A stretch of DNA of 64,000 nt from Clostridia bacterium (GTDB lineage Bacteria > Bacillota > Clostridia > Christensenellales > Pumilibacteraceae). Below, piece by piece: positions 1 to 64,000 of this stretch; the first letter of the stretch is position 1; every line of letters begins with the position of its first letter. The stretch spans positions 175,656 through 239,655 of the forward strand of contig JAAWAB010000008.1 of NCBI GenBank assembly GCA_022791915.1. Reading direction: 5' to 3'. The translations under genes were made by a program, and so were the position numbers. A model generated the notes under the pieces. That model did not search any database. It saw only the letters and a list, made by a program, of their open reading frames with translations, and was not told where the DNA came from.

Positions 1-143
1 TCGACGTCAAGCCGTATTCGTCGCTGATGAAAGAAGAGGAAGAACAGTCTGCCGAAGAAGAAGGCGCAGTCGAGCCGATTATTGCGCCCGCGGAAGAACT
101 TTCGGACGATTTGTTCGACGAGGATTTGGGCGAACTTGAATAA
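1..143 (+). CDS. nusA: Transcription termination/antitermination factor NusA, C-terminal end (partial at window start)
   Basis: Open frame from nt 3 (DVKPYSSLMKEEEEQSAEEE...DLFDEDLGELE*), acidic tail, stop TAA 141-143; immediately upstream of ylxR-ylxQ-infB, the canonical nusA operon order. Confidence 0.75.
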   Translation, partial: DVKPYSSLMKEEEEQSAEEEGAVEPIIAPAEELSDDLFDEDLGELE

Positions 144-408
144 GGACAAAAACAAGAAAAGTCCGCAGAGAATGTGCGTGGCATGCAGAAACGCGTTTGA
201 TAAGAAAGACTTATTGCGTGTGGTGCGTGCACCAGACGGAAGGGTGTTTGTGGACGGTACGGGCAAAGCGGACGGGCGGGGCGCTTACGTATGCGGCGAC
301 CCGAAATGCGTGAGCAAATGCGCCAAAGGGAAATTGCGAAAGCATTTGGGGTGCGAGATTCCGCCCGAAGTGTACGAGGAGATTATTTCGATTCGGAATG
401 AAAGATAA
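136..408 (+). CDS. ylxR: YlxR family RNA-binding protein (DUF448)
   Basis: SPQRMCVACRNAFDKKDLLRVVR motif; TTG start overlapping the nusA stop; operon position. Confidence 0.88.
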   Translation: MNKDKNKKSPQRMCVACRNAFDKKDLLRVVRAPDGRVFVDGTGKADGRGAYVCGDPKCVSKCAKGKLRKHLGCEIPPEVYEEIISIRNER

Positions 409-718
409 AATCGATTCCCTATTGGGATTTGCCGTGAAAGCGGGCAAGATACTGTACGGCGCCGATTCGTTACAGTCGGCAAAAAAGAACTATTATGTGA
501 TATTCGTGTGCGGTACGACGGCGGAAAACACGAGAAAAAAAGTGTTTTCCCTAGCCGAAGAAAGGCGCGTTCCGATTTTACTTTCGGAAAACGAATTGCA
601 ATATGCGGTGAGCAGGGCGAACTGCAAGGTGCTTGCCGTAACCGACAAGCAGATGGCAACGGCGATGCTTGCCGCGAGCGGTGAAAATTACAGGGTAATC
701 AGTGCGGAGGTAATATAA
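398..718 (+). CDS. ylxQ: L7Ae/L30e-family ribosomal-like protein YlxQ
   Basis: 106 aa, L7Ae-like sequence (LLGFAVKAGKILYGADSL), between ylxR and infB. Confidence 0.82.
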   Translation: MKDKIDSLLGFAVKAGKILYGADSLQSAKKNYYVIFVCGTTAENTRKKVFSLAEERRVPILLSENELQYAVSRANCKVLAVTDKQMATAMLAASGENYRVISAEVI

Positions 719-3262
719 TTGACAACGACAGGTAAGAGTGCGGAAACCGAAAAAGAAGAAGGAAAATTCGGCAACATCAAACGATTGAACGCCTTGAAAA
801 CACAGGGCGAACTTTCGGCTTTGTTGAATAACGTTCGGGACGCCAAGCGCAGACTGGACGGGATTTTGAATGCGTTCAAAGAGCGCGAACGCGCCGAAGA
901 ACGGAGAAAGAAAGAAGAGCAACAGAAGAAAGCGGCGGCTGCGGCTCCCGTAAAACAACCGTTGCCGCTTCCGCCCAAAGAAGAGTTGCCGAACAAGGAA
1001 GAACCCGCTCCCGCGGAAGAAGAGAAAGAGATTCGGGAAAAAGAGGTTAAGAAAGAGGAGGTTGCGCCCGCACCCGCGCCTGCTCCCAAACCCGCGGAAC
1101 CGATTATACGCACCCGCCAGTTCGATACGACGCCCAGCTATATACGCGGCGTTATGAAACCCGTGCCGCCCCGTCCGCCGCAAAGCATTGTGCGCCCGGG
1201 GAGCAATAACGGACCCCGACCGGGGGGACAACAGCGCACGGGCGCGCCCAGACCGCAGCAGCAGAGCGGAGCAAAGCGTCCTATACTGCCGAGAGCGGAC
1301 ATGGCGCCGCCTCCCGTAGCAGGCACGCGCAAGCCGTTCGACAAGAAAAAAGAGCATATGAAACCGGGCGACGACAAGCGCGGCATGAACAAGCGCACGC
1401 TGATTCGCAAGGGATTTATTCAGGAAGATTTCGGCGAGGAACGCATGGGCACGCGCAAGCTGAAAAACAGAAAGCAGAAAGAGCAGCCTGTTTTTGCGCC
1501 CATTAAGATTGAGAAAGCGGTGATAACCACCGAAAATCTGACCGTAAAGATTTTGAGCGAAAAAATCGGCAAGACGGCGCAGGAAATCATTAAACAGCTC
1601 ATGGTGCTGGGCATTATGACCAACATCAACAGCGTGGTGGACTTTCCCACGATGGAACTTGTGGCAAACGAGTTGGGCGTAGAGTTGGAACTCAAACTCG
1701 AACAGACCAAAGAGGAAATGCTGGAAGCGGCGCACGAGGAAACGGACGACGAGAAAGACCTTGTGAAGCGTCCGCCCATTATTACCGTGATGGGACACGT
1801 AGACCACGGCAAGACTTCGTTGTTAGACGCAATCCGCAAGACGGCGGTGGCGTCGGGCGAGGCGGGCGGAATCACCCAACACATCGGCGCCTATTCGGTT
1901 ACGTGCAAAGGCGAAAAAATCACGTTTTTGGATACGCCCGGACACGAGGCGTTTACCGAAATGCGCGCGCGCGGCGCCAAAGTGACCGACATGGCGATTT
2001 TGGTGGTTGCCGCGGACGACGGAATTATGCCGCAGACGATTGAGGCTATCAACCATGCCAAGGCGGCGAACGTACCCGTAATTGTGGCGGTGAATAAGAT
2101 TGACAAACCGGGCGCGAATCCCGAAAAAATCAAGCAATCTCTTACCGAATACGGATTGGTTGCCGACGATTGGGGCGGCGACACGATGATTGTTCCCATT
2201 TCCGCCAAAACGGGAGAGGGAATCGAAAAATTGCTGGAAACGGTTTTATTCCTTGCCGAATACAACACGTATCGCGCGAATCCCAACCGCAGCGCAAAAG
2301 CGGCGATAATAGAAGCCAAACTCGACAAGGGCAAGGGACCGATTGCCAATGTGATTGTGCAGAACGGTACGTTGCGTGTGGGCGACTACATTGTGTCGGG
2401 TTGCGTGAGCGGCAGAGTGCGCGCCATGGCGGACGACAAGGGGCGCGCCGTGAAAGAGGCGGCGCCCAGCATGCCCGTTTCCATTCTCGGTTTTGCCGAA
2501 GTGCCCAACGCGGGCGAAAGCATGTTTGTTGTGTCGGATGAAAAGATGGCACGGCAGGTTGTGGCGGAACGCGTTGCCAAAATTAAGAACGAACAGGCAA
2601 ATCAGGGCGTAAAAGTGACGTTGGACGACGTGTTCAACAAAATCAGCGAAGGCGAAAAGAAAGAGTTGAACGTAATTATAAAAGCGGACGTGCAAGGCTC
2701 GGTGGAGGCAATCCGTTCTTCTCTGTTAAAACTTGCCAACGACGAAGTAAAAGTGAGCGTTGTGCACGGCGGCGTGGGTGCAATCAATCATTCCGATTTG
2801 ATGCTTGCCGAAGTTTCCAACGCAATCATTATAGGATTTAACGTACGCCCCGACAACGAATCCAAAGCCATTGCGGAAAGCAACGGTATAGACATTCGCT
2901 TGTACCGCGTGATTTACGAGTGTATTGACGACATCGAGCGTGCCGTTTTGGGACTGGGCGCGCCCAAGTACAACGAAGTACTTCTAGGACGCGCACAGGT
3001 GCGCAACGTGTTCAAAATTACGGGCGTGGGCGCGATTGCGGGTTCTTACGTGCTATCGGGTAAAATCGTGCGCGGAAGCAAAGTGCGCGTGTACCGTGAC
3101 GGCGCCGTTATTTGCGAGGGCGTGATAACCACGTTGAAACGCTTTAAGGAGGACGTGAAAGAAGTGGGTATCGAGCACGAGTGCGGTATCAACATCGACA
3201 CGTATTCGGATATCCGCGAAAATGACGAGATTGAAGCATATAATCTCGAACAAGTAAAATAA
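719..3262 (+). CDS. infB: Translation initiation factor IF-2
   Basis: [17 protein letters not shown] and DTPGHEAFT GTPase motifs; 847 aa; TTG start. Confidence 0.98.
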
Positions 3263-3269
3263 TAAACGT

Positions 3270-3638
3270 ATGAGTTACAGAATCGAACGAATTAACAGCG
3301 AAATGCGCAAAACGCTCTCGCAGATTATAGGAAGGCTCAAAGACCCGCGCATGACCGAAATGGTGAGCGTGACGGCAGTGAACGTTGCCAAAGACCTGAA
3401 AACGGCGAAAGTGGACGTGGAGATTTTCGGCGACGGCAACGAAGACAAAGTGCGGGAAACTTTTGAAACGCTTTGCCGCAGCGGCGGCTTTATCCGCAAA
3501 GAGTTGGCGCGCGAATTTCACGACTTGCGTACCATTCCCGAGTTGACGTTCCGCATGGATACTTCTTCGGCATACAGTGCGCATATCGATAAGATTTTGG
3601 AGGAAATCAAGCAGAATGACGGTGGCGGAAATCATTGA
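3270..3638 (+). CDS. rbfA: 30S ribosome-binding factor A
   Basis: YRIERINSEMRKTLSQIIGRLKDPRM; position after infB. Confidence 0.95.
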   Translation: MSYRIERINSEMRKTLSQIIGRLKDPRMTEMVSVTAVNVAKDLKTAKVDVEIFGDGNEDKVRETFETLCRSGGFIRKELAREFHDLRTIPELTFRMDTSSAYSAHIDKILEEIKQNDGGGNH

Positions 3639-4557
3639 CCACGCAAAGAATATTCTGGTAATCGGACATCAAAGACCCGACGGCGATTGTATCGGCGCCG
3701 GGCTTGCTTTCAGGCACGTATGTTTGCGGCACGGCAAGGCGTGCGATTTTGTATTCGATTCGCCCGTGCCCGAGCACTTTTTGTTTGTGCCCGATTCGGA
3801 TAAAATGAACGTGTTTTCGGCAAGCGAATACGACACGGTTGTTTGCGTGGACTGCGCCGACCACCTGCGCACGGGCAAATACGTGGGGTATTTGGATAAA
3901 GCGAAACATACGCTCAATATCGACCACCATAAAACAAATAACCGATTTGCGCAAACGAATATTGTTGCGGCAGGCGCGTGCAGTACGTGCGAAATTCTGT
4001 TCGGGCTGTTGGACGATATGGGCGAAATAGACGACAATGTGGCGTATTGGTTGATGACCGGACTTTCCACCGATACGGGGCATTTTATGCACAGCAACAC
4101 GAGTGCGCGCGTATTCGAGATAGCCGCAAGTTTGTGCCGTTACAACATTGACCCGCATGAGATTGCAAGCAAACTATACAAAAATGTACGTTACGAAAAG
4201 ACCAAACTCATTGCGCGAGCAATCGAATCGATGCGTTTTTTTGCGGACGGAAAGCTATGCGTAATCAGTGTTCGACTTGCCGATTTACAGGAATGCGGGT
4301 GCGTTCTTGCCGATACCGAAGGGCTGATTGACTACGGTATGATGATAGGTTCGGTAGACGTTGCGGTGTGCATTACCGAGCAGAACACGCCGCAATATAA
4401 AGTGAGCTACCGCTCCAAAACAATCGACGTGGCGGCTGCCGCGGCGGTATTCGGCGGGGGCGGACACAAGTTGGCGGCAGGTTGTTCGGTGAGTGGCAAA
4501 TACGAGGACGTTCTGCGCAAAGTGGTAAAGTCGGTAACCGACGGGTTTGCGTTTTGA
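3616..4557 (+). CDS. nrnA: DHH/DHHA1 family phosphoesterase (NrnA-like bifunctional oligoribonuclease/pAp phosphatase)
   Basis: GHQRPDGDCIGAG, NIDHHKTN and GGGGHKLAAG motifs; start at ATG 3616 (MTVAEIIDHAKN). Confidence 0.9.
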   Translation: MTVAEIIDHAKNILVIGHQRPDGDCIGAGLAFRHVCLRHGKACDFVFDSPVPEHFLFVPDSDKMNVFSASEYDTVVCVDCADHLRTGKYVGYLDKAKHTLNIDHHKTNNRFAQTNIVAAGACSTCEILFGLLDDMGEIDDNVAYWLMTGLSTDTGHFMHSNTSARVFEIAASLCRYNIDPHEIASKLYKNVRYEKTKLIARAIESMRFFADGKLCVISVRLADLQECGCVLADTEGLIDYGMMIGSVDVAVCITEQNTPQYKVSYRSKTIDVAAAAAVFGGGGHKLAAGCSVSGKYEDVLRKVVKSVTDGFAF

Positions 4558-5408
4558 AAGGCGTACTCAATCTGTATAAGCCGAAGGGAATCACGAGTAG
4601 CGACGCCGTGGTGAAATGCCGCAGAATATTGGGCACGAAGGCAATCGGGCACATGGGCACGCTCGACCCTGCGGGCGAAGGCGTACTGCTGTTGGGCGTG
4701 GGGAAAGCTACGCGGCTTTTTGATTACTATTTGAAAAAAGACAAAGTATACGAAGCTGAATTTTGTTTCGGATACGAAACGGACACGTTGGACGGAGAAG
4801 GGCAGATAATTGCCTGCGCCGATACGGTGCCCGTACTTTCCGATATAGAAAAGGTATTGCCGCAATTTATAGGAAAGCAAAAGCAGATTCCGCCGCGTTA
4901 CAGCGCCAAAAGCGTGAACGGTGTGCGCAGTTACAAATTGGCGAGAGAGGGCAAGGCGCCCGATTTACCCGCCTGCGACGTGGAAATTTATGCACTCGAT
5001 TGCGTGCGGCAAACGGGTGAAAACACTTGGCTTTTTAGGGTACACTGTTCTGCGGGCACGTACATACGCAGTTTGTGCCGTGACGTTGCCGCCCGTTTGG
5101 GTGCGCTTGCCACGATGGTTTCCATAAAACGGACGCGGTGCGGAGCGTTTACGGCGGAGAATGCCGTGACGCTCGAAGAACTGACCGAACGGGGAGAGCA
5201 TGCGCTCACGCCCGTTTGCGCGGCGCTTGCCGACTTGCCCGAATATCGGTTGCCCGACGAATACTATACAAAACTCCGTAACGGAATCGGGATTGCGCTT
5301 ACGCAAGATTGCACGGGTGATTTTGCACTCTATTGCAAAAACGAATTGTTCGGAATCGGTTGCGCCGAGAACGGACGCATAAAAATAAAAACGTATTTAC
5401 GAGATTGA
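4554..5408 (+). CDS. truB: tRNA pseudouridine(55) synthase TruB
   Basis: VLNLYKPKGITSSDAV...HMGTLDPAGEGVLLLGVGKATRL; TTG start overlapping the nrnA stop. Confidence 0.95.
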   Translation: MKGVLNLYKPKGITSSDAVVKCRRILGTKAIGHMGTLDPAGEGVLLLGVGKATRLFDYYLKKDKVYEAEFCFGYETDTLDGEGQIIACADTVPVLSDIEKVLPQFIGKQKQIPPRYSAKSVNGVRSYKLAREGKAPDLPACDVEIYALDCVRQTGENTWLFRVHCSAGTYIRSLCRDVAARLGALATMVSIKRTRCGAFTAENAVTLEELTERGEHALTPVCAALADLPEYRLPDEYYTKLRNGIGIALTQDCTGDFALYCKNELFGIGCAENGRIKIKTYLRD

Positions 5409-5409
5409 T

Positions 5410-6300
5410 ATGGAAATACTGTCGCCCGAAATTCAATACAATTTTCCCGTGTGTATTGCGCTCGGTTTTTTTGACTGCATACATATGGGACACCGTGTGC
5501 TCATCGATACGGCGATAGCGCAGGCGCGTTCTACGGGCAGTAAGTCGTGCGTGGTAACGTTTTCCGTCAATCCGTTTATTGCGCTCGGAACGGGGGAGAA
5601 ACTCGTTTTTACATACGACGAACGCTTACGTATACTACGCGATACGGGTGTTGACTGTGTGTTGGCATTGCCGTTTGACGGGGAATTCATGCAAAAAAGC
5701 CGTGACGAATTTTTGGCGATGCTCCGTTCGTGCGTGACGCTTCGCGGCGTTGTATGCGGATACGATTACCGTTTTGGGCACAATGCACAGGGAACAAGCG
5801 AATATTTGTGCGATTTTTGTGCTAAAAACGGTATTATGTGTGACGTAATAAGCCCTATTATACAAAACGGCTTGCGGATATCGGGCACCGAAGTGCGTCG
5901 CAGGATATCGTGCGGAGATATAGAAGGCGCGTGCAAATTGTTGGGGCGCGCGTATTTTATGGACGGCGCCGTATGCCATGGACGCGGCGTGGGGAAAGTA
6001 TTTGATTTTCCCACGGCGAACTTGGACTGCCCGCCCGATAAGCTCTTGCCGCAGGCGGGCGTATATGCAACGATAACGACGGTGGGCGAAAAATCGTACC
6101 GTTCGGTGACGAACGTGGGTGCAAAGCCTACGTTTGGGGAGTGGGACGAAACGGTGGAAACAATGTTGATTGGTTTTGATGGAAATTTGTACGGGCAGAC
6201 CATTCGGGTGACGTTTGTGCGGTGGTTGCGAGGTATACGAAAATTCGATTCGCCGTGTGCGTTGCGGGAACAGATAGAAAAAGATTCGGAGTGGAGATAA
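5410..6300 (+). CDS. ribF: Bifunctional riboflavin kinase/FAD synthetase
   Basis: ALGFFDCIHMGHRVLI, GYDYRFGHNAQG, HGRGVGKVFDFPTANLD. Confidence 0.93.
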   Translation: MEILSPEIQYNFPVCIALGFFDCIHMGHRVLIDTAIAQARSTGSKSCVVTFSVNPFIALGTGEKLVFTYDERLRILRDTGVDCVLALPFDGEFMQKSRDEFLAMLRSCVTLRGVVCGYDYRFGHNAQGTSEYLCDFCAKNGIMCDVISPIIQNGLRISGTEVRRRISCGDIEGACKLLGRAYFMDGAVCHGRGVGKVFDFPTANLDCPPDKLLPQAGVYATITTVGEKSYRSVTNVGAKPTFGEWDETVETMLIGFDGNLYGQTIRVTFVRWLRGIRKFDSPCALREQIEKDSEWR

Positions 6301-6304
6301 AAGT

Positions 6305-7159
6305 ATGTTGAGAATAGGACCTTCGGGAAATTCGGACGCCTTCTATGCGTCGGGGCGCAAGCACACGTACGAAGAGGCTGCCTGGTTGGCGGAAATCGGA
6401 TTAAACGCCTTTGAATATTCGTTCGGGCGGGGTGTGGCAATCGGCGATGCGGGAGCGGCGAAAATCCGCGAAGAATTCGCGAAATACGATATTGAAATCA
6501 GCGCGCATGCACCGTATTATACCAACTTTTCCAATGAATCGCCCGAGATGATAGAAAAATCTATCGGCTATATTCTCGATTCGATTGCGGCGATTCGCAA
6601 AATGGGCGGCAGGCGGGTGGTGTTTCACCCCGCAAGTTGCGGTAAAATGCAACGGGAAGAGGCAGTATGTCTGGCAAAGTACAATATTTCACGCTTAATG
6701 GAAAAGATTCATGCCGTTTTTGACGGTACGTTTGACGATTATATCGTATGCCCCGAAACGATGGGAAAAATGCAACAAATCGGGCGCGTGGAAGAAATTC
6801 TCGATTTTTGCAAGACGGACGCACGGTTGTATCCTTGTTTCGATTTCGGGCACATCAATTCGTATATGCAAGGCGGATTGAAAACCGTCGACGACTATCG
6901 GCGGATTATCGATAAAACGGCGGAAGAGTTGGGCGACGAAAAAACCAAAAACATGCACGTGCATTTTTCCAAAATTCAATATGGGCAGAGCGGCGAAATC
7001 CGTCATCTTACATTTGCCGACGAGGTGTTCGGTCCGCCTTACGAACCGCTGGCAAAGGTGATTGACGAGTATAAACTGACGCCGTACATCGTGTGCGAAT
7101 CGAACGGAACGATGAGCGATGACGCGCTGATTATGAAAAAATGTCATAAAAACATTTGA
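6305..7159 (+). CDS. nfo: Endonuclease IV-like / sugar phosphate isomerase-epimerase TIM-barrel protein
   Basis: RIGPSGNSDAFYA, ISAHAPYYTNF, HPASCGK, FDFGHIN motifs of the AP endonuclease 2 family. Confidence 0.8.
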   Translation: MLRIGPSGNSDAFYASGRKHTYEEAAWLAEIGLNAFEYSFGRGVAIGDAGAAKIREEFAKYDIEISAHAPYYTNFSNESPEMIEKSIGYILDSIAAIRKMGGRRVVFHPASCGKMQREEAVCLAKYNISRLMEKIHAVFDGTFDDYIVCPETMGKMQQIGRVEEILDFCKTDARLYPCFDFGHINSYMQGGLKTVDDYRRIIDKTAEELGDEKTKNMHVHFSKIQYGQSGEIRHLTFADEVFGPPYEPLAKVIDEYKLTPYIVCESNGTMSDDALIMKKCHKNI

Positions 7160-7171
7160 ACATCGCAAATC

Positions 7172-7229
7172 TTTATGATATAATGTTGGGTGTAAAGACT
7201 TGTTTTTTATAAATCGTTTATGATATAAT
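7172..7229 (+). promoter_or_regulatory. Tandem sigma-A-like promoters upstream of pepP with a 13-bp direct repeat TTTATGATATAAT
   Basis: TTTATGATATAAT at 7172-7184 and 7217-7229; first -10 has TTGAAC (7156-7161) at 17-bp spacing. Confidence 0.6.
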
Positions 7230-7245
7230 AAGAAACGGAGGAAGT

Positions 7246-8280
7246 ATGTTCGACAAAAAAATTGACGCATATATGATTCAATCGCCCGCAAACAGAAGTT
7301 ACTTTACGGGAATCGATACGTCGTTCGGTGTGGCGCTTTTGACGGAGAGTGAAAAAGTGTTTTTTACCGATTTCCGATATGAAAATTATGCGCGCAAAGA
7401 GCTTGCCGATTTTACCGTTGTGATTGTGACGTATTCCGAATTGTACGTTTCAATCGATAAAGAGTTGAAACGGTTGAACGTAAAGAGCGTGGGATATGAA
7501 GAGAATTACCTGACCGTGGGCGAATTCAAAGATATCAAAGCGGCGCTCGAAGGTTACCAACTCAAACCGGCAAGCGATATTTTGGCGCAAAAGCGGATAA
7601 TAAAGACGGAGGCGGAAATTGCGAAAATCGAAAATTCGCAACGCATAGCCGAAAAAGCGCTGACGAAGATTCTACCGCTTATCAAGCCGGGCGTGACCGA
7701 ACGGGAAGTTTCCGCAGAACTCATGTTTGAAATGATACGGCTGGGTGCCGATACGCTGGCGTTTGACAATATTGTGTCGTTCGGAGAAAATTCCGCCGAC
7801 CCGCACCATCATCCTTCGGACAAAAAGCTGGAAAAGAACGATTTGATTTTAATCGATTTCGGCGCGCGTACGGCGGGGTACTGTTCGGACATGACGCGCA
7901 CGTTTACGCTCGGGAGTCCTGCCGACGAATTGAAAGCGGTGCACGGAATCGTGTCGGAGGCGCAGGCATATGCGCTCAAACACATAAAGGCGGGCATGAC
8001 GGGCAAGGAAGCCGATTCGCTTGCGCGCGAATACATACGTGCCAACGGCTACGTGAAAGAATTCGGGCATTCGCTCGGGCACGGTGTGGGAATCGAAATC
8101 CACGAAAATCCGCGTTTGGGCGTAAGCAGCGAAACCGTTTTGCAAACGGGCATGGTGGTTACGGTGGAACCGGGTATTTACATTGAAGGATTGGGCGGCG
8201 TTCGGATTGAAGATTTGGTTGTTGTGCAAGACGACGGTGTTCTCAATCTTACCAACTTTAATAAAAACTTATATTTATAG
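7246..8280 (+). CDS. pepP: Xaa-Pro aminopeptidase (M24 family)
   Basis: [56 protein letters not shown]. Confidence 0.92.
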
Positions 8281-8289
8281 GAGGAATCT

Positions 8290-8850
8290 ATGATTTCAGC
8301 AGGTGATTTCAGAAAAGGCGTAACGGTGGAAATTGACGGCAAAGTGTATGTGATTGTTGATTTTCAGCACGTGAAACCGGGTAAAGGGGCGGCGTTTGTG
8401 CGCGCGAAGATTAAAAACGTGGTAACGGGACAAGTTCTCGAACAGACGTTCAATCCGTCCGACAAATACGAAAATGCGCACATCGAGCGCAAAGAGATGC
8501 AATATTCTTACAACGACGACGGGCTGTATTATTTTATGGATATGGAAACGTACGACATGTTGCCGCTTAACTACGACATTGTTGCCGACGCGTTGCGTTT
8601 TATTAAGGAAGAAATGTCGGTGACGGTGCAATCGTACAAGGGCGTGCCGTTTTCGGTAGAGCCGCCCAACTTTGTGGAGTTGGTGATTGCGGAAACCGAA
8701 CCGGGCATTCAGGGCGATACCTCGAAAGCGGGAAACAAGCCTGCGAAACTCGAAACGGGATACAATATTCAGGTGCCCCTTTTCATCAATCAGGGTGAAA
8801 AAATTCGTGTGGATACCCGCACGGGCACGTATATGGAACGCGTGAAATAA
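8290..8850 (+). CDS. efp: Elongation factor P
   Basis: [43 protein letters not shown]; downstream of pepP. Confidence 0.97.
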
Positions 8851-8890
8851 GCGAAACGGAAACAGGCAATATATAAAATGTATACAATCG

Positions 8891-8922
8891 GCGACTTTGC
8901 TACGGCAGAGTCGCTTTTTTTT
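8891..8922 (+). terminator. Rho-independent terminator downstream of efp
   Basis: GCGACTTTGC-TACG-GCAGAGTCGC followed by T8. Confidence 0.85.
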
Positions 8923-9107
8923 GCGGTTTTAAGTTTGTTGATTCGGGTGAAAACGCGCTTTTTGGTTGCAGTCGAACAGAGTTGTATAAAATTTGCCTTG
9001 TCCGTTCTTCATACACGGTATAATCGGGCGCGGGCAACAATTCGTTACGGGAAACGTATTCTTTTTTCGAGAAGTGACAAAACGGGCAAAACGAATAAAA
9101 AACAGGC

Positions 9108-9136
9108 TTGCAAGTAAAAAGCGACTATGGTACAAT
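9108..9136 (+). promoter_or_regulatory. Sigma-A-like promoter for the GDPD lipoprotein
   Basis: TTGCAA (9108-9113) -N17- TACAAT (9131-9136). Confidence 0.6.
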
Positions 9137-9190
9137 GAAAAAAACAAAGTTGGCAAAAGTTTGCGAGAGAACGATACGATATAAGGGCAG

Positions 9191-11545
9191 GTGAAACGTA
9201 TGGGACGGATTGGGCGACGGGCAATTACGGGGATTTGTTTTGCCGCATGTATTTTTGCGGCGTGTTTTCTTTCGGGGTGCGCGGACAAGGCGTCCGAACC
9301 CGTTGTATCGCCTTGGGAAGGCTGGGACGGCGAACTGTATTCAGCCGATTTCTCGCAAGGGGTACCGAACGACTGGAACGGAAAAGCGACGGAGAATGTG
9401 TCGGAAAGCGGAACGGACGGGCGTCTTGTATTGGAGCAAAGCGGTGCGTCGGCATCGAAATATGCCGTTTACCAAATACGGAAAGGGGTTTCATACGAAA
9501 ATTTTCGGTTGGAAATGCAAGTTTCCGTACGTTTTGCGGAGAGTGCTGCGGGGTGGTTCGGCGTTTTGTATCATCTGCGGGAAAACGGAAACAAGACGTC
9601 GGGTTACGGAGTGGCGGTAACGGGCGATGAAACGGCGGGGCACCGCGTTTTAGAAGAAAGTAAAAAAATTCGAGAGATTACGTCTTGCGAAATCGATTTT
9701 TCGGACGGAGTGCACCGTATTGCGTTGGAAGTATGGGAAGGGTCTGCCGCGTTCTTTTTGGACGGGGTGCAAATTGCCGTATTCGATTGTGCTTTGGCAA
9801 GCGATATTTTGGAAAAGACCTATTTAGACGGAGAATTGGCGATTGCTTTCGGAAATTGCAAGGCGGAACTTTACGACGTGCGGATAAAAGGGGTGATAGC
9901 GGAAAGCGAAAACAATCTTTCCGTGAATCGCAAAGCGGCGAGCATGGGAGTTTACGAAAAGAACGTGAATATTGCGGTGGTTTCGCGGTGGAACGGAGCA
10001 GACGCGGGAGAGTTGGCGCAAACGAAGGCGGCGTCCGTTTTGGTAACGATGAACGCCGACGGACAAATTACGGATTCGGCGGGAAACGAGATGGGCACAC
10101 TGCAAGAGATACATGCGGCGCTTAAAAACAAAGCCTATCCGATTGTGCGGGTGACCGATAAACAAAGCGCGCGCAAACTTTTATCCGCACTGCGACGGGA
10201 GTGTTGTATCGGTGATGTTGCCGTGCTCTCGTCGGCGTATGACGTGCTGGAATATGTGACTTTACGCAACACCGACATTCGGGGCGTATACGACATATCC
10301 ACCCAAAAGATTGCGTCTGCGGATACATTGTGGGGATACGTTTCACAGGCAAATCGAGTGCGTGCGAACACGCTGGTTTTGGGAACGACGCAGGCGAAAA
10401 AGGAATACGTGGACTACATACAGGCGCGGTTTAAGTCGGCATGGGTTGTTGCGAGCAAGGATTCGTTTGAAACGGACAAGGCGATTGCCTGCGGTGCAAG
10501 CGGCGTGATTACGGACGACGAAGGTTTGGTTTTACGGCGATTGAAAGCGTTTTCGGAAGCGGGCGGGCGGCTCGGGTCTGCGTTTAACGTGGCGCACAGG
10601 GGGAATTCTTACGAAACATATGAAAATTCTTTGCCTGCGTTTGTGCAAGCGTACGAAAGCGGCGCCACGCATATCGAGTTGGATATACAGATAACCAAAG
10701 ACGGAAAATTGGCAGTGATGCACGACCCGACGCTGAACCGAACGACGGACGGGACGGGTACGATATCCGCTATGACGCAGGCGCAGATTTCGCGCTATAA
10801 AATCACAAAAGACAGTGCGGGGAGAGTTCGCGGTGCGGGGGTGAAGATTCCGTTTTTGGAAGACGTTTACGCAGAGTTTGCGGACAAAGACTGTATTTTG
10901 GCGGTGGAAATCAAGTCGGGCGACGAGCGCATCGCCCGTGAACTTGCCCGCTTGACCCAAGAATACGACATGGAAAGCAAAGTGGTGATAATCAGTTTTT
11001 ACAACGGGTCGCTTGCGGGCGCCAATCAATTACGGGAAATGCGGGAGTATCTGCCGTCGGTTGCCGTGGCGGATTTGCAGACGCCCGATTTTACGGACAC
11101 GGCGAAGGCGTTTACCGTGCTAAACCGTAATTGTGCCGCGGCGGATTTCGGGTCGGACGGAAACGTAGACGCGGGTACGGTGCAAACGTTTACGGCGCGC
11201 GGATTTGCGCTTTGGGTTTGGACGGTGAACGGCAGCGGCGCAATCGCCGAAGCGTGGGCGCGCGGTATGAAAGGCGTTACCACCGATTCGGTGAAAGAAG
11301 GGGCGAAACCGGGTGTGTTTTTACAAATGAAAGAAGGGGTTTTGCGGGTGGGAGAAAACGGAGCGACGAGTTCGGAGGAACTTTTGGGCTTCTTGCAAAT
11401 GCGGTCGTTGAACGGGAGTGTTTCTTCTGTTCGGAACGGAAAAATCTTTTCGCAGGCGGAACGGAGCAAAGAAACGGAAGTGATTTGTTATGCCGAAAAC
11501 GGGACGGGACAGACGGTGTTCGGGGTGTTTACGGTAAAAAAATAG
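9191..11545 (+). CDS. Secreted lipoprotein: N-terminal LamG/DUF1080-like region, a degenerate GDPD-like region and a C-terminal glycerophosphodiester phosphodiesterase domain
   Basis: Lipobox FLSGC; NVAHRGNSYETYENSLPAFVQAYESGATHIELDIQITKDGKLAVMHDPTLNRTTDGTG. Confidence 0.88.
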   Translation: MKRMGRIGRRAITGICFAACIFAACFLSGCADKASEPVVSPWEGWDGELYSADFSQGVPNDWNGKATENVSESGTDGRLVLEQSGASASKYAVYQIRKGVSYENFRLEMQVSVRFAESAAGWFGVLYHLRENGNKTSGYGVAVTGDETAGHRVLEESKKIREITSCEIDFSDGVHRIALEVWEGSAAFFLDGVQIAVFDCALASDILEKTYLDGELAIAFGNCKAELYDVRIKGVIAESENNLSVNRKAASMGVYEKNVNIAVVSRWNGADAGELAQTKAASVLVTMNADGQITDSAGNEMGTLQEIHAALKNKAYPIVRVTDKQSARKLLSALRRECCIGDVAVLSSAYDVLEYVTLRNTDIRGVYDISTQKIASADTLWGYVSQANRVRANTLVLGTTQAKKEYVDYIQARFKSAWVVASKDSFETDKAIACGASGVITDDEGLVLRRLKAFSEAGGRLGSAFNVAHRGNSYETYENSLPAFVQAYESGATHIELDIQITKDGKLAVMHDPTLNRTTDGTGTISAMTQAQISRYKITKDSAGRVRGAGVKIPFLEDVYAEFADKDCILAVEIKSGDERIARELARLTQEYDMESKVVIISFYNGSLAGANQLREMREYLPSVAVADLQTPDFTDTAKAFTVLNRNCAAADFGSDGNVDAGTVQTFTARGFALWVWTVNGSGAIAEAWARGMKGVTTDSVKEGAKPGVFLQMKEGVLRVGENGATSSEELLGFLQMRSLNGSVSSVRNGKIFSQAERSKETEVICYAENGTGQTVFGVFTVKK

Positions 11546-11565
11546 GATAGCGGAAAATGGAAACA

Positions 11566-11604
11566 AAAGGCGTATGACGGGGGCGGTCGTGCGTCTTTTT
11601 TTTC
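11566..11604 (+). terminator. Rho-independent terminator after the GDPD gene
   Basis: AAAGGCGTATGAC / GTCGTGCGTCTTT 13-bp stem (with G.T pairs) running into T8. Confidence 0.75.
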
Positions 11605-11616
11605 TGTTGTAGAAAG

Positions 11617-11645
11617 ACATATCGGCGGATATGCGGTCATACACT
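11617..11645 (+). promoter_or_regulatory. Sigma-E-like sporulation promoter for spoIIIA
   Basis: ACATATC (11617-11623) -N14- CATACACT (11638-11645), matching the known Bacillus sigma-E -10 consensus CATACANT. Confidence 0.65.
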
Positions 11646-11651
11646 ATACGG

Positions 11652-12590
11652 ATGATTGGCGAAGTGTTACAACGTATTTTGCCGCAGAATATCGTATCCG
11701 CGCTGGACAAGCTGACGTTTGATAAATTGTACGAGGTGCGGTTGCGGAGCGGAAAGGCGGTTGCCGTGGGCTACGGCGGGCGGTACGGCTATTTGTCGCC
11801 GTGCGGTATGTCCGATTCCATTCGCCATGCGATTGTGACCGACGGCGAAACATTACAACGCATTGTGCTCCGTGCTTGCGACAAATCGTTATATGCGGTG
11901 AACGACCGAATTTGCCGCGGGTATCTTACGCTCGAAGGCGGGATTCGCATGGGCGTGGCGGGCGAAACCGTTTTCGAAGGGGAAAGCATTCGCACCGTAA
12001 AGAATTTTACCGCGCTCAATTTTCGTATTCCGCACGAGGCGGTGGGCTGTGCGGAGTTGCTGTTGCCGTATGTGAAAGGAACGGGCGGCTATTTGAGCAC
12101 GCTGGTGATTTCTCCGCCCGGGGCGGGCAAGACCACGCTGTTGCGCGATATGGCGCGCATTGCAGCGTCGGACAAGTTGCTTTATAACGTGTTGATTGCC
12201 GACGAGCGGGACGAGTTGGCGTCGGTGCATGGCGGCGTTGCCATGCTGAACGTGGGGAACAATGCCGACGTGGTTTCGGGGTGCAACAAAGAATATGCGT
12301 TTTCGTGCGCCATTCGTGCGTTGCGACCCGATATTATCGTGACCGACGAATTATGCGACGAGCACGATACTGCCGCCGTAGAGCACGCAATCGGCAGCGG
12401 GGTGTGCGTATTTGCGTCGGTACATGCGGACAGTCATTTGCGGTTGCCCGAAAAGCAGGCGTTTTGTTCGCTTTTACGTAACAAATGTTTTTGCCGATAC
12501 ATAGACGTTTCGTCGGCGCGCGGTCCGGGCACGATAGAAGGCGTATTCGATGAAAATTTTCGTTTGCTTCGGGCGGGAGAAGGCGCATGA
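11652..12590 (+). CDS. spoIIIAA: Stage III sporulation protein AA
   Basis: VISPPGAGKTTLLRDMARI Walker A, LIADERDELASVHGGVAMLNVG; first gene of spoIIIA; start at ATG 11652 favoured because the promoter lies directly upstream. Confidence 0.93.
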   Translation: MIGEVLQRILPQNIVSALDKLTFDKLYEVRLRSGKAVAVGYGGRYGYLSPCGMSDSIRHAIVTDGETLQRIVLRACDKSLYAVNDRICRGYLTLEGGIRMGVAGETVFEGESIRTVKNFTALNFRIPHEAVGCAELLLPYVKGTGGYLSTLVISPPGAGKTTLLRDMARIAASDKLLYNVLIADERDELASVHGGVAMLNVGNNADVVSGCNKEYAFSCAIRALRPDIIVTDELCDEHDTAAVEHAIGSGVCVFASVHADSHLRLPEKQAFCSLLRNKCFCRYIDVSSARGPGTIEGVFDENFRLLRAGEGA

Positions 12591-13066
12591 TTACGCAATT
12601 TTCCATTGTATGCTTATGTATGACGGCGTCGGCGATGGTGGGGCTTTTGCATACCAAACACAAGCGGGCGCGTTTGTTGTATTTTGCCTCGTGCGAAAAG
12701 CTGACCGAAAAACTGATTGCCGATATTTCGTTCCGAAAGGAGAATCTGTGCACCGTTTTAACCGAGTTTGCCGCCGAGGACGGGAGCGAGCTGAAACGCC
12801 ACATCGAGAAATTCTGCGGCGAGCCGTATGAAAAATTTGCGGTGAACACGCGATTGCTCAAAGCGGGAGAACGGCGTCTGGTATCCGAATTTTTTGCGTC
12901 GTTGGGCGATTCGGATACGCAGACGCAGATATTTTCGTTGGAAAACTACAAGACGCGGTTTTCCGAATTGTACCGCGACGAAAGCGAGCGGTTCAAGAAA
13001 TCGGGAGGAATCGGATTGAAGTTGAGCGTGCTGGCGGGGATTGCCGTGGGCATATTGCTTTTATAA
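12587..13066 (+). CDS. spoIIIAB: Stage III sporulation protein AB
   Basis: Position and length in the spoIIIA operon, terminal TM segment. Confidence 0.85.
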   Translation: MITQFSIVCLCMTASAMVGLLHTKHKRARLLYFASCEKLTEKLIADISFRKENLCTVLTEFAAEDGSELKRHIEKFCGEPYEKFAVNTRLLKAGERRLVSEFFASLGDSDTQTQIFSLENYKTRFSELYRDESERFKKSGGIGLKLSVLAGIAVGILLL

Positions 13067-13110
13067 AGACCGGCTATGAAAAGTCAAGCGGAAAGGAGTT
13101 ACGCGGAAAT

Positions 13111-13320
13111 ATGGACGTGAACATCATTTTCAAAATCGCCGCCGTGGGGATTATAACCGCGATTGTGGGACAAGTTCTCAAAAAGGCGGACAAAGACGAA
13201 ATCGCGACGCTGACAACGCTGGCGGGGTTGGTGATTGTGCTGTTGATGGTTGTGGACCTGATTGCGGGATTGTTCGACACGTTGCGGTCGATGTTCGGAA
13301 TGTATTGCCTATGGATATAG
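13111..13320 (+). CDS. spoIIIAC: Stage III sporulation protein AC
   Basis: 69 aa, IIFKIAAVGIITAIVGQVLKKADKDEIATLTTLAGLVIVL. Confidence 0.93.
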   Translation: MDVNIIFKIAAVGIITAIVGQVLKKADKDEIATLTTLAGLVIVLLMVVDLIAGLFDTLRSMFGMYCLWI

Positions 13321-13697
13321 TAAAAATTGCCGCCATGGGGATACTGACTGCGTTTTGCGTGCTGTTGTTGCGGGAACAGAAGAGCGAAATCGCCATGCTG
13401 GTGGGAATAGCGGGCGGTTGCCTGATATTGCTCTCGGTACTCGATTATTTTACGCAGATTTTTTCTACGCTCAAAGGGATTGCCGACAAAACGGGCATTC
13501 CGTCGTCGGTATACAAGGTGGTGGGCAAAATCATTTCGGTGGGGTACATTGCCGATTTTTCGGCGGGAGTCGTGGAAGATACGGGACAGAAAGCGCTTGC
13601 CGAAAAAATCGTTTTGGGCGGCAAACTGATTATTATGGTGCTTTCTCTGCCCATTGTTACCACGCTGTTCGACACCATTGCGGGGGTGCTGTCATGA
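13305..13697 (+). CDS. spoIIIAD: Stage III sporulation protein AD
   Basis: MDIVKIAAMGILTAFCVLLLREQKSEIAMLVGIAGG, 130 aa. Confidence 0.92.
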   Translation: MPMDIVKIAAMGILTAFCVLLLREQKSEIAMLVGIAGGCLILLSVLDYFTQIFSTLKGIADKTGIPSSVYKVVGKIISVGYIADFSAGVVEDTGQKALAEKIVLGGKLIIMVLSLPIVTTLFDTIAGVLS

Positions 13698-14887
13698 AAA
13701 AGAAGGGCGCCGTGATTTTTGCCGTGCTGACGTTGTACTTGCTGTTTTCTTCTTTTACGTATGCGCCGCTTGCGGCGTCGGCTCCTTCGGACGCGGAGAA
13801 CGAACTGAACGAAAACGTGCAAGACATCGTGGACAATCTCGATTTATCGGAATGGGAGGCGTATCTTGCCACGTTGACCGACGACCAACTTGCGCTTGTG
13901 GGGTCGGGCGGAATCCGAGAAAGAATCAAGGCGGTTATTTCGGGCAATCTTTCCGCCGATTACGGGTCTTTTATATCGTATATAGGCAGTGTTTTGGGCG
14001 TGAACGTTATGCAATGTATGCCCATCATCGTATCGGTGATTGCCATTGCCGTGGCGTATAATCTGTTAAGCTCGTTACGAGGGAAATTTGCGTCCGAATC
14101 GGTGCAGAATATCGTGTATTTTGCCTGCGTTTCGTTGCTGATTGTATTACTTTTTACACAGGTATTTGCCGCGATTTCGGTGGTGCGCCACATGATAGAA
14201 TCGTTGCAAAAGCAGATGCGCATTGTATTTCCCATGCTACTCACGTTGATGACGGCGGTGGGGGCGGGGTCTTCGGTTGCCGTGTACAAGCCGGGCGTAG
14301 CCATTTTGGCAAGCGGAATTTCCGAAGTGGTAACGGCGTTTATTTTGCCCGCGTTTATTGTTTCGGTGGTGCTCACGGCGGTGGGGAATCTGACCGACGG
14401 CGTGAAACTGGGCAAATTGTCCGACTTTTTTTCGGGGGCGTCCAAATGGTTGTTGGGCACGACTTTTTTCCTGTTTTCGGCGTTTATGGGCGTGCAGGGG
14501 ATAACGGCGTCGGTATACGACGGCGTTTCGGTGCGCACGGCAAAGTTTGCGCTCGGCAAATACGTGCCCATTATCGGCGGATATCTTTCGGACGGACTTA
14601 ATCTGGTGATGTCGGGCAGCGTGCTGGTAAAAAACGCGGTGGGCGCGACGGCGGTTGTTTTGCTGTTTGTATCGGTGATACCCGTGATTGTGAAAATTCT
14701 CGTTTTGAGTTTGGGTTTGCGGCTTGCGGGCGCCATTGCCGAGCCGTTGGGCGAAGGGAAGATGAGCGGGCTTGTGACCGCCATGGGCAAGAATCTGACG
14801 TTGCTCATCTCTATGGTGCTTGCCGTGGCTTTTTTGTACTTTATCTTTTTGATACTGATTGTGTGCACGGGGAATTTGGCGTTATGA
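13694..14887 (+). CDS. spoIIIAE: Stage III sporulation protein AE
   Basis: Signal peptide from ATG 13694, multi-TM, operon position. Confidence 0.92.
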   Translation: MKKKGAVIFAVLTLYLLFSSFTYAPLAASAPSDAENELNENVQDIVDNLDLSEWEAYLATLTDDQLALVGSGGIRERIKAVISGNLSADYGSFISYIGSVLGVNVMQCMPIIVSVIAIAVAYNLLSSLRGKFASESVQNIVYFACVSLLIVLLFTQVFAAISVVRHMIESLQKQMRIVFPMLLTLMTAVGAGSSVAVYKPGVAILASGISEVVTAFILPAFIVSVVLTAVGNLTDGVKLGKLSDFFSGASKWLLGTTFFLFSAFMGVQGITASVYDGVSVRTAKFALGKYVPIIGGYLSDGLNLVMSGSVLVKNAVGATAVVLLFVSVIPVIVKILVLSLGLRLAGAIAEPLGEGKMSGLVTAMGKNLTLLISMVLAVAFLYFIFLILIVCTGNLAL

Positions 14888-15375
14888 GCGGAATCGGAGC
14901 CTGGATATTGAGCATACTCGGCATTGTGGTGATAGGCGTTGTGATAGACCTTATTTTGCCGTCGGGCAAGATGAACCGCTACGTAAAGTCGGTTTTTGCG
15001 GCGGTTACCGTGCTTGTGATTGTGTTACCGTTGCCCGCTCTGGTGAAAAACGGCTGTTCTTCTCAAAACTTTATATGGAACGAGGACATACCCTTGCAGG
15101 AAAATTATTTGGAATACACGGCGACGATACGCAAAAATTCGCTTATGAAAGGATTGCGCGCCGCGCTCGAAAGCGAAGGAATTACGTTGGGGGAGGCGGA
15201 TTTGAAAGGCGACTTTTCGGGTTCCGTTCCCGTTATAGAGGAGGTGTCGATAAATTTGAGTCAAGTTGTCATTGTCGGACAATCCGAGCATATAAATAAG
15301 TATGCGCTGATACGGAATAAAGTGTCCGCTTTTCTGGCGGTAGACGAGGAAGTGGTTCGCATCTATGAGCAATGA
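14884..15375 (+). CDS. spoIIIAF: Stage III sporulation protein AF
   Basis: ATG overlapping the spoIIIAE stop (ATGA); VVIDLILPSGKMNRYVKSVFAAV. Confidence 0.88.
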   Translation: MSGIGAWILSILGIVVIGVVIDLILPSGKMNRYVKSVFAAVTVLVIVLPLPALVKNGCSSQNFIWNEDIPLQENYLEYTATIRKNSLMKGLRAALESEGITLGEADLKGDFSGSVPVIEEVSINLSQVVIVGQSEHINKYALIRNKVSAFLAVDEEVVRIYEQ

Positions 15376-15880
15376 ATCCAAAATCAAAAAAATTATCAGG
15401 TCGCTCAAAGAGAAGAAACACTGGGAAATCGCGATTGCCGTGATTGCCGTGGTTGTGATGCTTGTGTTGTATTTCTCAACCAAAGCGGGGCAGGGCAAAC
15501 GGGACACGCCCGTTGCGTCGCCTACGGTGACGACGAACGACTACTGCCGAAAAACGGAACAGGAACTTGTTTCGGCGCTCGAATCCATGCGCGGTGTGGG
15601 GAACGTGAAAGCGGTCGTCAACTGGGAGTCGAGTGTGGAAAGGGTTATTGCGTACGCTACGAGCAATTCGGGCAATAACATCACCACCACGCCCACCATC
15701 ATCACGTCGCAAGGGTCAAGTTCGCCGATTGTGCTGAAAGAGTTGTATCCCAAAGCGCTCGGTGTGATAATAATTTGTCAAGGAGGAGATAACGTTGCGG
15801 TTAAATTGGATATTATAAATGCGGTTTCCGTGTTGCTGGACATCTCGCAAAACAAAGTAAACGTGTATGCAATGAAGTAA
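15365..15880 (+). CDS. spoIIIAG: Stage III sporulation protein AG
   Basis: TEQELVSALESMRGVGNVKAVVNWESS; operon position. Confidence 0.88.
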   Translation: MSNESKIKKIIRSLKEKKHWEIAIAVIAVVVMLVLYFSTKAGQGKRDTPVASPTVTTNDYCRKTEQELVSALESMRGVGNVKAVVNWESSVERVIAYATSNSGNNITTTPTIITSQGSSSPIVLKELYPKALGVIIICQGGDNVAVKLDIINAVSVLLDISQNKVNVYAMK

Positions 15881-15898
15881 AACGAAAATAAACAGTAT

Positions 15899-16396
15899 AT
15901 GGAGGAACAACTCATGTTAAGTAAAAAGAAGAAAATCTTCATACTTGTAGGAATGGTGGCGCTTTTGGTGGCGACGGGGTGCCTGAATATTTTTTTGAAC
16001 GCCAAAACGACCAAAGCGAACGCATCGGGTGACGACGCGCTCAACTACGGCAACTTTTTCTCTACCTACCGCACCGACCGTCAGGCGACGCGCGACCAAA
16101 CCGTTTTGTATTTGGACGCGATTATCGCAAACGAAGCGTCTACCGCCGAAGCGGTACAGAACGCCGAGGCGCAGAAACTCGCTCTTACAAAAAATATGGA
16201 CCTCGAACTCGTGCTCGAAGGGCTTATCAAAGCGCTCGGATTCGAGGACGCAATCGTGACGGCAACGACCGAAAATATCAACGTGATTATTAAGTCGGAC
16301 GAAATGACCGAGGCGGAAGTGGCGCAAGTGCTCGATATTATCGTTACCGAAACGGACAAAACGGCGCTTGACGTAAGAATCATTCCCGTGGAATAA
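15899..16396 (+). CDS. spoIIIAH: Stage III sporulation protein AH (SpoIIQ partner)
   Basis: N-terminal TM, last gene of spoIIIA, NFFSTYRTDRQATRDQTV. Confidence 0.88.
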   Translation: MEEQLMLSKKKKIFILVGMVALLVATGCLNIFLNAKTTKANASGDDALNYGNFFSTYRTDRQATRDQTVLYLDAIIANEASTAEAVQNAEAQKLALTKNMDLELVLEGLIKALGFEDAIVTATTENINVIIKSDEMTEAEVAQVLDIIVTETDKTALDVRIIPVE

Positions 16397-16414
16397 ATTT
16401 AACCGCGAATTTGA

Positions 16415-16443
16415 TTGAAATTTTTCGCTCGCTGTGTTATACT
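16415..16443 (+). promoter_or_regulatory. Sigma-A-like promoter for the asp23-family gene
   Basis: TTGAAA -N17- TATACT. Confidence 0.65.
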
Positions 16444-16472
16444 ATACGTAAGAAAAATTTTGGGAGTGCCGT

Positions 16473-16796
16473 ATGCCGCTGAAAAGTCGTTATAATACCA
16501 ACTTTACCGGTGACGTAACGTACGGGCGCAATTTGATTTCTTCAATCATTGTGCTTGCCGTACAGGAAATCAACGGGGTTGCGTCTTTGCAGGGCAAAGG
16601 GATTCGCACCGAGATGATAGGGAACACGGTAAACGTAGATGTGTTCATCAACGTAGAATTCGGAGTAAGTTGCTCGGACGTTGCGTTCCGCGTGCAAGAG
16701 AACGTAAAGCGCAGCGTGGAAACGATGAGCAAGTACAAAGTGGGCGTTGTGAACGTGAACATATTGGGTTTAACCATGCCGAATAGCAACGAATAA
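16473..16796 (+). CDS. Asp23/Gls24 family envelope stress response protein (DUF322)
   Basis: 107 aa, VQENVKRSVETMSKYKVGVVNVNILG; precedes nusB. Confidence 0.85.
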   Translation: MPLKSRYNTNFTGDVTYGRNLISSIIVLAVQEINGVASLQGKGIRTEMIGNTVNVDVFINVEFGVSCSDVAFRVQENVKRSVETMSKYKVGVVNVNILGLTMPNSNE

Positions 16797-16810
16797 AAAC
16801 CGCTGTAACA

Positions 16811-16856
16811 CAATTATAGGTCTTTACCCGTAAAGACCTATAATTGTTCTTTTTTA
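16811..16856 (+). terminator. Strong terminator hairpin
   Basis: Perfect 16-bp stem CAATTATAGGTCTTTA-CCCG-TAAAGACCTATAATTG followed by TTCTTTTTT. Confidence 0.85.
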
Positions 16857-16865
16857 AGAGGACTT

Positions 16866-17300
16866 ATGAGCAGAAAAACAGCAAGAGAAAACGCATTCCG
16901 TCTTGTATACGAGTTTTTACAGACGGGAGAACGCAACGAATTTACCAAAGAACTTTTGTGCGCCGACGCGGACGCGGCGGACGTTTCTTTTACGAGCGCG
17001 TTATACGACGCCGTGATTGAAAATTACGAATTTTTGAAAACCGTTATAGCGCGCTATGCCAAAGATTTTGCGTTTGAACGGATTTACAAAACCGATTTGG
17101 CGGCAATGATGATTGCGACGTGCGAAATTCTTTTGGATATGGACGTGCCCGAAAAGGTAGCGGTGAACGAGGCGCTGGAACTGTGCCGCACCTATTCCAC
17201 CGAAAAGAGCACTTCTTTCGTGAACGGAATTTTGGCGTCGGTAATCGTACATAAGGACGAACTGCGGGAGGAGCGGCAAAATGAAGGCGACGACGATTGA
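16866..17300 (+). CDS. nusB: Transcription antitermination factor NusB
   Basis: SRKTARENAFRLVYEFLQTGE...VAVNEALELCRTYSTEKSTSFVNGILASV. Confidence 0.93.
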   Translation: MSRKTARENAFRLVYEFLQTGERNEFTKELLCADADAADVSFTSALYDAVIENYEFLKTVIARYAKDFAFERIYKTDLAAMMIATCEILLDMDVPEKVAVNEALELCRTYSTEKSTSFVNGILASVIVHKDELREERQNEGDDD

Positions 17301-18129
17301 CGGAAAAGCGATTGCGGCAAAGGTACGCGCCGAGTTGAAAGAGCGTGCGGCGACGTTTGCCGCGACGGCGGGCAGAAAAGTGGGGCTTGCCGTGATTTTA
17401 GTGGGCGAGAATCCAGCCAGTAAGATTTACGTGCGCAATAAAGTGACCGCCTGCGAAGAGGCGGGAATCGTGTCGTCGGCGTATCATCTTCCCGCCGATA
17501 CGCCCGAATGTAAAGTGACGGAACTGATTGAGCAACTGAACGCCGACAAGCATACCGACGGCATTTTGGTGCAATTACCGTTGCCCGAACACATGGACGA
17601 AAAGCGGGTGCTTTCGCATATTTCGCCCCGAAAAGACGTGGACGGATTTCATGCGGTGAATGCGGGCAATCTTTTATTGGGAAACGGCTGTCTTGCCGCA
17701 TGCACGCCGCAAGGGTGCATAGAACTGATAAAATCCACGGGCGTAAGGATTGCGGGCAAGCACGCCGTAGTGGTGGGACGCAGTAACATTGTGGGCAAAC
17801 CCATGGCAATGCTCTTATTGCAAAACGACGCTACCGTTACGGTTGCGCATTCCAAAACCGCCGATTTGAAAAGCATTACGAGGCAGGCGGACATTTTGGT
17901 GGTTGCCGTGGGCAAAAAAGAGTTTATAACGGGTGATATGATAAAGCCGGACGCCGTGGTGATAGACGTGGGCATGAATCGCGTAGACGGCAAATTGTAC
18001 GGCGACGTTGCGTTCGAGCAAGCGGCGGACATTGCGTCGTTTATTACGCCCGTGCCCGGAGGCGTGGGACCGATGACCATTGCCATGTTGCTATCGAACA
18101 CCGTGACGGCGGCGGAACAACATGCGTGA
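17281..18129 (+). CDS. folD: Methylenetetrahydrofolate dehydrogenase/cyclohydrolase
   Basis: VILVGENPASKIYVRNK, DGILVQLPLPEHM, VVVGRSNIVGKPMAMLLL, PVPGGVGPMTIAMLLSNT. Confidence 0.97.
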   Translation: MKATTIDGKAIAAKVRAELKERAATFAATAGRKVGLAVILVGENPASKIYVRNKVTACEEAGIVSSAYHLPADTPECKVTELIEQLNADKHTDGILVQLPLPEHMDEKRVLSHISPRKDVDGFHAVNAGNLLLGNGCLAACTPQGCIELIKSTGVRIAGKHAVVVGRSNIVGKPMAMLLLQNDATVTVAHSKTADLKSITRQADILVVAVGKKEFITGDMIKPDAVVIDVGMNRVDGKLYGDVAFEQAADIASFITPVPGGVGPMTIAMLLSNTVTAAEQHA

Positions 18130-19363
18130 ACGGACGCTTTCGGTACAACAACTCAATGCGTATATTAAGGGCGTTTTCGAAGATGAGCTTGTTTTACACG
18201 ACCTGAACGTGGAAGGCGAAGTTTACGAATTCAAGCAGACGGCGGGCAACACGTTTCTTGTATTGCGTGAGAACGACAGTTTGTTGCAATGCGTATGCTT
18301 CGGCATTACCGAGATTTTACAGGCGGGCGATACGGTACGCCTATTCGGCAGCGTGCGGTTTTACGAGCGGAGCGGCAAAATTTCGTTCGTATTCAAAAGC
18401 GTGCGTAAGACGGGCAAGGGCAATCTTTTGGCGGAGTTTAACGCTCTGCGCGACAGATTGCGGCTGGAAGGGCTGTTCGACCGTAAGCGGGAGATTGCGT
18501 CGCCCATACGCCGCATTGCCGTGATTACCGCCGAAACGGGTGCGGTGATTCACGATTTTATTCGGACGGTGCACCGAAAGCGGGAATTTACCGACATTAT
18601 GCTGTATCCTTCCGCCGTGCAGGGACGATTTGCCGTGTCCGATATTGTTTCGGGACTTCGGCAGGCGGAAAAGCTATCGTACGATGCAATCGTTATCGCA
18701 CGCGGCGGCGGCAGCAACGACGATTTAAGCGTATTTAACGACGAAACGCTGGTGCGCGCGGTGGCGGCATGTTCCGTGCCCGTTATTTCCGCGGTGGGGC
18801 ACGAAACCGATTTCACGCTATGCGATTTTGCGGCGTCGGTGCGGGCGGGTACGCCCAGCATGGCGGGAGAATACATCAGCAGGCGGAATGAAGAATTTTT
18901 TGCCCGATTTTCCGACTGCGTGGCGCGAATCGAACGGAACGCCCAAAGTTTGCTTACGCGCAAAATCAACCGATTATACCGTTCGGCGGCGAATCTTACG
19001 TATAAAAGCGAGTTGAAGTCGGAACGGGTGCGCATGCGCGTGCGGGACACGGCGGTGCGGATAGACGGCGGCGTGCGCGAAAAATACGGCGCGTTGCGGT
19101 TGGCGGCGGTTGTTGCGGGCGAGCGAATCACTGCGTCGACCGAAGAAAAGCAGAGCGGATTGCGCGAACGGACGGCGGCGGCGATTGCCCGACTGGACGC
19201 GGGAAACCCGTTGCGCATTCTATCAATGGGATACGCGCGATTGCGGGGAAAGAGCGGAAACGTGACGTTTGACAACACGCGGGCGGGCGACGCAATAGAG
19301 GCACTTACAGCCGAAGGCACGCTTTTTGCAACGGTTACGGGCAAAAAAAGGAGAGAGCGATGA
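18122..19363 (+). CDS. xseA: Exodeoxyribonuclease VII large subunit
   Basis: LSVQQLNAYIKGVFE, VIARGGGSNDDLSVFNDETLVRAVAACSVPVISAVGHETDFTLCDFAAS. Confidence 0.95.
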   Translation: MRERTLSVQQLNAYIKGVFEDELVLHDLNVEGEVYEFKQTAGNTFLVLRENDSLLQCVCFGITEILQAGDTVRLFGSVRFYERSGKISFVFKSVRKTGKGNLLAEFNALRDRLRLEGLFDRKREIASPIRRIAVITAETGAVIHDFIRTVHRKREFTDIMLYPSAVQGRFAVSDIVSGLRQAEKLSYDAIVIARGGGSNDDLSVFNDETLVRAVAACSVPVISAVGHETDFTLCDFAASVRAGTPSMAGEYISRRNEEFFARFSDCVARIERNAQSLLTRKINRLYRSAANLTYKSELKSERVRMRVRDTAVRIDGGVREKYGALRLAAVVAGERITASTEEKQSGLRERTAAAIARLDAGNPLRILSMGYARLRGKSGNVTFDNTRAGDAIEALTAEGTLFATVTGKKRRER

Positions 19364-19575
19364 AACTGGAAGAAAAACTCAAAGCGTTGGAAGAAACGGC
19401 GGACAAGTTGGACGACAAGGACCTTGCGCTCGACGATGCAGTGCGTCTGTACGAAGAAGGCGTGAAACTCATTCGCGAATGTATGGATAGTCTGAACGAG
19501 AGTAAGGGAAGAATAGAAGTGATACGCGGCGAATTGAACGACATGCTGAAAAACGACGGAGGCGGAGCGGATTGA
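19360..19575 (+). CDS. xseB: Exodeoxyribonuclease VII small subunit
   Basis: 71 aa, LEETADKLDDKDLALDDAVRLYEEGVKLI. Confidence 0.92.
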   Translation: MKLEEKLKALEETADKLDDKDLALDDAVRLYEEGVKLIRECMDSLNESKGRIEVIRGELNDMLKNDGGGAD

Positions 19576-20411
19576 ACTTTACCGAAGAATACTCTAAACG
19601 ATTAAACGAATTCGAGGGATATCTGCGTCAGTTCGCAAGCGAATTGGTTACGTATCCCGAAATGCTGTATAATGCGGTGTCGTACGGTTTATTGAGCGGC
19701 GGAAAGCGGTTGCGTCCCCTTCTTTTATTGGAGGCGGTGCGCATGTTCGGCGGCGTGGTGGATGCGTCGGCGGTGAATTTTGCTTTGGCAATCGAGTGCA
19801 TTCACACCTATTCTTTGATACACGACGATTTGCCGTGCATGGACAACGACGATTTTCGGAGAGGGCAACCCACCTGCCACAAAAAGTTCGGGGAGGCGGC
19901 GGCTGTTCTTGCGGGCGATACGTTGCTCAATCTTGCGTACGAACTGATATTCAGTGCGATTGCGCTCCGTGACAGGCAGGAAAATTACGTGCGGGCGGGA
20001 ATCGCTATTGCCGCGGCGGCGGGCGGAAACGGTATGGTGGGCGGTCAGGCGTGCGAACTGGCAGCCGAAAGCGAACAATCTATCGACTACATCTATTCGC
20101 ACAAGACGGGTGCGTTGATTCGGGCGGCATTGAAAGCGGGCGCGCTGATAGCGAATACTTCGCGCGAAAACGCGGAAAAGATAGAAAAATTCGGCGAGTT
20201 GTTCGGTTACTGCTTTCAGCTTCGTGACGACCTACTCGACAAGGGCGGCGAGGACGAAGGAAAAATCACCTATTTACAGGCGCACGGAGAAGAAGGGACG
20301 GCGGCGGCGCTGAAAAGCAAAACGGTGGAGGCGCTCGAAATACTGGCGACGGTGGAGAACGCCGAATTTTTGACAGAACTAACCGCTAATTTTATGGAAC
20401 GGGAAGCGTAA
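19572..20411 (+). CDS. ispA: Polyprenyl synthetase (farnesyl/geranyl diphosphate synthase)
   Basis: GGKRLRPLLLLEAV, HDDLPCMDNDDFRRGQPTCHKKFGEA, LRDDLLDKGG. Confidence 0.93.
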   Translation: MNFTEEYSKRLNEFEGYLRQFASELVTYPEMLYNAVSYGLLSGGKRLRPLLLLEAVRMFGGVVDASAVNFALAIECIHTYSLIHDDLPCMDNDDFRRGQPTCHKKFGEAAAVLAGDTLLNLAYELIFSAIALRDRQENYVRAGIAIAAAAGGNGMVGGQACELAAESEQSIDYIYSHKTGALIRAALKAGALIANTSRENAEKIEKFGELFGYCFQLRDDLLDKGGEDEGKITYLQAHGEEGTAAALKSKTVEALEILATVENAEFLTELTANFMEREA

Positions 20412-20415
20412 CGGA

Positions 20416-22239
20416 TTGGACGAAACAATCGGACAAGTGAATAGTCCGCAGGAGTTGAAAAAGCTCAATTATCGCAAATTAACCGAATACTGCGAGTATT
20501 TGCGGGATTTTATCATGGGTTCGGTACGCAACACGGGCGGGCATCTGGCGTCCAGTTTGGGAGCCGTCGAACTTGCCGTTGCGCTGCATTATGTATTCGA
20601 TTGTCCGTCCGATAAAATTTTATGGGACGTGGGACACCAGGCGTATGCGCATAAGATTATTACGGGGCGAGCCGACAAGTTCTCGATGTTGCGGAAAAAC
20701 GGGGGGATTTCGGGATTTCCGCGCATGACCGAAAGCGAATACGACGCGTTTTCCATGGGGCACAGTTCCACTTCTCTTTCGGTGGGGCTGGGGTATGCGC
20801 GTGCGCGCGATTTGGCGGGCGAGTCGTATCATGTGGTGAGCGTTATCGGCGACGGCGCGTTTACGGGCGGCATGGCGTTCGAGGCGCTGAACGATATAGG
20901 CGCGGCGCGTGCTAAAATGATTATTGTACTGAACGATAACAAGATGTCGATTTCCGAGAATGTGGGCGCCATGAGCGTGTATCTTTCGCGCTTGCGGTTG
21001 AGCAAGCGATATTCCCGCCTTAAACACACGGTAAAGAAGGGCGTGCTGGGGATTCCGTTATTCGGCGAACACATTTACAAATCGCTGGATAAGACAAAAG
21101 ACGCGCTCAAATCGTTATTACAGACCGACAAAATGTTCGAGCAAATGGGGATAAAATACTACGGTCCGATTGACGGGCACGATTTGCTCAATTTGGTTTC
21201 GGTGCTTCGTCAGGTGAAAAACGAAAAGGGTCCCGTTTTGTTGCATATTGTTACCGAAAAGGGAAAGGGCGACCCCGTGGCGCAGTCCGACCCGTCCAAA
21301 TTCCACGGAATCGGTCCCGTGGGCGCAAGCGGAGAAAAAAAGTTTTCGGCGGTGGTTTCGCAATTTTTATGCGAAGAAGGAAAACGGGACGAAAAAGTTG
21401 TGGCGATAACTGCCGCCATGGCGGACGGCACGGGATTATGTGCGTTCGAAAAACAATGTCCCAACCGTTGTTTCGACGTGGGAATTGCCGAACAACATGC
21501 CGTTACGCTTGCCGCGGGGCTTGCGGCGGGCGGGTTGAAACCGTATTTTGCGGTGTACTCCACTTTTTTGCAACGCGGATTCGACCAGGTATTACACGAC
21601 GTATGTTTGAACAAACTGGGCGTACGGTTTTTAATCGACCGCGCGGGCGCCGTAGGGGACGACGGTGTGACGCATCAGGGAATTTACGACATTGCCTATC
21701 TTTCCATGATTCCCGAAATTACGGTTTTGACGCCGCGAGACGGAAACGAGTTGCGTAAAATGCTTATTTGGTCGCTCGACTTCGATGGTCCGCTTGCCAT
21801 ACGGTATCCCAAAAGTTACGCCGCCGAATATACGTGCACCGAAATCGAATACGGCAAGTGGGAAACCGTGCGGAAAACGAGTTCGCGCGTATACGTGATA
21901 GCCGTGGGCGGGCGAGCGTTACAGGCTGCGGAACAGGTGGAAAACGCAAATATTATATATGCGCGTTTTATCAAGCCGCCGGACACGGCGTTGCTGGACG
22001 AACTGAACGCGGACGGGAATCTGCTGATTACCGTAGAGGACGGCGCGCTTTCGGGGGGTGTGGGGCAAGCCGTACTTTCCTATCTGAATACAAAAGGATT
22101 GCGGGCGACCGTGCGCTGCATTGGATACCCCGATGCGTTTTTGGAGGACTATTCGATTGCGCATTCGTTGGAAAATGCGGGGATTTGCAAGGAAGGAATC
22201 GAAAACATTATAAAATCTTCGGATAATTTTATGCAATAA
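20416..22239 (+). CDS. dxs: 1-deoxy-D-xylulose-5-phosphate synthase
   Basis: LWDVGHQAYAHKIITGR, GDGAFTGGMAFEALN, DRAGAVGDDGVTHQGIYD. Confidence 0.97.
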   Translation: MDETIGQVNSPQELKKLNYRKLTEYCEYLRDFIMGSVRNTGGHLASSLGAVELAVALHYVFDCPSDKILWDVGHQAYAHKIITGRADKFSMLRKNGGISGFPRMTESEYDAFSMGHSSTSLSVGLGYARARDLAGESYHVVSVIGDGAFTGGMAFEALNDIGAARAKMIIVLNDNKMSISENVGAMSVYLSRLRLSKRYSRLKHTVKKGVLGIPLFGEHIYKSLDKTKDALKSLLQTDKMFEQMGIKYYGPIDGHDLLNLVSVLRQVKNEKGPVLLHIVTEKGKGDPVAQSDPSKFHGIGPVGASGEKKFSAVVSQFLCEEGKRDEKVVAITAAMADGTGLCAFEKQCPNRCFDVGIAEQHAVTLAAGLAAGGLKPYFAVYSTFLQRGFDQVLHDVCLNKLGVRFLIDRAGAVGDDGVTHQGIYDIAYLSMIPEITVLTPRDGNELRKMLIWSLDFDGPLAIRYPKSYAAEYTCTEIEYGKWETVRKTSSRVYVIAVGGRALQAAEQVENANIIYARFIKPPDTALLDELNADGNLLITVEDGALSGGVGQAVLSYLNTKGLRATVRCIGYPDAFLEDYSIAHSLENAGICKEGIENIIKSSDNFMQ

Positions 22240-22241
22240 AC

Positions 22242-22270
22242 TTGAATATTTATAAATTTTCATATATAAT
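22242..22270 (+). promoter_or_regulatory. Sigma-A-like promoter abutting the nadK ATG
   Basis: TTGAAT -N17- TATAAT; 6 nt to ATG 22277. Confidence 0.65.
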
Positions 22271-22276
22271 AGAAAT

Positions 22277-23128
22277 ATGAAAGTGGGAATTTACGCCAAT
22301 ATCTATAAAGACAAGGATTTGTCGGTGACGTCCCGTTTGGTTCGGAGTTTTTCGGAAAACGGTATTTTATGCACCGTTGCCGAAGGACTTTGCGGGAAAG
22401 TATCTTGCGACGGCGTATATACCGACGCCGACATGGGCGAGTTGGACATGCTGTTGGTGATTGGCGGGGACGGCACGATTTTGAGCGTGGCAAAAAAATG
22501 CGCCGTAAAAGGGATACCTATTTTGGGCGTCAATCTGGGAACGGTGGGATTTTTAACCGAAGCGGAACCGGACGATTTTACCGCCCTGGCGCGGGAAATC
22601 GCGGCGGGGAATTACTCGATAGAGCGCAGAGCCATGTTGTGCGCCGTTTTGGACGACAAACGGTATTACGCGCTCAACGAAATCGTGATTGCGCGACGGA
22701 ACGTATCCAAAATGATTGTGCTTAAAGTGGATATAGGCGGTGCGCCCGTAGACAGGCACAACTGCGACGGGTTTATCGTATGCACTCCCACGGGGTCGAC
22801 GGCATATTCGTTGTCGGCGGGCGGTCCCGTAATCAGTCCTACGGCGAACGTATTTTCGCTGACACCCGTCAATTCGCATTCCATGCATTCCCGTCCTATT
22901 GTAATCGGCGACGACGAGCAAATCGGCATTACCCTGGTGGCGCGCGCCGACGACGCGATGGTGATTGCGGACGGAAAAAACGTGTGTATGTTGCCCGAAC
23001 GGCAGACAATACATATAGGGAAAGCGCAAAAACGCGCGCTATTTGTGCGGTTACGCAATCATAATTTTTACGAGCGGCTTTTACGCAAGCTCAACACGTG
23101 GAGTATCACTTCGGGAGAGGGGGTGTAG
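22277..23128 (+). CDS. nadK: NAD kinase
   Basis: VIGGDGTILSVAKK, GVNLGTVGFLTE, CTPTGSTAYSLSAGGP. Confidence 0.96.
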   Translation: MKVGIYANIYKDKDLSVTSRLVRSFSENGILCTVAEGLCGKVSCDGVYTDADMGELDMLLVIGGDGTILSVAKKCAVKGIPILGVNLGTVGFLTEAEPDDFTALAREIAAGNYSIERRAMLCAVLDDKRYYALNEIVIARRNVSKMIVLKVDIGGAPVDRHNCDGFIVCTPTGSTAYSLSAGGPVISPTANVFSLTPVNSHSMHSRPIVIGDDEQIGITLVARADDAMVIADGKNVCMLPERQTIHIGKAQKRALFVRLRNHNFYERLLRKLNTWSITSGEGV

Positions 23129-23131
23129 CGT

Positions 23132-23584
23132 ATGGCGAGAAGCGCCAGACAAATGAAGATATTGGAACTGATTGCCGAGAGTCCCGTGGAAACGCAGGAC
23201 GATTTGGCGCGTCTGCTTAAAGAGGCGGGTTTCAATGCCACGCAGGCTACCATTTCGCGCGACATCAAGGAGTTGGGGCTTGTTAAAGTGTCGTTTGACG
23301 GTAAGCGGCAGAAATACGTACGCGAGTCGGGCGATAGGAGCGTGCCCGGAAAGTTGGTGAATATTTTCAAGCATGCCGTGATTTCCATTGTGCATGCGGG
23401 CAATATTATCGTGATTAAAACCATGTCGGGCAGTGCGAACATTGCGGGCATGATGCTCGACAGGTTGGAAAATCCCGACATACTCGGGTGTGTGGCAGGC
23501 GACGATACCGTTATGGCGGTAACGACGAGCGAAAGCGTGGCGCAACAAATCGGCGAATCGCTGTCGACGCTTTTGGAACAGTAA
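23132..23584 (+). CDS. argR: Arginine repressor ArgR
   Basis: ATQATISRDIKELGLVKV, DTVMAVTTSESVAQQI; between nadK and recN. Confidence 0.94.
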   Translation: MARSARQMKILELIAESPVETQDDLARLLKEAGFNATQATISRDIKELGLVKVSFDGKRQKYVRESGDRSVPGKLVNIFKHAVISIVHAGNIIVIKTMSGSANIAGMMLDRLENPDILGCVAGDDTVMAVTTSESVAQQIGESLSTLLEQ

Positions 23585-23585
23585 T

Positions 23586-25289
23586 ATGTTGACAAGACTT
23601 GCGGTGCACAATTTAGCTCTTATTGAAAATATGGAGCTATCTCCGTGCGGACAATTGAATATTTTGAGCGGCGAAACGGGCGCGGGCAAATCCATTATTG
23701 TGGACGGACTGATGTTGTTATTGGGTGCGCGCTACGATAAGTCGCTTTTGCGCTACGGAACGGAAAGCGGATACGTGGAAGGCGTATTCGACGCAACGGT
23801 GCGTGCGCGCGACGTTATGAACGAACTGGGACTCGACGAGGACGACCAGATTATTGTGACGCGTCGTTTTTTTGCCGACGGAAAGAATGAAATACGAATC
23901 AACGGCAGGGCGGCTACCATGAGCATGTTGCGCGCGCTTACGGCAACGCTTGTGGATATTTACGGGCAGAACGAGTACCAGTCGCTGATTCGAACGGGCG
24001 AACATTTGCGGATTCTCGACTATTATATCCGAAACGATTGCAAGGCGGAAAAGAAGGAATATGCCGACGCATACGCCCGCTACCGAGAAACGGTTGCGGC
24101 GCTCGGCAAAATAGGCGACGGGGCGGAACGCATTCGCGAAATCGATTTGTTGCGGTTTCAGATTGACGAGATAAACGACGCGAAGACGTACGAAAGCGAA
24201 GAGGACGAGTTGAACGAGCGACGCAATCTGATTACGTCGGCGGAAAGAATCTATGCAGCGCTCGGACAGTCTTTGCAGGTGCTGAACGAACAGGACGAAG
24301 GAGCGGCAAGCGAACTTGTTTCGCAAGCGCAGAGAGAAATAGGGAGTATTTCTTCCATAAAAAGTACATATGCGGAATTATATGAGCGGCTGCATGCGGT
24401 TTCGATAGAATTGAGCGACGTTTGCGAAGTGCTACGCGACGAATCGGAAGGGTTGCATTTTGATATGAACGAGTTGGACGAGCTGGAAAAACGGCTGGAT
24501 TTTATTCGTTCGCTCAAACGCAAATACGGCAATTTTTCCGCAATGAACGTCTTTCGGGAAAAAGCGCAGGCGCGGTTGGAGTTTTTGGAAAACGCCGACG
24601 AACACTACGAGGCACTCACGCGCGAAAAAAAGGAGCTTACCGACAGACTCTATGTTCTGGCACAAAGCGTGCATGATAAGCGCACGCGCGGCGCAGAAGA
24701 ATTTGCCCGAAAAATCAAAAAAGAACTGAACGAATTGGGTATGGAAAATTCCGATTTTCGGGTGGTTGTATCCGAATTCCCCGCACGTAGCGAGTTTGAA
24801 GGGAAGTTCGGGCAAAACGGCGCCGACACCGCCGAATTTTATCTTTCGCCCAATGCGGGACAACCCTTAAAGCCGCTTGTAAAAATCATATCGGGCGGCG
24901 AGATGTCGCGCTTTATGTTGGCGCTTAAAGTGATTTCCAATCAATCGGACGATATTCCCACGATGATTTTCGACGAGATAGACGCGGGAATCAGCGGTAT
25001 TACGGGGCGGGTGGTTGCGAAGAAACTTGCCATGCTTTCACGCGAACATCAGGTGCTATGCGTGACACACTTACCCCAAATTGCTTCAATGGCGGACGCG
25101 CATTTCTTTATTTACAAGCGGTCGGAAGAAAATAATACCGTGACGAACGTGGTGCCGCTTGACGGCAAGGGCATGATTGATGAGATTTCGCGTCTTTCGG
25201 GAAGTAAGGGAATCAGCGAACAATCGGATACCAACGCGCAGACGATGAAACGTTGGAGTGACGAATACAAAGCCTCGTTGGCGAAATAG
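23586..25289 (+). CDS. recN: DNA repair protein RecN
   Basis: LNILSGETGAGKSIIVDGLMLLLG, ISGGEMSRFMLALKVI, FDEIDAGISG, CVTHLPQIASMAD. Confidence 0.97.
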   Translation: MLTRLAVHNLALIENMELSPCGQLNILSGETGAGKSIIVDGLMLLLGARYDKSLLRYGTESGYVEGVFDATVRARDVMNELGLDEDDQIIVTRRFFADGKNEIRINGRAATMSMLRALTATLVDIYGQNEYQSLIRTGEHLRILDYYIRNDCKAEKKEYADAYARYRETVAALGKIGDGAERIREIDLLRFQIDEINDAKTYESEEDELNERRNLITSAERIYAALGQSLQVLNEQDEGAASELVSQAQREIGSISSIKSTYAELYERLHAVSIELSDVCEVLRDESEGLHFDMNELDELEKRLDFIRSLKRKYGNFSAMNVFREKAQARLEFLENADEHYEALTREKKELTDRLYVLAQSVHDKRTRGAEEFARKIKKELNELGMENSDFRVVVSEFPARSEFEGKFGQNGADTAEFYLSPNAGQPLKPLVKIISGGEMSRFMLALKVISNQSDDIPTMIFDEIDAGISGITGRVVAKKLAMLSREHQVLCVTHLPQIASMADAHFFIYKRSEENNTVTNVVPLDGKGMIDEISRLSGSKGISEQSDTNAQTMKRWSDEYKASLAK

Positions 25290-25349
25290 AGCGGAATCGA
25301 ATCCGCGCGGATAAAATGAATTGAAAAACGCACGAACGGCAGCATTTTG

Positions 25350-25380
25350 ACAGTCTTTTCCTTTTGGGGAAGGCTGTTTT
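25350..25380 (+). terminator. Rho-independent terminator after recN
   Basis: ACAGTCTTTTCC / GGGGAAGGCTGT (with G.T pairs) then T-run. Confidence 0.7.
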
Positions 25381-25384
25381 TATG

Positions 25385-25414
25385 GCATATTCGTTTGCGG
25401 AGTTTGCCACACTA
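25385..25414 (+). promoter_or_regulatory. Forespore (sigma-F/G-like) promoter abutting spoIVB
   Basis: GCATA(T) -N17- CACACTA, matching known GYATA / CAnnnTA pattern; -10 ends 6 nt before ATG 25421. Confidence 0.5.
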
Positions 25415-25420
25415 AATAGC

Positions 25421-26437
25421 ATGATGTACGTATCGGGGCGCAAAAAATATACAATCATCGCTTTTTGCTTGCTACTCGTGTTGTTTTTTCAGAGTATGCC
25501 TGCGGGGGTGCGGCAAACATTCGGAAATGAGCCGTGTGCGTACGTGTATGCGGGCGGGTTTCCCATCGGATTGGTGATAAAGCCCAAAGGGGTAATCGTT
25601 GTGGGCGCGGCGCCCGTGGAAACGGAATTGGGTAACGTTTTGGTGAAAACGCCGTTTATGAGCGGCGACATTATAGAAAATATAAACGGTACGGCAGTGA
25701 ACACCGCCGAAGATATTCGTGCCGTGCTTTCCGAAGTACCGGATATGACGGCGCAGGTGCGCGTGCGCAGGGGGACTTCGGTTCTGGAAATGGACGTCAG
25801 CCTTATAAAAGAAGATTTGACGGGCGAAAAACGTTTGGGGTTGCAAATCCGCGAAAACGTGGCGGGTGTGGGAACGGTAACGTATGTAAAACAGGACGGT
25901 TCGTTCGGATGTTTGGGACATCCGATTGGATTGGAAAGCGGCGGACCCGTTCCGTTATCGGACGGAGCGTCGTTCGTTTGTAAAATCATGGGGGTAAACA
26001 AAGGACTGCGCGGCAAAGCGGGTGAATTGAAAGGCGCTTTTGCGAGTTCTACGGCAAACGGGTCGCTATACAAAAACTGTCAGAGCGGCGTGTACGGAAA
26101 ATTCGATGATTTTAAGGGCGGGGAATTGATAGAAGTGGCGCACCGCAAAAGCATTGCGGTGGGAAAGGCGACGATTTTGGCGACAATCGGCGACAAAACG
26201 GAAGAATACGGCATAGAAATTATCAAAACAGCCGCACAGAACAGTGCGTCCGATAAAAGCATGATTGTGCGCGTTACCGATAAGCGGTTAATCGGCATTA
26301 CGGGCGGAATCGTACAGGGAATGAGCGGGAGTCCCATTTTGCAAAACGGTAAACTCATAGGGGCGATAACGCACGTATTTATTTCGGACCCGACAAAAGG
26401 ATACGGGATTTATGCCGACTGGATGTTGGAAAATTAG
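25421..26437 (+). CDS. spoIVB: SpoIVB peptidase (S55, PDZ)
   Basis: GIVQGMSGSPILQNGKLIGAITHVFISDPTKGYGIYADWML; PDZ region; directly after recN. The ORF-track TTG start at 25364 lies in a terminator, so ATG 25421 is preferred. Confidence 0.94.
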   Translation: MMYVSGRKKYTIIAFCLLLVLFFQSMPAGVRQTFGNEPCAYVYAGGFPIGLVIKPKGVIVVGAAPVETELGNVLVKTPFMSGDIIENINGTAVNTAEDIRAVLSEVPDMTAQVRVRRGTSVLEMDVSLIKEDLTGEKRLGLQIRENVAGVGTVTYVKQDGSFGCLGHPIGLESGGPVPLSDGASFVCKIMGVNKGLRGKAGELKGAFASSTANGSLYKNCQSGVYGKFDDFKGGELIEVAHRKSIAVGKATILATIGDKTEEYGIEIIKTAAQNSASDKSMIVRVTDKRLIGITGGIVQGMSGSPILQNGKLIGAITHVFISDPTKGYGIYADWMLEN

Positions 26438-26504
26438 GTAGTATGCGTGACATAATATAGGAAATTGTGTCATAATTTGACAAAGCGTGTCGTAAGTATA
26501 TGGT

Positions 26505-27119
26505 ATGATACGCTTTAATGTTTACAATCTGATTTTCGATTTCCGTGATTTTGTACGCAATAACCGCGTCAAACTGATTGTGATTGCGGCAGTCAATCTA
26601 TTGGGATTGATTTTGGGCATACGCGGCGCGTTTTCGGTGTATGACGCGGGGGAATATCTGTATCATCACCAACCGAACGTATTTATGTATATTGCGGGAA
26701 AGAAAAGCATATTCGGGTATTTTTTCGTGAATATGATTACCTATCTGTTGGTGTTGGCTTTACTGGTATTATGTTCGGCACATTTTTTGACTTCGTATCT
26801 GTGTTTTGCCATTTTGTTTTTCCGCTCTTATCTTTTTGCGTTACACGTTTGTCTGTATTTTATGTTTTTGAAATTATCCGTTTTGCCCTTTGTGCTTGCT
26901 TGTTTGTTGCCGTGCTATCTGATATCCATGTTTATATTTGCGATAGTGACGGTTGCCGCATTCAATCGGGCGCGGGACGCGCGGCTATACGGCTCGGGGT
27001 GCGGAAACACGTTTGCATTGTTTGCACAAAGAATGATTTTACCGTGTATTATGCTTATCATACAAACCATTTTATGTACTATTTTATCCTATTTTCTTAC
27101 TTTGGGAATAATTTTATAG
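26505..27119 (+). CDS. Polytopic membrane protein, possibly SpoIIM-like
   Basis: 204 aa, several TM segments (VNLLGLILGIRGAFSVY); lies between spoIVB and dacF; family assignment weak. Confidence 0.4.
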   Translation: MIRFNVYNLIFDFRDFVRNNRVKLIVIAAVNLLGLILGIRGAFSVYDAGEYLYHHQPNVFMYIAGKKSIFGYFFVNMITYLLVLALLVLCSAHFLTSYLCFAILFFRSYLFALHVCLYFMFLKLSVLPFVLACLLPCYLISMFIFAIVTVAAFNRARDARLYGSGCGNTFALFAQRMILPCIMLIIQTILCTILSYFLTLGIIL

Positions 27120-27135
27120 GGATATTTTCATATTA
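27105..27135 (+). promoter_or_regulatory. Candidate sigma-F/G-type promoter for dacF
   Basis: GGAATA -N18- CATATTA upstream of an SD-preceded ATG. Confidence 0.35.
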
Positions 27136-27158
27136 GTACTATCGGAGGAAAAATACGT

Positions 27159-28319
27159 ATGAAAAAATTATTGATGATGTCGGTTGCCCTCTGTTTGGCT
27201 TTTTCGGCGATTTGCGGCGGAATGGTTGCGGCAAACGCGCAGGCGACGGAACAGACGGGGATTCACGTGAACGCCAAATCCGCCGTTTTGATGGACTACG
27301 ATACGGGCACGGTGGTGTTTACCCAGAACGAAACGGAACGCATGCCGATTGCCAGCATGGTGAAAATCATGACGCTCTTATTGACGTTTGAAGAAATCGA
27401 CGCGGGACGTCTGCACACGGACGATATGATACGCGTGAGTGAAAACGCGGCGTCCATGGGCGGTTCGCAGGCATTTTTGGACGCGCATAGCGATTATGCG
27501 GTGAACGAGTTGATAAAGAGCATTGTTGTGGGGTCGGCAAACGATTCGTGCGTTGCGCTTGCCGAACACATTGCGGGCAGCGTAGACGGTTTCGTGCTTA
27601 AAATGAACGAAAAAGCGCACGCCTTGGGAATGGACAATACGCAATTTTGTAATTGCACGGGGCTTCCCGGCGGGGAACAATATTGTTGCGCCCGCGACGT
27701 GGCGGTTATGACGCGCGCGCTGTTGCGTCATGTACAGTTTTACGATTACGCAAAAATCTGGATGTTCGATTTTGCGCACCCGAGCGGAAGAGTGACCCAA
27801 CTTGCCAACACCAACAAACTGATTCGCGCTTACGAAGGGTGCGACGGCGGAAAAACGGGCTTTACCAACGAGGCGAAATATTGCTTATCCGCAACCGCAA
27901 AACGGGGCGAAACGCGGCTGATTAGCGTTGTTTGCGGCGCCGAATCTTCCAAAGTGCGCAACGCGCAAAACGCCGCATTGTTCAATTACGGATTTGCCAA
28001 TTATGAAACGCGTCGTATGGTGACGGGCGGCGTACCGCTGGAAGGCGACTACGAAGTAACAGGCGGCAAAGAAAAGACGATAAAAGCCGTTCCCGAAAAA
28101 GATTGTTTTCTGTTTGTTAAGAAAGGGGACGACCGCACCTTCGAGTACGCGGTGGAAACGCTTCATCTTTGCGCGCCCGTTCGTTCGGGGGACGTAATCG
28201 GCACGCTGTCCGTTAAATGCGGAAACGAAACGGTGGCGTCGGTAAATCTTGTGAGCGACAGAGATATCAAAAAATCCACCTATATCGACTTGGTTGACGA
28301 ATTTATAGCCAACTGGTAA
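27159..28319 (+). CDS. dacF: D-alanyl-D-alanine carboxypeptidase (DacF-like)
   Basis: PIASMVKIMTLLLTFE (SxxK), SANDSCVALAEH (SxN), DGGKTGFTNEAKYCLSATA (KTG). Confidence 0.92.
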   Translation: MKKLLMMSVALCLAFSAICGGMVAANAQATEQTGIHVNAKSAVLMDYDTGTVVFTQNETERMPIASMVKIMTLLLTFEEIDAGRLHTDDMIRVSENAASMGGSQAFLDAHSDYAVNELIKSIVVGSANDSCVALAEHIAGSVDGFVLKMNEKAHALGMDNTQFCNCTGLPGGEQYCCARDVAVMTRALLRHVQFYDYAKIWMFDFAHPSGRVTQLANTNKLIRAYEGCDGGKTGFTNEAKYCLSATAKRGETRLISVVCGAESSKVRNAQNAALFNYGFANYETRRMVTGGVPLEGDYEVTGGKEKTIKAVPEKDCFLFVKKGDDRTFEYAVETLHLCAPVRSGDVIGTLSVKCGNETVASVNLVSDRDIKKSTYIDLVDEFIANW

Positions 28320-28362
28320 ATTATCCGGTAAATTATAAAGAAGCGAAAAGAAACGAACGGAG

Positions 28363-28390
28363 AAAAGCCGACGCATGCCGCCGGCTTTTT
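28363..28390 (+). terminator. Terminator after dacF
   Basis: AAAAGCCG...CGGCTTTTT hairpin. Confidence 0.7.
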
Positions 28391-28435
28391 GCGTTTGCGA
28401 AATCCGTCAACTTTCGACGCAAAGGGGGAATACGC

Positions 28436-28528
28436 GTGAATTTCAAAGACGCCCAAACGATTGACTTATACGGCAAAAAATGCTATGATTATACTATTCC
28501 GCAATTTTTTGAAGGGCACAGGATATGA
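28436..28528 (+). CDS. Putative 30-aa upstream ORF / leader peptide of lysA
   Basis: AAAGGGGG SD, GTG 28436, VNFKDAQTIDLYGKKCYDYTIPQFFEGHRI*, TGA overlaps the lysA ATG (ATGA). Confidence 0.4.
   Translation: MNFKDAQTIDLYGKKCYDYTIPQFFEGHRI
28461..28489 (+). promoter_or_regulatory. Sigma-A-like promoter proximal to lysA
   Basis: TTGACT -N17- TATGAT. Confidence 0.55.
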
Positions 28529-29841
28529 AGGCACGCGAAACACTCAAAATCAAAGAAAACGGACATCTTGAAATCGGCGGCGCAGACTGCGTGGAACTTG
28601 CCGCACGTTTCGGCACGCCTTTGTACGTTTTGGACGAGGAATATATCCGTTCGGTGTGTCGCGGGTATACCCGTTTGTTGGCGGAAAAGTATCCGAACTC
28701 GAAAATCGTGTATGCTTCCAAAGCGTTTTCTTCTTTGGCGATATATCCCATTGTGTACAGCGAAGGATTGGGTGCCGACGTCGTATCGGGCGGGGAGTTG
28801 TATACCGCACGGAAAGCGGGCATGCCTGCGTCCGAAATGTATTTTCACGGAAACAACAAATCGGCGGCAGAACTGGAATTTGCCGTGCGGGAAGGCGTGC
28901 ATGCCGTTGTGACCGATTCGTTTTACGAAATCGACTTATTGGACGAAATCGCACGCAAACAGAACAAAAAGCAAGGCGTTTTGGTACGCGTGAATCCGGG
29001 AATCGACGCGCACACGCACCGATTTATTCAAACGACGCGTCCCGACAGCAAATTCGGGTTTTCGATTGCCGACGGCGCGGCGCTGAACGTTTTACAAACG
29101 ATTGCGAAAAAAGAAAATCTCGATTTTTTGGGATTGCATTGCCATATCGGGTCGCAGATTTTCGAGTTGAAACCGTTTGCGCTTGCCGTGGATAAAATGA
29201 CCGATTTCATCGTTCAAGCGGCGCAATGCGGAATCAAGGTGCGCGAGCTGAACATGGGCGGGGGGTACGGCGTGACGTATACCGCCGAGGACAAACCGTT
29301 GCAGCCGTGGGAATACGTGGACGCGATTGTAGAGAAACTATCGGAATGCGTGCGCGAAAAGCGAATCGACGCACCCAAACTGATTCTCGAACCGGGGCGT
29401 TCGATTGTGGGAGAAGCGGGAATCACATTGTATACCGTGGGTGCAATCAAAGAGATAGAAGGAATCAAAAAGTACATAGCCGTAGACGGCGGCATGTTCG
29501 AGAATCCGCGCTATGCTCTTTACCAAAGTAAGTATGACGCCGTTCTTGCCAACCGTGCGCTCGACGCGCCGTGTGAAACGGTGACGGTAGCGGGCAAGTG
29601 TTGCGAAAGCGGCGATATGCTGATTGAAAATATTTGTCTGCCGAAAGCAAAATCGGGAGATTTACTCGCCGTTTTCACCACAGGCGCATATCATTATTCC
29701 ATGGCGAGCAATTACAACAGAAATCCCGTACCGCCCGTGGTACTCGTAAACCGCGGGGAGAGCGAGTACATAGTAAAACCGCAAAGTTACGAGGATATGC
29801 TTGCGCGTGAAGTGATTCCCGCGCGGCTGGGAGTTGAATAA
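28525..29841 (+). CDS. lysA: Diaminopimelate decarboxylase
   Basis: YASKAFSSLAIYPIVYSEGLGADVVSGGELYTA, FHGNNKS, LHCHIGSQ, EPGRSIVGEAG, CCESGDML. Confidence 0.96.
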   Translation: MKARETLKIKENGHLEIGGADCVELAARFGTPLYVLDEEYIRSVCRGYTRLLAEKYPNSKIVYASKAFSSLAIYPIVYSEGLGADVVSGGELYTARKAGMPASEMYFHGNNKSAAELEFAVREGVHAVVTDSFYEIDLLDEIARKQNKKQGVLVRVNPGIDAHTHRFIQTTRPDSKFGFSIADGAALNVLQTIAKKENLDFLGLHCHIGSQIFELKPFALAVDKMTDFIVQAAQCGIKVRELNMGGGYGVTYTAEDKPLQPWEYVDAIVEKLSECVREKRIDAPKLILEPGRSIVGEAGITLYTVGAIKEIEGIKKYIAVDGGMFENPRYALYQSKYDAVLANRALDAPCETVTVAGKCCESGDMLIENICLPKAKSGDLLAVFTTGAYHYSMASNYNRNPVPPVVLVNRGESEYIVKPQSYEDMLAREVIPARLGVE

Positions 29842-30540
29842 TTGCTGTATTTTCACGACAACATTATCGGAATTATACTGTTTGCCATGGTGATTGTTAT
29901 ATCCATGGTGTTGCATGAACTGGCGCACGGATATGTGGCGCTCTGGAACGGCGACGCCACCGCCAAGGTGAACGGCAGGCTCACGCCCAATCCGTTGGCG
30001 CATTTCGATATTATCGGCTTTTTTATGCTGATGACGGTGGGGTTCGGCTATGCCAAACCCGTGCCCGTAAACCCGTTTAATTTCCGACATCAGAAACGCG
30101 GGATTTTCACCGTGGCGATTGCGGGCGTTACCGTCAATTTTATTCTGGCATTTTTATCGTTCGGGCTTATGGCGTTTTTCAGTTGGCTGCAAGTGAAATT
30201 CCCGGGCGCCGTTACGGTGTTGGGATATTTCCGTCTGTTTTTTACCTATATGGTAATCGTCAATTTGAGTTTGTTCTTTTTTAATTTGTTGCCGCTGTAT
30301 CCGCTGGACGGATTTCGCGTAATCGAGGCGTTTACCCGTTACAATAACCGAGTGGCGCAATTTTTCCGCAAGTACGGGCAATACATTTTACTGGCGTTGG
30401 TGGGCGTGGGGATTATTGTGGATATTATCCGCCGCGTGGCGTACGTTCCCATTTGGTGCGACCCTTTGGGCGCATACATCTATTATTGCAGAGAAGGCGT
30501 TTGGTGGTTGTTCGGAAAATTCTGGTGGCTGTTCTTTTAG
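29842..30540 (+). CDS. Site-2 protease family protein (M50)
   Basis: HELAHGYVALWNGD (HExxH), NLLPLYPLDGFRV. Confidence 0.9.
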   Translation: MLYFHDNIIGIILFAMVIVISMVLHELAHGYVALWNGDATAKVNGRLTPNPLAHFDIIGFFMLMTVGFGYAKPVPVNPFNFRHQKRGIFTVAIAGVTVNFILAFLSFGLMAFFSWLQVKFPGAVTVLGYFRLFFTYMVIVNLSLFFFNLLPLYPLDGFRVIEAFTRYNNRVAQFFRKYGQYILLALVGVGIIVDIIRRVAYVPIWCDPLGAYIYYCREGVWWLFGKFWWLFF

Positions 30541-30547
30541 GTGATAC

Positions 30548-31357
30548 ATGGAAGAGAATCGACAAACTAACGAAACGGGCGAGCAGACGGTGATGCAACA
30601 GGTGCAAGACGCCCCTACCGATATGCCGCCGCCCGCAGAATATGACGAAACTTCGTATAAAATCAAGTTGGACCAATTCGAAGGTCCGCTTGATTTGTTG
30701 TTGCATTTGATTAAGCAGGCAAAAATTCAGATACAGGATATTTTCGTATCGCAGATTACCGAACAATATTTGGAGTACATAAACGAAATCAAAGACGTGG
30801 ATTTGGAAAATGCGTCCGAATTTATTGAAATGGCGGCATGGCTGATAGAAATCAAATCCAAGTCGTTGTTGCCCAAGCCCAAAGAAGAAGTGCCCGAAGA
30901 AGAGGACCCGCAAAAACAACTGATACAACGTCTGGAAGAGTACAAGCTGTACAAAGAGGCATGCGAGAAGATGAAAGAGCAGGAAACCGTGGGGATTCAT
31001 TATCGGGCGCCCGACCCGACGGTGGGCGAGCCGCGGTTTGTGCTCAAAGACATGACGATGGACGGGCTGATGAAAGCGTTGCGGAAAATGTTTCTGAAAA
31101 TGGAGAAACGGAGTATCACGCAAAAGGAACGTCATATCACGCTCGACCGATTTACCGTTGCCGAAAAGATGTCGCATATCAAAGATTTTATGTTATTGCG
31201 CGACACGGCGCGGTTTGACGAATTATTCGAGGACGATTATTCCAAAAGCGAAATCATTACCACATTTCAGGCTTTATTGGAACTTTTGAAACTGCAATTC
31301 GTTACGGCGGAACAGCGGGAAATATTCGGCGAGATTCTGCTTAAAAAAGTTGCCTGA
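30548..31357 (+). CDS. scpA: Segregation and condensation protein A
   Basis: IKLDQFEGPLDLLLHLIKQAKIQIQDIFVSQITEQYLEYI. Confidence 0.95.
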   Translation: MEENRQTNETGEQTVMQQVQDAPTDMPPPAEYDETSYKIKLDQFEGPLDLLLHLIKQAKIQIQDIFVSQITEQYLEYINEIKDVDLENASEFIEMAAWLIEIKSKSLLPKPKEEVPEEEDPQKQLIQRLEEYKLYKEACEKMKEQETVGIHYRAPDPTVGEPRFVLKDMTMDGLMKALRKMFLKMEKRSITQKERHITLDRFTVAEKMSHIKDFMLLRDTARFDELFEDDYSKSEIITTFQALLELLKLQFVTAEQREIFGEILLKKVA

Positions 31358-31383
31358 CGGCATACGCAAAGGAAGAACGGAAC

Positions 31384-32028
31384 ATGGAAATCGAACAGCT
31401 TGACGAAATTATCGAATCGTTATTGTTTGTATCGGGCGACGGAATCGGCATTTCCGATATCGTCGATTTACTCGAACTACAAAACAGCGAAGTAAAACAA
31501 TCGATTAACCGACTCAAAAAGAAGTACAGCGGCAAGTGCGGCATTCATCTGATGAGTTACAACGGAAAGGTGCAATTCGGGTCGAATCCCGCTTATGCCG
31601 ACACGATTGCGTGCGTATTGAATCCGATTAAAGAAAAGGAATTGAGTAACGCTACGTTGGAAACGGTGGCGATTATTGCCTACAAACAGCCCGTAACCCG
31701 TTTGGAAATCGAACAGATTCGGGGTGTGAACTGCGACTACGCCATACAGGTGTTATTAAAGCACAATCTGATTGAAGTGGTAGGGCGCAAAGACGTGGTG
31801 GGCAAACCGCTTTTATTCGGCACTACCGACGCGTTTTTGAAACGCTTTCAGATTGAGAGCATAGAACAGTTGCCCGACTACGAACAGCTTTTGGCGAGTA
31901 TCAAGGTGCTGGAAGAAGGGAACAAAGCGCAACCCGAAGAAGTGAGTCTATATAACGAGTTCGAGTTGCCCGAAGAAGAGATGCCCGAGTTTTTGGAGGC
32001 GGAAACCGACTTACAGAAAATCGGCTGA
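31384..32028 (+). CDS. scpB: Segregation and condensation protein B
   Basis: ETVAIIAYKQPVTRLEIEQIRGVNCDYAIQVLLKHNLIEVVGRKDVVGKPLLFGTTDAFL. Confidence 0.95.
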   Translation: MEIEQLDEIIESLLFVSGDGIGISDIVDLLELQNSEVKQSINRLKKKYSGKCGIHLMSYNGKVQFGSNPAYADTIACVLNPIKEKELSNATLETVAIIAYKQPVTRLEIEQIRGVNCDYAIQVLLKHNLIEVVGRKDVVGKPLLFGTTDAFLKRFQIESIEQLPDYEQLLASIKVLEEGNKAQPEEVSLYNEFELPEEEMPEFLEAETDLQKIG

Positions 32029-32085
32029 CGACTGCGCGAAAACGGAAAAAGAATAAAGACCCTTCGATACGAAAAGACTAACGGC

Positions 32086-32667
32086 ATGTTGGTCTTTTTG
32101 ATTATTCTGATACTTTTATTGAGTTTGCTTGCGACGCCTTTACGGGTGGGCATGCATTTTTATCTCAATTTGTTCGGAAACGACGGGTTTATCAAAATCT
32201 ATTTTTTCGGAATCCGCGTATTTATGGCGGGCGTACATTTCGAGCACGAAAGCACGCGGCACAACAACCTGGTAATCGACCGCAAGGGAAAATCGGATAA
32301 AATCCATTTGAACACAGACCCGACCGATAAAAAATCGGTTGCCGCCATGATGAAACACCCTGCGCTGAAAAACATGCTGGTGGAAAAGATATCGGCGCAT
32401 TTTATTGCGGGGAAAACGAACGACGCATTTTTTACCGTTGCGCTGATGCAAGCGTTGCGGGTTTTGTTTTACGCAACGTTGGCACCCATAAAATGCCGAT
32501 ACAGTGTGCAGATTACCGAATCGTTTACGCCCGTATACAATAACGACGTGTTGCAAACCGACTTTATAGGCATAATATCCATATCCATTGCAGATATTAT
32601 AATGGGTTATATACAGAATGGCGCGAAGAAAAAGGCGCGCAACAATCAGGAGGTAGCAAGCGTATGA
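32086..32667 (+). CDS. DUF2953-like membrane-associated protein
   Basis: N-terminal TM; located between scpB and ytfJ as in other sporulating Firmicutes. Confidence 0.6.
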   Translation: MLVFLIILILLLSLLATPLRVGMHFYLNLFGNDGFIKIYFFGIRVFMAGVHFEHESTRHNNLVIDRKGKSDKIHLNTDPTDKKSVAAMMKHPALKNMLVEKISAHFIAGKTNDAFFTVALMQALRVLFYATLAPIKCRYSVQITESFTPVYNNDVLQTDFIGIISISIADIIMGYIQNGAKKKARNNQEVASV

Positions 32668-33062
32668 TAGTACAAAACAACGAACACCCCATCGAACGGG
32701 TTATGGACAATGCGTTCACCAAAATCCGCACGCTTGTGGACGCCGACACGGTTGTGGGCAATCCGGTGCGCACGGAGGACGGCGTAAGTATTATTCCGCT
32801 TTCCAAAGTGACCATGGGATTTCTTACGGGCGGCGGCGAATACAGCGACATGGTGCAACAGAATCTGAACGAATATCCCTTTGCGGGCGGTAGCGGCGCG
32901 GCGGTATCGGTGGCGCCCATCGGCTTTTTGGTAAGCGACGGGAAGAGCGTGAAAATCATCAAAATGGACGATAAGAATCCGTTTGACAAGATTCTCAATC
33001 TGATTCCCGACGTTTTGGACAGCGTGCTCGACACGGGTAGCAACACGAAGGCGAAAAAATGA
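32664..33062 (+). CDS. ytfJ: GerW/YtfJ family spore protein
   Basis: DTVVGNPVRTEDGVSIIPLSKVTMGFLTGGGEY, SGAAVSVAPIGFLV. Confidence 0.92.
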   Translation: MIVQNNEHPIERVMDNAFTKIRTLVDADTVVGNPVRTEDGVSIIPLSKVTMGFLTGGGEYSDMVQQNLNEYPFAGGSGAAVSVAPIGFLVSDGKSVKIIKMDDKNPFDKILNLIPDVLDSVLDTGSNTKAKK

Positions 33063-34207
33063 AACAGTCGCAAACGGCAATCTTCTGCTTTCTTTTATTG
33101 TTGGCGACGCTGTTGCTGTTGCCCGTGATGCAATCGGCGGGCGCGGCGACTACGCCCGCGTCGGCGGCAAACACGTGCGCGCGGTGCATGGCGGTGGTGG
33201 AAGGAAGCACGGGAAGGTTATTATACGGAAAGAACGAAGAGCAGGCGCGCCCTATGGCGAGCACGACCAAAATCTGTACGGCGGCAACGGTGCTCGAACA
33301 TTGCGACAATCTCGACCGCACGGTGGCGGTTCCCGATAAAGCGGTAGGCGTGGAAGGCTCGTCTATTTATCTGCAAAAAGGCGAAAAGGTAAAAATTATC
33401 GATTTGCTTTACGGGCTGATGTTGCAGTCGGGGAACGATTGCGCCGAGGCGCTTGCCATAACGGTGGGCGGCAGTATAGAAGATTTTGCCGCGATGATGA
33501 ACGAAACGGCAAAAAAAGCGGGCGCGAGAAACAGTAATTTCGTCAATCCGCACGGACTGCACGACGACAATCACTATACTACGGCGCACGATTTGGCATT
33601 GATTGCCGCGTATGCGTTCCGCAATCCCGTATTTGCGCAAATTGTAGCAACGAAAAGGCACACCATGCCGTGGGAAGGACGCAATTACCCGCGCGTTATC
33701 GTGAATAAGAACAAAATTCTTTCCACCTACGAGGGCGGCGACGGGGTAAAAACGGGATTCACCAAAAAAGCGGGGCGGTGCCTTGTATCGAGCGCAACGA
33801 GAAACGGCATGCGGGTGATTGCCGTTGTGCTCGATTGCGGACCGATGTTCGAAGAATGCGCGGCGCTTATGGACAAGGCGTTTGCCGAATATTCGCTTTG
33901 CAAAGTGGCGGACGGAGAAAAGATTTGCGAACAAGTGCCCGTTTCGGACGGAAAGCGAGCGCACGCGCAGGTGTGCGGGAAAGGAGAATTTTACTATCCC
34001 TTGCGCGAGGACGAGAAAAGCAGCGTTCGCATTGCCACGCATACGGTGGAAAATTTGGCGGCGCCCGTCAAAAAAGATACCGAAGCGGGGAATTTTGAGA
34101 TTTATCTTGAAAATCAGTTGCTTTTTGGCGGAAAATTATATACTATATATGATGTTGCCGAGCGCGGCGTGGTTGATAAGTGGAAGGACCTGGTAGACGC
34201 TTGGTAA
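33059..34207 (+). CDS. D-alanyl-D-alanine carboxypeptidase (DacB-like)
   Basis: RPMASTTKICTAATVLE (SxxK), SGNDCAEALA (SxN), GVKTGFTKKAGRCLVSSA (KTG); signal peptide. Confidence 0.92.
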   Translation: MKQSQTAIFCFLLLLATLLLLPVMQSAGAATTPASAANTCARCMAVVEGSTGRLLYGKNEEQARPMASTTKICTAATVLEHCDNLDRTVAVPDKAVGVEGSSIYLQKGEKVKIIDLLYGLMLQSGNDCAEALAITVGGSIEDFAAMMNETAKKAGARNSNFVNPHGLHDDNHYTTAHDLALIAAYAFRNPVFAQIVATKRHTMPWEGRNYPRVIVNKNKILSTYEGGDGVKTGFTKKAGRCLVSSATRNGMRVIAVVLDCGPMFEECAALMDKAFAEYSLCKVADGEKICEQVPVSDGKRAHAQVCGKGEFYYPLREDEKSSVRIATHTVENLAAPVKKDTEAGNFEIYLENQLLFGGKLYTIYDVAERGVVDKWKDLVDAW

Positions 34208-34234
34208 AATCAGAAGAAAAGCGAGCGAATCATT

Positions 34235-34945
34235 TTGCGAATCAATAAATATCTTGCCGAATGCGGCTTTGCGGGTCGGAGAGGGTGTGAACAGATTGTT
34301 CTTGCCGGACGCGTGAAAATCAACGGGAAACAAGTGACCAATCTTGCCACAACGGTGGAAGAAAACGACCTTGTAACCGTTGACGGCAAGCGGGCGCAGC
34401 CCATACACAAGCATATTTATCTTATGCTCAACAAGCCGAAAGGATATATTACCACCACGAGCGACGAAAAGGGCAGAAAGACGGTGCTCGAGCTGCTGGG
34501 CAACAAATTTTCCGACAAGCGCATTTTTCCCGTGGGCAGGCTGGATTACGAAACGGAAGGACTGTTGTTGCTTACCACCGACGGCGACCTTTGCAATCGG
34601 ATTACGCACCCGCGCAACGAGATTACCAAAACGTACGTAGCGAAAATCGAAAACGAAGTGAGCGAAGACGAACTCAACAAATTGCGCGCGGGCGTCATTT
34701 TGGACGGAGTGAAAACCAAGCGTTGCCGCATTTCGGTACTGGGATTCGACGACAAAATCACCCGCTTGGAAGTGGTTATCAGCGAAGGACGCAACCGCCA
34801 GGTGCGCAGAATGTTTGAAACAATCAACCGCGAAGTGATTTTTCTTAAACGTGTGGGAATAGGCGAATTGAAACTGGGCGGATTGAGCAGGGGCGAATGG
34901 AGAGAACTCAAACCCAAAGAAGTGGAGTATCTCAAAAACGTATAG
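34235..34945 (+). CDS. rluB: Ribosomal large subunit pseudouridine synthase B
   Basis: RINKYLAECGFAGRRGCEQIV, VGRLDYETEGLLLLTTDGDL, GRNRQVRRMFE; TTG start. Confidence 0.93.
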   Translation: MRINKYLAECGFAGRRGCEQIVLAGRVKINGKQVTNLATTVEENDLVTVDGKRAQPIHKHIYLMLNKPKGYITTTSDEKGRKTVLELLGNKFSDKRIFPVGRLDYETEGLLLLTTDGDLCNRITHPRNEITKTYVAKIENEVSEDELNKLRAGVILDGVKTKRCRISVLGFDDKITRLEVVISEGRNRQVRRMFETINREVIFLKRVGIGELKLGGLSRGEWRELKPKEVEYLKNV

Positions 34946-34978
34946 ATGATAAAATATACATGATTATGGAATTTTTGT

Positions 34979-35012
34979 AAAAATACAGGCATAAACGCTT
35001 GTATTTTTCTTT
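34979..35012 (+). terminator. Terminator after rluB
   Basis: AAAAATACA...TGTATTTTT hairpin with T-run. Confidence 0.65.
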
Positions 35013-35027
35013 TAGGTGCGCTATAAT
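34999..35027 (+). promoter_or_regulatory. Sigma-A-like promoter for the decarboxylase cluster
   Basis: TTGTAT -N17- TATAAT. Confidence 0.5.
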
Positions 35028-35082
35028 ATTATTGTGGAAGTTTTGGGTTTTTACCCGATTATCATTTCGGAGGCAAGTATAC

Positions 35083-36453
35083 ATGAGTAACGCAATGTTT
35101 TCCAACTTAAAAAAGAGTGCGGAAAGTGCGTCGAAAGAGGTTATGAAACTCATTACGGCGATTTCGGACGAACAGTCTTTTGTGGAAACGGACAAATTCA
35201 TATCGGTATCTACGGAATTGGGCGAAGCTGTGGGCGAGGGAGTCGTTGGCGGCTTTGCCCATATTTCTGACATACGGGTGGGGCTGTTCGCCACCAACCC
35301 GACCGTTCTCAAAGGCAGTATCGGCAAGGCGAACGCAAAAAAAATCGTTAAAGTGATTTCGTCGGCAACGGCGGCGGGATTGCCCGTGGTGGGAATTTTG
35401 GATACGGCGGGCGCGCGTTTCGGCGAAGGTATCGACGCCATGGAAGGATATGCCGAAATATTCCGTGCGCTTTCGGACGCTTACGGTTCGGTGCCCACGG
35501 TGATTGCCGTAAAAGGCTCGGATTTCGGACTTTCGAGTTATTTCTGCGCGGTAACCGACCTTTGCATTGCCTATGCGGGTGCGCAGATAGCGTCGTCCAG
35601 TCCGTTGATTTTGGCGGCAAACACCAAAGCCGACCCCGCAAAAATTTGCACGGGTGCTTATCTTTCGCAGAAAAGCGACGTTGTAACCAACGTTGTGAAA
35701 GACGAAAAGGAATTGAAAGCGGCGATATCGACGTTTTTATCGATGATTGTTTCGCCCGTTGCCGAATCGGCAGACGACCCCAACCGCACGGCAAAAGCGG
35801 CGGCGCTCAAAAAGTCGGACGATATTCTCAAAGAAGTTTTTGATAAGAACACCGTATTTTCGGTGCGAAACGGCTATGCCGAAGAAGTGAAAACGGGATT
35901 TGCGCGTTTGGGCGGAATTGCGGTGGGATATGTGGTGACCGACGGCAAACTGACCGGAAACGGTGCGGGAAAAGTGACCGAACTGCTCAACACCTGCGAA
36001 TCGTTCTCATTGCCCGTTATCAATCTGGTGAATTGCGACGGCGTTGCGACTTCGGCGGAAACGGACGGGGATACAATCCGCAAAATTTCGGATATGATGT
36101 TCACATATAACAATATTTGCGTTCCCAAACTTGCGCTCATATACGGCAATGCAATCGGGGCGGGCTACATGGCTTTTGCCGCCAAGAGTACCGCAGACTA
36201 TACCGTGGCGTGGGATGACGCGAAAATCGGCGTAATCGGCGGGCAAGCGGCGGCACAGCTGTTGTACAAAGACGAAATCGCAAAAGCGGCAAAGAAAGAC
36301 CAGGTGGAGAAAAAACTTGCCGAGGCGTATGCCGAAGAAAATCTGTCGGCGTCCGTTGTTGCGAAAAAAGGATATCTCGACAACGTTATCGAACCCGCGC
36401 TTTCGCGTCCGTATATGGTGGCGGCGTTGCAGACCTATCTTTCCAAGGAGTAA
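35083..36453 (+). CDS. Biotin-dependent carboxyltransferase (MmdA/12S-like acyl-CoA carboxyltransferase)
   Basis: GLPVVGILDTAGARFGEGIDAMEGYAEIFRAL, AIGAGYMAFA, VIGGQAAAQLLYKDEI; SD GGAGG before ATG 35083. Confidence 0.85.
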   Translation: MSNAMFSNLKKSAESASKEVMKLITAISDEQSFVETDKFISVSTELGEAVGEGVVGGFAHISDIRVGLFATNPTVLKGSIGKANAKKIVKVISSATAAGLPVVGILDTAGARFGEGIDAMEGYAEIFRALSDAYGSVPTVIAVKGSDFGLSSYFCAVTDLCIAYAGAQIASSSPLILAANTKADPAKICTGAYLSQKSDVVTNVVKDEKELKAAISTFLSMIVSPVAESADDPNRTAKAAALKKSDDILKEVFDKNTVFSVRNGYAEEVKTGFARLGGIAVGYVVTDGKLTGNGAGKVTELLNTCESFSLPVINLVNCDGVATSAETDGDTIRKISDMMFTYNNICVPKLALIYGNAIGAGYMAFAAKSTADYTVAWDDAKIGVIGGQAAAQLLYKDEIAKAAKKDQVEKKLAEAYAEENLSASVVAKKGYLDNVIEPALSRPYMVAALQTYLSKE

Positions 36454-36456
36454 GCG

Positions 36457-36774
36457 ATGAAACTGTTTGGATTTCTGTTTGCGTTTGAAATGCCTATCGG
36501 CAAAGCGGCAATTATTGCTTTAATCGGAATCTTGATTGTGTTTACCGTTCTTGCCGTGCTCGTAGGGCTTTTAACGCTTTTTAAGCTTGTATTCAGCGTA
36601 AAAGTAAGCAAAAAAGAGAAAACGGAAAGCGTGCCCGCAACTTCGGGGACTGTTTCCGACGGAAACGACGAAGAAGAAATCGTTGCCGCGATTGCCGCGG
36701 CACTTGCCTGCATGGGCGAGGAAGAAACGGTTTCGGCGCCGTTCCGCATTAAAAGTATTACGAAATTAAAATAA
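36457..36774 (+). CDS. OadG/MmdD-like small membrane subunit
   Basis: Single TM, short charged tail; position between carboxyltransferase and biotin carrier. Confidence 0.65.
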   Translation: MKLFGFLFAFEMPIGKAAIIALIGILIVFTVLAVLVGLLTLFKLVFSVKVSKKEKTESVPATSGTVSDGNDEEEIVAAIAAALACMGEEETVSAPFRIKSITKLK

Positions 36775-36801
36775 ATCTTTTTCGGAGGATAAAAGAGAAT
36801 T

Positions 36802-37152
36802 ATGCGCAAATTCAATGTTAGTGTAAACGGAAAGACGTATGCCGTGGAAGTGGAAGAAACGGAAGGCGGCGCTCCCGTTGCTTCGGCTGCACCCGTAGCG
36901 GCGCCCGTGACGCCCGCACCTGCCGCGGCTGCTCCCGCAGGCGGTACGGCTGTAAACGCGCCCATGCCCGGACTTGTGCTCAAACTTGCCGTAGCGAACG
37001 GAACGGCGGTGAAAAAAGGGGATAAATTGGTCGTGTTGGAAGCCATGAAAATGGAAAACGACATCGTTGCACCCGCCGCGGGCGTTGTGACGTTCGCCGT
37101 AAAACAAGGTGATACGGTAGAAACGGGCGCAAGACTCGCTACTATCGGCTGA
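36802..37152 (+). CDS. Biotin carboxyl carrier protein (1.3S/MmdC-like)
   Basis: Ala/Pro hinge followed by VLEAMKMENDIVAPAAGVV biotinylation motif. Confidence 0.92.
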   Translation: MRKFNVSVNGKTYAVEVEETEGGAPVASAAPVAAPVTPAPAAAAPAGGTAVNAPMPGLVLKLAVANGTAVKKGDKLVVLEAMKMENDIVAPAAGVVTFAVKQGDTVETGARLATIG

Positions 37153-37166
37153 CACGGAGTAAAGGA

Positions 37167-38351
37167 ATGAACATAATCGATATGCTCAAAAGCCTTTGGC
37201 AGAGCACTGGCTTTACGCAGGGTTCGTGGCAGAATTACGTGATGATTGCCATTTCCTTCGTACTGTTCTATCTTGCCATTGCGCGCAAATTCGAGCCGCT
37301 CTTGTTGGTGCCGATTGCGTTCGGAATGCTGATGGTGAACATTCCCGGCGCGTCGGACGTGTTGTTCTTCAAGGGATATTCTCCCGAGAATCACACGCTC
37401 CCTTCGGGCGAAACGGGAGGCTTATTCTACTATCTGTATCAGGGCGTGGATAAAGTTATTTATCCGCCGCTCATTTTCCTGGGAATCGGCGCCATGACCG
37501 ACTTCGGTCCGCTTATTTCCAACCCCAAAAGCTTGTTAATCGGGGCGGGGGCGCAATTGGGTATTTTTATTACCTTTTTCGGCGCCATATTGCTCGGATT
37601 TAAGGGCGCGGCGGCGGCGGCTATTGCCATTATCGGCGGCGCGGACGGTCCTACCGCCATTTATCTCAACCAACAGTTGAGCAAGCTGTTCCCCGACGTG
37701 GGCAATTTGTTGCCTGCCATTGCGATAGCGGCATATAGTTACATGGCGTTGATTCCTGCCATTCAACCTCCTTTAATGCGACTTTTAACCACGAAAAAGG
37801 AGCGCAGTATCCGCATGGAGCAACTTCGTGCCGTTTCCAAAAAAGAGAAGATTATTTTCCCGATTCTGGTTGTGTGTCTTGTGGCAATCATTCTTCCGCA
37901 GGCATTGCCGCTTGTGGGGTGCCTGATGCTCGGGAATCTTTTGAAAGAAAGTACGGTTACCGAACGTCTTGCAAAAACGGCGAGCAACGAACTGATTAAC
38001 ATTGTGACTATTTTGTTGGGACTCATGGTGGGCGCAAAGGCAATCGGACCTACGTTCTTAAAACTGGAAACGCTGATGATTATTGCACTCGGTCTTACGG
38101 CGTTCTGCTTCGGTACCGTGGGCGGCATTCTGGTGGCGAAACTCATGAACGTGATTTCGGGCGGCAAGATTAACCCGCTAATCGGTTCGGCGGGCGTTTC
38201 CGCCGTACCTATGGCGGCGCGCGTATCACAGAAAGAAGGGCAGAAGTACGACCCCGACAATTATCTGTTGATGCACGCCATGGGACCCAATGTGGCAGGC
38301 GTTATCGGCAGTGCCGTTGCCGCGGGCGTATTGCTTGCGATTCCTTGGTAA
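37167..38351 (+). CDS. Sodium ion-translocating decarboxylase subunit beta
   Basis: IIGGADGPTAIYLNQQL, VISGGKINPLIGSAGVSAVPMAARVSQKEGQKYDP, HAMGPNVAGVIGSAVAAG. Confidence 0.95.
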   Translation: MNIIDMLKSLWQSTGFTQGSWQNYVMIAISFVLFYLAIARKFEPLLLVPIAFGMLMVNIPGASDVLFFKGYSPENHTLPSGETGGLFYYLYQGVDKVIYPPLIFLGIGAMTDFGPLISNPKSLLIGAGAQLGIFITFFGAILLGFKGAAAAAIAIIGGADGPTAIYLNQQLSKLFPDVGNLLPAIAIAAYSYMALIPAIQPPLMRLLTTKKERSIRMEQLRAVSKKEKIIFPILVVCLVAIILPQALPLVGCLMLGNLLKESTVTERLAKTASNELINIVTILLGLMVGAKAIGPTFLKLETLMIIALGLTAFCFGTVGGILVAKLMNVISGGKINPLIGSAGVSAVPMAARVSQKEGQKYDPDNYLLMHAMGPNVAGVIGSAVAAGVLLAIPW

Positions 38352-38377
38352 ACGGTTTTCAATAAGGAGATAAAAGT

Positions 38378-39775
38378 ATGGCAAAAGTCAAAATTATGGA
38401 AACAATCCTGCGCGACGCGCACCAATCCCAAGCCGCGACCCGCATGACCATAGAAGAAATGTTACCCGTATGCGATAAGCTCGACAAAGTGGGGTTTTAC
38501 GCATTGGAAGCCTGGGGCGGCGCCACGTTCGACTCGTGCTTGCGCTATTTGAACGAGGACCCGTGGGAACGCTTGCGCAAACTCCGCAAAGCGTTGCCGC
38601 ATTCCAAACTGCAAATGCTGTTGCGCGGACAGAACCTTTTGGGTTACAAGCATTATGCCGACGACGTAGTGGATAAGTTCTGTGAACTGTCGGTAAAAAA
38701 CGGAATCGATATCATTCGTATTTTCGACGCGCTCAACGACCCGCGCAATATGCGTCAGGCTATCGAGAGCACCAAAAAGTACGGCGGCACCGTAGAGGCG
38801 GCATTCAGTTATACGACGAGCGAAGTGCACACGGTGGAATACTTTGTGAATCTTGCCGTAGAATTGGAAAAAATGGGCGCCGACATTATTTGTATTAAAG
38901 ATATGGCGAATTTGTTGTTGCCGTATACTGCCTACGAATTGGTGAGTCGACTGAAAGAAAAGATTAAAGTGCCCCTGCACTTGCACACGCACAACACCGC
39001 GGGTATCGGCGACATGACCAACCTGAAAGCAATCGAGGCGGGGTGCGACATTGTGGATACGGCGCTTTCTCCGCTCGGAAACGGCACCAGTCAGCCTGCC
39101 ACCGAGCCGCTTGTTGCAACGCTTAAAGATACGCCCTACGATACGGGAATCGACCTTACGGCGCTCAACGAACTGACGGTGTACTTCAAAAAAGTGGCGG
39201 AACGCCTTACCGCCGACGGATTTTTGAGTTCGCAGGTGCTCAAAGTGGACGTGAACGCGCTCATTTATCAGGTGCCGGGCGGCATGTTGAGCAACTTAAT
39301 CAGCCAGCTCAAACAACAGGGCGCGTCCGACAAGCTGTTGGACGTATTGCAGGAAGTGCCGCGCGTGCGTGCCGATTTGGGATATCCGCCGCTTGTTACG
39401 CCTTCCAGCCAGATTGTGGGCACGCAAGCCGTTCTCAACGTGGTTACGGGCGAACGTTATAAAATGGTGACGAAAGAAACAAAAGGCATGCTCACGGGTG
39501 AATACGGCAAGCTGCCGCTGGAACCCAAGGCGGACGTTATCAAAAAAATCGTGGGCGACGCAAAACGTATTACCTGCCGTCCCGCCGACAGAATTTCTCC
39601 CGAGTTGGATAATTTCCGCAAAGAAATCGAACCGTATATCGAGCAGGAAGAGGACGTGCTCACGTATGCGCTTTTCCCGCAACTTGCCATGCCGTTCTTC
39701 AAGAGAAGAAAAGCGGCAAAATACGGTGTGGACGAAACGATTTACGGGAAAGATTCGCCTGTACATCCCATATGA
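38378..39775 (+). CDS. Oxaloacetate decarboxylase alpha / pyruvate carboxylase subunit B-like carboxyltransferase (5S-like)
   Basis: ETILRDAHQSQAATRMTIEEMLPVCDKLDKVGFYALEAWGGATFDSCLRYLNEDPWERLR; lacks the C-terminal biotin domain. Confidence 0.93.
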   Translation: MAKVKIMETILRDAHQSQAATRMTIEEMLPVCDKLDKVGFYALEAWGGATFDSCLRYLNEDPWERLRKLRKALPHSKLQMLLRGQNLLGYKHYADDVVDKFCELSVKNGIDIIRIFDALNDPRNMRQAIESTKKYGGTVEAAFSYTTSEVHTVEYFVNLAVELEKMGADIICIKDMANLLLPYTAYELVSRLKEKIKVPLHLHTHNTAGIGDMTNLKAIEAGCDIVDTALSPLGNGTSQPATEPLVATLKDTPYDTGIDLTALNELTVYFKKVAERLTADGFLSSQVLKVDVNALIYQVPGGMLSNLISQLKQQGASDKLLDVLQEVPRVRADLGYPPLVTPSSQIVGTQAVLNVVTGERYKMVTKETKGMLTGEYGKLPLEPKADVIKKIVGDAKRITCRPADRISPELDNFRKEIEPYIEQEEDVLTYALFPQLAMPFFKRRKAAKYGVDETIYGKDSPVHPI

Positions 39776-40551
39776 GAATTCTCATTGCAAACGACGACGG
39801 AATCGAAGCGGAGGGTATCGTAGCTTTATACGATGCCCTTCGTAGTATACACAAGTGCGTCGTGGTGGCGCCCGACGGCGAACGCAGTGCGTTCAGTCAT
39901 TCTATCAGCATACATTCCGATTTGTTTTACCGCAAAACGGAAATCGGCTATGCCGTATCGGGAACGCCTGCCGATTGCGTGAAATTGGGCATTCTGCATT
40001 TGCTGGACACGCCGCCCGACGTGGTGATTTCGGGAATCAATAACGGGTCGAATCTCGGGTCGGACATCATGTACAGCGGAACGGTGTCGGCGGCGATGGA
40101 GGCGGCGTATTTGGGCGTGCGCGGCATTGCAATCAGTTTGTCCAATCACAACGCCGATTCGGTTTACTACGCGCGGGCGGCAAAACTGCTCTGCGAAATG
40201 CTGGATACGTTGCTCTCTTTGCCGCTGTCTGCCGACACTGTGCTCAACGTGAATTATCCCGTTCGGGCGCCGTTTGCGGGTGTACGCTTTACCAAAGCGG
40301 GTATCAATTTGTATAACGACACATTTGTGGCGGGAGAGCGTGACGGCGGCGTACGGCTGAAAGGCGTACCCGTAGAGCATGACGGCAATCCCGACGATTG
40401 CGACGTGGAGTTGATTAAAAAAGGATTTGTTACGGTAACGCCTTTACGGCTCGACCGCAACGATTATGACGGTTTGGCGCGATTACAACATACCGACGTG
40501 TTCAACCGTTTTGCGCCGACGAGCGGAAAAGCCGAAAGGAATAAGCGATGA
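39772..40551 (+). CDS. surE: 5'/3'-nucleotidase SurE
   Basis: MRILIANDDGIEAEGI, VVAPDGERSAFSHSIS, VSGINNGSNLGSDIMYSGTVSAAMEA. Confidence 0.96.
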   Translation: MRILIANDDGIEAEGIVALYDALRSIHKCVVVAPDGERSAFSHSISIHSDLFYRKTEIGYAVSGTPADCVKLGILHLLDTPPDVVISGINNGSNLGSDIMYSGTVSAAMEAAYLGVRGIAISLSNHNADSVYYARAAKLLCEMLDTLLSLPLSADTVLNVNYPVRAPFAGVRFTKAGINLYNDTFVAGERDGGVRLKGVPVEHDGNPDDCDVELIKKGFVTVTPLRLDRNDYDGLARLQHTDVFNRFAPTSGKAERNKR

Positions 40552-41810
40552 CGGATTGTTCTTCGGATTGGGATAAACGCAATCACGTTGTGATTATCGG
40601 TGCGGGTGCGGCGGGGCTGATGGCGGCAGGCAGTACCGAAAATTGCCGTGTGACCGTGCTGGAACGCAACGAGAAAGCGGGCAAAAAACTGTATATAACG
40701 GGCAAGGGAAGGTGCAACGTTACCAACGATTGTCTGCCCGAAGATTTTTTGCGCAACGTGGTACGGAACGGAAAATTTCTGTATTCGAGTATTTACGGAT
40801 TTACGTCTGCCGATACGCGGGACATGCTTGCCGCATGGGGCGTTCCCACCAAAACGGAACGGGGAAACCGCGTGTTTCCCGAATCGGACAAATCGAGCGA
40901 CGTGATTCGCGCGTTGTATGCACGCGCCCAAGCAAACGGCGTACAATTCCGATGGAACGAGCGGGTGGAAAAAATCGAGAAAACGGCGAACGGGTTTTGC
41001 GTACAATCCGATTGCGGAGAATACGCATGCGATTGCATACTGATTGCCACGGGCGGCAGAAGTTATCCGTCTACGGGCAGTACGGGCGACGGCTATGCGT
41101 TTGCCCGTAGTTTGGGACATACCGTTACCAAAACCGTGCCGTCGTTGGTTCCGCTTAAAACCAAACAGGACGTATCCGCGCTGGCGGGTGTGGCGCTTAA
41201 AAACGTAACGGTACGAATTCGGGCGGGGAATGAAACGTTTTCCGAATTCGGAGAAATGTTGTTCACGCATGACGGTGTAAGCGGACCCGCCGTGTTGCGG
41301 CTGTCGGCAAGGGCTACGCACATGACAATGCCCGTTACACTGTATATTGACATGAAACCCGCTTTGGACGAAGAAACGCTGGACAAACGGCTATTGAGCG
41401 ATTTTTCCGAATTTTCGCAAAAACAACTCAAAAATGCTTTGGACAAACTGTTGCCCAAAGCAATGATTTTGCCCGTTTTGTTGCAAAGCGGATTGCCGCT
41501 TGAAAAAAAGGTGTCGCTTATCACCAAAGAAGAACGGCAAAAACTCTTGCATACGTGCAAGAATCTGTGCTATGATATTACAGGCACGCAGTCGTTCGAT
41601 ACCGCAATCGTTACGGCGGGCGGTATAGCGGTGAAAGAAATCGACCCCAAAACCATGGAAAGCAAAATAGCGAAAGGTTTGTATTTTGCGGGCGAAGTAA
41701 TCGACACCGACGCTATGACGGGCGGCTACAATATTCAGATTGCATTGTCTACGGCATATGCGGCGGCAAAAGCCATGAGCAGGGAATACGAAAAGGAGAA
41801 GTGCGTTTGA
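40548..41810 (+). CDS. NAD(P)/FAD-dependent oxidoreductase (HI0933/BaiN family)
   Basis: VVIIGAGAAGLMAA, GKKLYITGKGRCNVTND, GGRSYPSTGSTGDGYAFA, AGEVIDTDAMTGGYNIQIALSTAYAAA. Confidence 0.93.
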   Translation: MTDCSSDWDKRNHVVIIGAGAAGLMAAGSTENCRVTVLERNEKAGKKLYITGKGRCNVTNDCLPEDFLRNVVRNGKFLYSSIYGFTSADTRDMLAAWGVPTKTERGNRVFPESDKSSDVIRALYARAQANGVQFRWNERVEKIEKTANGFCVQSDCGEYACDCILIATGGRSYPSTGSTGDGYAFARSLGHTVTKTVPSLVPLKTKQDVSALAGVALKNVTVRIRAGNETFSEFGEMLFTHDGVSGPAVLRLSARATHMTMPVTLYIDMKPALDEETLDKRLLSDFSEFSQKQLKNALDKLLPKAMILPVLLQSGLPLEKKVSLITKEERQKLLHTCKNLCYDITGTQSFDTAIVTAGGIAVKEIDPKTMESKIAKGLYFAGEVIDTDAMTGGYNIQIALSTAYAAAKAMSREYEKEKCV

Positions 41811-42187
41811 TGAGCGAACACCTAATAGCGGTACGCGGCGCCACCACGGTGGAGTGCGACACGCGCGAAGAAGTGGTGCAAAACACAGTGGCGTTGCTTC
41901 GGGAGTTGACGGAACAGAACGGAATCGACGGAAACAACGTACGGTGCGTGTCGGCGATTATCAGTACGACTACGGACATTCACTCGTTCTATCCCGCGCG
42001 GGCAGTGCGGGAAAGCGGTATATTGGACGCGCCGCTGTTCAGTTGTTCGGAACCCGAAATAGAAGGAAGTTTGCCGCTTTGCATTCGTGTTTTACTTACG
42101 CTTGCCGTTTGTGATTCGGCACAATGTGCCAAACATGTGTACCTTAACAACGCGGCGATTTTGCGTCCCGACCTTACGGACAAATAA
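41810..42187 (+). CDS. aroH: Chorismate mutase (AroH type)
   Basis: IAVRGATTVECDTREEVVQNTVALL, CVSAIISTTTDIHSFYPARAVRE. Confidence 0.93.
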   Translation: MSEHLIAVRGATTVECDTREEVVQNTVALLRELTEQNGIDGNNVRCVSAIISTTTDIHSFYPARAVRESGILDAPLFSCSEPEIEGSLPLCIRVLLTLAVCDSAQCAKHVYLNNAAILRPDLTDK

Positions 42188-42259
42188 TCCTGCCGAAATA
42201 GGATTTTTAAGTTTTTGCATGGTTAGCAAAAGAATAAAATACACGGAGAAGGAAAGTAT

Positions 42260-42922
42260 ATGAATATCGCCATAGACGGACCTGCGGGCGCAGGAAAAAG
42301 CACGATTGCCAAGCGGCTTGCCGCGGATTTGGGTTTTTTATATTTGGACACGGGCGCCATGTATCGCGCCGTAGCGCTTGCCATGTTGCGAAAACAAATC
42401 GCGCTTGACGACGAAAAGAGTGTTTCCGCTGCGTTGGAACAAACGGAGATAGATATCCGATACGAAAACGGAGCGCAGAAAGTATATCTTGACGGCAAAG
42501 ACGTAAGCGCGGAAATCCGCGAGCATGCGGTATCCAAAGCGGCGAGCGACGTATCGGCGCTTCCTTGCGTGCGGTTGCGTTTGGTGGAGTTGCAACGTGA
42601 AATTGCGGCAAAAACGGACAGCATTTTAGACGGGCGGGATATAGGCACCTACGTGCTGCCGAATGCCGACGTCAAATTCTTTTTGACTGCGTCGGTAAAC
42701 GAACGCGCCCGCCGCAGATACGAGGAGTTGAAAAGCAAAGGCACGGCGTGCGTGTTGGAAGATATTCGCAACGATATCGAAGTGCGCGATTACAACGATT
42801 CGCACCGTGCGTTCGCGCCGCTCAAACAGGCGGACGATGCCGTAGCGGTAGATACTACCGCCATGTCGGTGGACGAGGTAACAGCGCACATGCTGAACAT
42901 CATTAACGGAAAGAGAGTATGA
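42260..42922 (+). CDS. cmk: Cytidylate kinase
   Basis: IAIDGPAGAGKSTIAKRLAADLGFLYLDTGAMYRAVAL, DGRDIGTYVLP. Confidence 0.97.
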   Translation: MNIAIDGPAGAGKSTIAKRLAADLGFLYLDTGAMYRAVALAMLRKQIALDDEKSVSAALEQTEIDIRYENGAQKVYLDGKDVSAEIREHAVSKAASDVSALPCVRLRLVELQREIAAKTDSILDGRDIGTYVLPNADVKFFLTASVNERARRRYEELKSKGTACVLEDIRNDIEVRDYNDSHRAFAPLKQADDAVAVDTTAMSVDEVTAHMLNIINGKRV

Positions 42923-43674
42923 AAAAATTCTATTCGTTTATACGGGGCATATTTTATGTGCCTTTTAAGCTACTGTATCCCACCAAAGTGCTGAACAAGC
43001 GCAACATGCCGGCGTCGGAACGGCTGATTTCGGTGAGCAATCATTATTCGTGGAAAGATATTCCCGTGCTTGCCGTAAACGTGAAGGGATACCGCCGATT
43101 TATTGCCAAAAAAGAAATCGGAAAAAACAAGCTCATTCACAAGCTTGCCGAAATGATAGGGGTAATTTTTATAGACCGCAACAAAGCGGACATGCACGCG
43201 ATTCGGCAGAGCGTGAACGCGCTCAAAGCGGGCGACGGGATTGCCATTTTTCCCGAAGGAACGCGGCACAAAGAAGCGGACACGGGATTACACGAGATCA
43301 AAGGGGGCGTCACGTTGTTGGCGATTAAAGGCAACGCGCCCGTCGTTCCCATGATTATCGATAAAAAGGAAAGACTGTTTCGCAGAAATTACATCTATAT
43401 CGGCGAACCGTTTGACTTGCGCGAGTTTTCGGATAAGATGTTGGACGCCGAAACCATTGCGGCGGCAAGCGACAAAGTGGCGGCGCACATGAAACAGGCG
43501 CACGACGACATGCGGGTATTCATTTCGGAAAAAAGATGGATTGCGCAACGGCGCGAGCATCGGGCTTTTTTGAAAAACGAACGTCGGGCGAATACGGCGG
43601 CGAAACGGGCATATAAACAGTACAAAAGGGAAGAACGGCATGCCGTGCGCATTGCCCGCAAAGCGACGGTATGA
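42919..43674 (+). CDS. plsC: 1-acyl-sn-glycerol-3-phosphate acyltransferase
   Basis: SNHYSWKDIPV, FPEGTRHKEADTGLHEIKGGVTLLA. Confidence 0.92.
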   Translation: MKKFYSFIRGIFYVPFKLLYPTKVLNKRNMPASERLISVSNHYSWKDIPVLAVNVKGYRRFIAKKEIGKNKLIHKLAEMIGVIFIDRNKADMHAIRQSVNALKAGDGIAIFPEGTRHKEADTGLHEIKGGVTLLAIKGNAPVVPMIIDKKERLFRRNYIYIGEPFDLREFSDKMLDAETIAAASDKVAAHMKQAHDDMRVFISEKRWIAQRREHRAFLKNERRANTAAKRAYKQYKREERHAVRIARKATV

Positions 43675-45743
43675 AACTGCTTTTTGCCAAAGAATGCGGA
43701 TTCTGTTTCGGCGTAAAAAACGCTGTGGAAATTGCGCGCAATACGACCAACGCCTACACGTACGGCGAAATCATTCACAACGAATACGTGACCGAACGGT
43801 TACGGCAGGCGGGCGTGACGCCCGTAGACGATTTGGAATCTTTACGGAAAGGCGACACGCTTATCTTGCGCAGTCACGGTGCGCCGAAAAGCGTGTACGA
43901 AGGCGCGCAACAAAAGGGAATCACAATCATAGACGCCACTTGTCCGTTTGTGAAAAAGATTCACGGAATCGTATCCGATATGTCCGCAAAAGGGTATCAT
44001 ATCGTAATTGTGGGCAAGGCGTCGCACCCCGAAGTGATAGGCATACAGGGGTGGTGCGAAAGTAGTTCGGTGGTAAACGAGAACACCGATTTGTCTTTTT
44101 TGTTGGCATACGACAAAATTTGTGTTGTTGCCCAAACTACACTCGAAAGTGAAAAATTTTCCGTAATTATAAAAAAAATTGTCAAACTGCCGCTTAAAAC
44201 AGTTGAAATCTTCAACACAATTTGTTATACTACTATCAAGCGACAAAACGAAGCTAAATGTTTGGCTGCCGTTTGCGACGCGGTTTTGGTGGTAGGCAGT
44301 AAAACAAGCTCGAATACGAACGAATTGTTTGCCATCTGCGCGGAGAAATGCAGACACAGTTTTCACGTTCAGAGCGTTGACGAGCTAAAAAAAATAAATT
44401 TGCGCCCGTATAACGTAATAGGAGTTACGGCAGGGGCATCAACTCCGTCGGAGTTGATTATGGAGGTAAAAGAGTATATGAGTCAACAGTTTGAAGGAGA
44501 GGTTCAAAACGAAGAGTTTATCAATGCGGTAAACGAATCTCTCGTCAACTACAAAGAGGGCAGACGCGTAAAAGGTACTGTAATCGGCGCGGATGAAAAA
44601 GGTATTCACGTGAATATCGGCGTTAAGAAAGACGCTTTCATCGACAAAGACGAAGTGTCTATTGACGGCACGTATAACCCCGAAGATTATGCCGAAGGTA
44701 CCGAAGTGGAAGCGATTGTTATTGCCAAACAAGACGCCGAAAGCGGGTGCGTACTTCTTTCCAAAAAACGTGTTGACCAAATCAAAGAGGGCGACAAAAT
44801 CGTGGAAACCATTCGTGACGGCGCCGTATTTGAATTATTGGCAGACAAAGTTACCAAGGGCGGACTGCTCGGCAAGTTGGGCACCTACACCGTGTTCATT
44901 CCCGCATCGCAGATTCGCGAAGGTTTTGTGAAAGACCTGAAACAATACGTAGGCAAAAAGTTGCGTCTGACCGCATTGGAAATCGAAGACGACGAAAAGC
45001 GCCATAAGATTGTGGCGTCGCAAAGAAAAGTGCTTGAAGAAGAAAGAAAGCAACGCGAAGATATTTTCTGGGCGAACGTACAACCCAACGTAATCGTAAA
45101 CGGCAAAGTAAAACGCGTTACCAATTTCGGCGCATTCGTTTCGGTGGACGGATTCGACTGCCTTGCGCACATTGTGGATTTATCGTGGAATCACATTAAG
45201 AAAGTAGAGGACGTTCTTACAATCGGCGAAAGCTACGATTTTCTCGTATTGAGCGTAGACCGCGAAAAAGGCAGAGTATCGCTCGGATACAAGCAGTTGC
45301 AACCGCACCCGTTTGTGCAGTGCTTGGAAGCGCACCCCGTGGGTAGCATTTGTCACGGCAAGGTGGTGAGCATTGTACCGTTCGGCGCATTCGTGGAACT
45401 TGCTCCCGGCGTGGAAGGTTTGGTACACGTGAGCGAAGCTGCGCACAACTTTGTAAAAAATATAAACGAAGTGGTTAAAGTGGGCGACGAAGTGGACGTA
45501 ATGATTTTAGCGGCGGACGAAGCGACCCGCAAAATTACGTTGAGCATGAAAGCGTGCACTCCCGACGAAAACAAAGCGTCGGAAAACGTGCAGGCGGAAA
45601 GCGATGCAAAAGCGGAGAAAAAGCCCAAGCGCAATAAACCCGCCAAACAGGAGAGCGAAGAAGGCGGCAGTCAATGGAACGAGGATATCGTAAATAATCC
45701 GTTTGCCGATCTTCTGAAAGATTTGGGCGAGGACAATCAGTAA
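43671..45743 (+). CDS. ispH-rpsA: Fusion of IspH (HMBPP reductase) and ribosomal protein S1 homolog
   Basis: KECGFCFGVKNAVEIA, RSHGAPKSVYEGA, GKASHPEVIGIQGW (IspH) followed in frame by several S1 repeats (VKRVTNFGAFVSVDGFDCLAH, FGAFVELAPGVEGLVHVSE). Confidence 0.95.
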   Translation: MKLLFAKECGFCFGVKNAVEIARNTTNAYTYGEIIHNEYVTERLRQAGVTPVDDLESLRKGDTLILRSHGAPKSVYEGAQQKGITIIDATCPFVKKIHGIVSDMSAKGYHIVIVGKASHPEVIGIQGWCESSSVVNENTDLSFLLAYDKICVVAQTTLESEKFSVIIKKIVKLPLKTVEIFNTICYTTIKRQNEAKCLAAVCDAVLVVGSKTSSNTNELFAICAEKCRHSFHVQSVDELKKINLRPYNVIGVTAGASTPSELIMEVKEYMSQQFEGEVQNEEFINAVNESLVNYKEGRRVKGTVIGADEKGIHVNIGVKKDAFIDKDEVSIDGTYNPEDYAEGTEVEAIVIAKQDAESGCVLLSKKRVDQIKEGDKIVETIRDGAVFELLADKVTKGGLLGKLGTYTVFIPASQIREGFVKDLKQYVGKKLRLTALEIEDDEKRHKIVASQRKVLEEERKQREDIFWANVQPNVIVNGKVKRVTNFGAFVSVDGFDCLAHIVDLSWNHIKKVEDVLTIGESYDFLVLSVDREKGRVSLGYKQLQPHPFVQCLEAHPVGSICHGKVVSIVPFGAFVELAPGVEGLVHVSEAAHNFVKNINEVVKVGDEVDVMILAADEATRKITLSMKACTPDENKASENVQAESDAKAEKKPKRNKPAKQESEEGGSQWNEDIVNNPFADLLKDLGEDNQ
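44203..44231 (+). promoter_or_regulatory. Promoter-like element inside the ispH part of the fusion
   Basis: TTGAAA -N17- TATACT in an AT-rich coding stretch. Confidence 0.4.
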
Positions 45744-45754
45744 TCGCAATCAAC

Positions 45755-45783
45755 AAGAGCGGCGCTTGTGCGTCGCTCTTATA
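45755..45783 (+). terminator. Terminator after ispH-rpsA
   Basis: AAGAGCGGCGC-TTGT-GCGTCGCTCTT stem. Confidence 0.75.
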
Positions 45784-45848
45784 TTTAGTTACGAAACAAA
45801 AGACAACGTTGTCGGTACCGATGCGGCGGTATGGTTCGGAGGCGCGAT

Positions 45849-47390
45849 TTGAACGGTTTTTACGCAATTTGCCCTTTTTGCGGAAAAAGTATCTTTATAG
45901 GAGAAAGTTCGGATAATCAAGCGGTTTGTTCGGTTTGCGGACAGGCTTTGGATTTATCCGCCTTGCGGGATAAAGGTGACGTAATCGACGTAGAGGCGGT
46001 AGCAGAAGAATACAAGCGCGCTTGGGACTGTTTTACGAATTCCGACTTCAAAGAGGCGGAAATCCGTTTTAGGAAGGTTTTAACATATAACAGAAACCAT
46101 TATCTTGCCGATTATTATGCCGCCGTATGCGAGATTTACGAAAACGAGGACAAGCCCGAATACAACGTGCCCGCTCGGTTATGCGGGGCGATAGTCGGTT
46201 CGGCGGACAAATTGGAATTGTGCAGGGTGGGTATACAGGCGCGCATTGATTTTCTTCGTGCCGTATTCGGACAGACGCATATCATTTTGTCGGCACATTT
46301 AAGTCGTATATACGAAAATTTCGAAAAAACCGAAATGTGGGATATCGTACGGGACAAATGTTTAGATATCGCCGCGGGCGTTTACGGAATTGCCAACATC
46401 GACAAAGAGCGACTTGCGGTATTCGACCCCGAAATTTCCCGACTTTTGGTACGCATTGCCGACCTTGCCGTATGCGCATGCCGTAAAACCGTGCAACCGC
46501 ACATTTATGCGCAAGCGAAACTCGATTTACCCACCGATTATCAATACGAAAAAGCGGAATCGTATTACCGCTTGTTGACGTATTTCATTTCGTCGCTCGA
46601 TTCCGTTTACGAATCGGCATACAAGCCCGATTACACGGCAAATCTTTTATTTAACGAATCGGTGACGCAAAAGCTCGACGCTTACGAAAAACAGAATCGG
46701 GAAAGGCGGAAAAAACACATGTCTGCTGTGGGCGGGGCATGGGAAACGTTTTGTAAAGACGCGGAACTTGCCGTAAAATATTCGTATCATACCTGTTTCA
46801 AAGCGCTAATCGGTTCGACAAAGGATACGGAACAGGCGGCGCTATCCGACGCCGCCGTACTATTCGGATTTGCTTTGTTGTTGCCGCGCTTTTATACCGA
46901 TTCCGAGAAAAAAGTACTGGCGAACGTGTTGCCGCAGGAGAAGACAAAAGACCTTGCATTCTGTCTAAACCGTTTTTTAAGCGAAATCGCAAAAGAAAAT
47001 GCCAAACGCGCCGAATCCTACGCAAACGATTTTTTCCGTAGAATTTACGATGCGACAAGATATCATTTTACATCGGTTATGAACGCTTACGAAAAATCGT
47101 TGGACAAACTCAAAGAATCGCAGAACAGCGAATACCGATATCTGAAAAATTTTCTGCACGGGATAATCCATTGTTGTGCTCTCGGGGGAAGTGAGATTGT
47201 ATCGGCAGGTGCGGCAAGCGAACGGATTCGTTTGTTGAAACTCGGAAAGCAAGCGACCGAAGAGTTCTTGCTGTTAAACGATTACAAAGTGGAAGAGTTG
47301 GAACAATCGGTTAAGTATTCGGACGTTTTGGATTTGTACAATGCGTTCGACGAGGACATTGCGGCATGTTCGGGAAAACATAAAACGTGA
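45849..47390 (+). CDS. Hypothetical zinc-ribbon protein with long helical C-terminal region
   Basis: CPFCGKSIFIGESSDNQAVCSVCGQAL zinc ribbon, then TPR-like helices; SD GGAGGCG before TTG 45849. Confidence 0.7.
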   Translation: MNGFYAICPFCGKSIFIGESSDNQAVCSVCGQALDLSALRDKGDVIDVEAVAEEYKRAWDCFTNSDFKEAEIRFRKVLTYNRNHYLADYYAAVCEIYENEDKPEYNVPARLCGAIVGSADKLELCRVGIQARIDFLRAVFGQTHIILSAHLSRIYENFEKTEMWDIVRDKCLDIAAGVYGIANIDKERLAVFDPEISRLLVRIADLAVCACRKTVQPHIYAQAKLDLPTDYQYEKAESYYRLLTYFISSLDSVYESAYKPDYTANLLFNESVTQKLDAYEKQNRERRKKHMSAVGGAWETFCKDAELAVKYSYHTCFKALIGSTKDTEQAALSDAAVLFGFALLLPRFYTDSEKKVLANVLPQEKTKDLAFCLNRFLSEIAKENAKRAESYANDFFRRIYDATRYHFTSVMNAYEKSLDKLKESQNSEYRYLKNFLHGIIHCCALGGSEIVSAGAASERIRLLKLGKQATEEFLLLNDYKVEELEQSVKYSDVLDLYNAFDEDIAACSGKHKT

Positions 47391-47423
47391 ACCTAACCGC
47401 AATCGAAGTCATATATACTGTAT

Positions 47424-48218
47424 ATGATTTTCGATTTGCACAACGATTTACCTACGGGGTTTTGCTCGCTTTCGGACGCATGCACGGCGGCAAACGACGT
47501 TTCCGACAGTGTGATATATGCGTTTTGGACGAGCGAACTCGCGGCGCCTTTACCCTTTATCGAGGCGGGAATTGCCGCGCTGAACGGCACGGGTCGATAT
47601 TTCGCCGTCGAGGATTTGGGATTTGCCGATAACGGCGCTATCGACCGCATATGCGCGTTGCCGCTATGCTACTGCGGACTGACGCATAATACGGACAATG
47701 CGTTGGCAGGCGGCGCGTTGGGAAACGGCGACTTGACGGCACGGGGCAAAAGGGCGATTGCTCGTTTGAACGCCGCAGGTATTGCCGTTGATACGGCGCA
47801 CCTGAATCGAAAGAGTTTTTTCGAAGTTGCCGACCTTGCCGACGCGCTAATCGATTCGCATACGGGAGTGGACTTTGTGTGTCCGCACCCGCGCAATCTG
47901 ACCGACGACCAGGTGCTTTGCATTTTGGAGCGTGGCGGCATTATCGGACTGACGGCAGTGCGGGATTTTATAGGCGGCAATCGCTTAACCGACTACGTGT
48001 GCTTAATCGACCGATTTGTGCAAAAGTTCGGCGTAGACGGCGTTTGCATCGGTACCGACTTTTACGGGACGGAGCCGCTTGAAAATCTTACGGGATATGC
48101 GGACTTTTATGCCGCCGAACGGCTGTTGTCCGACCTCGGATATACCGATTCGGATATCCGCAAAATCTTTTATCAAAACGCAAATCAATATTTCAGTAAC
48201 AGGAGAAATTCTCAATGA
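47424..48218 (+). CDS. Membrane dipeptidase (peptidase M19)
   Basis: DLHNDLPTGF, AVDTAHLNRKSFFEVADL, IGTDFYG. Confidence 0.85.
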   Translation: MIFDLHNDLPTGFCSLSDACTAANDVSDSVIYAFWTSELAAPLPFIEAGIAALNGTGRYFAVEDLGFADNGAIDRICALPLCYCGLTHNTDNALAGGALGNGDLTARGKRAIARLNAAGIAVDTAHLNRKSFFEVADLADALIDSHTGVDFVCPHPRNLTDDQVLCILERGGIIGLTAVRDFIGGNRLTDYVCLIDRFVQKFGVDGVCIGTDFYGTEPLENLTGYADFYAAERLLSDLGYTDSDIRKIFYQNANQYFSNRRNSQ

Positions 48219-49648
48219 ACCGCGAAATCTACGAAAATCCGTTAATCACACGTTATGCTTCGCATGAAATGGCGAAGATTTTTTCGGACGACACCAAATT
48301 CCGCCTTTGGCGCAAATTATGGATTGCTCTTGCCGAAAGCGAGAAAGAGTTGGGGTTGCCGATTACGCAAAGTCAAATTGACGCAATGAAAAAGTATAAA
48401 GACGACGTCAACTACGACGTGGCGGAAGCGCGCGAAAAGGAAGTGCGGCACGACGTGATGAGTCACGTGTATGCATTCGGCATGCAAGCGAAAGAGGCAA
48501 TGCCCATTATTCATCTGGGCGCCACTAGTTGTTACGTTACCGACAACGCCGAATTGCTCATACTCAAAGAAGGACTGGAACTCATAAAAGCCAAACTCGT
48601 TGCCGTGATGGACAAGCTGGCGAAATTCGCTCTGCGTTACAAGGGCATGCCCGCGCTCGGTTTCACGCATTTACAACCCGCCCAGCTCACTACGGTGGGC
48701 AAGCGCGCCACGCTGTGGTTACAGGATTTACTTCTCGACTACGACAATCTGTGTCATTTGACGGACACGCTCAAATTGCGCGGCGTGAAAGGGACCACGG
48801 GCACGCAGGCAAGTTTTTTAAGTTTATTTGAAGGCGACGGCGCCAAGGTGGATAAACTCGAAGCGCTTGTGACCGAAAGACTGGGACTGAAAAAATCGTT
48901 CGGAGTGACGGGGCAAACGTATCCGCGCAAATTCGATTATAATGTGACGGCGGTATTGAGTATGATTGCGCAGAGCGCCTACAAATTCGCGGGGGATTTG
49001 CGCGTATTGCAGAATATGAAAGAGATGGAAGAACCGTTCGAAAAATCGCAAATCGGGTCGTCTGCCATGGCGTATAAGCGCAATCCCATGCGCAGCGAAA
49101 GAATGTGCGCACTGGCGCGTTTTGTGGTTTCCGTGCCCGTAAACGAGGCTATGACGGCGTGCACGCAATGGTTCGAGCGCACACTCGACGACAGTGCAAA
49201 TAAGCGTATTACGCTCGCGCAGGCGTTTCTGGCGTTGGACGGCGTACTCAATCTTTACAATAATATCGCCGAAAACATGGTAGTGTACGATAAGATTATT
49301 CGCAAGCACATTATGGCGGAATTGCCGTTTATGGCGACCGAAGAAATTCTTATGGCGTGTGTGAAAGCAGGCGGAAATCGTCAGGAACTTCATGAGAAAA
49401 TCCGTGCGCACTCCATGGAAAGCGCCCGACTCGTAAAAACGGAAGGCAAAGAAAACGACCTGATTGAACGCATTAAAGCCGACCCCGCATTCCGAGCCGT
49501 TCACGACAAAATCGATTCCGTGCTCGCGCCCGAAAACTTTACGGGACGTGCCGAGCAACAAACCGAAATTTTCATACGAAACGAAATACAACCCGTACTC
49601 GACGCAAACAAAGCATATTTGGGAATCGAAGCGGAAATCAACGTATAG
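48215..49648 (+). CDS. purB: Adenylosuccinate lyase
   Basis: NPLITRYASHEMAKIFSDDTKFRLWRKLW, GSSAMAYKRNPMRSERMCALAR. Confidence 0.96.
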   Translation: MNREIYENPLITRYASHEMAKIFSDDTKFRLWRKLWIALAESEKELGLPITQSQIDAMKKYKDDVNYDVAEAREKEVRHDVMSHVYAFGMQAKEAMPIIHLGATSCYVTDNAELLILKEGLELIKAKLVAVMDKLAKFALRYKGMPALGFTHLQPAQLTTVGKRATLWLQDLLLDYDNLCHLTDTLKLRGVKGTTGTQASFLSLFEGDGAKVDKLEALVTERLGLKKSFGVTGQTYPRKFDYNVTAVLSMIAQSAYKFAGDLRVLQNMKEMEEPFEKSQIGSSAMAYKRNPMRSERMCALARFVVSVPVNEAMTACTQWFERTLDDSANKRITLAQAFLALDGVLNLYNNIAENMVVYDKIIRKHIMAELPFMATEEILMACVKAGGNRQELHEKIRAHSMESARLVKTEGKENDLIERIKADPAFRAVHDKIDSVLAPENFTGRAEQQTEIFIRNEIQPVLDANKAYLGIEAEINV

Positions 49649-49654
49649 GTTCGT

Positions 49655-50449
49655 TTATCCCAAAGCCACGTCTAAAAGCATCATTACGGTAAACCCCGCA
49701 ATACACCCGAGTGTGGCAAGATGTTTATTTTCTTTGCTCGCCTCGGGCAACAGCTCGCTTGCCACTACGGCTATCATAGCACCCGCCGAGAACGAAAGGC
49801 AGAAGGGCAGAGCCGTCTTGATTGCCGTACAGAGAAGGTAACCGAGCATGGCGGCAATCGGTTCCACCAATCCGCTGAATTGCCCGAATACGAACGCTTT
49901 GGGGCGACTCATACCGTCTCTGCGCAAGGGAAGCGCCACCGACGCGCCTTCGGGGAAGTTCTGCAACCCGATTCCCAGCGCAAGAATAAGCGCGCCCATC
50001 AGCGTACTGCCCGGCGTTCCCACGGCAAAGGCGCCGAATGCAACGCCTACGCTCATTCCTTCGGGAATATTGTGTAACGTTATGGACAACACCAACAAGA
50101 TACCGCGTTTCTTGGATTGAAATGCGGTATCTTCGGGTATTCCGATACTTTTATCGAGCAGTTTGGATGCACCCACCACAAACAAACCGCCCGCAATAAA
50201 GCCGATACAAGGGAAAAGCCAGGCAATATATCCCAGTTCGACACTCAAATCGATTGCGGGGGACAGTAGCGACCAGAACGATGCGGCAATCATAACACCC
50301 GCGGAAAAGCCCATCAATATGTTCATGACGACGGTGTTTGTCTTTTTGAAGAAAAAAACAAGCGCCGCGCCCAATGCGGTAATCAACCAACAGAATACGG
50401 CTGCGAGTAAAGCCAGCCACACCGTCGGTATTTTTTCCAGAAAGTTCAT
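49655..50449 (-). CDS. ZIP family metal transporter
   Basis: LSITLHNIPEGMSVGVAFGA and ALGIGLQNFPEGASVALPL motifs; start at MNFLEKIPTV. Confidence 0.93.
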   Translation of the reverse strand: MNFLEKIPTVWLALLAAVFCWLITALGAALVFFFKKTNTVVMNILMGFSAGVMIAASFWSLLSPAIDLSVELGYIAWLFPCIGFIAGGLFVVGASKLLDKSIGIPEDTAFQSKKRGILLVLSITLHNIPEGMSVGVAFGAFAVGTPGSTLMGALILALGIGLQNFPEGASVALPLRRDGMSRPKAFVFGQFSGLVEPIAAMLGYLLCTAIKTALPFCLSFSAGAMIAVVASELLPEASKENKHLATLGCIAGFTVMMLLDVALG

Positions 50450-50557
50450 CGTATGCAATTCTCCGTTGTAAAATATTACGCTATTGCCATTATATGAACG
50501 GGAACGTACATTCGGCACGAATTTACGGGAAAATGCGGGGCGGGTTTTTAATTTTTA

Positions 50558-50586
50558 TTGACAGAATCCTTGCGGCATGTTACAAT
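50558..50586 (+). promoter_or_regulatory. Sigma-A-like promoter for the DUF1538/PII-like cluster
   Basis: TTGACA -N17- TACAAT. Confidence 0.7.
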
Positions 50587-50626
50587 ACAAATATAGGGTT
50601 ACAAAGAAGAAACACACGGAGGTGCC

Positions 50627-52159
50627 ATGCATAAAATACTTTTTTCCAAACTGAAAGAGGCGCTTTTATCCGTGTTGCCGATTACGTTAATCGTGTTGAT
50701 TATTTCGTTTACACCGCTTGTAAGTTTATCGGTAACGGAGATTGTGGTATTTGCCGTTTCCGCCGTTTTTTTGATTGTGGGAATCGGATTGTTCAATTTG
50801 GGTGCCGACCTTGCCATGACGCCCATGGGCGAGCACGTGGGTTCGGGACTTACCAAATCCAAAAAGCTCAAAATTCTTTTGTCCGTATGTTTTGTTATGG
50901 GCGTTTTGATTACCGTTGCGGAACCCGATTTATCGGTGCTCGCGGGACAGGTGAAAGCGGTAATGAACAGTACATTGCTGATTGCAACCGTGGGCGTAGG
51001 CGTGGGACTTTTTCTGGTAATCGCCATATTGAAAATCGTATTCCGCAAAAATCTTTCTTCGCTTTTAATGTTTTTCTACATGATGCTCTTTGCGTTTTGT
51101 GCTATTATGATTGGCAGCGGGAAAACCGATTTTGTGCCGCTTGCTTTCGATTCGGGCGGCGTTACCACCGGTCCTATTACCGTGCCGTTTATTATGGCGC
51201 TCGGCGTGGGTATTGCCAACACAATCGGCGGACGCAACGCCAACGAAAACAGTTTCGGATTGATTGCGTTGTGTTCCATCGGTCCCATGATTGCGGTTAT
51301 GGTGCTTTCGCTCACGTCGAAAGGTGAAATTCCGCCCGTTTCTACCGATTATTCGATGAACGCCGATTTGGGTAGCGCCGCATTCTGGTTGACGGTGTTG
51401 GGAACCTTGAAAGAAGTGGCAATCGCCTTGGCTTTGATTGTGGCATTTTTTGCCGTTTTGCAAATTACGGTGCTCAAACTTCCCAAGCGGAAACTGGCGC
51501 AAATCGGTATCGGCATTGTGTATACGCTTGTGGGATTGGTTGTTTTTCTTACGGCGGTTAAAGTGGGATTTATGCCGATAGGATTCAAATTGGGGCAGGA
51601 AATCGCGCAGAAACATAAGATATTTACGATTATATTGAGTTTCATTCTCGGCATGGTGGTTGTACTCGCCGAGCCTGCCGTACACGTGCTTAATAAACAG
51701 GTAGAAGAAATCACGGGCGGGGGCGTTACCAAACTCGAAATGCTTTTGGCACTGTCCATTGGCGTGGGGATTTCGATAGGGCTTTCGGTAATCCGCATTA
51801 TTTGCGGTTTTTCGGTACTGTATTATTTGGTGCCCGGCTATCTGATTTCACTCGGGCTGTCGTTTTTCGTTCCCAAACTGTATACCGCGATTGCATTTGA
51901 CTCGGGCGGTGTGGCAAGCGGTCCGCTGACGTCCAGTTTCATTTTGCCGCTTGCAATCGGCGCCTGTGTGACGCTTGCTGGGCAGGACAGCATTTTAAGT
52001 CTGGCGTTCGGCGTGGTGGCAATGGTAGCCATGACGCCGCTCATAACCATTCAGGCGCTCGGTTTCAAAGCCGTTATGTCGGCAAAAGTGCGCCAGAAGA
52101 TTACCATGAAACGGATACTGTCGGCAGACGACGAACAGATTATATATTTTGAGCAGTGA
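50627..52159 (+). CDS. DUF1538 family membrane transporter with internal duplication
   Basis: Two homologous halves: PLAFDSGGVTTGPITVPFIMALGVG and AIAFDSGGVASGPLTSSFILPLAIG. Confidence 0.85.
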   Translation: MHKILFSKLKEALLSVLPITLIVLIISFTPLVSLSVTEIVVFAVSAVFLIVGIGLFNLGADLAMTPMGEHVGSGLTKSKKLKILLSVCFVMGVLITVAEPDLSVLAGQVKAVMNSTLLIATVGVGVGLFLVIAILKIVFRKNLSSLLMFFYMMLFAFCAIMIGSGKTDFVPLAFDSGGVTTGPITVPFIMALGVGIANTIGGRNANENSFGLIALCSIGPMIAVMVLSLTSKGEIPPVSTDYSMNADLGSAAFWLTVLGTLKEVAIALALIVAFFAVLQITVLKLPKRKLAQIGIGIVYTLVGLVVFLTAVKVGFMPIGFKLGQEIAQKHKIFTIILSFILGMVVVLAEPAVHVLNKQVEEITGGGVTKLEMLLALSIGVGISIGLSVIRIICGFSVLYYLVPGYLISLGLSFFVPKLYTAIAFDSGGVASGPLTSSFILPLAIGACVTLAGQDSILSLAFGVVAMVAMTPLITIQALGFKAVMSAKVRQKITMKRILSADDEQIIYFEQ

Positions 52160-52167
52160 GGTGACGC

Positions 52168-52668
52168 ATGGCGGATAAAGACAAAACGCACAAGCAACGA
52201 GTTGCCGAACGCAAAGATACGCGGCGGCAAAAAGTTGCGGCGGTTAAAAACAAAATAAAAAATGTTGCGGCAAAAAAATCGGGCAAGCAAAATCAACCCA
52301 ATACGGTAACGCAAAACCGTTTGGAACTGTTGGTAACAATCGTTAATCGCAGCAAAGCGGAATACTATCTCGACCTGATTCAGTCGTTTGAAGTGAACAT
52401 GCAATTTCTTGCGTTGGCGCACGGTACGGCAGACGAAAAAATGCGTAGTTATATCGGACTGACCGATTCGGACAAAGCGGTCATTTTCAGCGTAATACAG
52501 GAAAACAAGATTTCCGACGCAATGCATCTGCTCGAAAAAAAATTCGCCACTATCAAAAACGGAAAGGGTATCGCTTACACGCTTCCGCTTTCCAGCATAA
52601 TCGGAACGCTTATCTACGGATTTTTGAGCAACAACAAAATGGCGGTAAAGGAGAACAAACAATCGTGA
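52168..52668 (+). CDS. PII-like (GlnB-fold) protein with basic N-terminal extension
   Basis: RLELLVTIVNRSKAEYYLDLIQS...GKGIAYTLPLSSIIG aligns by eye with the next ORF; Lys/Arg-rich N-terminus. Confidence 0.65.
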   Translation: MADKDKTHKQRVAERKDTRRQKVAAVKNKIKNVAAKKSGKQNQPNTVTQNRLELLVTIVNRSKAEYYLDLIQSFEVNMQFLALAHGTADEKMRSYIGLTDSDKAVIFSVIQENKISDAMHLLEKKFATIKNGKGIAYTLPLSSIIGTLIYGFLSNNKMAVKENKQS

Positions 52669-53048
52669 GCAATCAGACTTCCTACGAATTGATTCTGTGT
52701 ATCGTAAACACGGGTTTTTCGGAAATCGTTATGGACGCGGCAAAAGAATGCGGCGCACGTGGCGGCACGGTGATTCATGCGAGAGGCACCGCAAACAAAG
52801 AGGCGGAAGAATTTTTTCATATCACTATACAGCCCGATAAAGAAATCGTGATGATATTGGTTGCCGCGGATATCAAAGACGCCGTTTTGCATGCGGTATA
52901 CCGTTCGGCGGGGTTGAAATCGGAAGGACAGGGCATTGCGTTTTCTATGCCCGTAAACCATGTTGTAGGACTTTCCGGTGGAATAAAACCCATTACGACA
53001 GACGAAACGCCGCCGCAAAATCCGTCCGAAGAATCAAAAACGGAATAG
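52665..53048 (+). CDS. P-II family nitrogen-regulator-like protein
   Basis: YELILCIVNTGFSEIVMDAAKECGARGGTVIHARGT...EKEIVMILV-type core, GQGIAFSMPVNHVVG. Confidence 0.8.
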   Translation: MSNQTSYELILCIVNTGFSEIVMDAAKECGARGGTVIHARGTANKEAEEFFHITIQPDKEIVMILVAADIKDAVLHAVYRSAGLKSEGQGIAFSMPVNHVVGLSGGIKPITTDETPPQNPSEESKTE

Positions 53049-53066
53049 CATATCGTAATCGATTTG

Positions 53067-53098
53067 CCCGTCGCTATGCGACGGGTTTTCTTTTTTTA
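53067..53098 (+). terminator. Terminator after the PII-like genes
   Basis: CCCGTCGC-TAT-GCGACGGG then TTTTCTTTTTTT. Confidence 0.85.
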
Positions 53099-53220
53099 TT
53101 TTTAATGCGTTTTTGAATTAAAATGTTATTCTGCGATACGAAAATTTGCTTTTTTGTGGATTTTTTCTCATTGCTGTGTGTTTATGTAGATTATTCCGCA
53201 AATGCGCTCTCAAACCGTGG

Positions 53221-53277
53221 TTGCAGTTATTTCCGCATATTGATATAATACACACATAGGAAATAATTCCGTATGTG
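53221..53277 (+). promoter_or_regulatory. ABC exporter promoter with overlapping palindromic operator candidate
   Basis: TTGCAG -N17- TATAAT (53244-53249) followed by CACATAGGAA-ATAA-TTCCGTATGTG. Confidence 0.55.
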
Positions 53278-53309
53278 AATATTATTCGTAGCGGAGAAGG
53301 AGGATAGTA

Positions 53310-54239
53310 TTGGAAATTATAAACGTAAATCATCTTACCAAAAACTACGGTTCGGGGCGCGGTGTATTCGATGTTTCCTTTTCGGTACACGAAGGTGAAG
53401 TATTCGGATTCTTGGGGCCCAACGGTGCGGGAAAATCTACTACTATACGGCATTTAATGGGATTTTCCAAACCGCAGAGCGGGCAAACACAAATTTTCGG
53501 AAAAGACACGTTTTCCCGATACAACGAAATCTTGGGAAATGTAGGATACATACCGGGTGAAATTGCGCTTCCCGCAGGATTAACGGGGTGGGAGTTTATT
53601 CGCATGATGCAGAACCTGCAACATTGCCGTAACGACGAACGATTGAAAACTCTTTTGGATTTGTTTGAGTTAAATCCTTCGGGAGAAACAAAACGAATGA
53701 GTTTAGGGGTAAAGCGTAAACTTGCAGTTGTTACCGCATTCATGAGTGATCCGCAAGTACTCATTCTTGATGAGCCGACTAGCGGACTTGACCCCGTAAT
53801 GCAAGAAGTATTCGTATCATTTATCAAAGACGAAAAGCAGCGCGGTAAAACTATTTTATTGTCCAGCCATATTTTTTCGGAAGTGGATGCCACATGTGAT
53901 AGAATTGCTATCATTAAAGACGGAAAAATCGTGTCGGATTTTATTGCCGATGATTTGAAACATGCATCACGCAAGCAGTACAAAGTGAGATTTTCGGATG
54001 CGGGTGAATATGCTTCCTTTTTGCAAACCGGAGAGAAAACAGACAAATGGGAAATTGTAAAAAAGGAACCGGACGTGTTTCGTCTGGTTCTTTCCACCGA
54101 CGACCGCTATATAAATGACGTAATCGAGTTATTATCCCGATATAAGGTGACGGATTTCGAACATCTTAAAGAAACTTTGGAAGACTATTTTATGCGCTAT
54201 TACAAAGAGGATAAAAATTTCGGGGGTGCGTTATCGTAA
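53310..54239 (+). CDS. ABC transporter ATP-binding protein
   Basis: GFLGPNGAGKSTTIRHLMG, MSLGVKRKLAVV, VLILDEPTSGLDPVM; TTG start. Confidence 0.94.
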   Translation: MEIINVNHLTKNYGSGRGVFDVSFSVHEGEVFGFLGPNGAGKSTTIRHLMGFSKPQSGQTQIFGKDTFSRYNEILGNVGYIPGEIALPAGLTGWEFIRMMQNLQHCRNDERLKTLLDLFELNPSGETKRMSLGVKRKLAVVTAFMSDPQVLILDEPTSGLDPVMQEVFVSFIKDEKQRGKTILLSSHIFSEVDATCDRIAIIKDGKIVSDFIADDLKHASRKQYKVRFSDAGEYASFLQTGEKTDKWEIVKKEPDVFRLVLSTDDRYINDVIELLSRYKVTDFEHLKETLEDYFMRYYKEDKNFGGALS

Positions 54240-55156
54240 TGAAACCGATTATAGAAATCAAAAAATTAACCAAGGACTACGGCGAAGGAAGAGGCGTGTT
54301 TGACGTAGATTTAACGATTTACCGCGGAGAAACATTCGGTTTTGTGGGTACGAACGGCAGCGGTAAAACAACTACAATCCGCAATATTATGGGATTTTTA
54401 CAACCAACAAGCGGTGCAGTATATGTAAACGGCAAAGAAGCGCGTTCCCATTCCAGCGAGATTGTGCGGAATATCGGATACGTTCCGGGAGAAATCGCGT
54501 TTCCCGATTTATCCACAGGCACAGAATTTTTGAGAAGTCAAGCAGAATTTTTACATACATCCGATATGTCTTATGCCGAATATTTGATTGAAAAGTTGCA
54601 ACTCGACCCACGTGCACCGCTCAAACGCATGAGCAAAGGCATGAAACAGAAAACCGCAATAGTTGCTGCTCTTATGGCAAATCCGTCCATACTCATTCTT
54701 GACGAACCTACTACGGGGTTGGACCCGTTAATGCGGGATGCGTTTTTGGAAATCGTACGTGAGGAGCATGATAAGGGCACAACAATCTTTATGAGCAGTC
54801 ATATGTTCGGCGAATTGGAAACGACATGTGACAGGGTGGCACTGATTCGCAATGGATACATTATCGATGTGGTTTCCATGCAGGACATTACGCACCGAAA
54901 AGAAAAAGAATACAAAATCGAATTTTCGACGGAAAATGATTACATTCGGTTCAAACAGCTTGACTACACGGTGGTACGCGATCAGCCGCAATATCATCAA
55001 GCTACCGTTTCCGTTACGTCCGAGCAAATAGAAAAACTATTGCGTGACCTGACAAACTACAATATTAAATTTATATCCGAAGTCACGTATAATCTGGAAA
55101 GACATTTCAAAACAATATTAAATCAAAAAAAGGAGAATGAAACTTATGTTCGGTAA
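54239..55156 (+). CDS. ABC transporter ATP-binding protein
   Basis: GFVGTNGSGKTTTIRNIMG, MSKGMKQKTAIV, ILILDEPTTGLDPLM. Confidence 0.94.
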   Translation: MKPIIEIKKLTKDYGEGRGVFDVDLTIYRGETFGFVGTNGSGKTTTIRNIMGFLQPTSGAVYVNGKEARSHSSEIVRNIGYVPGEIAFPDLSTGTEFLRSQAEFLHTSDMSYAEYLIEKLQLDPRAPLKRMSKGMKQKTAIVAALMANPSILILDEPTTGLDPLMRDAFLEIVREEHDKGTTIFMSSHMFGELETTCDRVALIRNGYIIDVVSMQDITHRKEKEYKIEFSTENDYIRFKQLDYTVVRDQPQYHQATVSVTSEQIEKLLRDLTNYNIKFISEVTYNLERHFKTILNQKKENETYVR

Positions 55157-56699
55157 ATCGTTATTCAAACAATCATGCAAAGCAAACGGAACGATGTGGA
55201 TTATCATAACCGTTGCCGTTTGTTTCATGCTCTCGTGCGTTATGCTCATAGCGGGCAACGGAGATTTGGGAGATACAAAAGTGGTTATAGAAGACGCAAT
55301 AGTGGAGGGCGAACTCACCGCACAGACACAAGGACGGGCAATCGAATACTATTCGCTTACCGACGAAACCCTTCGATTTTTCGATTCGCGTTTTCAATCC
55401 GAATTTGCTGCTTTTTCCCAAGAAAACGATATGCAGAAAGCGATAGCTACTGCCTATACAAAAGCACTGTTCGCCGTTAAAAACGAATATTATCCGCTAT
55501 TGTTATCGCACATGGGATATGCGTCGCAGTCGGTGCAGGCACAGGAGCTTATGGGTATTGTATTCTATTCGCTGAATCCGCCCGAAACGGACGCAAACGG
55601 TATTCCGACGGGAAAAAATCAGTTCGATGACTTTTTCGATTACGGCACATTGGGAATTGCTCCGCCCGATTATACAGTATATCTTTCCGATATACTTAAC
55701 AATCCGCAACATGCCGAGCGGCGTCAAAAATATGCTATGACACAGGCGAGTATTTTTCTTGCGGGCAATATGATAAAAGAAGAGAATGTGACTCTCATAT
55801 TGAATGAATTATCGCAATACCACATTACGCCGGAAAAGTTTCATGATTTCGGATTTGACGATTTTTCGTTTATAAGAAGATTATCCGAAAATACCGTAGT
55901 AAACTATCGTGCAAATTTTGCTTATCGTTGGGAACACAAACAGGAAGACGAAACGGAAGAGAGTATCAAACAAAATCTTACGGCGGAATTGGCATGTGGA
56001 TTGCTGTCGGCACTACCCGATACGGTATCGGACGCCTTAAAAGAAATCGGAGCAGCAGATTTGTACGGTACATTGGTAGGCTCTATATTCTTTAAGATGG
56101 CTGGATTATTACTACCCATTATTTATATGATTATGACAGCAAACGCACTGATTGCAGGACAGGTGGACAGCGGTTCTATGGCGTATATTCTGGCTACGGG
56201 CACCAAGAGAAAGGAAGTTGCGTTTACGCAGGCAATGTATTTAATCGGTTCGTTACTCGCCATGTTTCTCTGCACGACACTTACAAGTGTTATTTGCTTT
56301 GCCATAGTGGACGTTAATACAAAATTGACATATGGTAAACTTTTGCTTATCAATGTCGGCGCATTCTTTGTTCTGTTTGCCATGAGCGGAATTTGCTTTC
56401 TTGCTTCCTGCGTATTCAACCGCAGCAAACATTCCATGGCATCGGGTGGCGGACTTAATATGTTTTTCTTGGTTGCAACCATGTTGGGATTGTTCGGTTC
56501 TCCCGTTTTGCCGTCTATTATTCGCATGAAAGCGTTGAATACGTTTAACTATGTTACAATCATTTCATTATTCGATGTGGTTTCCATTCTCGAAGGTACA
56601 CTGACATATCTTTGGAAATGGGGGATTCTTGTTGCAATAGGCATTATTTGCTATGTGGCGGGAAGTGTTCGCTTCGCGAAAAAAGATTTGCCACTGTAA
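55137..56699 (+). CDS. ABC transporter permease (ABC-2 type)
   Basis: 520 aa, large extracytoplasmic loop and about six TM segments, downstream of two NBD genes. Confidence 0.85.
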   Translation: MKLMFGKSLFKQSCKANGTMWIIITVAVCFMLSCVMLIAGNGDLGDTKVVIEDAIVEGELTAQTQGRAIEYYSLTDETLRFFDSRFQSEFAAFSQENDMQKAIATAYTKALFAVKNEYYPLLLSHMGYASQSVQAQELMGIVFYSLNPPETDANGIPTGKNQFDDFFDYGTLGIAPPDYTVYLSDILNNPQHAERRQKYAMTQASIFLAGNMIKEENVTLILNELSQYHITPEKFHDFGFDDFSFIRRLSENTVVNYRANFAYRWEHKQEDETEESIKQNLTAELACGLLSALPDTVSDALKEIGAADLYGTLVGSIFFKMAGLLLPIIYMIMTANALIAGQVDSGSMAYILATGTKRKEVAFTQAMYLIGSLLAMFLCTTLTSVICFAIVDVNTKLTYGKLLLINVGAFFVLFAMSGICFLASCVFNRSKHSMASGGGLNMFFLVATMLGLFGSPVLPSIIRMKALNTFNYVTIISLFDVVSILEGTLTYLWKWGILVAIGIICYVAGSVRFAKKDLPL

Positions 56700-56780
56700 A
56701 AATCAAAATGTCGTTCGGAAAAACTTGTTTTTGCAACGACTTAATGATATACTGTTTTTATACCTGTAAGGGGGAGTATT

Positions 56781-57374
56781 ATGTACGAAGTCGCACAAAA
56801 AAAAAGCGATCGCAGAGTTCTTAAAACAAAGCGAGCCATACGTAACGCATTTATCAAATTACTTGCGGAAAAGGACATCAACGACATCACCGTCACAAAT
56901 ATAGCGGATGAAGCGGACATTGACCGTAAGACATTGTATAACTATTACGGTGGAATCTTTGAAATCCGTGAAGAATTGGAAAACGAATTGGCGAGTTTGC
57001 TTGACCAGGCAATAAAGGAAATTGATTTTGCCAACAACATCAAAAATCCGTTGCATATATTCGAGATTCTAACGAGTATTCTGACAGAACACCTTGAATT
57101 ATGCGGATATTTAATGAAGCTCAATGCTAATTCGCACATAGTTCGCAAAATCGACGGTGTATTACGGAACAAAGTGCGGCAAAGCATGGAAGAAGCAAAG
57201 CTGTTTTCCGATTCGTATACGCTCGATTTGTGTGCCGATTTTCTTACGGCAGGAATTTTGTCGGTGTATCAAAGTTGGTTCAATTCGGAACGCAGGCAAC
57301 CTTTGGAAAAAATCTCCAAAGACGTGGGGCGTTTGGTAGCTTACGGACTGAAAGACTTTGTAAAAGCGGATTGA
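56781..57374 (+). CDS. TetR/AcrR family transcriptional regulator
   Basis: KRAIRNAFIKLLAEKDINDITVTNIADEADIDRKTLYNYYGGIFEIREEL. Confidence 0.92.
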   Translation: MYEVAQKKSDRRVLKTKRAIRNAFIKLLAEKDINDITVTNIADEADIDRKTLYNYYGGIFEIREELENELASLLDQAIKEIDFANNIKNPLHIFEILTSILTEHLELCGYLMKLNANSHIVRKIDGVLRNKVRQSMEEAKLFSDSYTLDLCADFLTAGILSVYQSWFNSERRQPLEKISKDVGRLVAYGLKDFVKAD

Positions 57375-57400
57375 CAAACTTTGCCGCAATTTGGTATACT
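57371..57400 (+). promoter_or_regulatory. Sigma-A promoter abutting the ThiF-family ATG
   Basis: TTGACA -N18- TATACT; 6 nt to ATG 57407. Confidence 0.7.
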
Positions 57401-57406
57401 GGCAGT

Positions 57407-58117
57407 ATGAACAAACAACAGTTTTCAAGAACGGAATCCGTTTTCGGCGAGGCGGCAATGCAAAAACTTGCCGCTTCGCGCGTTATCGTGTTCGGAATCG
57501 GCGGGGTGGGCGGCTATACGGCAGAGGCGCTTGCCCGTTCGGGAGTGGGCGCATTGGATATTGTAGACAATGACACGGTAAGCATAACCGACATCAACCG
57601 CCAGATTATTGCTCTGCACTCCACTTTGGGACGATACAAGACCGACGTAGCCGCGGAACGGTTTGCCGACATCAACCCCGATTGTGTGGTAACGGCGCAC
57701 AAGCTGTTTTACTTACCCGAAACGGCAGACGCTTTTGATTTTACTGCCTACGATTATGTGGTAGATGCAATCGATACGGTTTCGGGAAAACTTACCATTA
57801 TCGAAAAAGCGCAAGCGTGCGGTGTGCCCGTTATCAGCGCTATGGGGGCGGGAAACAAGACGGATCCGACGGCGTTCGAAGTAGCAGACATATTTTCCAC
57901 TTCCGTTTGTCCGCTTGCAAAAGTCATGCGAAAAGAATTGAAAAAGCGGGGAATCGACCACCTGAAAGTCGTTTACTCCAAAGAAGAACCTGTTATTTCT
58001 CATCATGAAAACAAACAGGGAAAACCCGTTCCCGCCAGCACTGCGTTTGTGCCGTCGGTAGCAGGACTTATAATGGCAAGCGAAGTAATCAAAGATTTAA
58101 TCGGCTACAAAATATAA
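57407..58117 (+). CDS. tcdA: ThiF family protein, tRNA threonylcarbamoyladenosine dehydratase (TcdA/CsdL-like)
   Basis: VIVFGIGGVGGYTAEALARSGVGALDIVDNDTVSITDINRQI, SAMGAGNKTDPTAFEVADI. Confidence 0.92.
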   Translation: MNKQQFSRTESVFGEAAMQKLAASRVIVFGIGGVGGYTAEALARSGVGALDIVDNDTVSITDINRQIIALHSTLGRYKTDVAAERFADINPDCVVTAHKLFYLPETADAFDFTAYDYVVDAIDTVSGKLTIIEKAQACGVPVISAMGAGNKTDPTAFEVADIFSTSVCPLAKVMRKELKKRGIDHLKVVYSKEEPVISHHENKQGKPVPASTAFVPSVAGLIMASEVIKDLIGYKI

Positions 58118-58125
58118 AACGATTC

Positions 58126-58150
58126 AAGCGGTTTACAACCGCTTTTTCTT
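58126..58150 (+). terminator. Terminator after tcdA
   Basis: AAGCGGTT-TAC-AACCGCTT then TTTTCTTTT. Confidence 0.8.
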
Positions 58151-58204
58151 TTCAATCGGAAAAATATAAAACAATTTTCATTGCTTGACTTTTTCTGCGA
58201 ATAT

Positions 58205-58247
58205 AAAACAAATCCGAACCGTTCCGCTGAATGAATCGATTCGGATT
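58205..58247 (-). terminator. Terminator of the truncated tRNA-Leu (minus strand)
   Basis: AATCCGAA...TTCGGATT hairpin followed on the minus strand by TGTTTTAT. Confidence 0.6.
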
Positions 58248-58249
58248 GA

Positions 58250-58305
58250 TGGTGCCCGAGACCGGGGTCGAACCGGTACGAAGTTGCCTTCACAGGATTT
58301 TAAGT
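58250..58305 (-). pseudogene. 3' half of tRNA-Leu(UAA), truncated at the anticodon loop (integration scar)
   Basis: Minus strand ACTTAAAATCCTGTGAAGGCAACTTCGTACCGGTTCGACCCCGGTCTCGGGCACCA: anticodon loop CTTAAAA, variable arm, T-arm GGTTCGACCCC, acceptor 3' strand and CCA; no 5' half adjacent. Confidence 0.88.
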
Positions 58306-58522
58306 ATTTCATCATATAGTGTACTGCGTAAAATAGCGGTGTTTTGCACTGTTTTAGGGGTATTTTAGTCCAAAAATATGGTGATATAGGGCTTAATTGT
58401 GCTTTGATGGGAACAATTGTGTGCAGAGTTCTGCATTTTTGCGAGAAAAATGCGAGAAAACCAACTTTTTATATTGTTTTAAATTGCTAGTTTTATCTAA
58501 ACATTTTTATCGCATAATTATC

Positions 58523-58544
58523 TCTTGATAATTTTGTATCAAGA
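58523..58544. repeat. Inverted repeat TCTTGATA-N6-TATCAAGA upstream of the LRR gene
   Basis: Perfect 8-bp arms just 5' of the -35. Confidence 0.7.
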
Positions 58545-58546
58545 TC

Positions 58547-58575
58547 TTGCATTTTATTAGAAAAAATGATATAAT
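58547..58575 (+). promoter_or_regulatory. Sigma-A-like promoter of the LRR lipoprotein gene
   Basis: TTGCAT -N17- TATAAT. Confidence 0.6.
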
Positions 58576-58577
58576 TT

Positions 58578-58635
58578 ACACAAGCCAATATTTGTACTTT
58601 AGTACTTTCATTCTTTCTATAGTATTGGCTTGTGT
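58578..58635 (+). repeat. Large hairpin in the 5' region of the LRR gene
   Basis: 13-bp perfect arms ACACAAGCCAATA / TATTGGCTTGTGT with a 32-nt loop. Confidence 0.8.
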
Positions 58636-58711
58636 GCGACAAGACTGTAATGTGCTTTTAGGCATGTTTTGCAATTGGAGCAAACTTTTTTAATTGTGGA
58701 GACAATGTGAC

Positions 58712-61252
58712 ATGAGGAAATTGAAAAATCTATTAGTAGTGATTTCGATATTAATTTGTTCTTTAATTTGCGCATGCTTAATTATAGGTTGTAGCAATAA
58801 AGAAAATTCAGGTAGTACGCCTATTATTTACACAGAAATTCTTTCTGTTGATGGCGCAGAAATAAACGATAATGAGATTTTTATGTTTGTAGATCAATCG
58901 GTAGACAGTGTAACGCTCGCCGATAAAGTGATATGTAGCTCAGAAAGTGTGTGGCGACTTTACTATGATAAGCTCGGGCAAATCGAGATTCCCACTAAAA
59001 TAGCGGCAGGCTTGAGTGGTGTGTTATCAAATGGGGATAATTTCTTTTATATAGTAGTTACATCGCTGAACGGAACACAGACGAGTTTATATGAGTTGAC
59101 AGTACACCGTAGTTATGCGGTGAATATAAATTTCTATAATGCAAATTCACTCTTAAAATCTGATACCGTATATACTGGTCATGATTATACCGTGAATTAT
59201 ACTCCCAATATAGACGGATATAATTTTAATTATTGGAAAAGTGATAACGGAAGTAAATTTGACGGTAATTTTACTGTGTGGAATAATGTCAGCCTTTATG
59301 TGGACAAGACTGCAAAGCAGTACATAGCTAGTTTAGACGTAAACGGCGGCAATGAGTTGCGGACAGATACTCAAATTGTGACTTATGACAGTGACTATGG
59401 TTTTATAGTCCCTACAAAGACGGGGTATTCTTTTATTGGTTGGTATGATGGAAATACTCTGATAACGAGTGTAAATGGTGAAAGTCTTTTAGTGTGGAAG
59501 TATACTCAAAACAAAATATTTACTGCTAAGTGGGAAGCAAACACTTATACTCTTACGGCATTGTCAGACAATTCGTGCGGCGGCACTGTTGCCGGTGGTG
59601 GTGACTATCAATATGATAGTATTGTGACGCTAACGGCAACTACTAATATTGGATACACCTTTATAGGTTGGTATGATGAGAGCGGAGATAAAGTTTCTTT
59701 GGACTTGGTATATTCTGTAAAAATGGGGGTTGATACTTCATATACGGCAAAATGGATTCAAGTCATTCCTATTAGTGAAAACATAGATAAGGGAACGGTA
59801 AGCATTCTCACGGACGCCTATAAACCAGGAGATAGTGCAACAGTAACGGCAACTACTAATATCGGATACACTTTTATAGGTTGGTATGATGAAGAAACGA
59901 AGCTTACAGGCGAGTTAAGTTATACGTTTGAAATGGCGTCAGTAAATGCTGTTTATACGGCAAAATGGATTCAAGTCATTCCTATTAGCGAAAACATAAA
60001 TAAGGGAACGGTAAGCATTCTCACGGGCACCTATAAACCAGGAGATAGTGCAATAGTAACGGCAACTACTAATATTGGATACACCTTTATAGGTTGGTAT
60101 GATGAAGAAACGAAGCTTACAGGCGAGTTAAGTTATACGTTTGAAATGCCGTCAGTAAATGCTGTTTATACGGCAAAATGGATAACAAACAAAGAAATGG
60201 AAAATTTCATATTTGTTTCTAATGTGAACTCCTGTACTATTACAGGAATAATAGATAAAACGATTAGTAAAATTATTGTGCCCGACTATGTCACTAGTAT
60301 CGGTGATGGTGCTTTCTATGGTTGCGGAAGTTTAGCGAGTATAGAGATCCCGAGTAGCGTATCAAGTATCGGTAGTGATGCATTCCGTGATTGTGGTAGT
60401 TTAGCGAATATCGATATACCGAATAGTGTATCAAGTATCGGCGATAGAGCGTTTAGTGGTTGCAGTAATTTAACGAATATAGAGATTCCCAATAGTGTGA
60501 CATTTCTCGGGGCTCAATCATTTTATGGTTGCGGCAATCTAACGAGTATAGAGCTATCCAATAGTATAACAAGTATCGGCGATGGTTCGTTTTACTCTTG
60601 CAATAGTCTAGTGTGTATAACGTTACCTAATAGTGTTACAAGTATCGGTGGAAGTGCATTCTCGGCTTGCCTTAATCTAGCTAGTGTTACGATGGGATTT
60701 AACGTTGTGAGTATTGGAGAATATGCATTCAGTTATTGTAGAAATCTAACGAGTATAGAGATACCAAATAGCGTGACAAGCATCGGAGGCGGTGCATTCT
60801 ATGAATGCAATAGTTTAACGGCGATAGAGATACCAAATAGCGTAAAGAGTATAGAGGATAATGCATTCTATAAATGCAGTAGCCTAGCAACGATAGAGAT
60901 ACCGAATAGTGTTAAGAGCATCGGTAAGTACGCATTTTTCAGTTGCAGTAGTTTAACGAGCGTAACGATAGGAAACGGGGTTGCTATCATTGGCGGTTAT
61001 TCATTCGCTAGTTGTAGTAGTTTAACGAGTATATTGATACCTAACAGTGTAACAAGCATTGAAGCTAGAGCATTCCAATATTGTAAAAATCTAGCTAGTG
61101 TAACGTTTATGAATACAAATTCATGGTCGGCAGAATATCTTACAGGGGGGAGCTATTCTTTTAAGTCAAGTGATTTGGCTAATGTTAATACTGCTGCTAA
61201 TTATTTGACGTCGACATATTCTAATTTGGAATGGACTCGTGGTTTTTATTAA
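58712..61252 (+). CDS. BspA-like surface lipoprotein: InlB/Listeria-Bacteroides-type repeats plus LRR_5 repeats
   Basis: Lipobox LIIGC; GYTFIGWYD...YTAKW repeats; about a dozen 23-aa SIGxxAFxxCxxLxxIEIPNSVT repeats; AT-rich codon usage. Confidence 0.93.
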   Translation: MRKLKNLLVVISILICSLICACLIIGCSNKENSGSTPIIYTEILSVDGAEINDNEIFMFVDQSVDSVTLADKVICSSESVWRLYYDKLGQIEIPTKIAAGLSGVLSNGDNFFYIVVTSLNGTQTSLYELTVHRSYAVNINFYNANSLLKSDTVYTGHDYTVNYTPNIDGYNFNYWKSDNGSKFDGNFTVWNNVSLYVDKTAKQYIASLDVNGGNELRTDTQIVTYDSDYGFIVPTKTGYSFIGWYDGNTLITSVNGESLLVWKYTQNKIFTAKWEANTYTLTALSDNSCGGTVAGGGDYQYDSIVTLTATTNIGYTFIGWYDESGDKVSLDLVYSVKMGVDTSYTAKWIQVIPISENIDKGTVSILTDAYKPGDSATVTATTNIGYTFIGWYDEETKLTGELSYTFEMASVNAVYTAKWIQVIPISENINKGTVSILTGTYKPGDSAIVTATTNIGYTFIGWYDEETKLTGELSYTFEMPSVNAVYTAKWITNKEMENFIFVSNVNSCTITGIIDKTISKIIVPDYVTSIGDGAFYGCGSLASIEIPSSVSSIGSDAFRDCGSLANIDIPNSVSSIGDRAFSGCSNLTNIEIPNSVTFLGAQSFYGCGNLTSIELSNSITSIGDGSFYSCNSLVCITLPNSVTSIGGSAFSACLNLASVTMGFNVVSIGEYAFSYCRNLTSIEIPNSVTSIGGGAFYECNSLTAIEIPNSVKSIEDNAFYKCSSLATIEIPNSVKSIGKYAFFSCSSLTSVTIGNGVAIIGGYSFASCSSLTSILIPNSVTSIEARAFQYCKNLASVTFMNTNSWSAEYLTGGSYSFKSSDLANVNTAANYLTSTYSNLEWTRGFY
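59759..60182 (+). repeat. Two near-identical tandem 213-bp (71-aa) coding repeats
   Basis: IQVIPISENIDKGTVSILTD..AVYTAKW duplicated; about 8 mismatches counted by eye. Confidence 0.88.
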
Positions 61253-61540
61253 GATTTTCAGTTGCATTACTTTTTCAAGTAGTGTGTAATAATAAAAATT
61301 CAATAATAAATGCAAAGTCTATTTAAGAAGCATTGGAACCTATTTAAGACTCCAAACTACACAATGACCCAAGGGATTATGAATCCTCGGTGTCTCATGC
61401 ACTTTTTAAATAGTGAAAAACATGCGAGAAGATGCAAGAAAATCAAATATAACATCTAATTCTTTTTCTGTCGTTTGAGAGTCGAGCGTTCAAATCTGAC
61501 CCATTGTTTCATCTTAGTTGGATACAAATGTCATCTAACC

Positions 61541-61578
61541 AGATAAGCCGTGAAAACATAAGTTTTCACGGCTTATCT
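61541..61578. terminator. Perfect 17-bp inverted repeat, probably a terminator between the island and the AraC region
   Basis: AGATAAGCCGTGAAAAC-ATAA-GTTTTCACGGCTTATCT. Confidence 0.6.
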
Positions 61579-61748
61579 ACTATAATTGTGGTTTAAGAGG
61601 CAGTATTTTTGAATTTTACTGCTGTCTTTTTGTTGTTTGGGTTAAACAGAGCTTGAACCGGTAATTGCAAAGATGTAGAAGATATAATATCAAGGGGGCG
61701 TAAATATGTTTATAGAATGCGGTCGGACGCGTAACGATACGGCGGTAA

Positions 61749-62600
61749 TTATTGTTTTTGTGAGTCGCGTTGGCTTTTGCGGTATTGCAAGGGCGTTTGT
61801 CCGTACTGCGACTTGAACGACTTGATGAAAAAGGAGAGGGAGTCGTAGCCGCATTCTTCGCAAACGGAAAGAACGGTATCGTCGGTGTGGCGAAGCAGTT
61901 CGGCGGCATAGTCGATGCGCAAGCGGTTTAGGTACTGCACGATGGAAACGCCGGTGTACTGCTTGAAGATATTGAGAAACTGCGAATGCGAATAATTGGT
62001 TTGCGCAATTATATCGCTCACTTTTTGCGTGAAGAATGCAGGCGATTGCAAATTTTTGAGTATGTCCAAAAGCACCGGCGGCGCGTCGATTTTTTTGATG
62101 ACGTGTTGGGAAAAATATATACCGACTACCATATTCAAAATGGATTGCGACAGCCCCTCTACGGGTTGAAAATCCGTGCTCGTGTCGGCGGAATACACCA
62201 AACACAGCGTGTCGAGGTTGCGGCACAGTAGGTCTATCGACTCGCGCATAGACGCGTCTAAGCGGATATGCAACAGCCGCGAGTCGCCGTTGAGTTTGCC
62301 GTACAGATCCGCCGAATAGTTGTTGCATATTTTTTGCACCGTTTCGGACGAAAAATAGATGTCGCGGTGCAAGTGGGGCGTCGTAACGAAACGTATCTCG
62401 TGCAAGTGCTGTGGACTGAGCAAAAAAACGTCGCCCTCGGTTGCAGTGTATTTTGTTTCGTTTACGATATTGTCGGTAACGCCTTGCTCGAAAATGAGCA
62501 ATTCCCACTGGCTGTGTCGGTGGGGCGGATTGGGCGTAAAATACTCGCGGGTAATTTGGTTGCGCCCCACGGTAAGAAGTTGAACCACGTTCTTTTTCAT
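61749..62600 (-). CDS. AraC family transcriptional regulator with cupin sensor domain
   Basis: PPHRHSQWELLIFEQG N-terminal cupin; HSQFLNIFKQYTGVSIVQYLNRLRIDYAAELLRHTDDTVLSVCEECGYDSLSFFIKSFKSQYGQTPLQYR HTH. Confidence 0.94.
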   Translation of the reverse strand: MKKNVVQLLTVGRNQITREYFTPNPPHRHSQWELLIFEQGVTDNIVNETKYTATEGDVFLLSPQHLHEIRFVTTPHLHRDIYFSSETVQKICNNYSADLYGKLNGDSRLLHIRLDASMRESIDLLCRNLDTLCLVYSADTSTDFQPVEGLSQSILNMVVGIYFSQHVIKKIDAPPVLLDILKNLQSPAFFTQKVSDIIAQTNYSHSQFLNIFKQYTGVSIVQYLNRLRIDYAAELLRHTDDTVLSVCEECGYDSLSFFIKSFKSQYGQTPLQYRKSQRDSQKQ

Positions 62601-62606
62601 AAGAAT

Positions 62607-62635
62607 ATTGTAATCGTTTTGTCCGGTATCGTCAA
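62607..62635 (-). promoter_or_regulatory. Promoter abutting the AraC ATG
   Basis: Minus strand TTGACG -N17- TACAAT -N6- ATG. Confidence 0.65.
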
Positions 62636-62738
62636 GTAAAATACGGAAAATAGAAAATAAAGCCGTTTATAATGGTGCCGTTATTGCCATATCGGTAGCA
62701 AAATCATAAAAAAGAGCAGTTTTATGCGAAAAAAAGGC

Positions 62739-62769
62739 AAGACAGCGGGGGGGGGTAGTAGTGTATAAT
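62739..62769 (+). promoter_or_regulatory. Putative promoter with G9 tract in the spacer, upstream of the solute-binding protein
   Basis: AAGACA (62739-62744) -N19 including G9 (62747-62755)- TATAAT (62764-62769). Confidence 0.45.
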
Positions 62770-62828
62770 TGTTATATATTCGATTATAGACAAACTGTAG
62801 ACAAAAATTTTATTAAGCGGAGGTAGTG

Positions 62829-64000
62829 ATGAAAATACTATTCAAAAGACTGTTAGTGTTGCTGATGGGCGTTTTATTGCTGTTTTCGGTTGCGAGTTGC
62901 GCGTCGCCCGAAGTGGAAGGTGAGGAAGATAACCCGACGGAAGATATCGATACGTCTAAAACGCAATTGTATATCAACAATTACGGCGGCGGTTACGGTA
63001 GCGGTTGGTTACGGGCGGTAAAAGAGCGTTACGAGGAATTGCATAAAGACGACGTGTGGGAAGAAGGTAAACGGGGTGTGCAGATCTACATTTCCTCTCC
63101 CAAAACGGCGGCTACGAGCGCAGCGATACGAAATAACCGCGACGAAGTTTATTTTAACGAGTATTCTTATTATCGGTCGTTAAAGTCGGACGGCGTGCTT
63201 TTGGATTTGACCGAAGCGGTGACGGCGGACTTGGGCGATTACGGCGATACGGCGGGCAAAACGATAGAAAGCAAACTTACCGTGCAACAGCGCGAATTTT
63301 TCGGAATAGAAGAAAACGGCTCGGCGCATTATTACGGTTTGCCGCATTACGCCGGATATACGGGAATTACGTATAACGTAGACTTGTTTGACGAGAAAGG
63401 ATATTATTTCGTTGACGGATACGAAACCAAAAGCAAGAAATTTTTGTTTTATTATAACAGCGCCGAAAAAAGCGCGGGTCCCGACGGCGTGAAAGGCACG
63501 TCGGACGACGGGTTGCCCGTAACGTACGATGATTTCTTTTTGTTGTTGCAACAAATGCAAAGCGAAGGCATTACGCCCATCTCATGGAATGGTACGCATA
63601 GGGATACGTACTTGTCGTATTTGTTGCAGTCGCTTGTTGCCGATTACGAAGGGGCGGAACAAATGATGCTTAATTATACGTTTAGCGGCACGGCGACTGA
63701 TTTGGGAACCGTTCAAAACGGAGTATTTGTAAAAGATGCGAATCCCACCGAAATACGAGCCGTTAACGGTTACGATGTATACCGTCAGCAAGGCAAATAC
63801 GAAGCGCTTGAATTTTTGCGCAAACTTGTTGTTAAAACCAACGACGATTACCACAATACGCTTGCGTTCAACGGCGGCTATTCGCATATGGATGCGCAAA
63901 GAGATTTCCTGTATGCGGGGCATGACGGTGTGACCGACCCTATCGGTATGTTGGTAGACGGCATATGGTGGCAGAGCGAAGCAAACGCTACTTTTAATAC
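62829..64000 (+). CDS. ABC transporter extracellular solute-binding lipoprotein (carbohydrate type), partial at window end
   Basis: ATG 62829 after GGAGG; lipobox VASC; open to the window end (TQLYINNYGGGYGSGWLRAVKERYEELH..., GLPHYAGYTGITYNVDLFDEKGYYF). Confidence 0.88.
   Translation, partial: MKILFKRLLVLLMGVLLLFSVASCASPEVEGEEDNPTEDIDTSKTQLYINNYGGGYGSGWLRAVKERYEELHKDDVWEEGKRGVQIYISSPKTAATSAAIRNNRDEVYFNEYSYYRSLKSDGVLLDLTEAVTADLGDYGDTAGKTIESKLTVQQREFFGIEENGSAHYYGLPHYAGYTGITYNVDLFDEKGYYFVDGYETKSKKFLFYYNSAEKSAGPDGVKGTSDDGLPVTYDDFFLLLQQMQSEGITPISWNGTHRDTYLSYLLQSLVADYEGAEQMMLNYTFSGTATDLGTVQNGVFVKDANPTEIRAVNGYDVYRQQGKYEALEFLRKLVVKTNDDYHNTLAFNGGYSHMDAQRDFLYAGHDGVTDPIGMLVDGIWWQSEANATFN

Follow-up and report, generated by a model that had tools for sequence, protein, structure and literature searches.

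An orphan tRNA-Leu(UAA) 3′ half in a Clostridia genome as the probable attR scar of a conjugative element that carries its own replacement tRNA

Genomic islands that integrate into tRNA genes usually leave an intact tRNA at one end (PMC4383910). In the actinophages studied by Guerrero-Bustamante and Hatfull, integration through a core of ~10 bp splits an essential host tRNA gene, and the phage must supply a tRNA of that isotype (PMC10865867). Like the element described here, Fionnbharth, LeBron and Gaia have a tyrosine integrase and a short core overlapping the host tRNA gene, and the actinophage cores span 8–11 bp in the examples that use a short core; the tRNA is likewise not rebuilt, a same-isotype tRNA is carried, and arm-type sites flank the core (PMC10865867). 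Fionnbharth differs in being an actinobacterial phage whose tRNA lies elsewhere in the genome, overlapping gene 37, and has its own strong promoter (PMC10865867). The clostridial type, in contrast, is conjugative and carries its tRNA between core and integrase gene, usually ~140 bp from the core.

In integrative and conjugative elements (ICEs) of Pasteurellaceae, each end holds a disrupted tRNA-Leu and the element provides an intact one (PMC6028734, PMC6861422). As here, ICEPmu1 and ICEMh1 occupy a tRNA-Leu anticodon loop, with an 11–13-bp repeat and the intact tRNA at one end; another disrupted copy has been reported upstream of that tRNA (PMC6028734, PMC6861422). These ICEs are gammaproteobacterial, use tRNA-Leu for UUG only and have the intact copy by parA (PMC6028734, PMC6861422), whereas the clostridial ones, likened to them by layout, are MobL elements that use several isoacceptors and hold the tRNA next to the integrase. 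In rhizobial phage-related sequences, too, the host tRNA is inactivated and replaced by an element tRNA of similar isoacceptor type, although these are alphaproteobacterial and prophage-like (PMC11476347). The Lactobacillus johnsonii prophage Lj965, as it is cited in PMC10865867, similarly has an unreconstructed tRNA at its junction and a cognate tRNA within the prophage, but is a prophage and a single case. A clostridial ICE that replaces the tRNA it destroys is thus a variant of a known principle, not a new principle: tRNA replacement is proven for actinophages, described for Pasteurellaceae ICEs and, from the survey below, common in conjugative elements of Clostridia. A literature search, largely outside subscription journals, turned up no earlier account of these clostridial elements.

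The window, meaning the whole stretch of 64,000 nucleotides that was analysed, is C20:175656-239655 of a 1.89-Mb draft genome (23 contigs, 94% complete); contig C20 stops at window position 64000. Minus-strand positions 58305–58250 read ACTTAAAATCCTGTGAAGGCAACTTCGTACCGGTTCGACCCCGGTCTCGGGCACCA and comprise the UAA anticodon loop, the 3′ strand of the anticodon stem, the variable arm, the T-arm, the acceptor strand and CCA. Neither ARAGORN nor Rfam at gathering score found a complete tRNA in the window, so that 58250–58305 is a fragment, the orphan 3′ half of the host tRNA-Leu(UAA). It is 100% identical to positions 32–87 of the 87-nt tRNA formed with the 5′ half described below, compared with 91–93% identity for the intact tRNA-Leu(UAA) of congeners, and is not a chance resemblance. 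Behind the CCA end, at about 58249–58200 on the minus strand, a hairpin judged by eye (AATCCGAA...TTCGGATT) followed by a T-rich tract is probably the original host tRNA terminator. The chromosomal flank lies at 50627–58117 (+), and GC content falls from ~0.43–0.51 to 0.32–0.36 immediately right of 58306. A first-pass annotation of the sequence had described just this anatomy: a minus-strand tRNA-Leu(UAA) 3′ half cut at the anticodon loop, its own terminator hairpin behind it and an abrupt turn to AT-rich sequence at 58306.

Searching with the canonical tRNA 5′ end located the 5′ half on contig C15 as GCCCGAGTGGCGGAACAGG. The order there is tRNA-Val, tRNA-Gly, tRNA-Cys, the tRNA-Leu 5′ half, ~148 bp, a complete tRNA-Leu(UAA) and a convergent integrase gene. 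A terminator-like hairpin, identified by eye, lies between tRNA-Cys and the 5′ half (L004 about 9415-9475, C15) and also occurs in congeners. The 5′ half terminates in CCAGGACTTAAAATCC-GTTGCGTC; at both junctions the half runs into non-tRNA sequence, leaving the host tRNA unreconstructed. Joining the C15 and C20 halves gives a perfect tRNA in which 5/5 positions pair in the anticodon stem and 7/7 in the acceptor. What the two ends have in common is an 11-bp core, ACTTAAAATCC, which covers the anticodon loop and the start of the stem at 58295–58305 (−) in the window and recurs where the 5′ half ends (G000:C15:34374-34384, −). Because this core is too short, the tRNA gene cannot be restored. A small insertion with its 5′ half elsewhere in the window was also considered, and was dropped since the window holds no second core.

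Inside each end of the element lies one copy of a 22-bp repeat, TTCTCGCATTTTTCTCGCAAAA, at 58437–58458 (−) within attR and at C15:34260-34281 (−) within attL. These are its only two copies in the genome with up to 3 mismatches allowed, and they have the look of integrase arm-type sites. The element's complete tRNA-Leu(UAA) (C15:34141-34227, −) has the core on one side and the convergent integrase gene on the other, and points the same way as the broken host gene; it is a different gene, about 80% identical to the host's.

The right end of the integrated element occupies 58306–64000, and its remainder is taken to continue in C15:1-34373 across an assembly gap. As the ends are on different contigs, we infer their continuity from the halves, the arm repeats and synteny; no direct sequence overlap between the end of C20 and the start of C15 was found, so the gap remains. 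The element is at least 40 kb long and contains an unassembled gap. The tyrosine integrase (L004:7906-9102, C15; Phage_integrase 1.8e-21) adjoins attL, and C15:1-34373 encodes a MobL relaxase, a VirD4-like coupling protein (C15 overall has T4SS-DNA_transf and P-loop_TraG Pfam matches), a VirB4-like ATPase, an ArdC-type protein and a 3633-aa protein that combines methylase and helicase domains. With an integrase, a relaxase, a coupling protein and a VirB4-type ATPase all in this interval, the element is by gene content an ICE, presumably mobile now or formerly. In the window it carries as cargo a BspA-type leucine-rich-repeat surface lipoprotein (58694–61252, +; LRR_5 5e-91). An AraC-family regulator (61749–62600, −) and a lipoprotein weakly like carbohydrate ABC substrate-binding proteins (62826–63998, +; truncated by the contig end) are either cargo or unassigned.

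In three congeners (G001, G002 and G004) the Val-Gly-Cys-Leu(UAA) cluster is intact, and the genes upstream of it are those found on C15. In G002 and G004 the flank genes of window positions 50627–57374 are on the cluster's contig, about 10 kb downstream and in the expected orientation. ThiF was not found beside the tRNA in congeners; the other flank genes are syntenic. The first-pass annotation was right that 58250–58305 is an att remnant left by a tyrosine integrase acting at the anticodon loop, and that the element extends rightward from 58306. The comparison with relatives that it suggested does show an intact tRNA; the integrase adjoins the far end, on C15 by attL and not on the window's own contig, which ends at 64000.

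The best explanation, to which we assign a probability of roughly 0.93, is that 58250–58305 is the attR scar of an ICE that split tRNA-Leu(UAA), did not rebuild it and brought its own replacement tRNA. At the level of sequence, this reading is carried by the two halves, the core, the arm repeats, the replacement tRNA, the integrase, the conjugation genes, the empty site in congeners and the recurrence of the arrangement in other genomes. The integrase would recombine at the anticodon stem-loop of the host tRNA-Leu(UAA); with only the ~11-bp core common to attP and attB, integration would split the tRNA permanently, placing the 5′ half at attL and the 3′ half at attR. The element would survive the splitting because it brings a complete tRNA-Leu(UAA), whose transcription would begin at the host tRNA promoter, reach it by read-through and stop at the element's terminator.

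Five Leu tRNAs were identified in the assembly, one each for UAA (the element's), UAG, CAA, AAG and CAG. The element's tRNA is the only one with a UAA anticodon among the tRNAs identified, although an intact tRNA-Leu(UAA) could still lie unassembled elsewhere in this 94% complete draft. UUA accounts for 37 of the 222 Leu codons in six flanking genes. Because UUA decoding needs a UAA anticodon by standard decoding rules, the element's tRNA is probably essential for it, and the cell probably depends on the element for survival. Such elements would be hard to lose without any toxin-antitoxin system, would drive horizontal replacement of essential tRNA genes, and would be missed or misplaced by standard island finders that seek a regenerated tRNA.

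Homologous integrases (E ≤ 1e-50) occurred in 38 of 396 genomes sampled at the order level and in 49 of 388 sampled at the class level. A 5′ half was counted if it lay upstream, reached the anticodon and scored better than all 200 shuffles; 37 of the 45 homologous loci with a testable nearby tRNA, the present one included, had such a half. Among 41 fragments measured, 40 ended 2–5 nt past the anticodon. The isoacceptors among homologues were Leu-UAA, Leu-CAA, Ser-CGA, Ser-UGA, Lys-CUU, Arg-ACG and Arg-UCG, to which more distant integrases add Trp-CCA and Thr-CGU. Two of the genomes, G393 and G372, encode MobL relaxases plus VirB4-like or VirD4-like proteins, and the search of G620 turned up no CAA tRNA-Leu other than the element's. 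Unrelated integrases were intended as a negative control, but are not a clean one, since a half was also present in 4 of the 7 with a testable tRNA (L103, L105, L125, L126); the "half" at L125 may be a whole tRNA copy. On G114:C2 (L162 position 18219, L141) a tRNA-Leu 3′ half is present; no replacement tRNA or 5′ half was found within the stretches read near the integrase.

Both halves lie on one contig, 12–36 kb apart, in seven genomes (G245, G292, G393, G095, G372, G620 and G738). With the present locus included, the joined halves pair fully in 6 of 8 cases, the exceptions being G292, with only 2/5 anticodon-stem pairs, and G738, which fails both stems (4/5 and 5/7 pairs). Mispaired control halves pair fully in 1 of 56 combinations, and that one joins the G738 5′ half to the G620 3′ half, the same tRNA in an orthologous pair. 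In G738 itself (C1, about 625416-645000; L235-L236) the far-end 3′ half does not match the 5′ half, possibly because two elements have rearranged with each other or because a different tRNA gene was used.

Promoter-like sites (better than 95% of shuffles) precede the dead 5′ half in 23 of 37 regions, and the replacement tRNA has a strong terminator behind it in 32 of 38 cases. The simplest reading of this pattern is that the replacement tRNA is promoterless and is placed behind the host tRNA promoter by integration, and that it apparently has no promoter of its own, unlike Fionnbharth's. A different account accepts the element but has the replacement tRNA use its own spacer promoter, as that of mycobacteriophage Fionnbharth uses its own strong one (PMC10865867). 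At p<0.05, promoter-like sites do occur in 5 of the 37 spacers before the replacement tRNA, where about 2 would be expected, and a few spacers contain terminator-like hairpins. Yet the region before the dead half has consensus promoters far more often, and spacer terminators are rare (5/38), leaving an own promoter a possible but somewhat doubtful source of expression. At the present locus a tool scan found no consensus promoter in the tRNA cluster, which together with the terminator-like hairpin before the 5′ half makes promoter capture a weaker proposition here than in the family.

The chances are about even that these loci represent a large undescribed group of clostridial ICEs and related islands that replace tRNAs by promoter capture and are subject to stacked re-targeting. 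In such a group the element's tRNA, having no promoter of its own, would be expressed only once integrated behind a host tRNA promoter, and host viability would thereby be tied to correct integration. The replacement tRNA could in turn be the next target, leaving dead 5′ halves stacked one behind another and turning over an essential tRNA gene time and again.

Islands in tRNA genes are usually of the standard kind, in which an element-borne 3′ half rebuilds an intact tRNA at the other end (PMC4383910). One relative of the integrase (L127 in G293; 53% identity) does have an intact tRNA-Leu(UAA) by the integrase gene directly after tRNA-Cys, with no half, so integrase relatives such as this one may rebuild the tRNA. 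The first-pass annotation had likewise expected an intact tRNA-Leu with the same 56-bp 3′ end at the far end. That part of it did not hold: C15 instead has an orphan, un-rebuilt 5′ half followed by non-tRNA sequence, the core common to both ends is only 11 bp, and no other gene in the genome, intact tRNA genes included, has this 3′ end. Rebuilding is thus refuted at this locus unless C15 is misassembled at 34373, and we regard it as very unlikely.

Even less credible is an assembly or binning artefact, in which a chimeric contig made the cut and the halves match by coincidence. The genome is a draft, and the two ends lie on two contigs with a gap between them. However, the same architecture appears in many independent assemblies, the seven genomes with both halves on one contig include two single-contig ones (G620 and G738), and the arm repeats occur solely at the two element ends. 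Group I introns are known from the anticodon loop of tRNA-Leu(UAA), their classic site, but an intron here, or a split tRNA joined in trans, is extremely improbable given that the window has no Rfam match for one, the 5′ half is on another contig beside integrase and ICE genes, the gene is intact in congeners and the element holds a full replacement tRNA.

At L129, L132, L206 and L152 and on the faecal phage contig MT836101, the replacement tRNA comes after two successive 5′ halves, which suggests that a later element inserted into an earlier element's replacement tRNA. L286 likewise has two successive orphan 5′ halves ahead of its replacement tRNA. Around positions 2000–2440 of L194 (G034:C39:179000-185000), an element-element junction is followed by a second replacement tRNA-Leu(CAA), apparently marking tandem elements. 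The idea that an altered anticodon stem shields the replacement tRNA from the element's integrase was rejected as a rule. Here the stem does differ from the host's (GCAGA against CAGGA), but the replacement tRNAs of L138 and L205 retain the host 5′ sequence, and the stacked halves show that replacement tRNAs get targeted.

A "plasmid" of Fusobacterium hwasookii, the circular 52-kb record NZ_CP013332.1 (L289), resembles an element of this kind excised as a circle: its core, GACTCAAAATC, is flanked by non-tRNA sequence, a full tRNA-Leu(CAA) and an integrase gene (34% identity) follow ~105 bp on, and it also carries a MOBQ relaxase. In Enterococcus faecalis, an island with conjugation genes and a 38%-identical integrase (NZ_CP143580.1:222543-229688; L288, L291) has a tRNA-Lys(CUU) 5′ half beside the integrase and carries its own tRNA-Lys(CUU).
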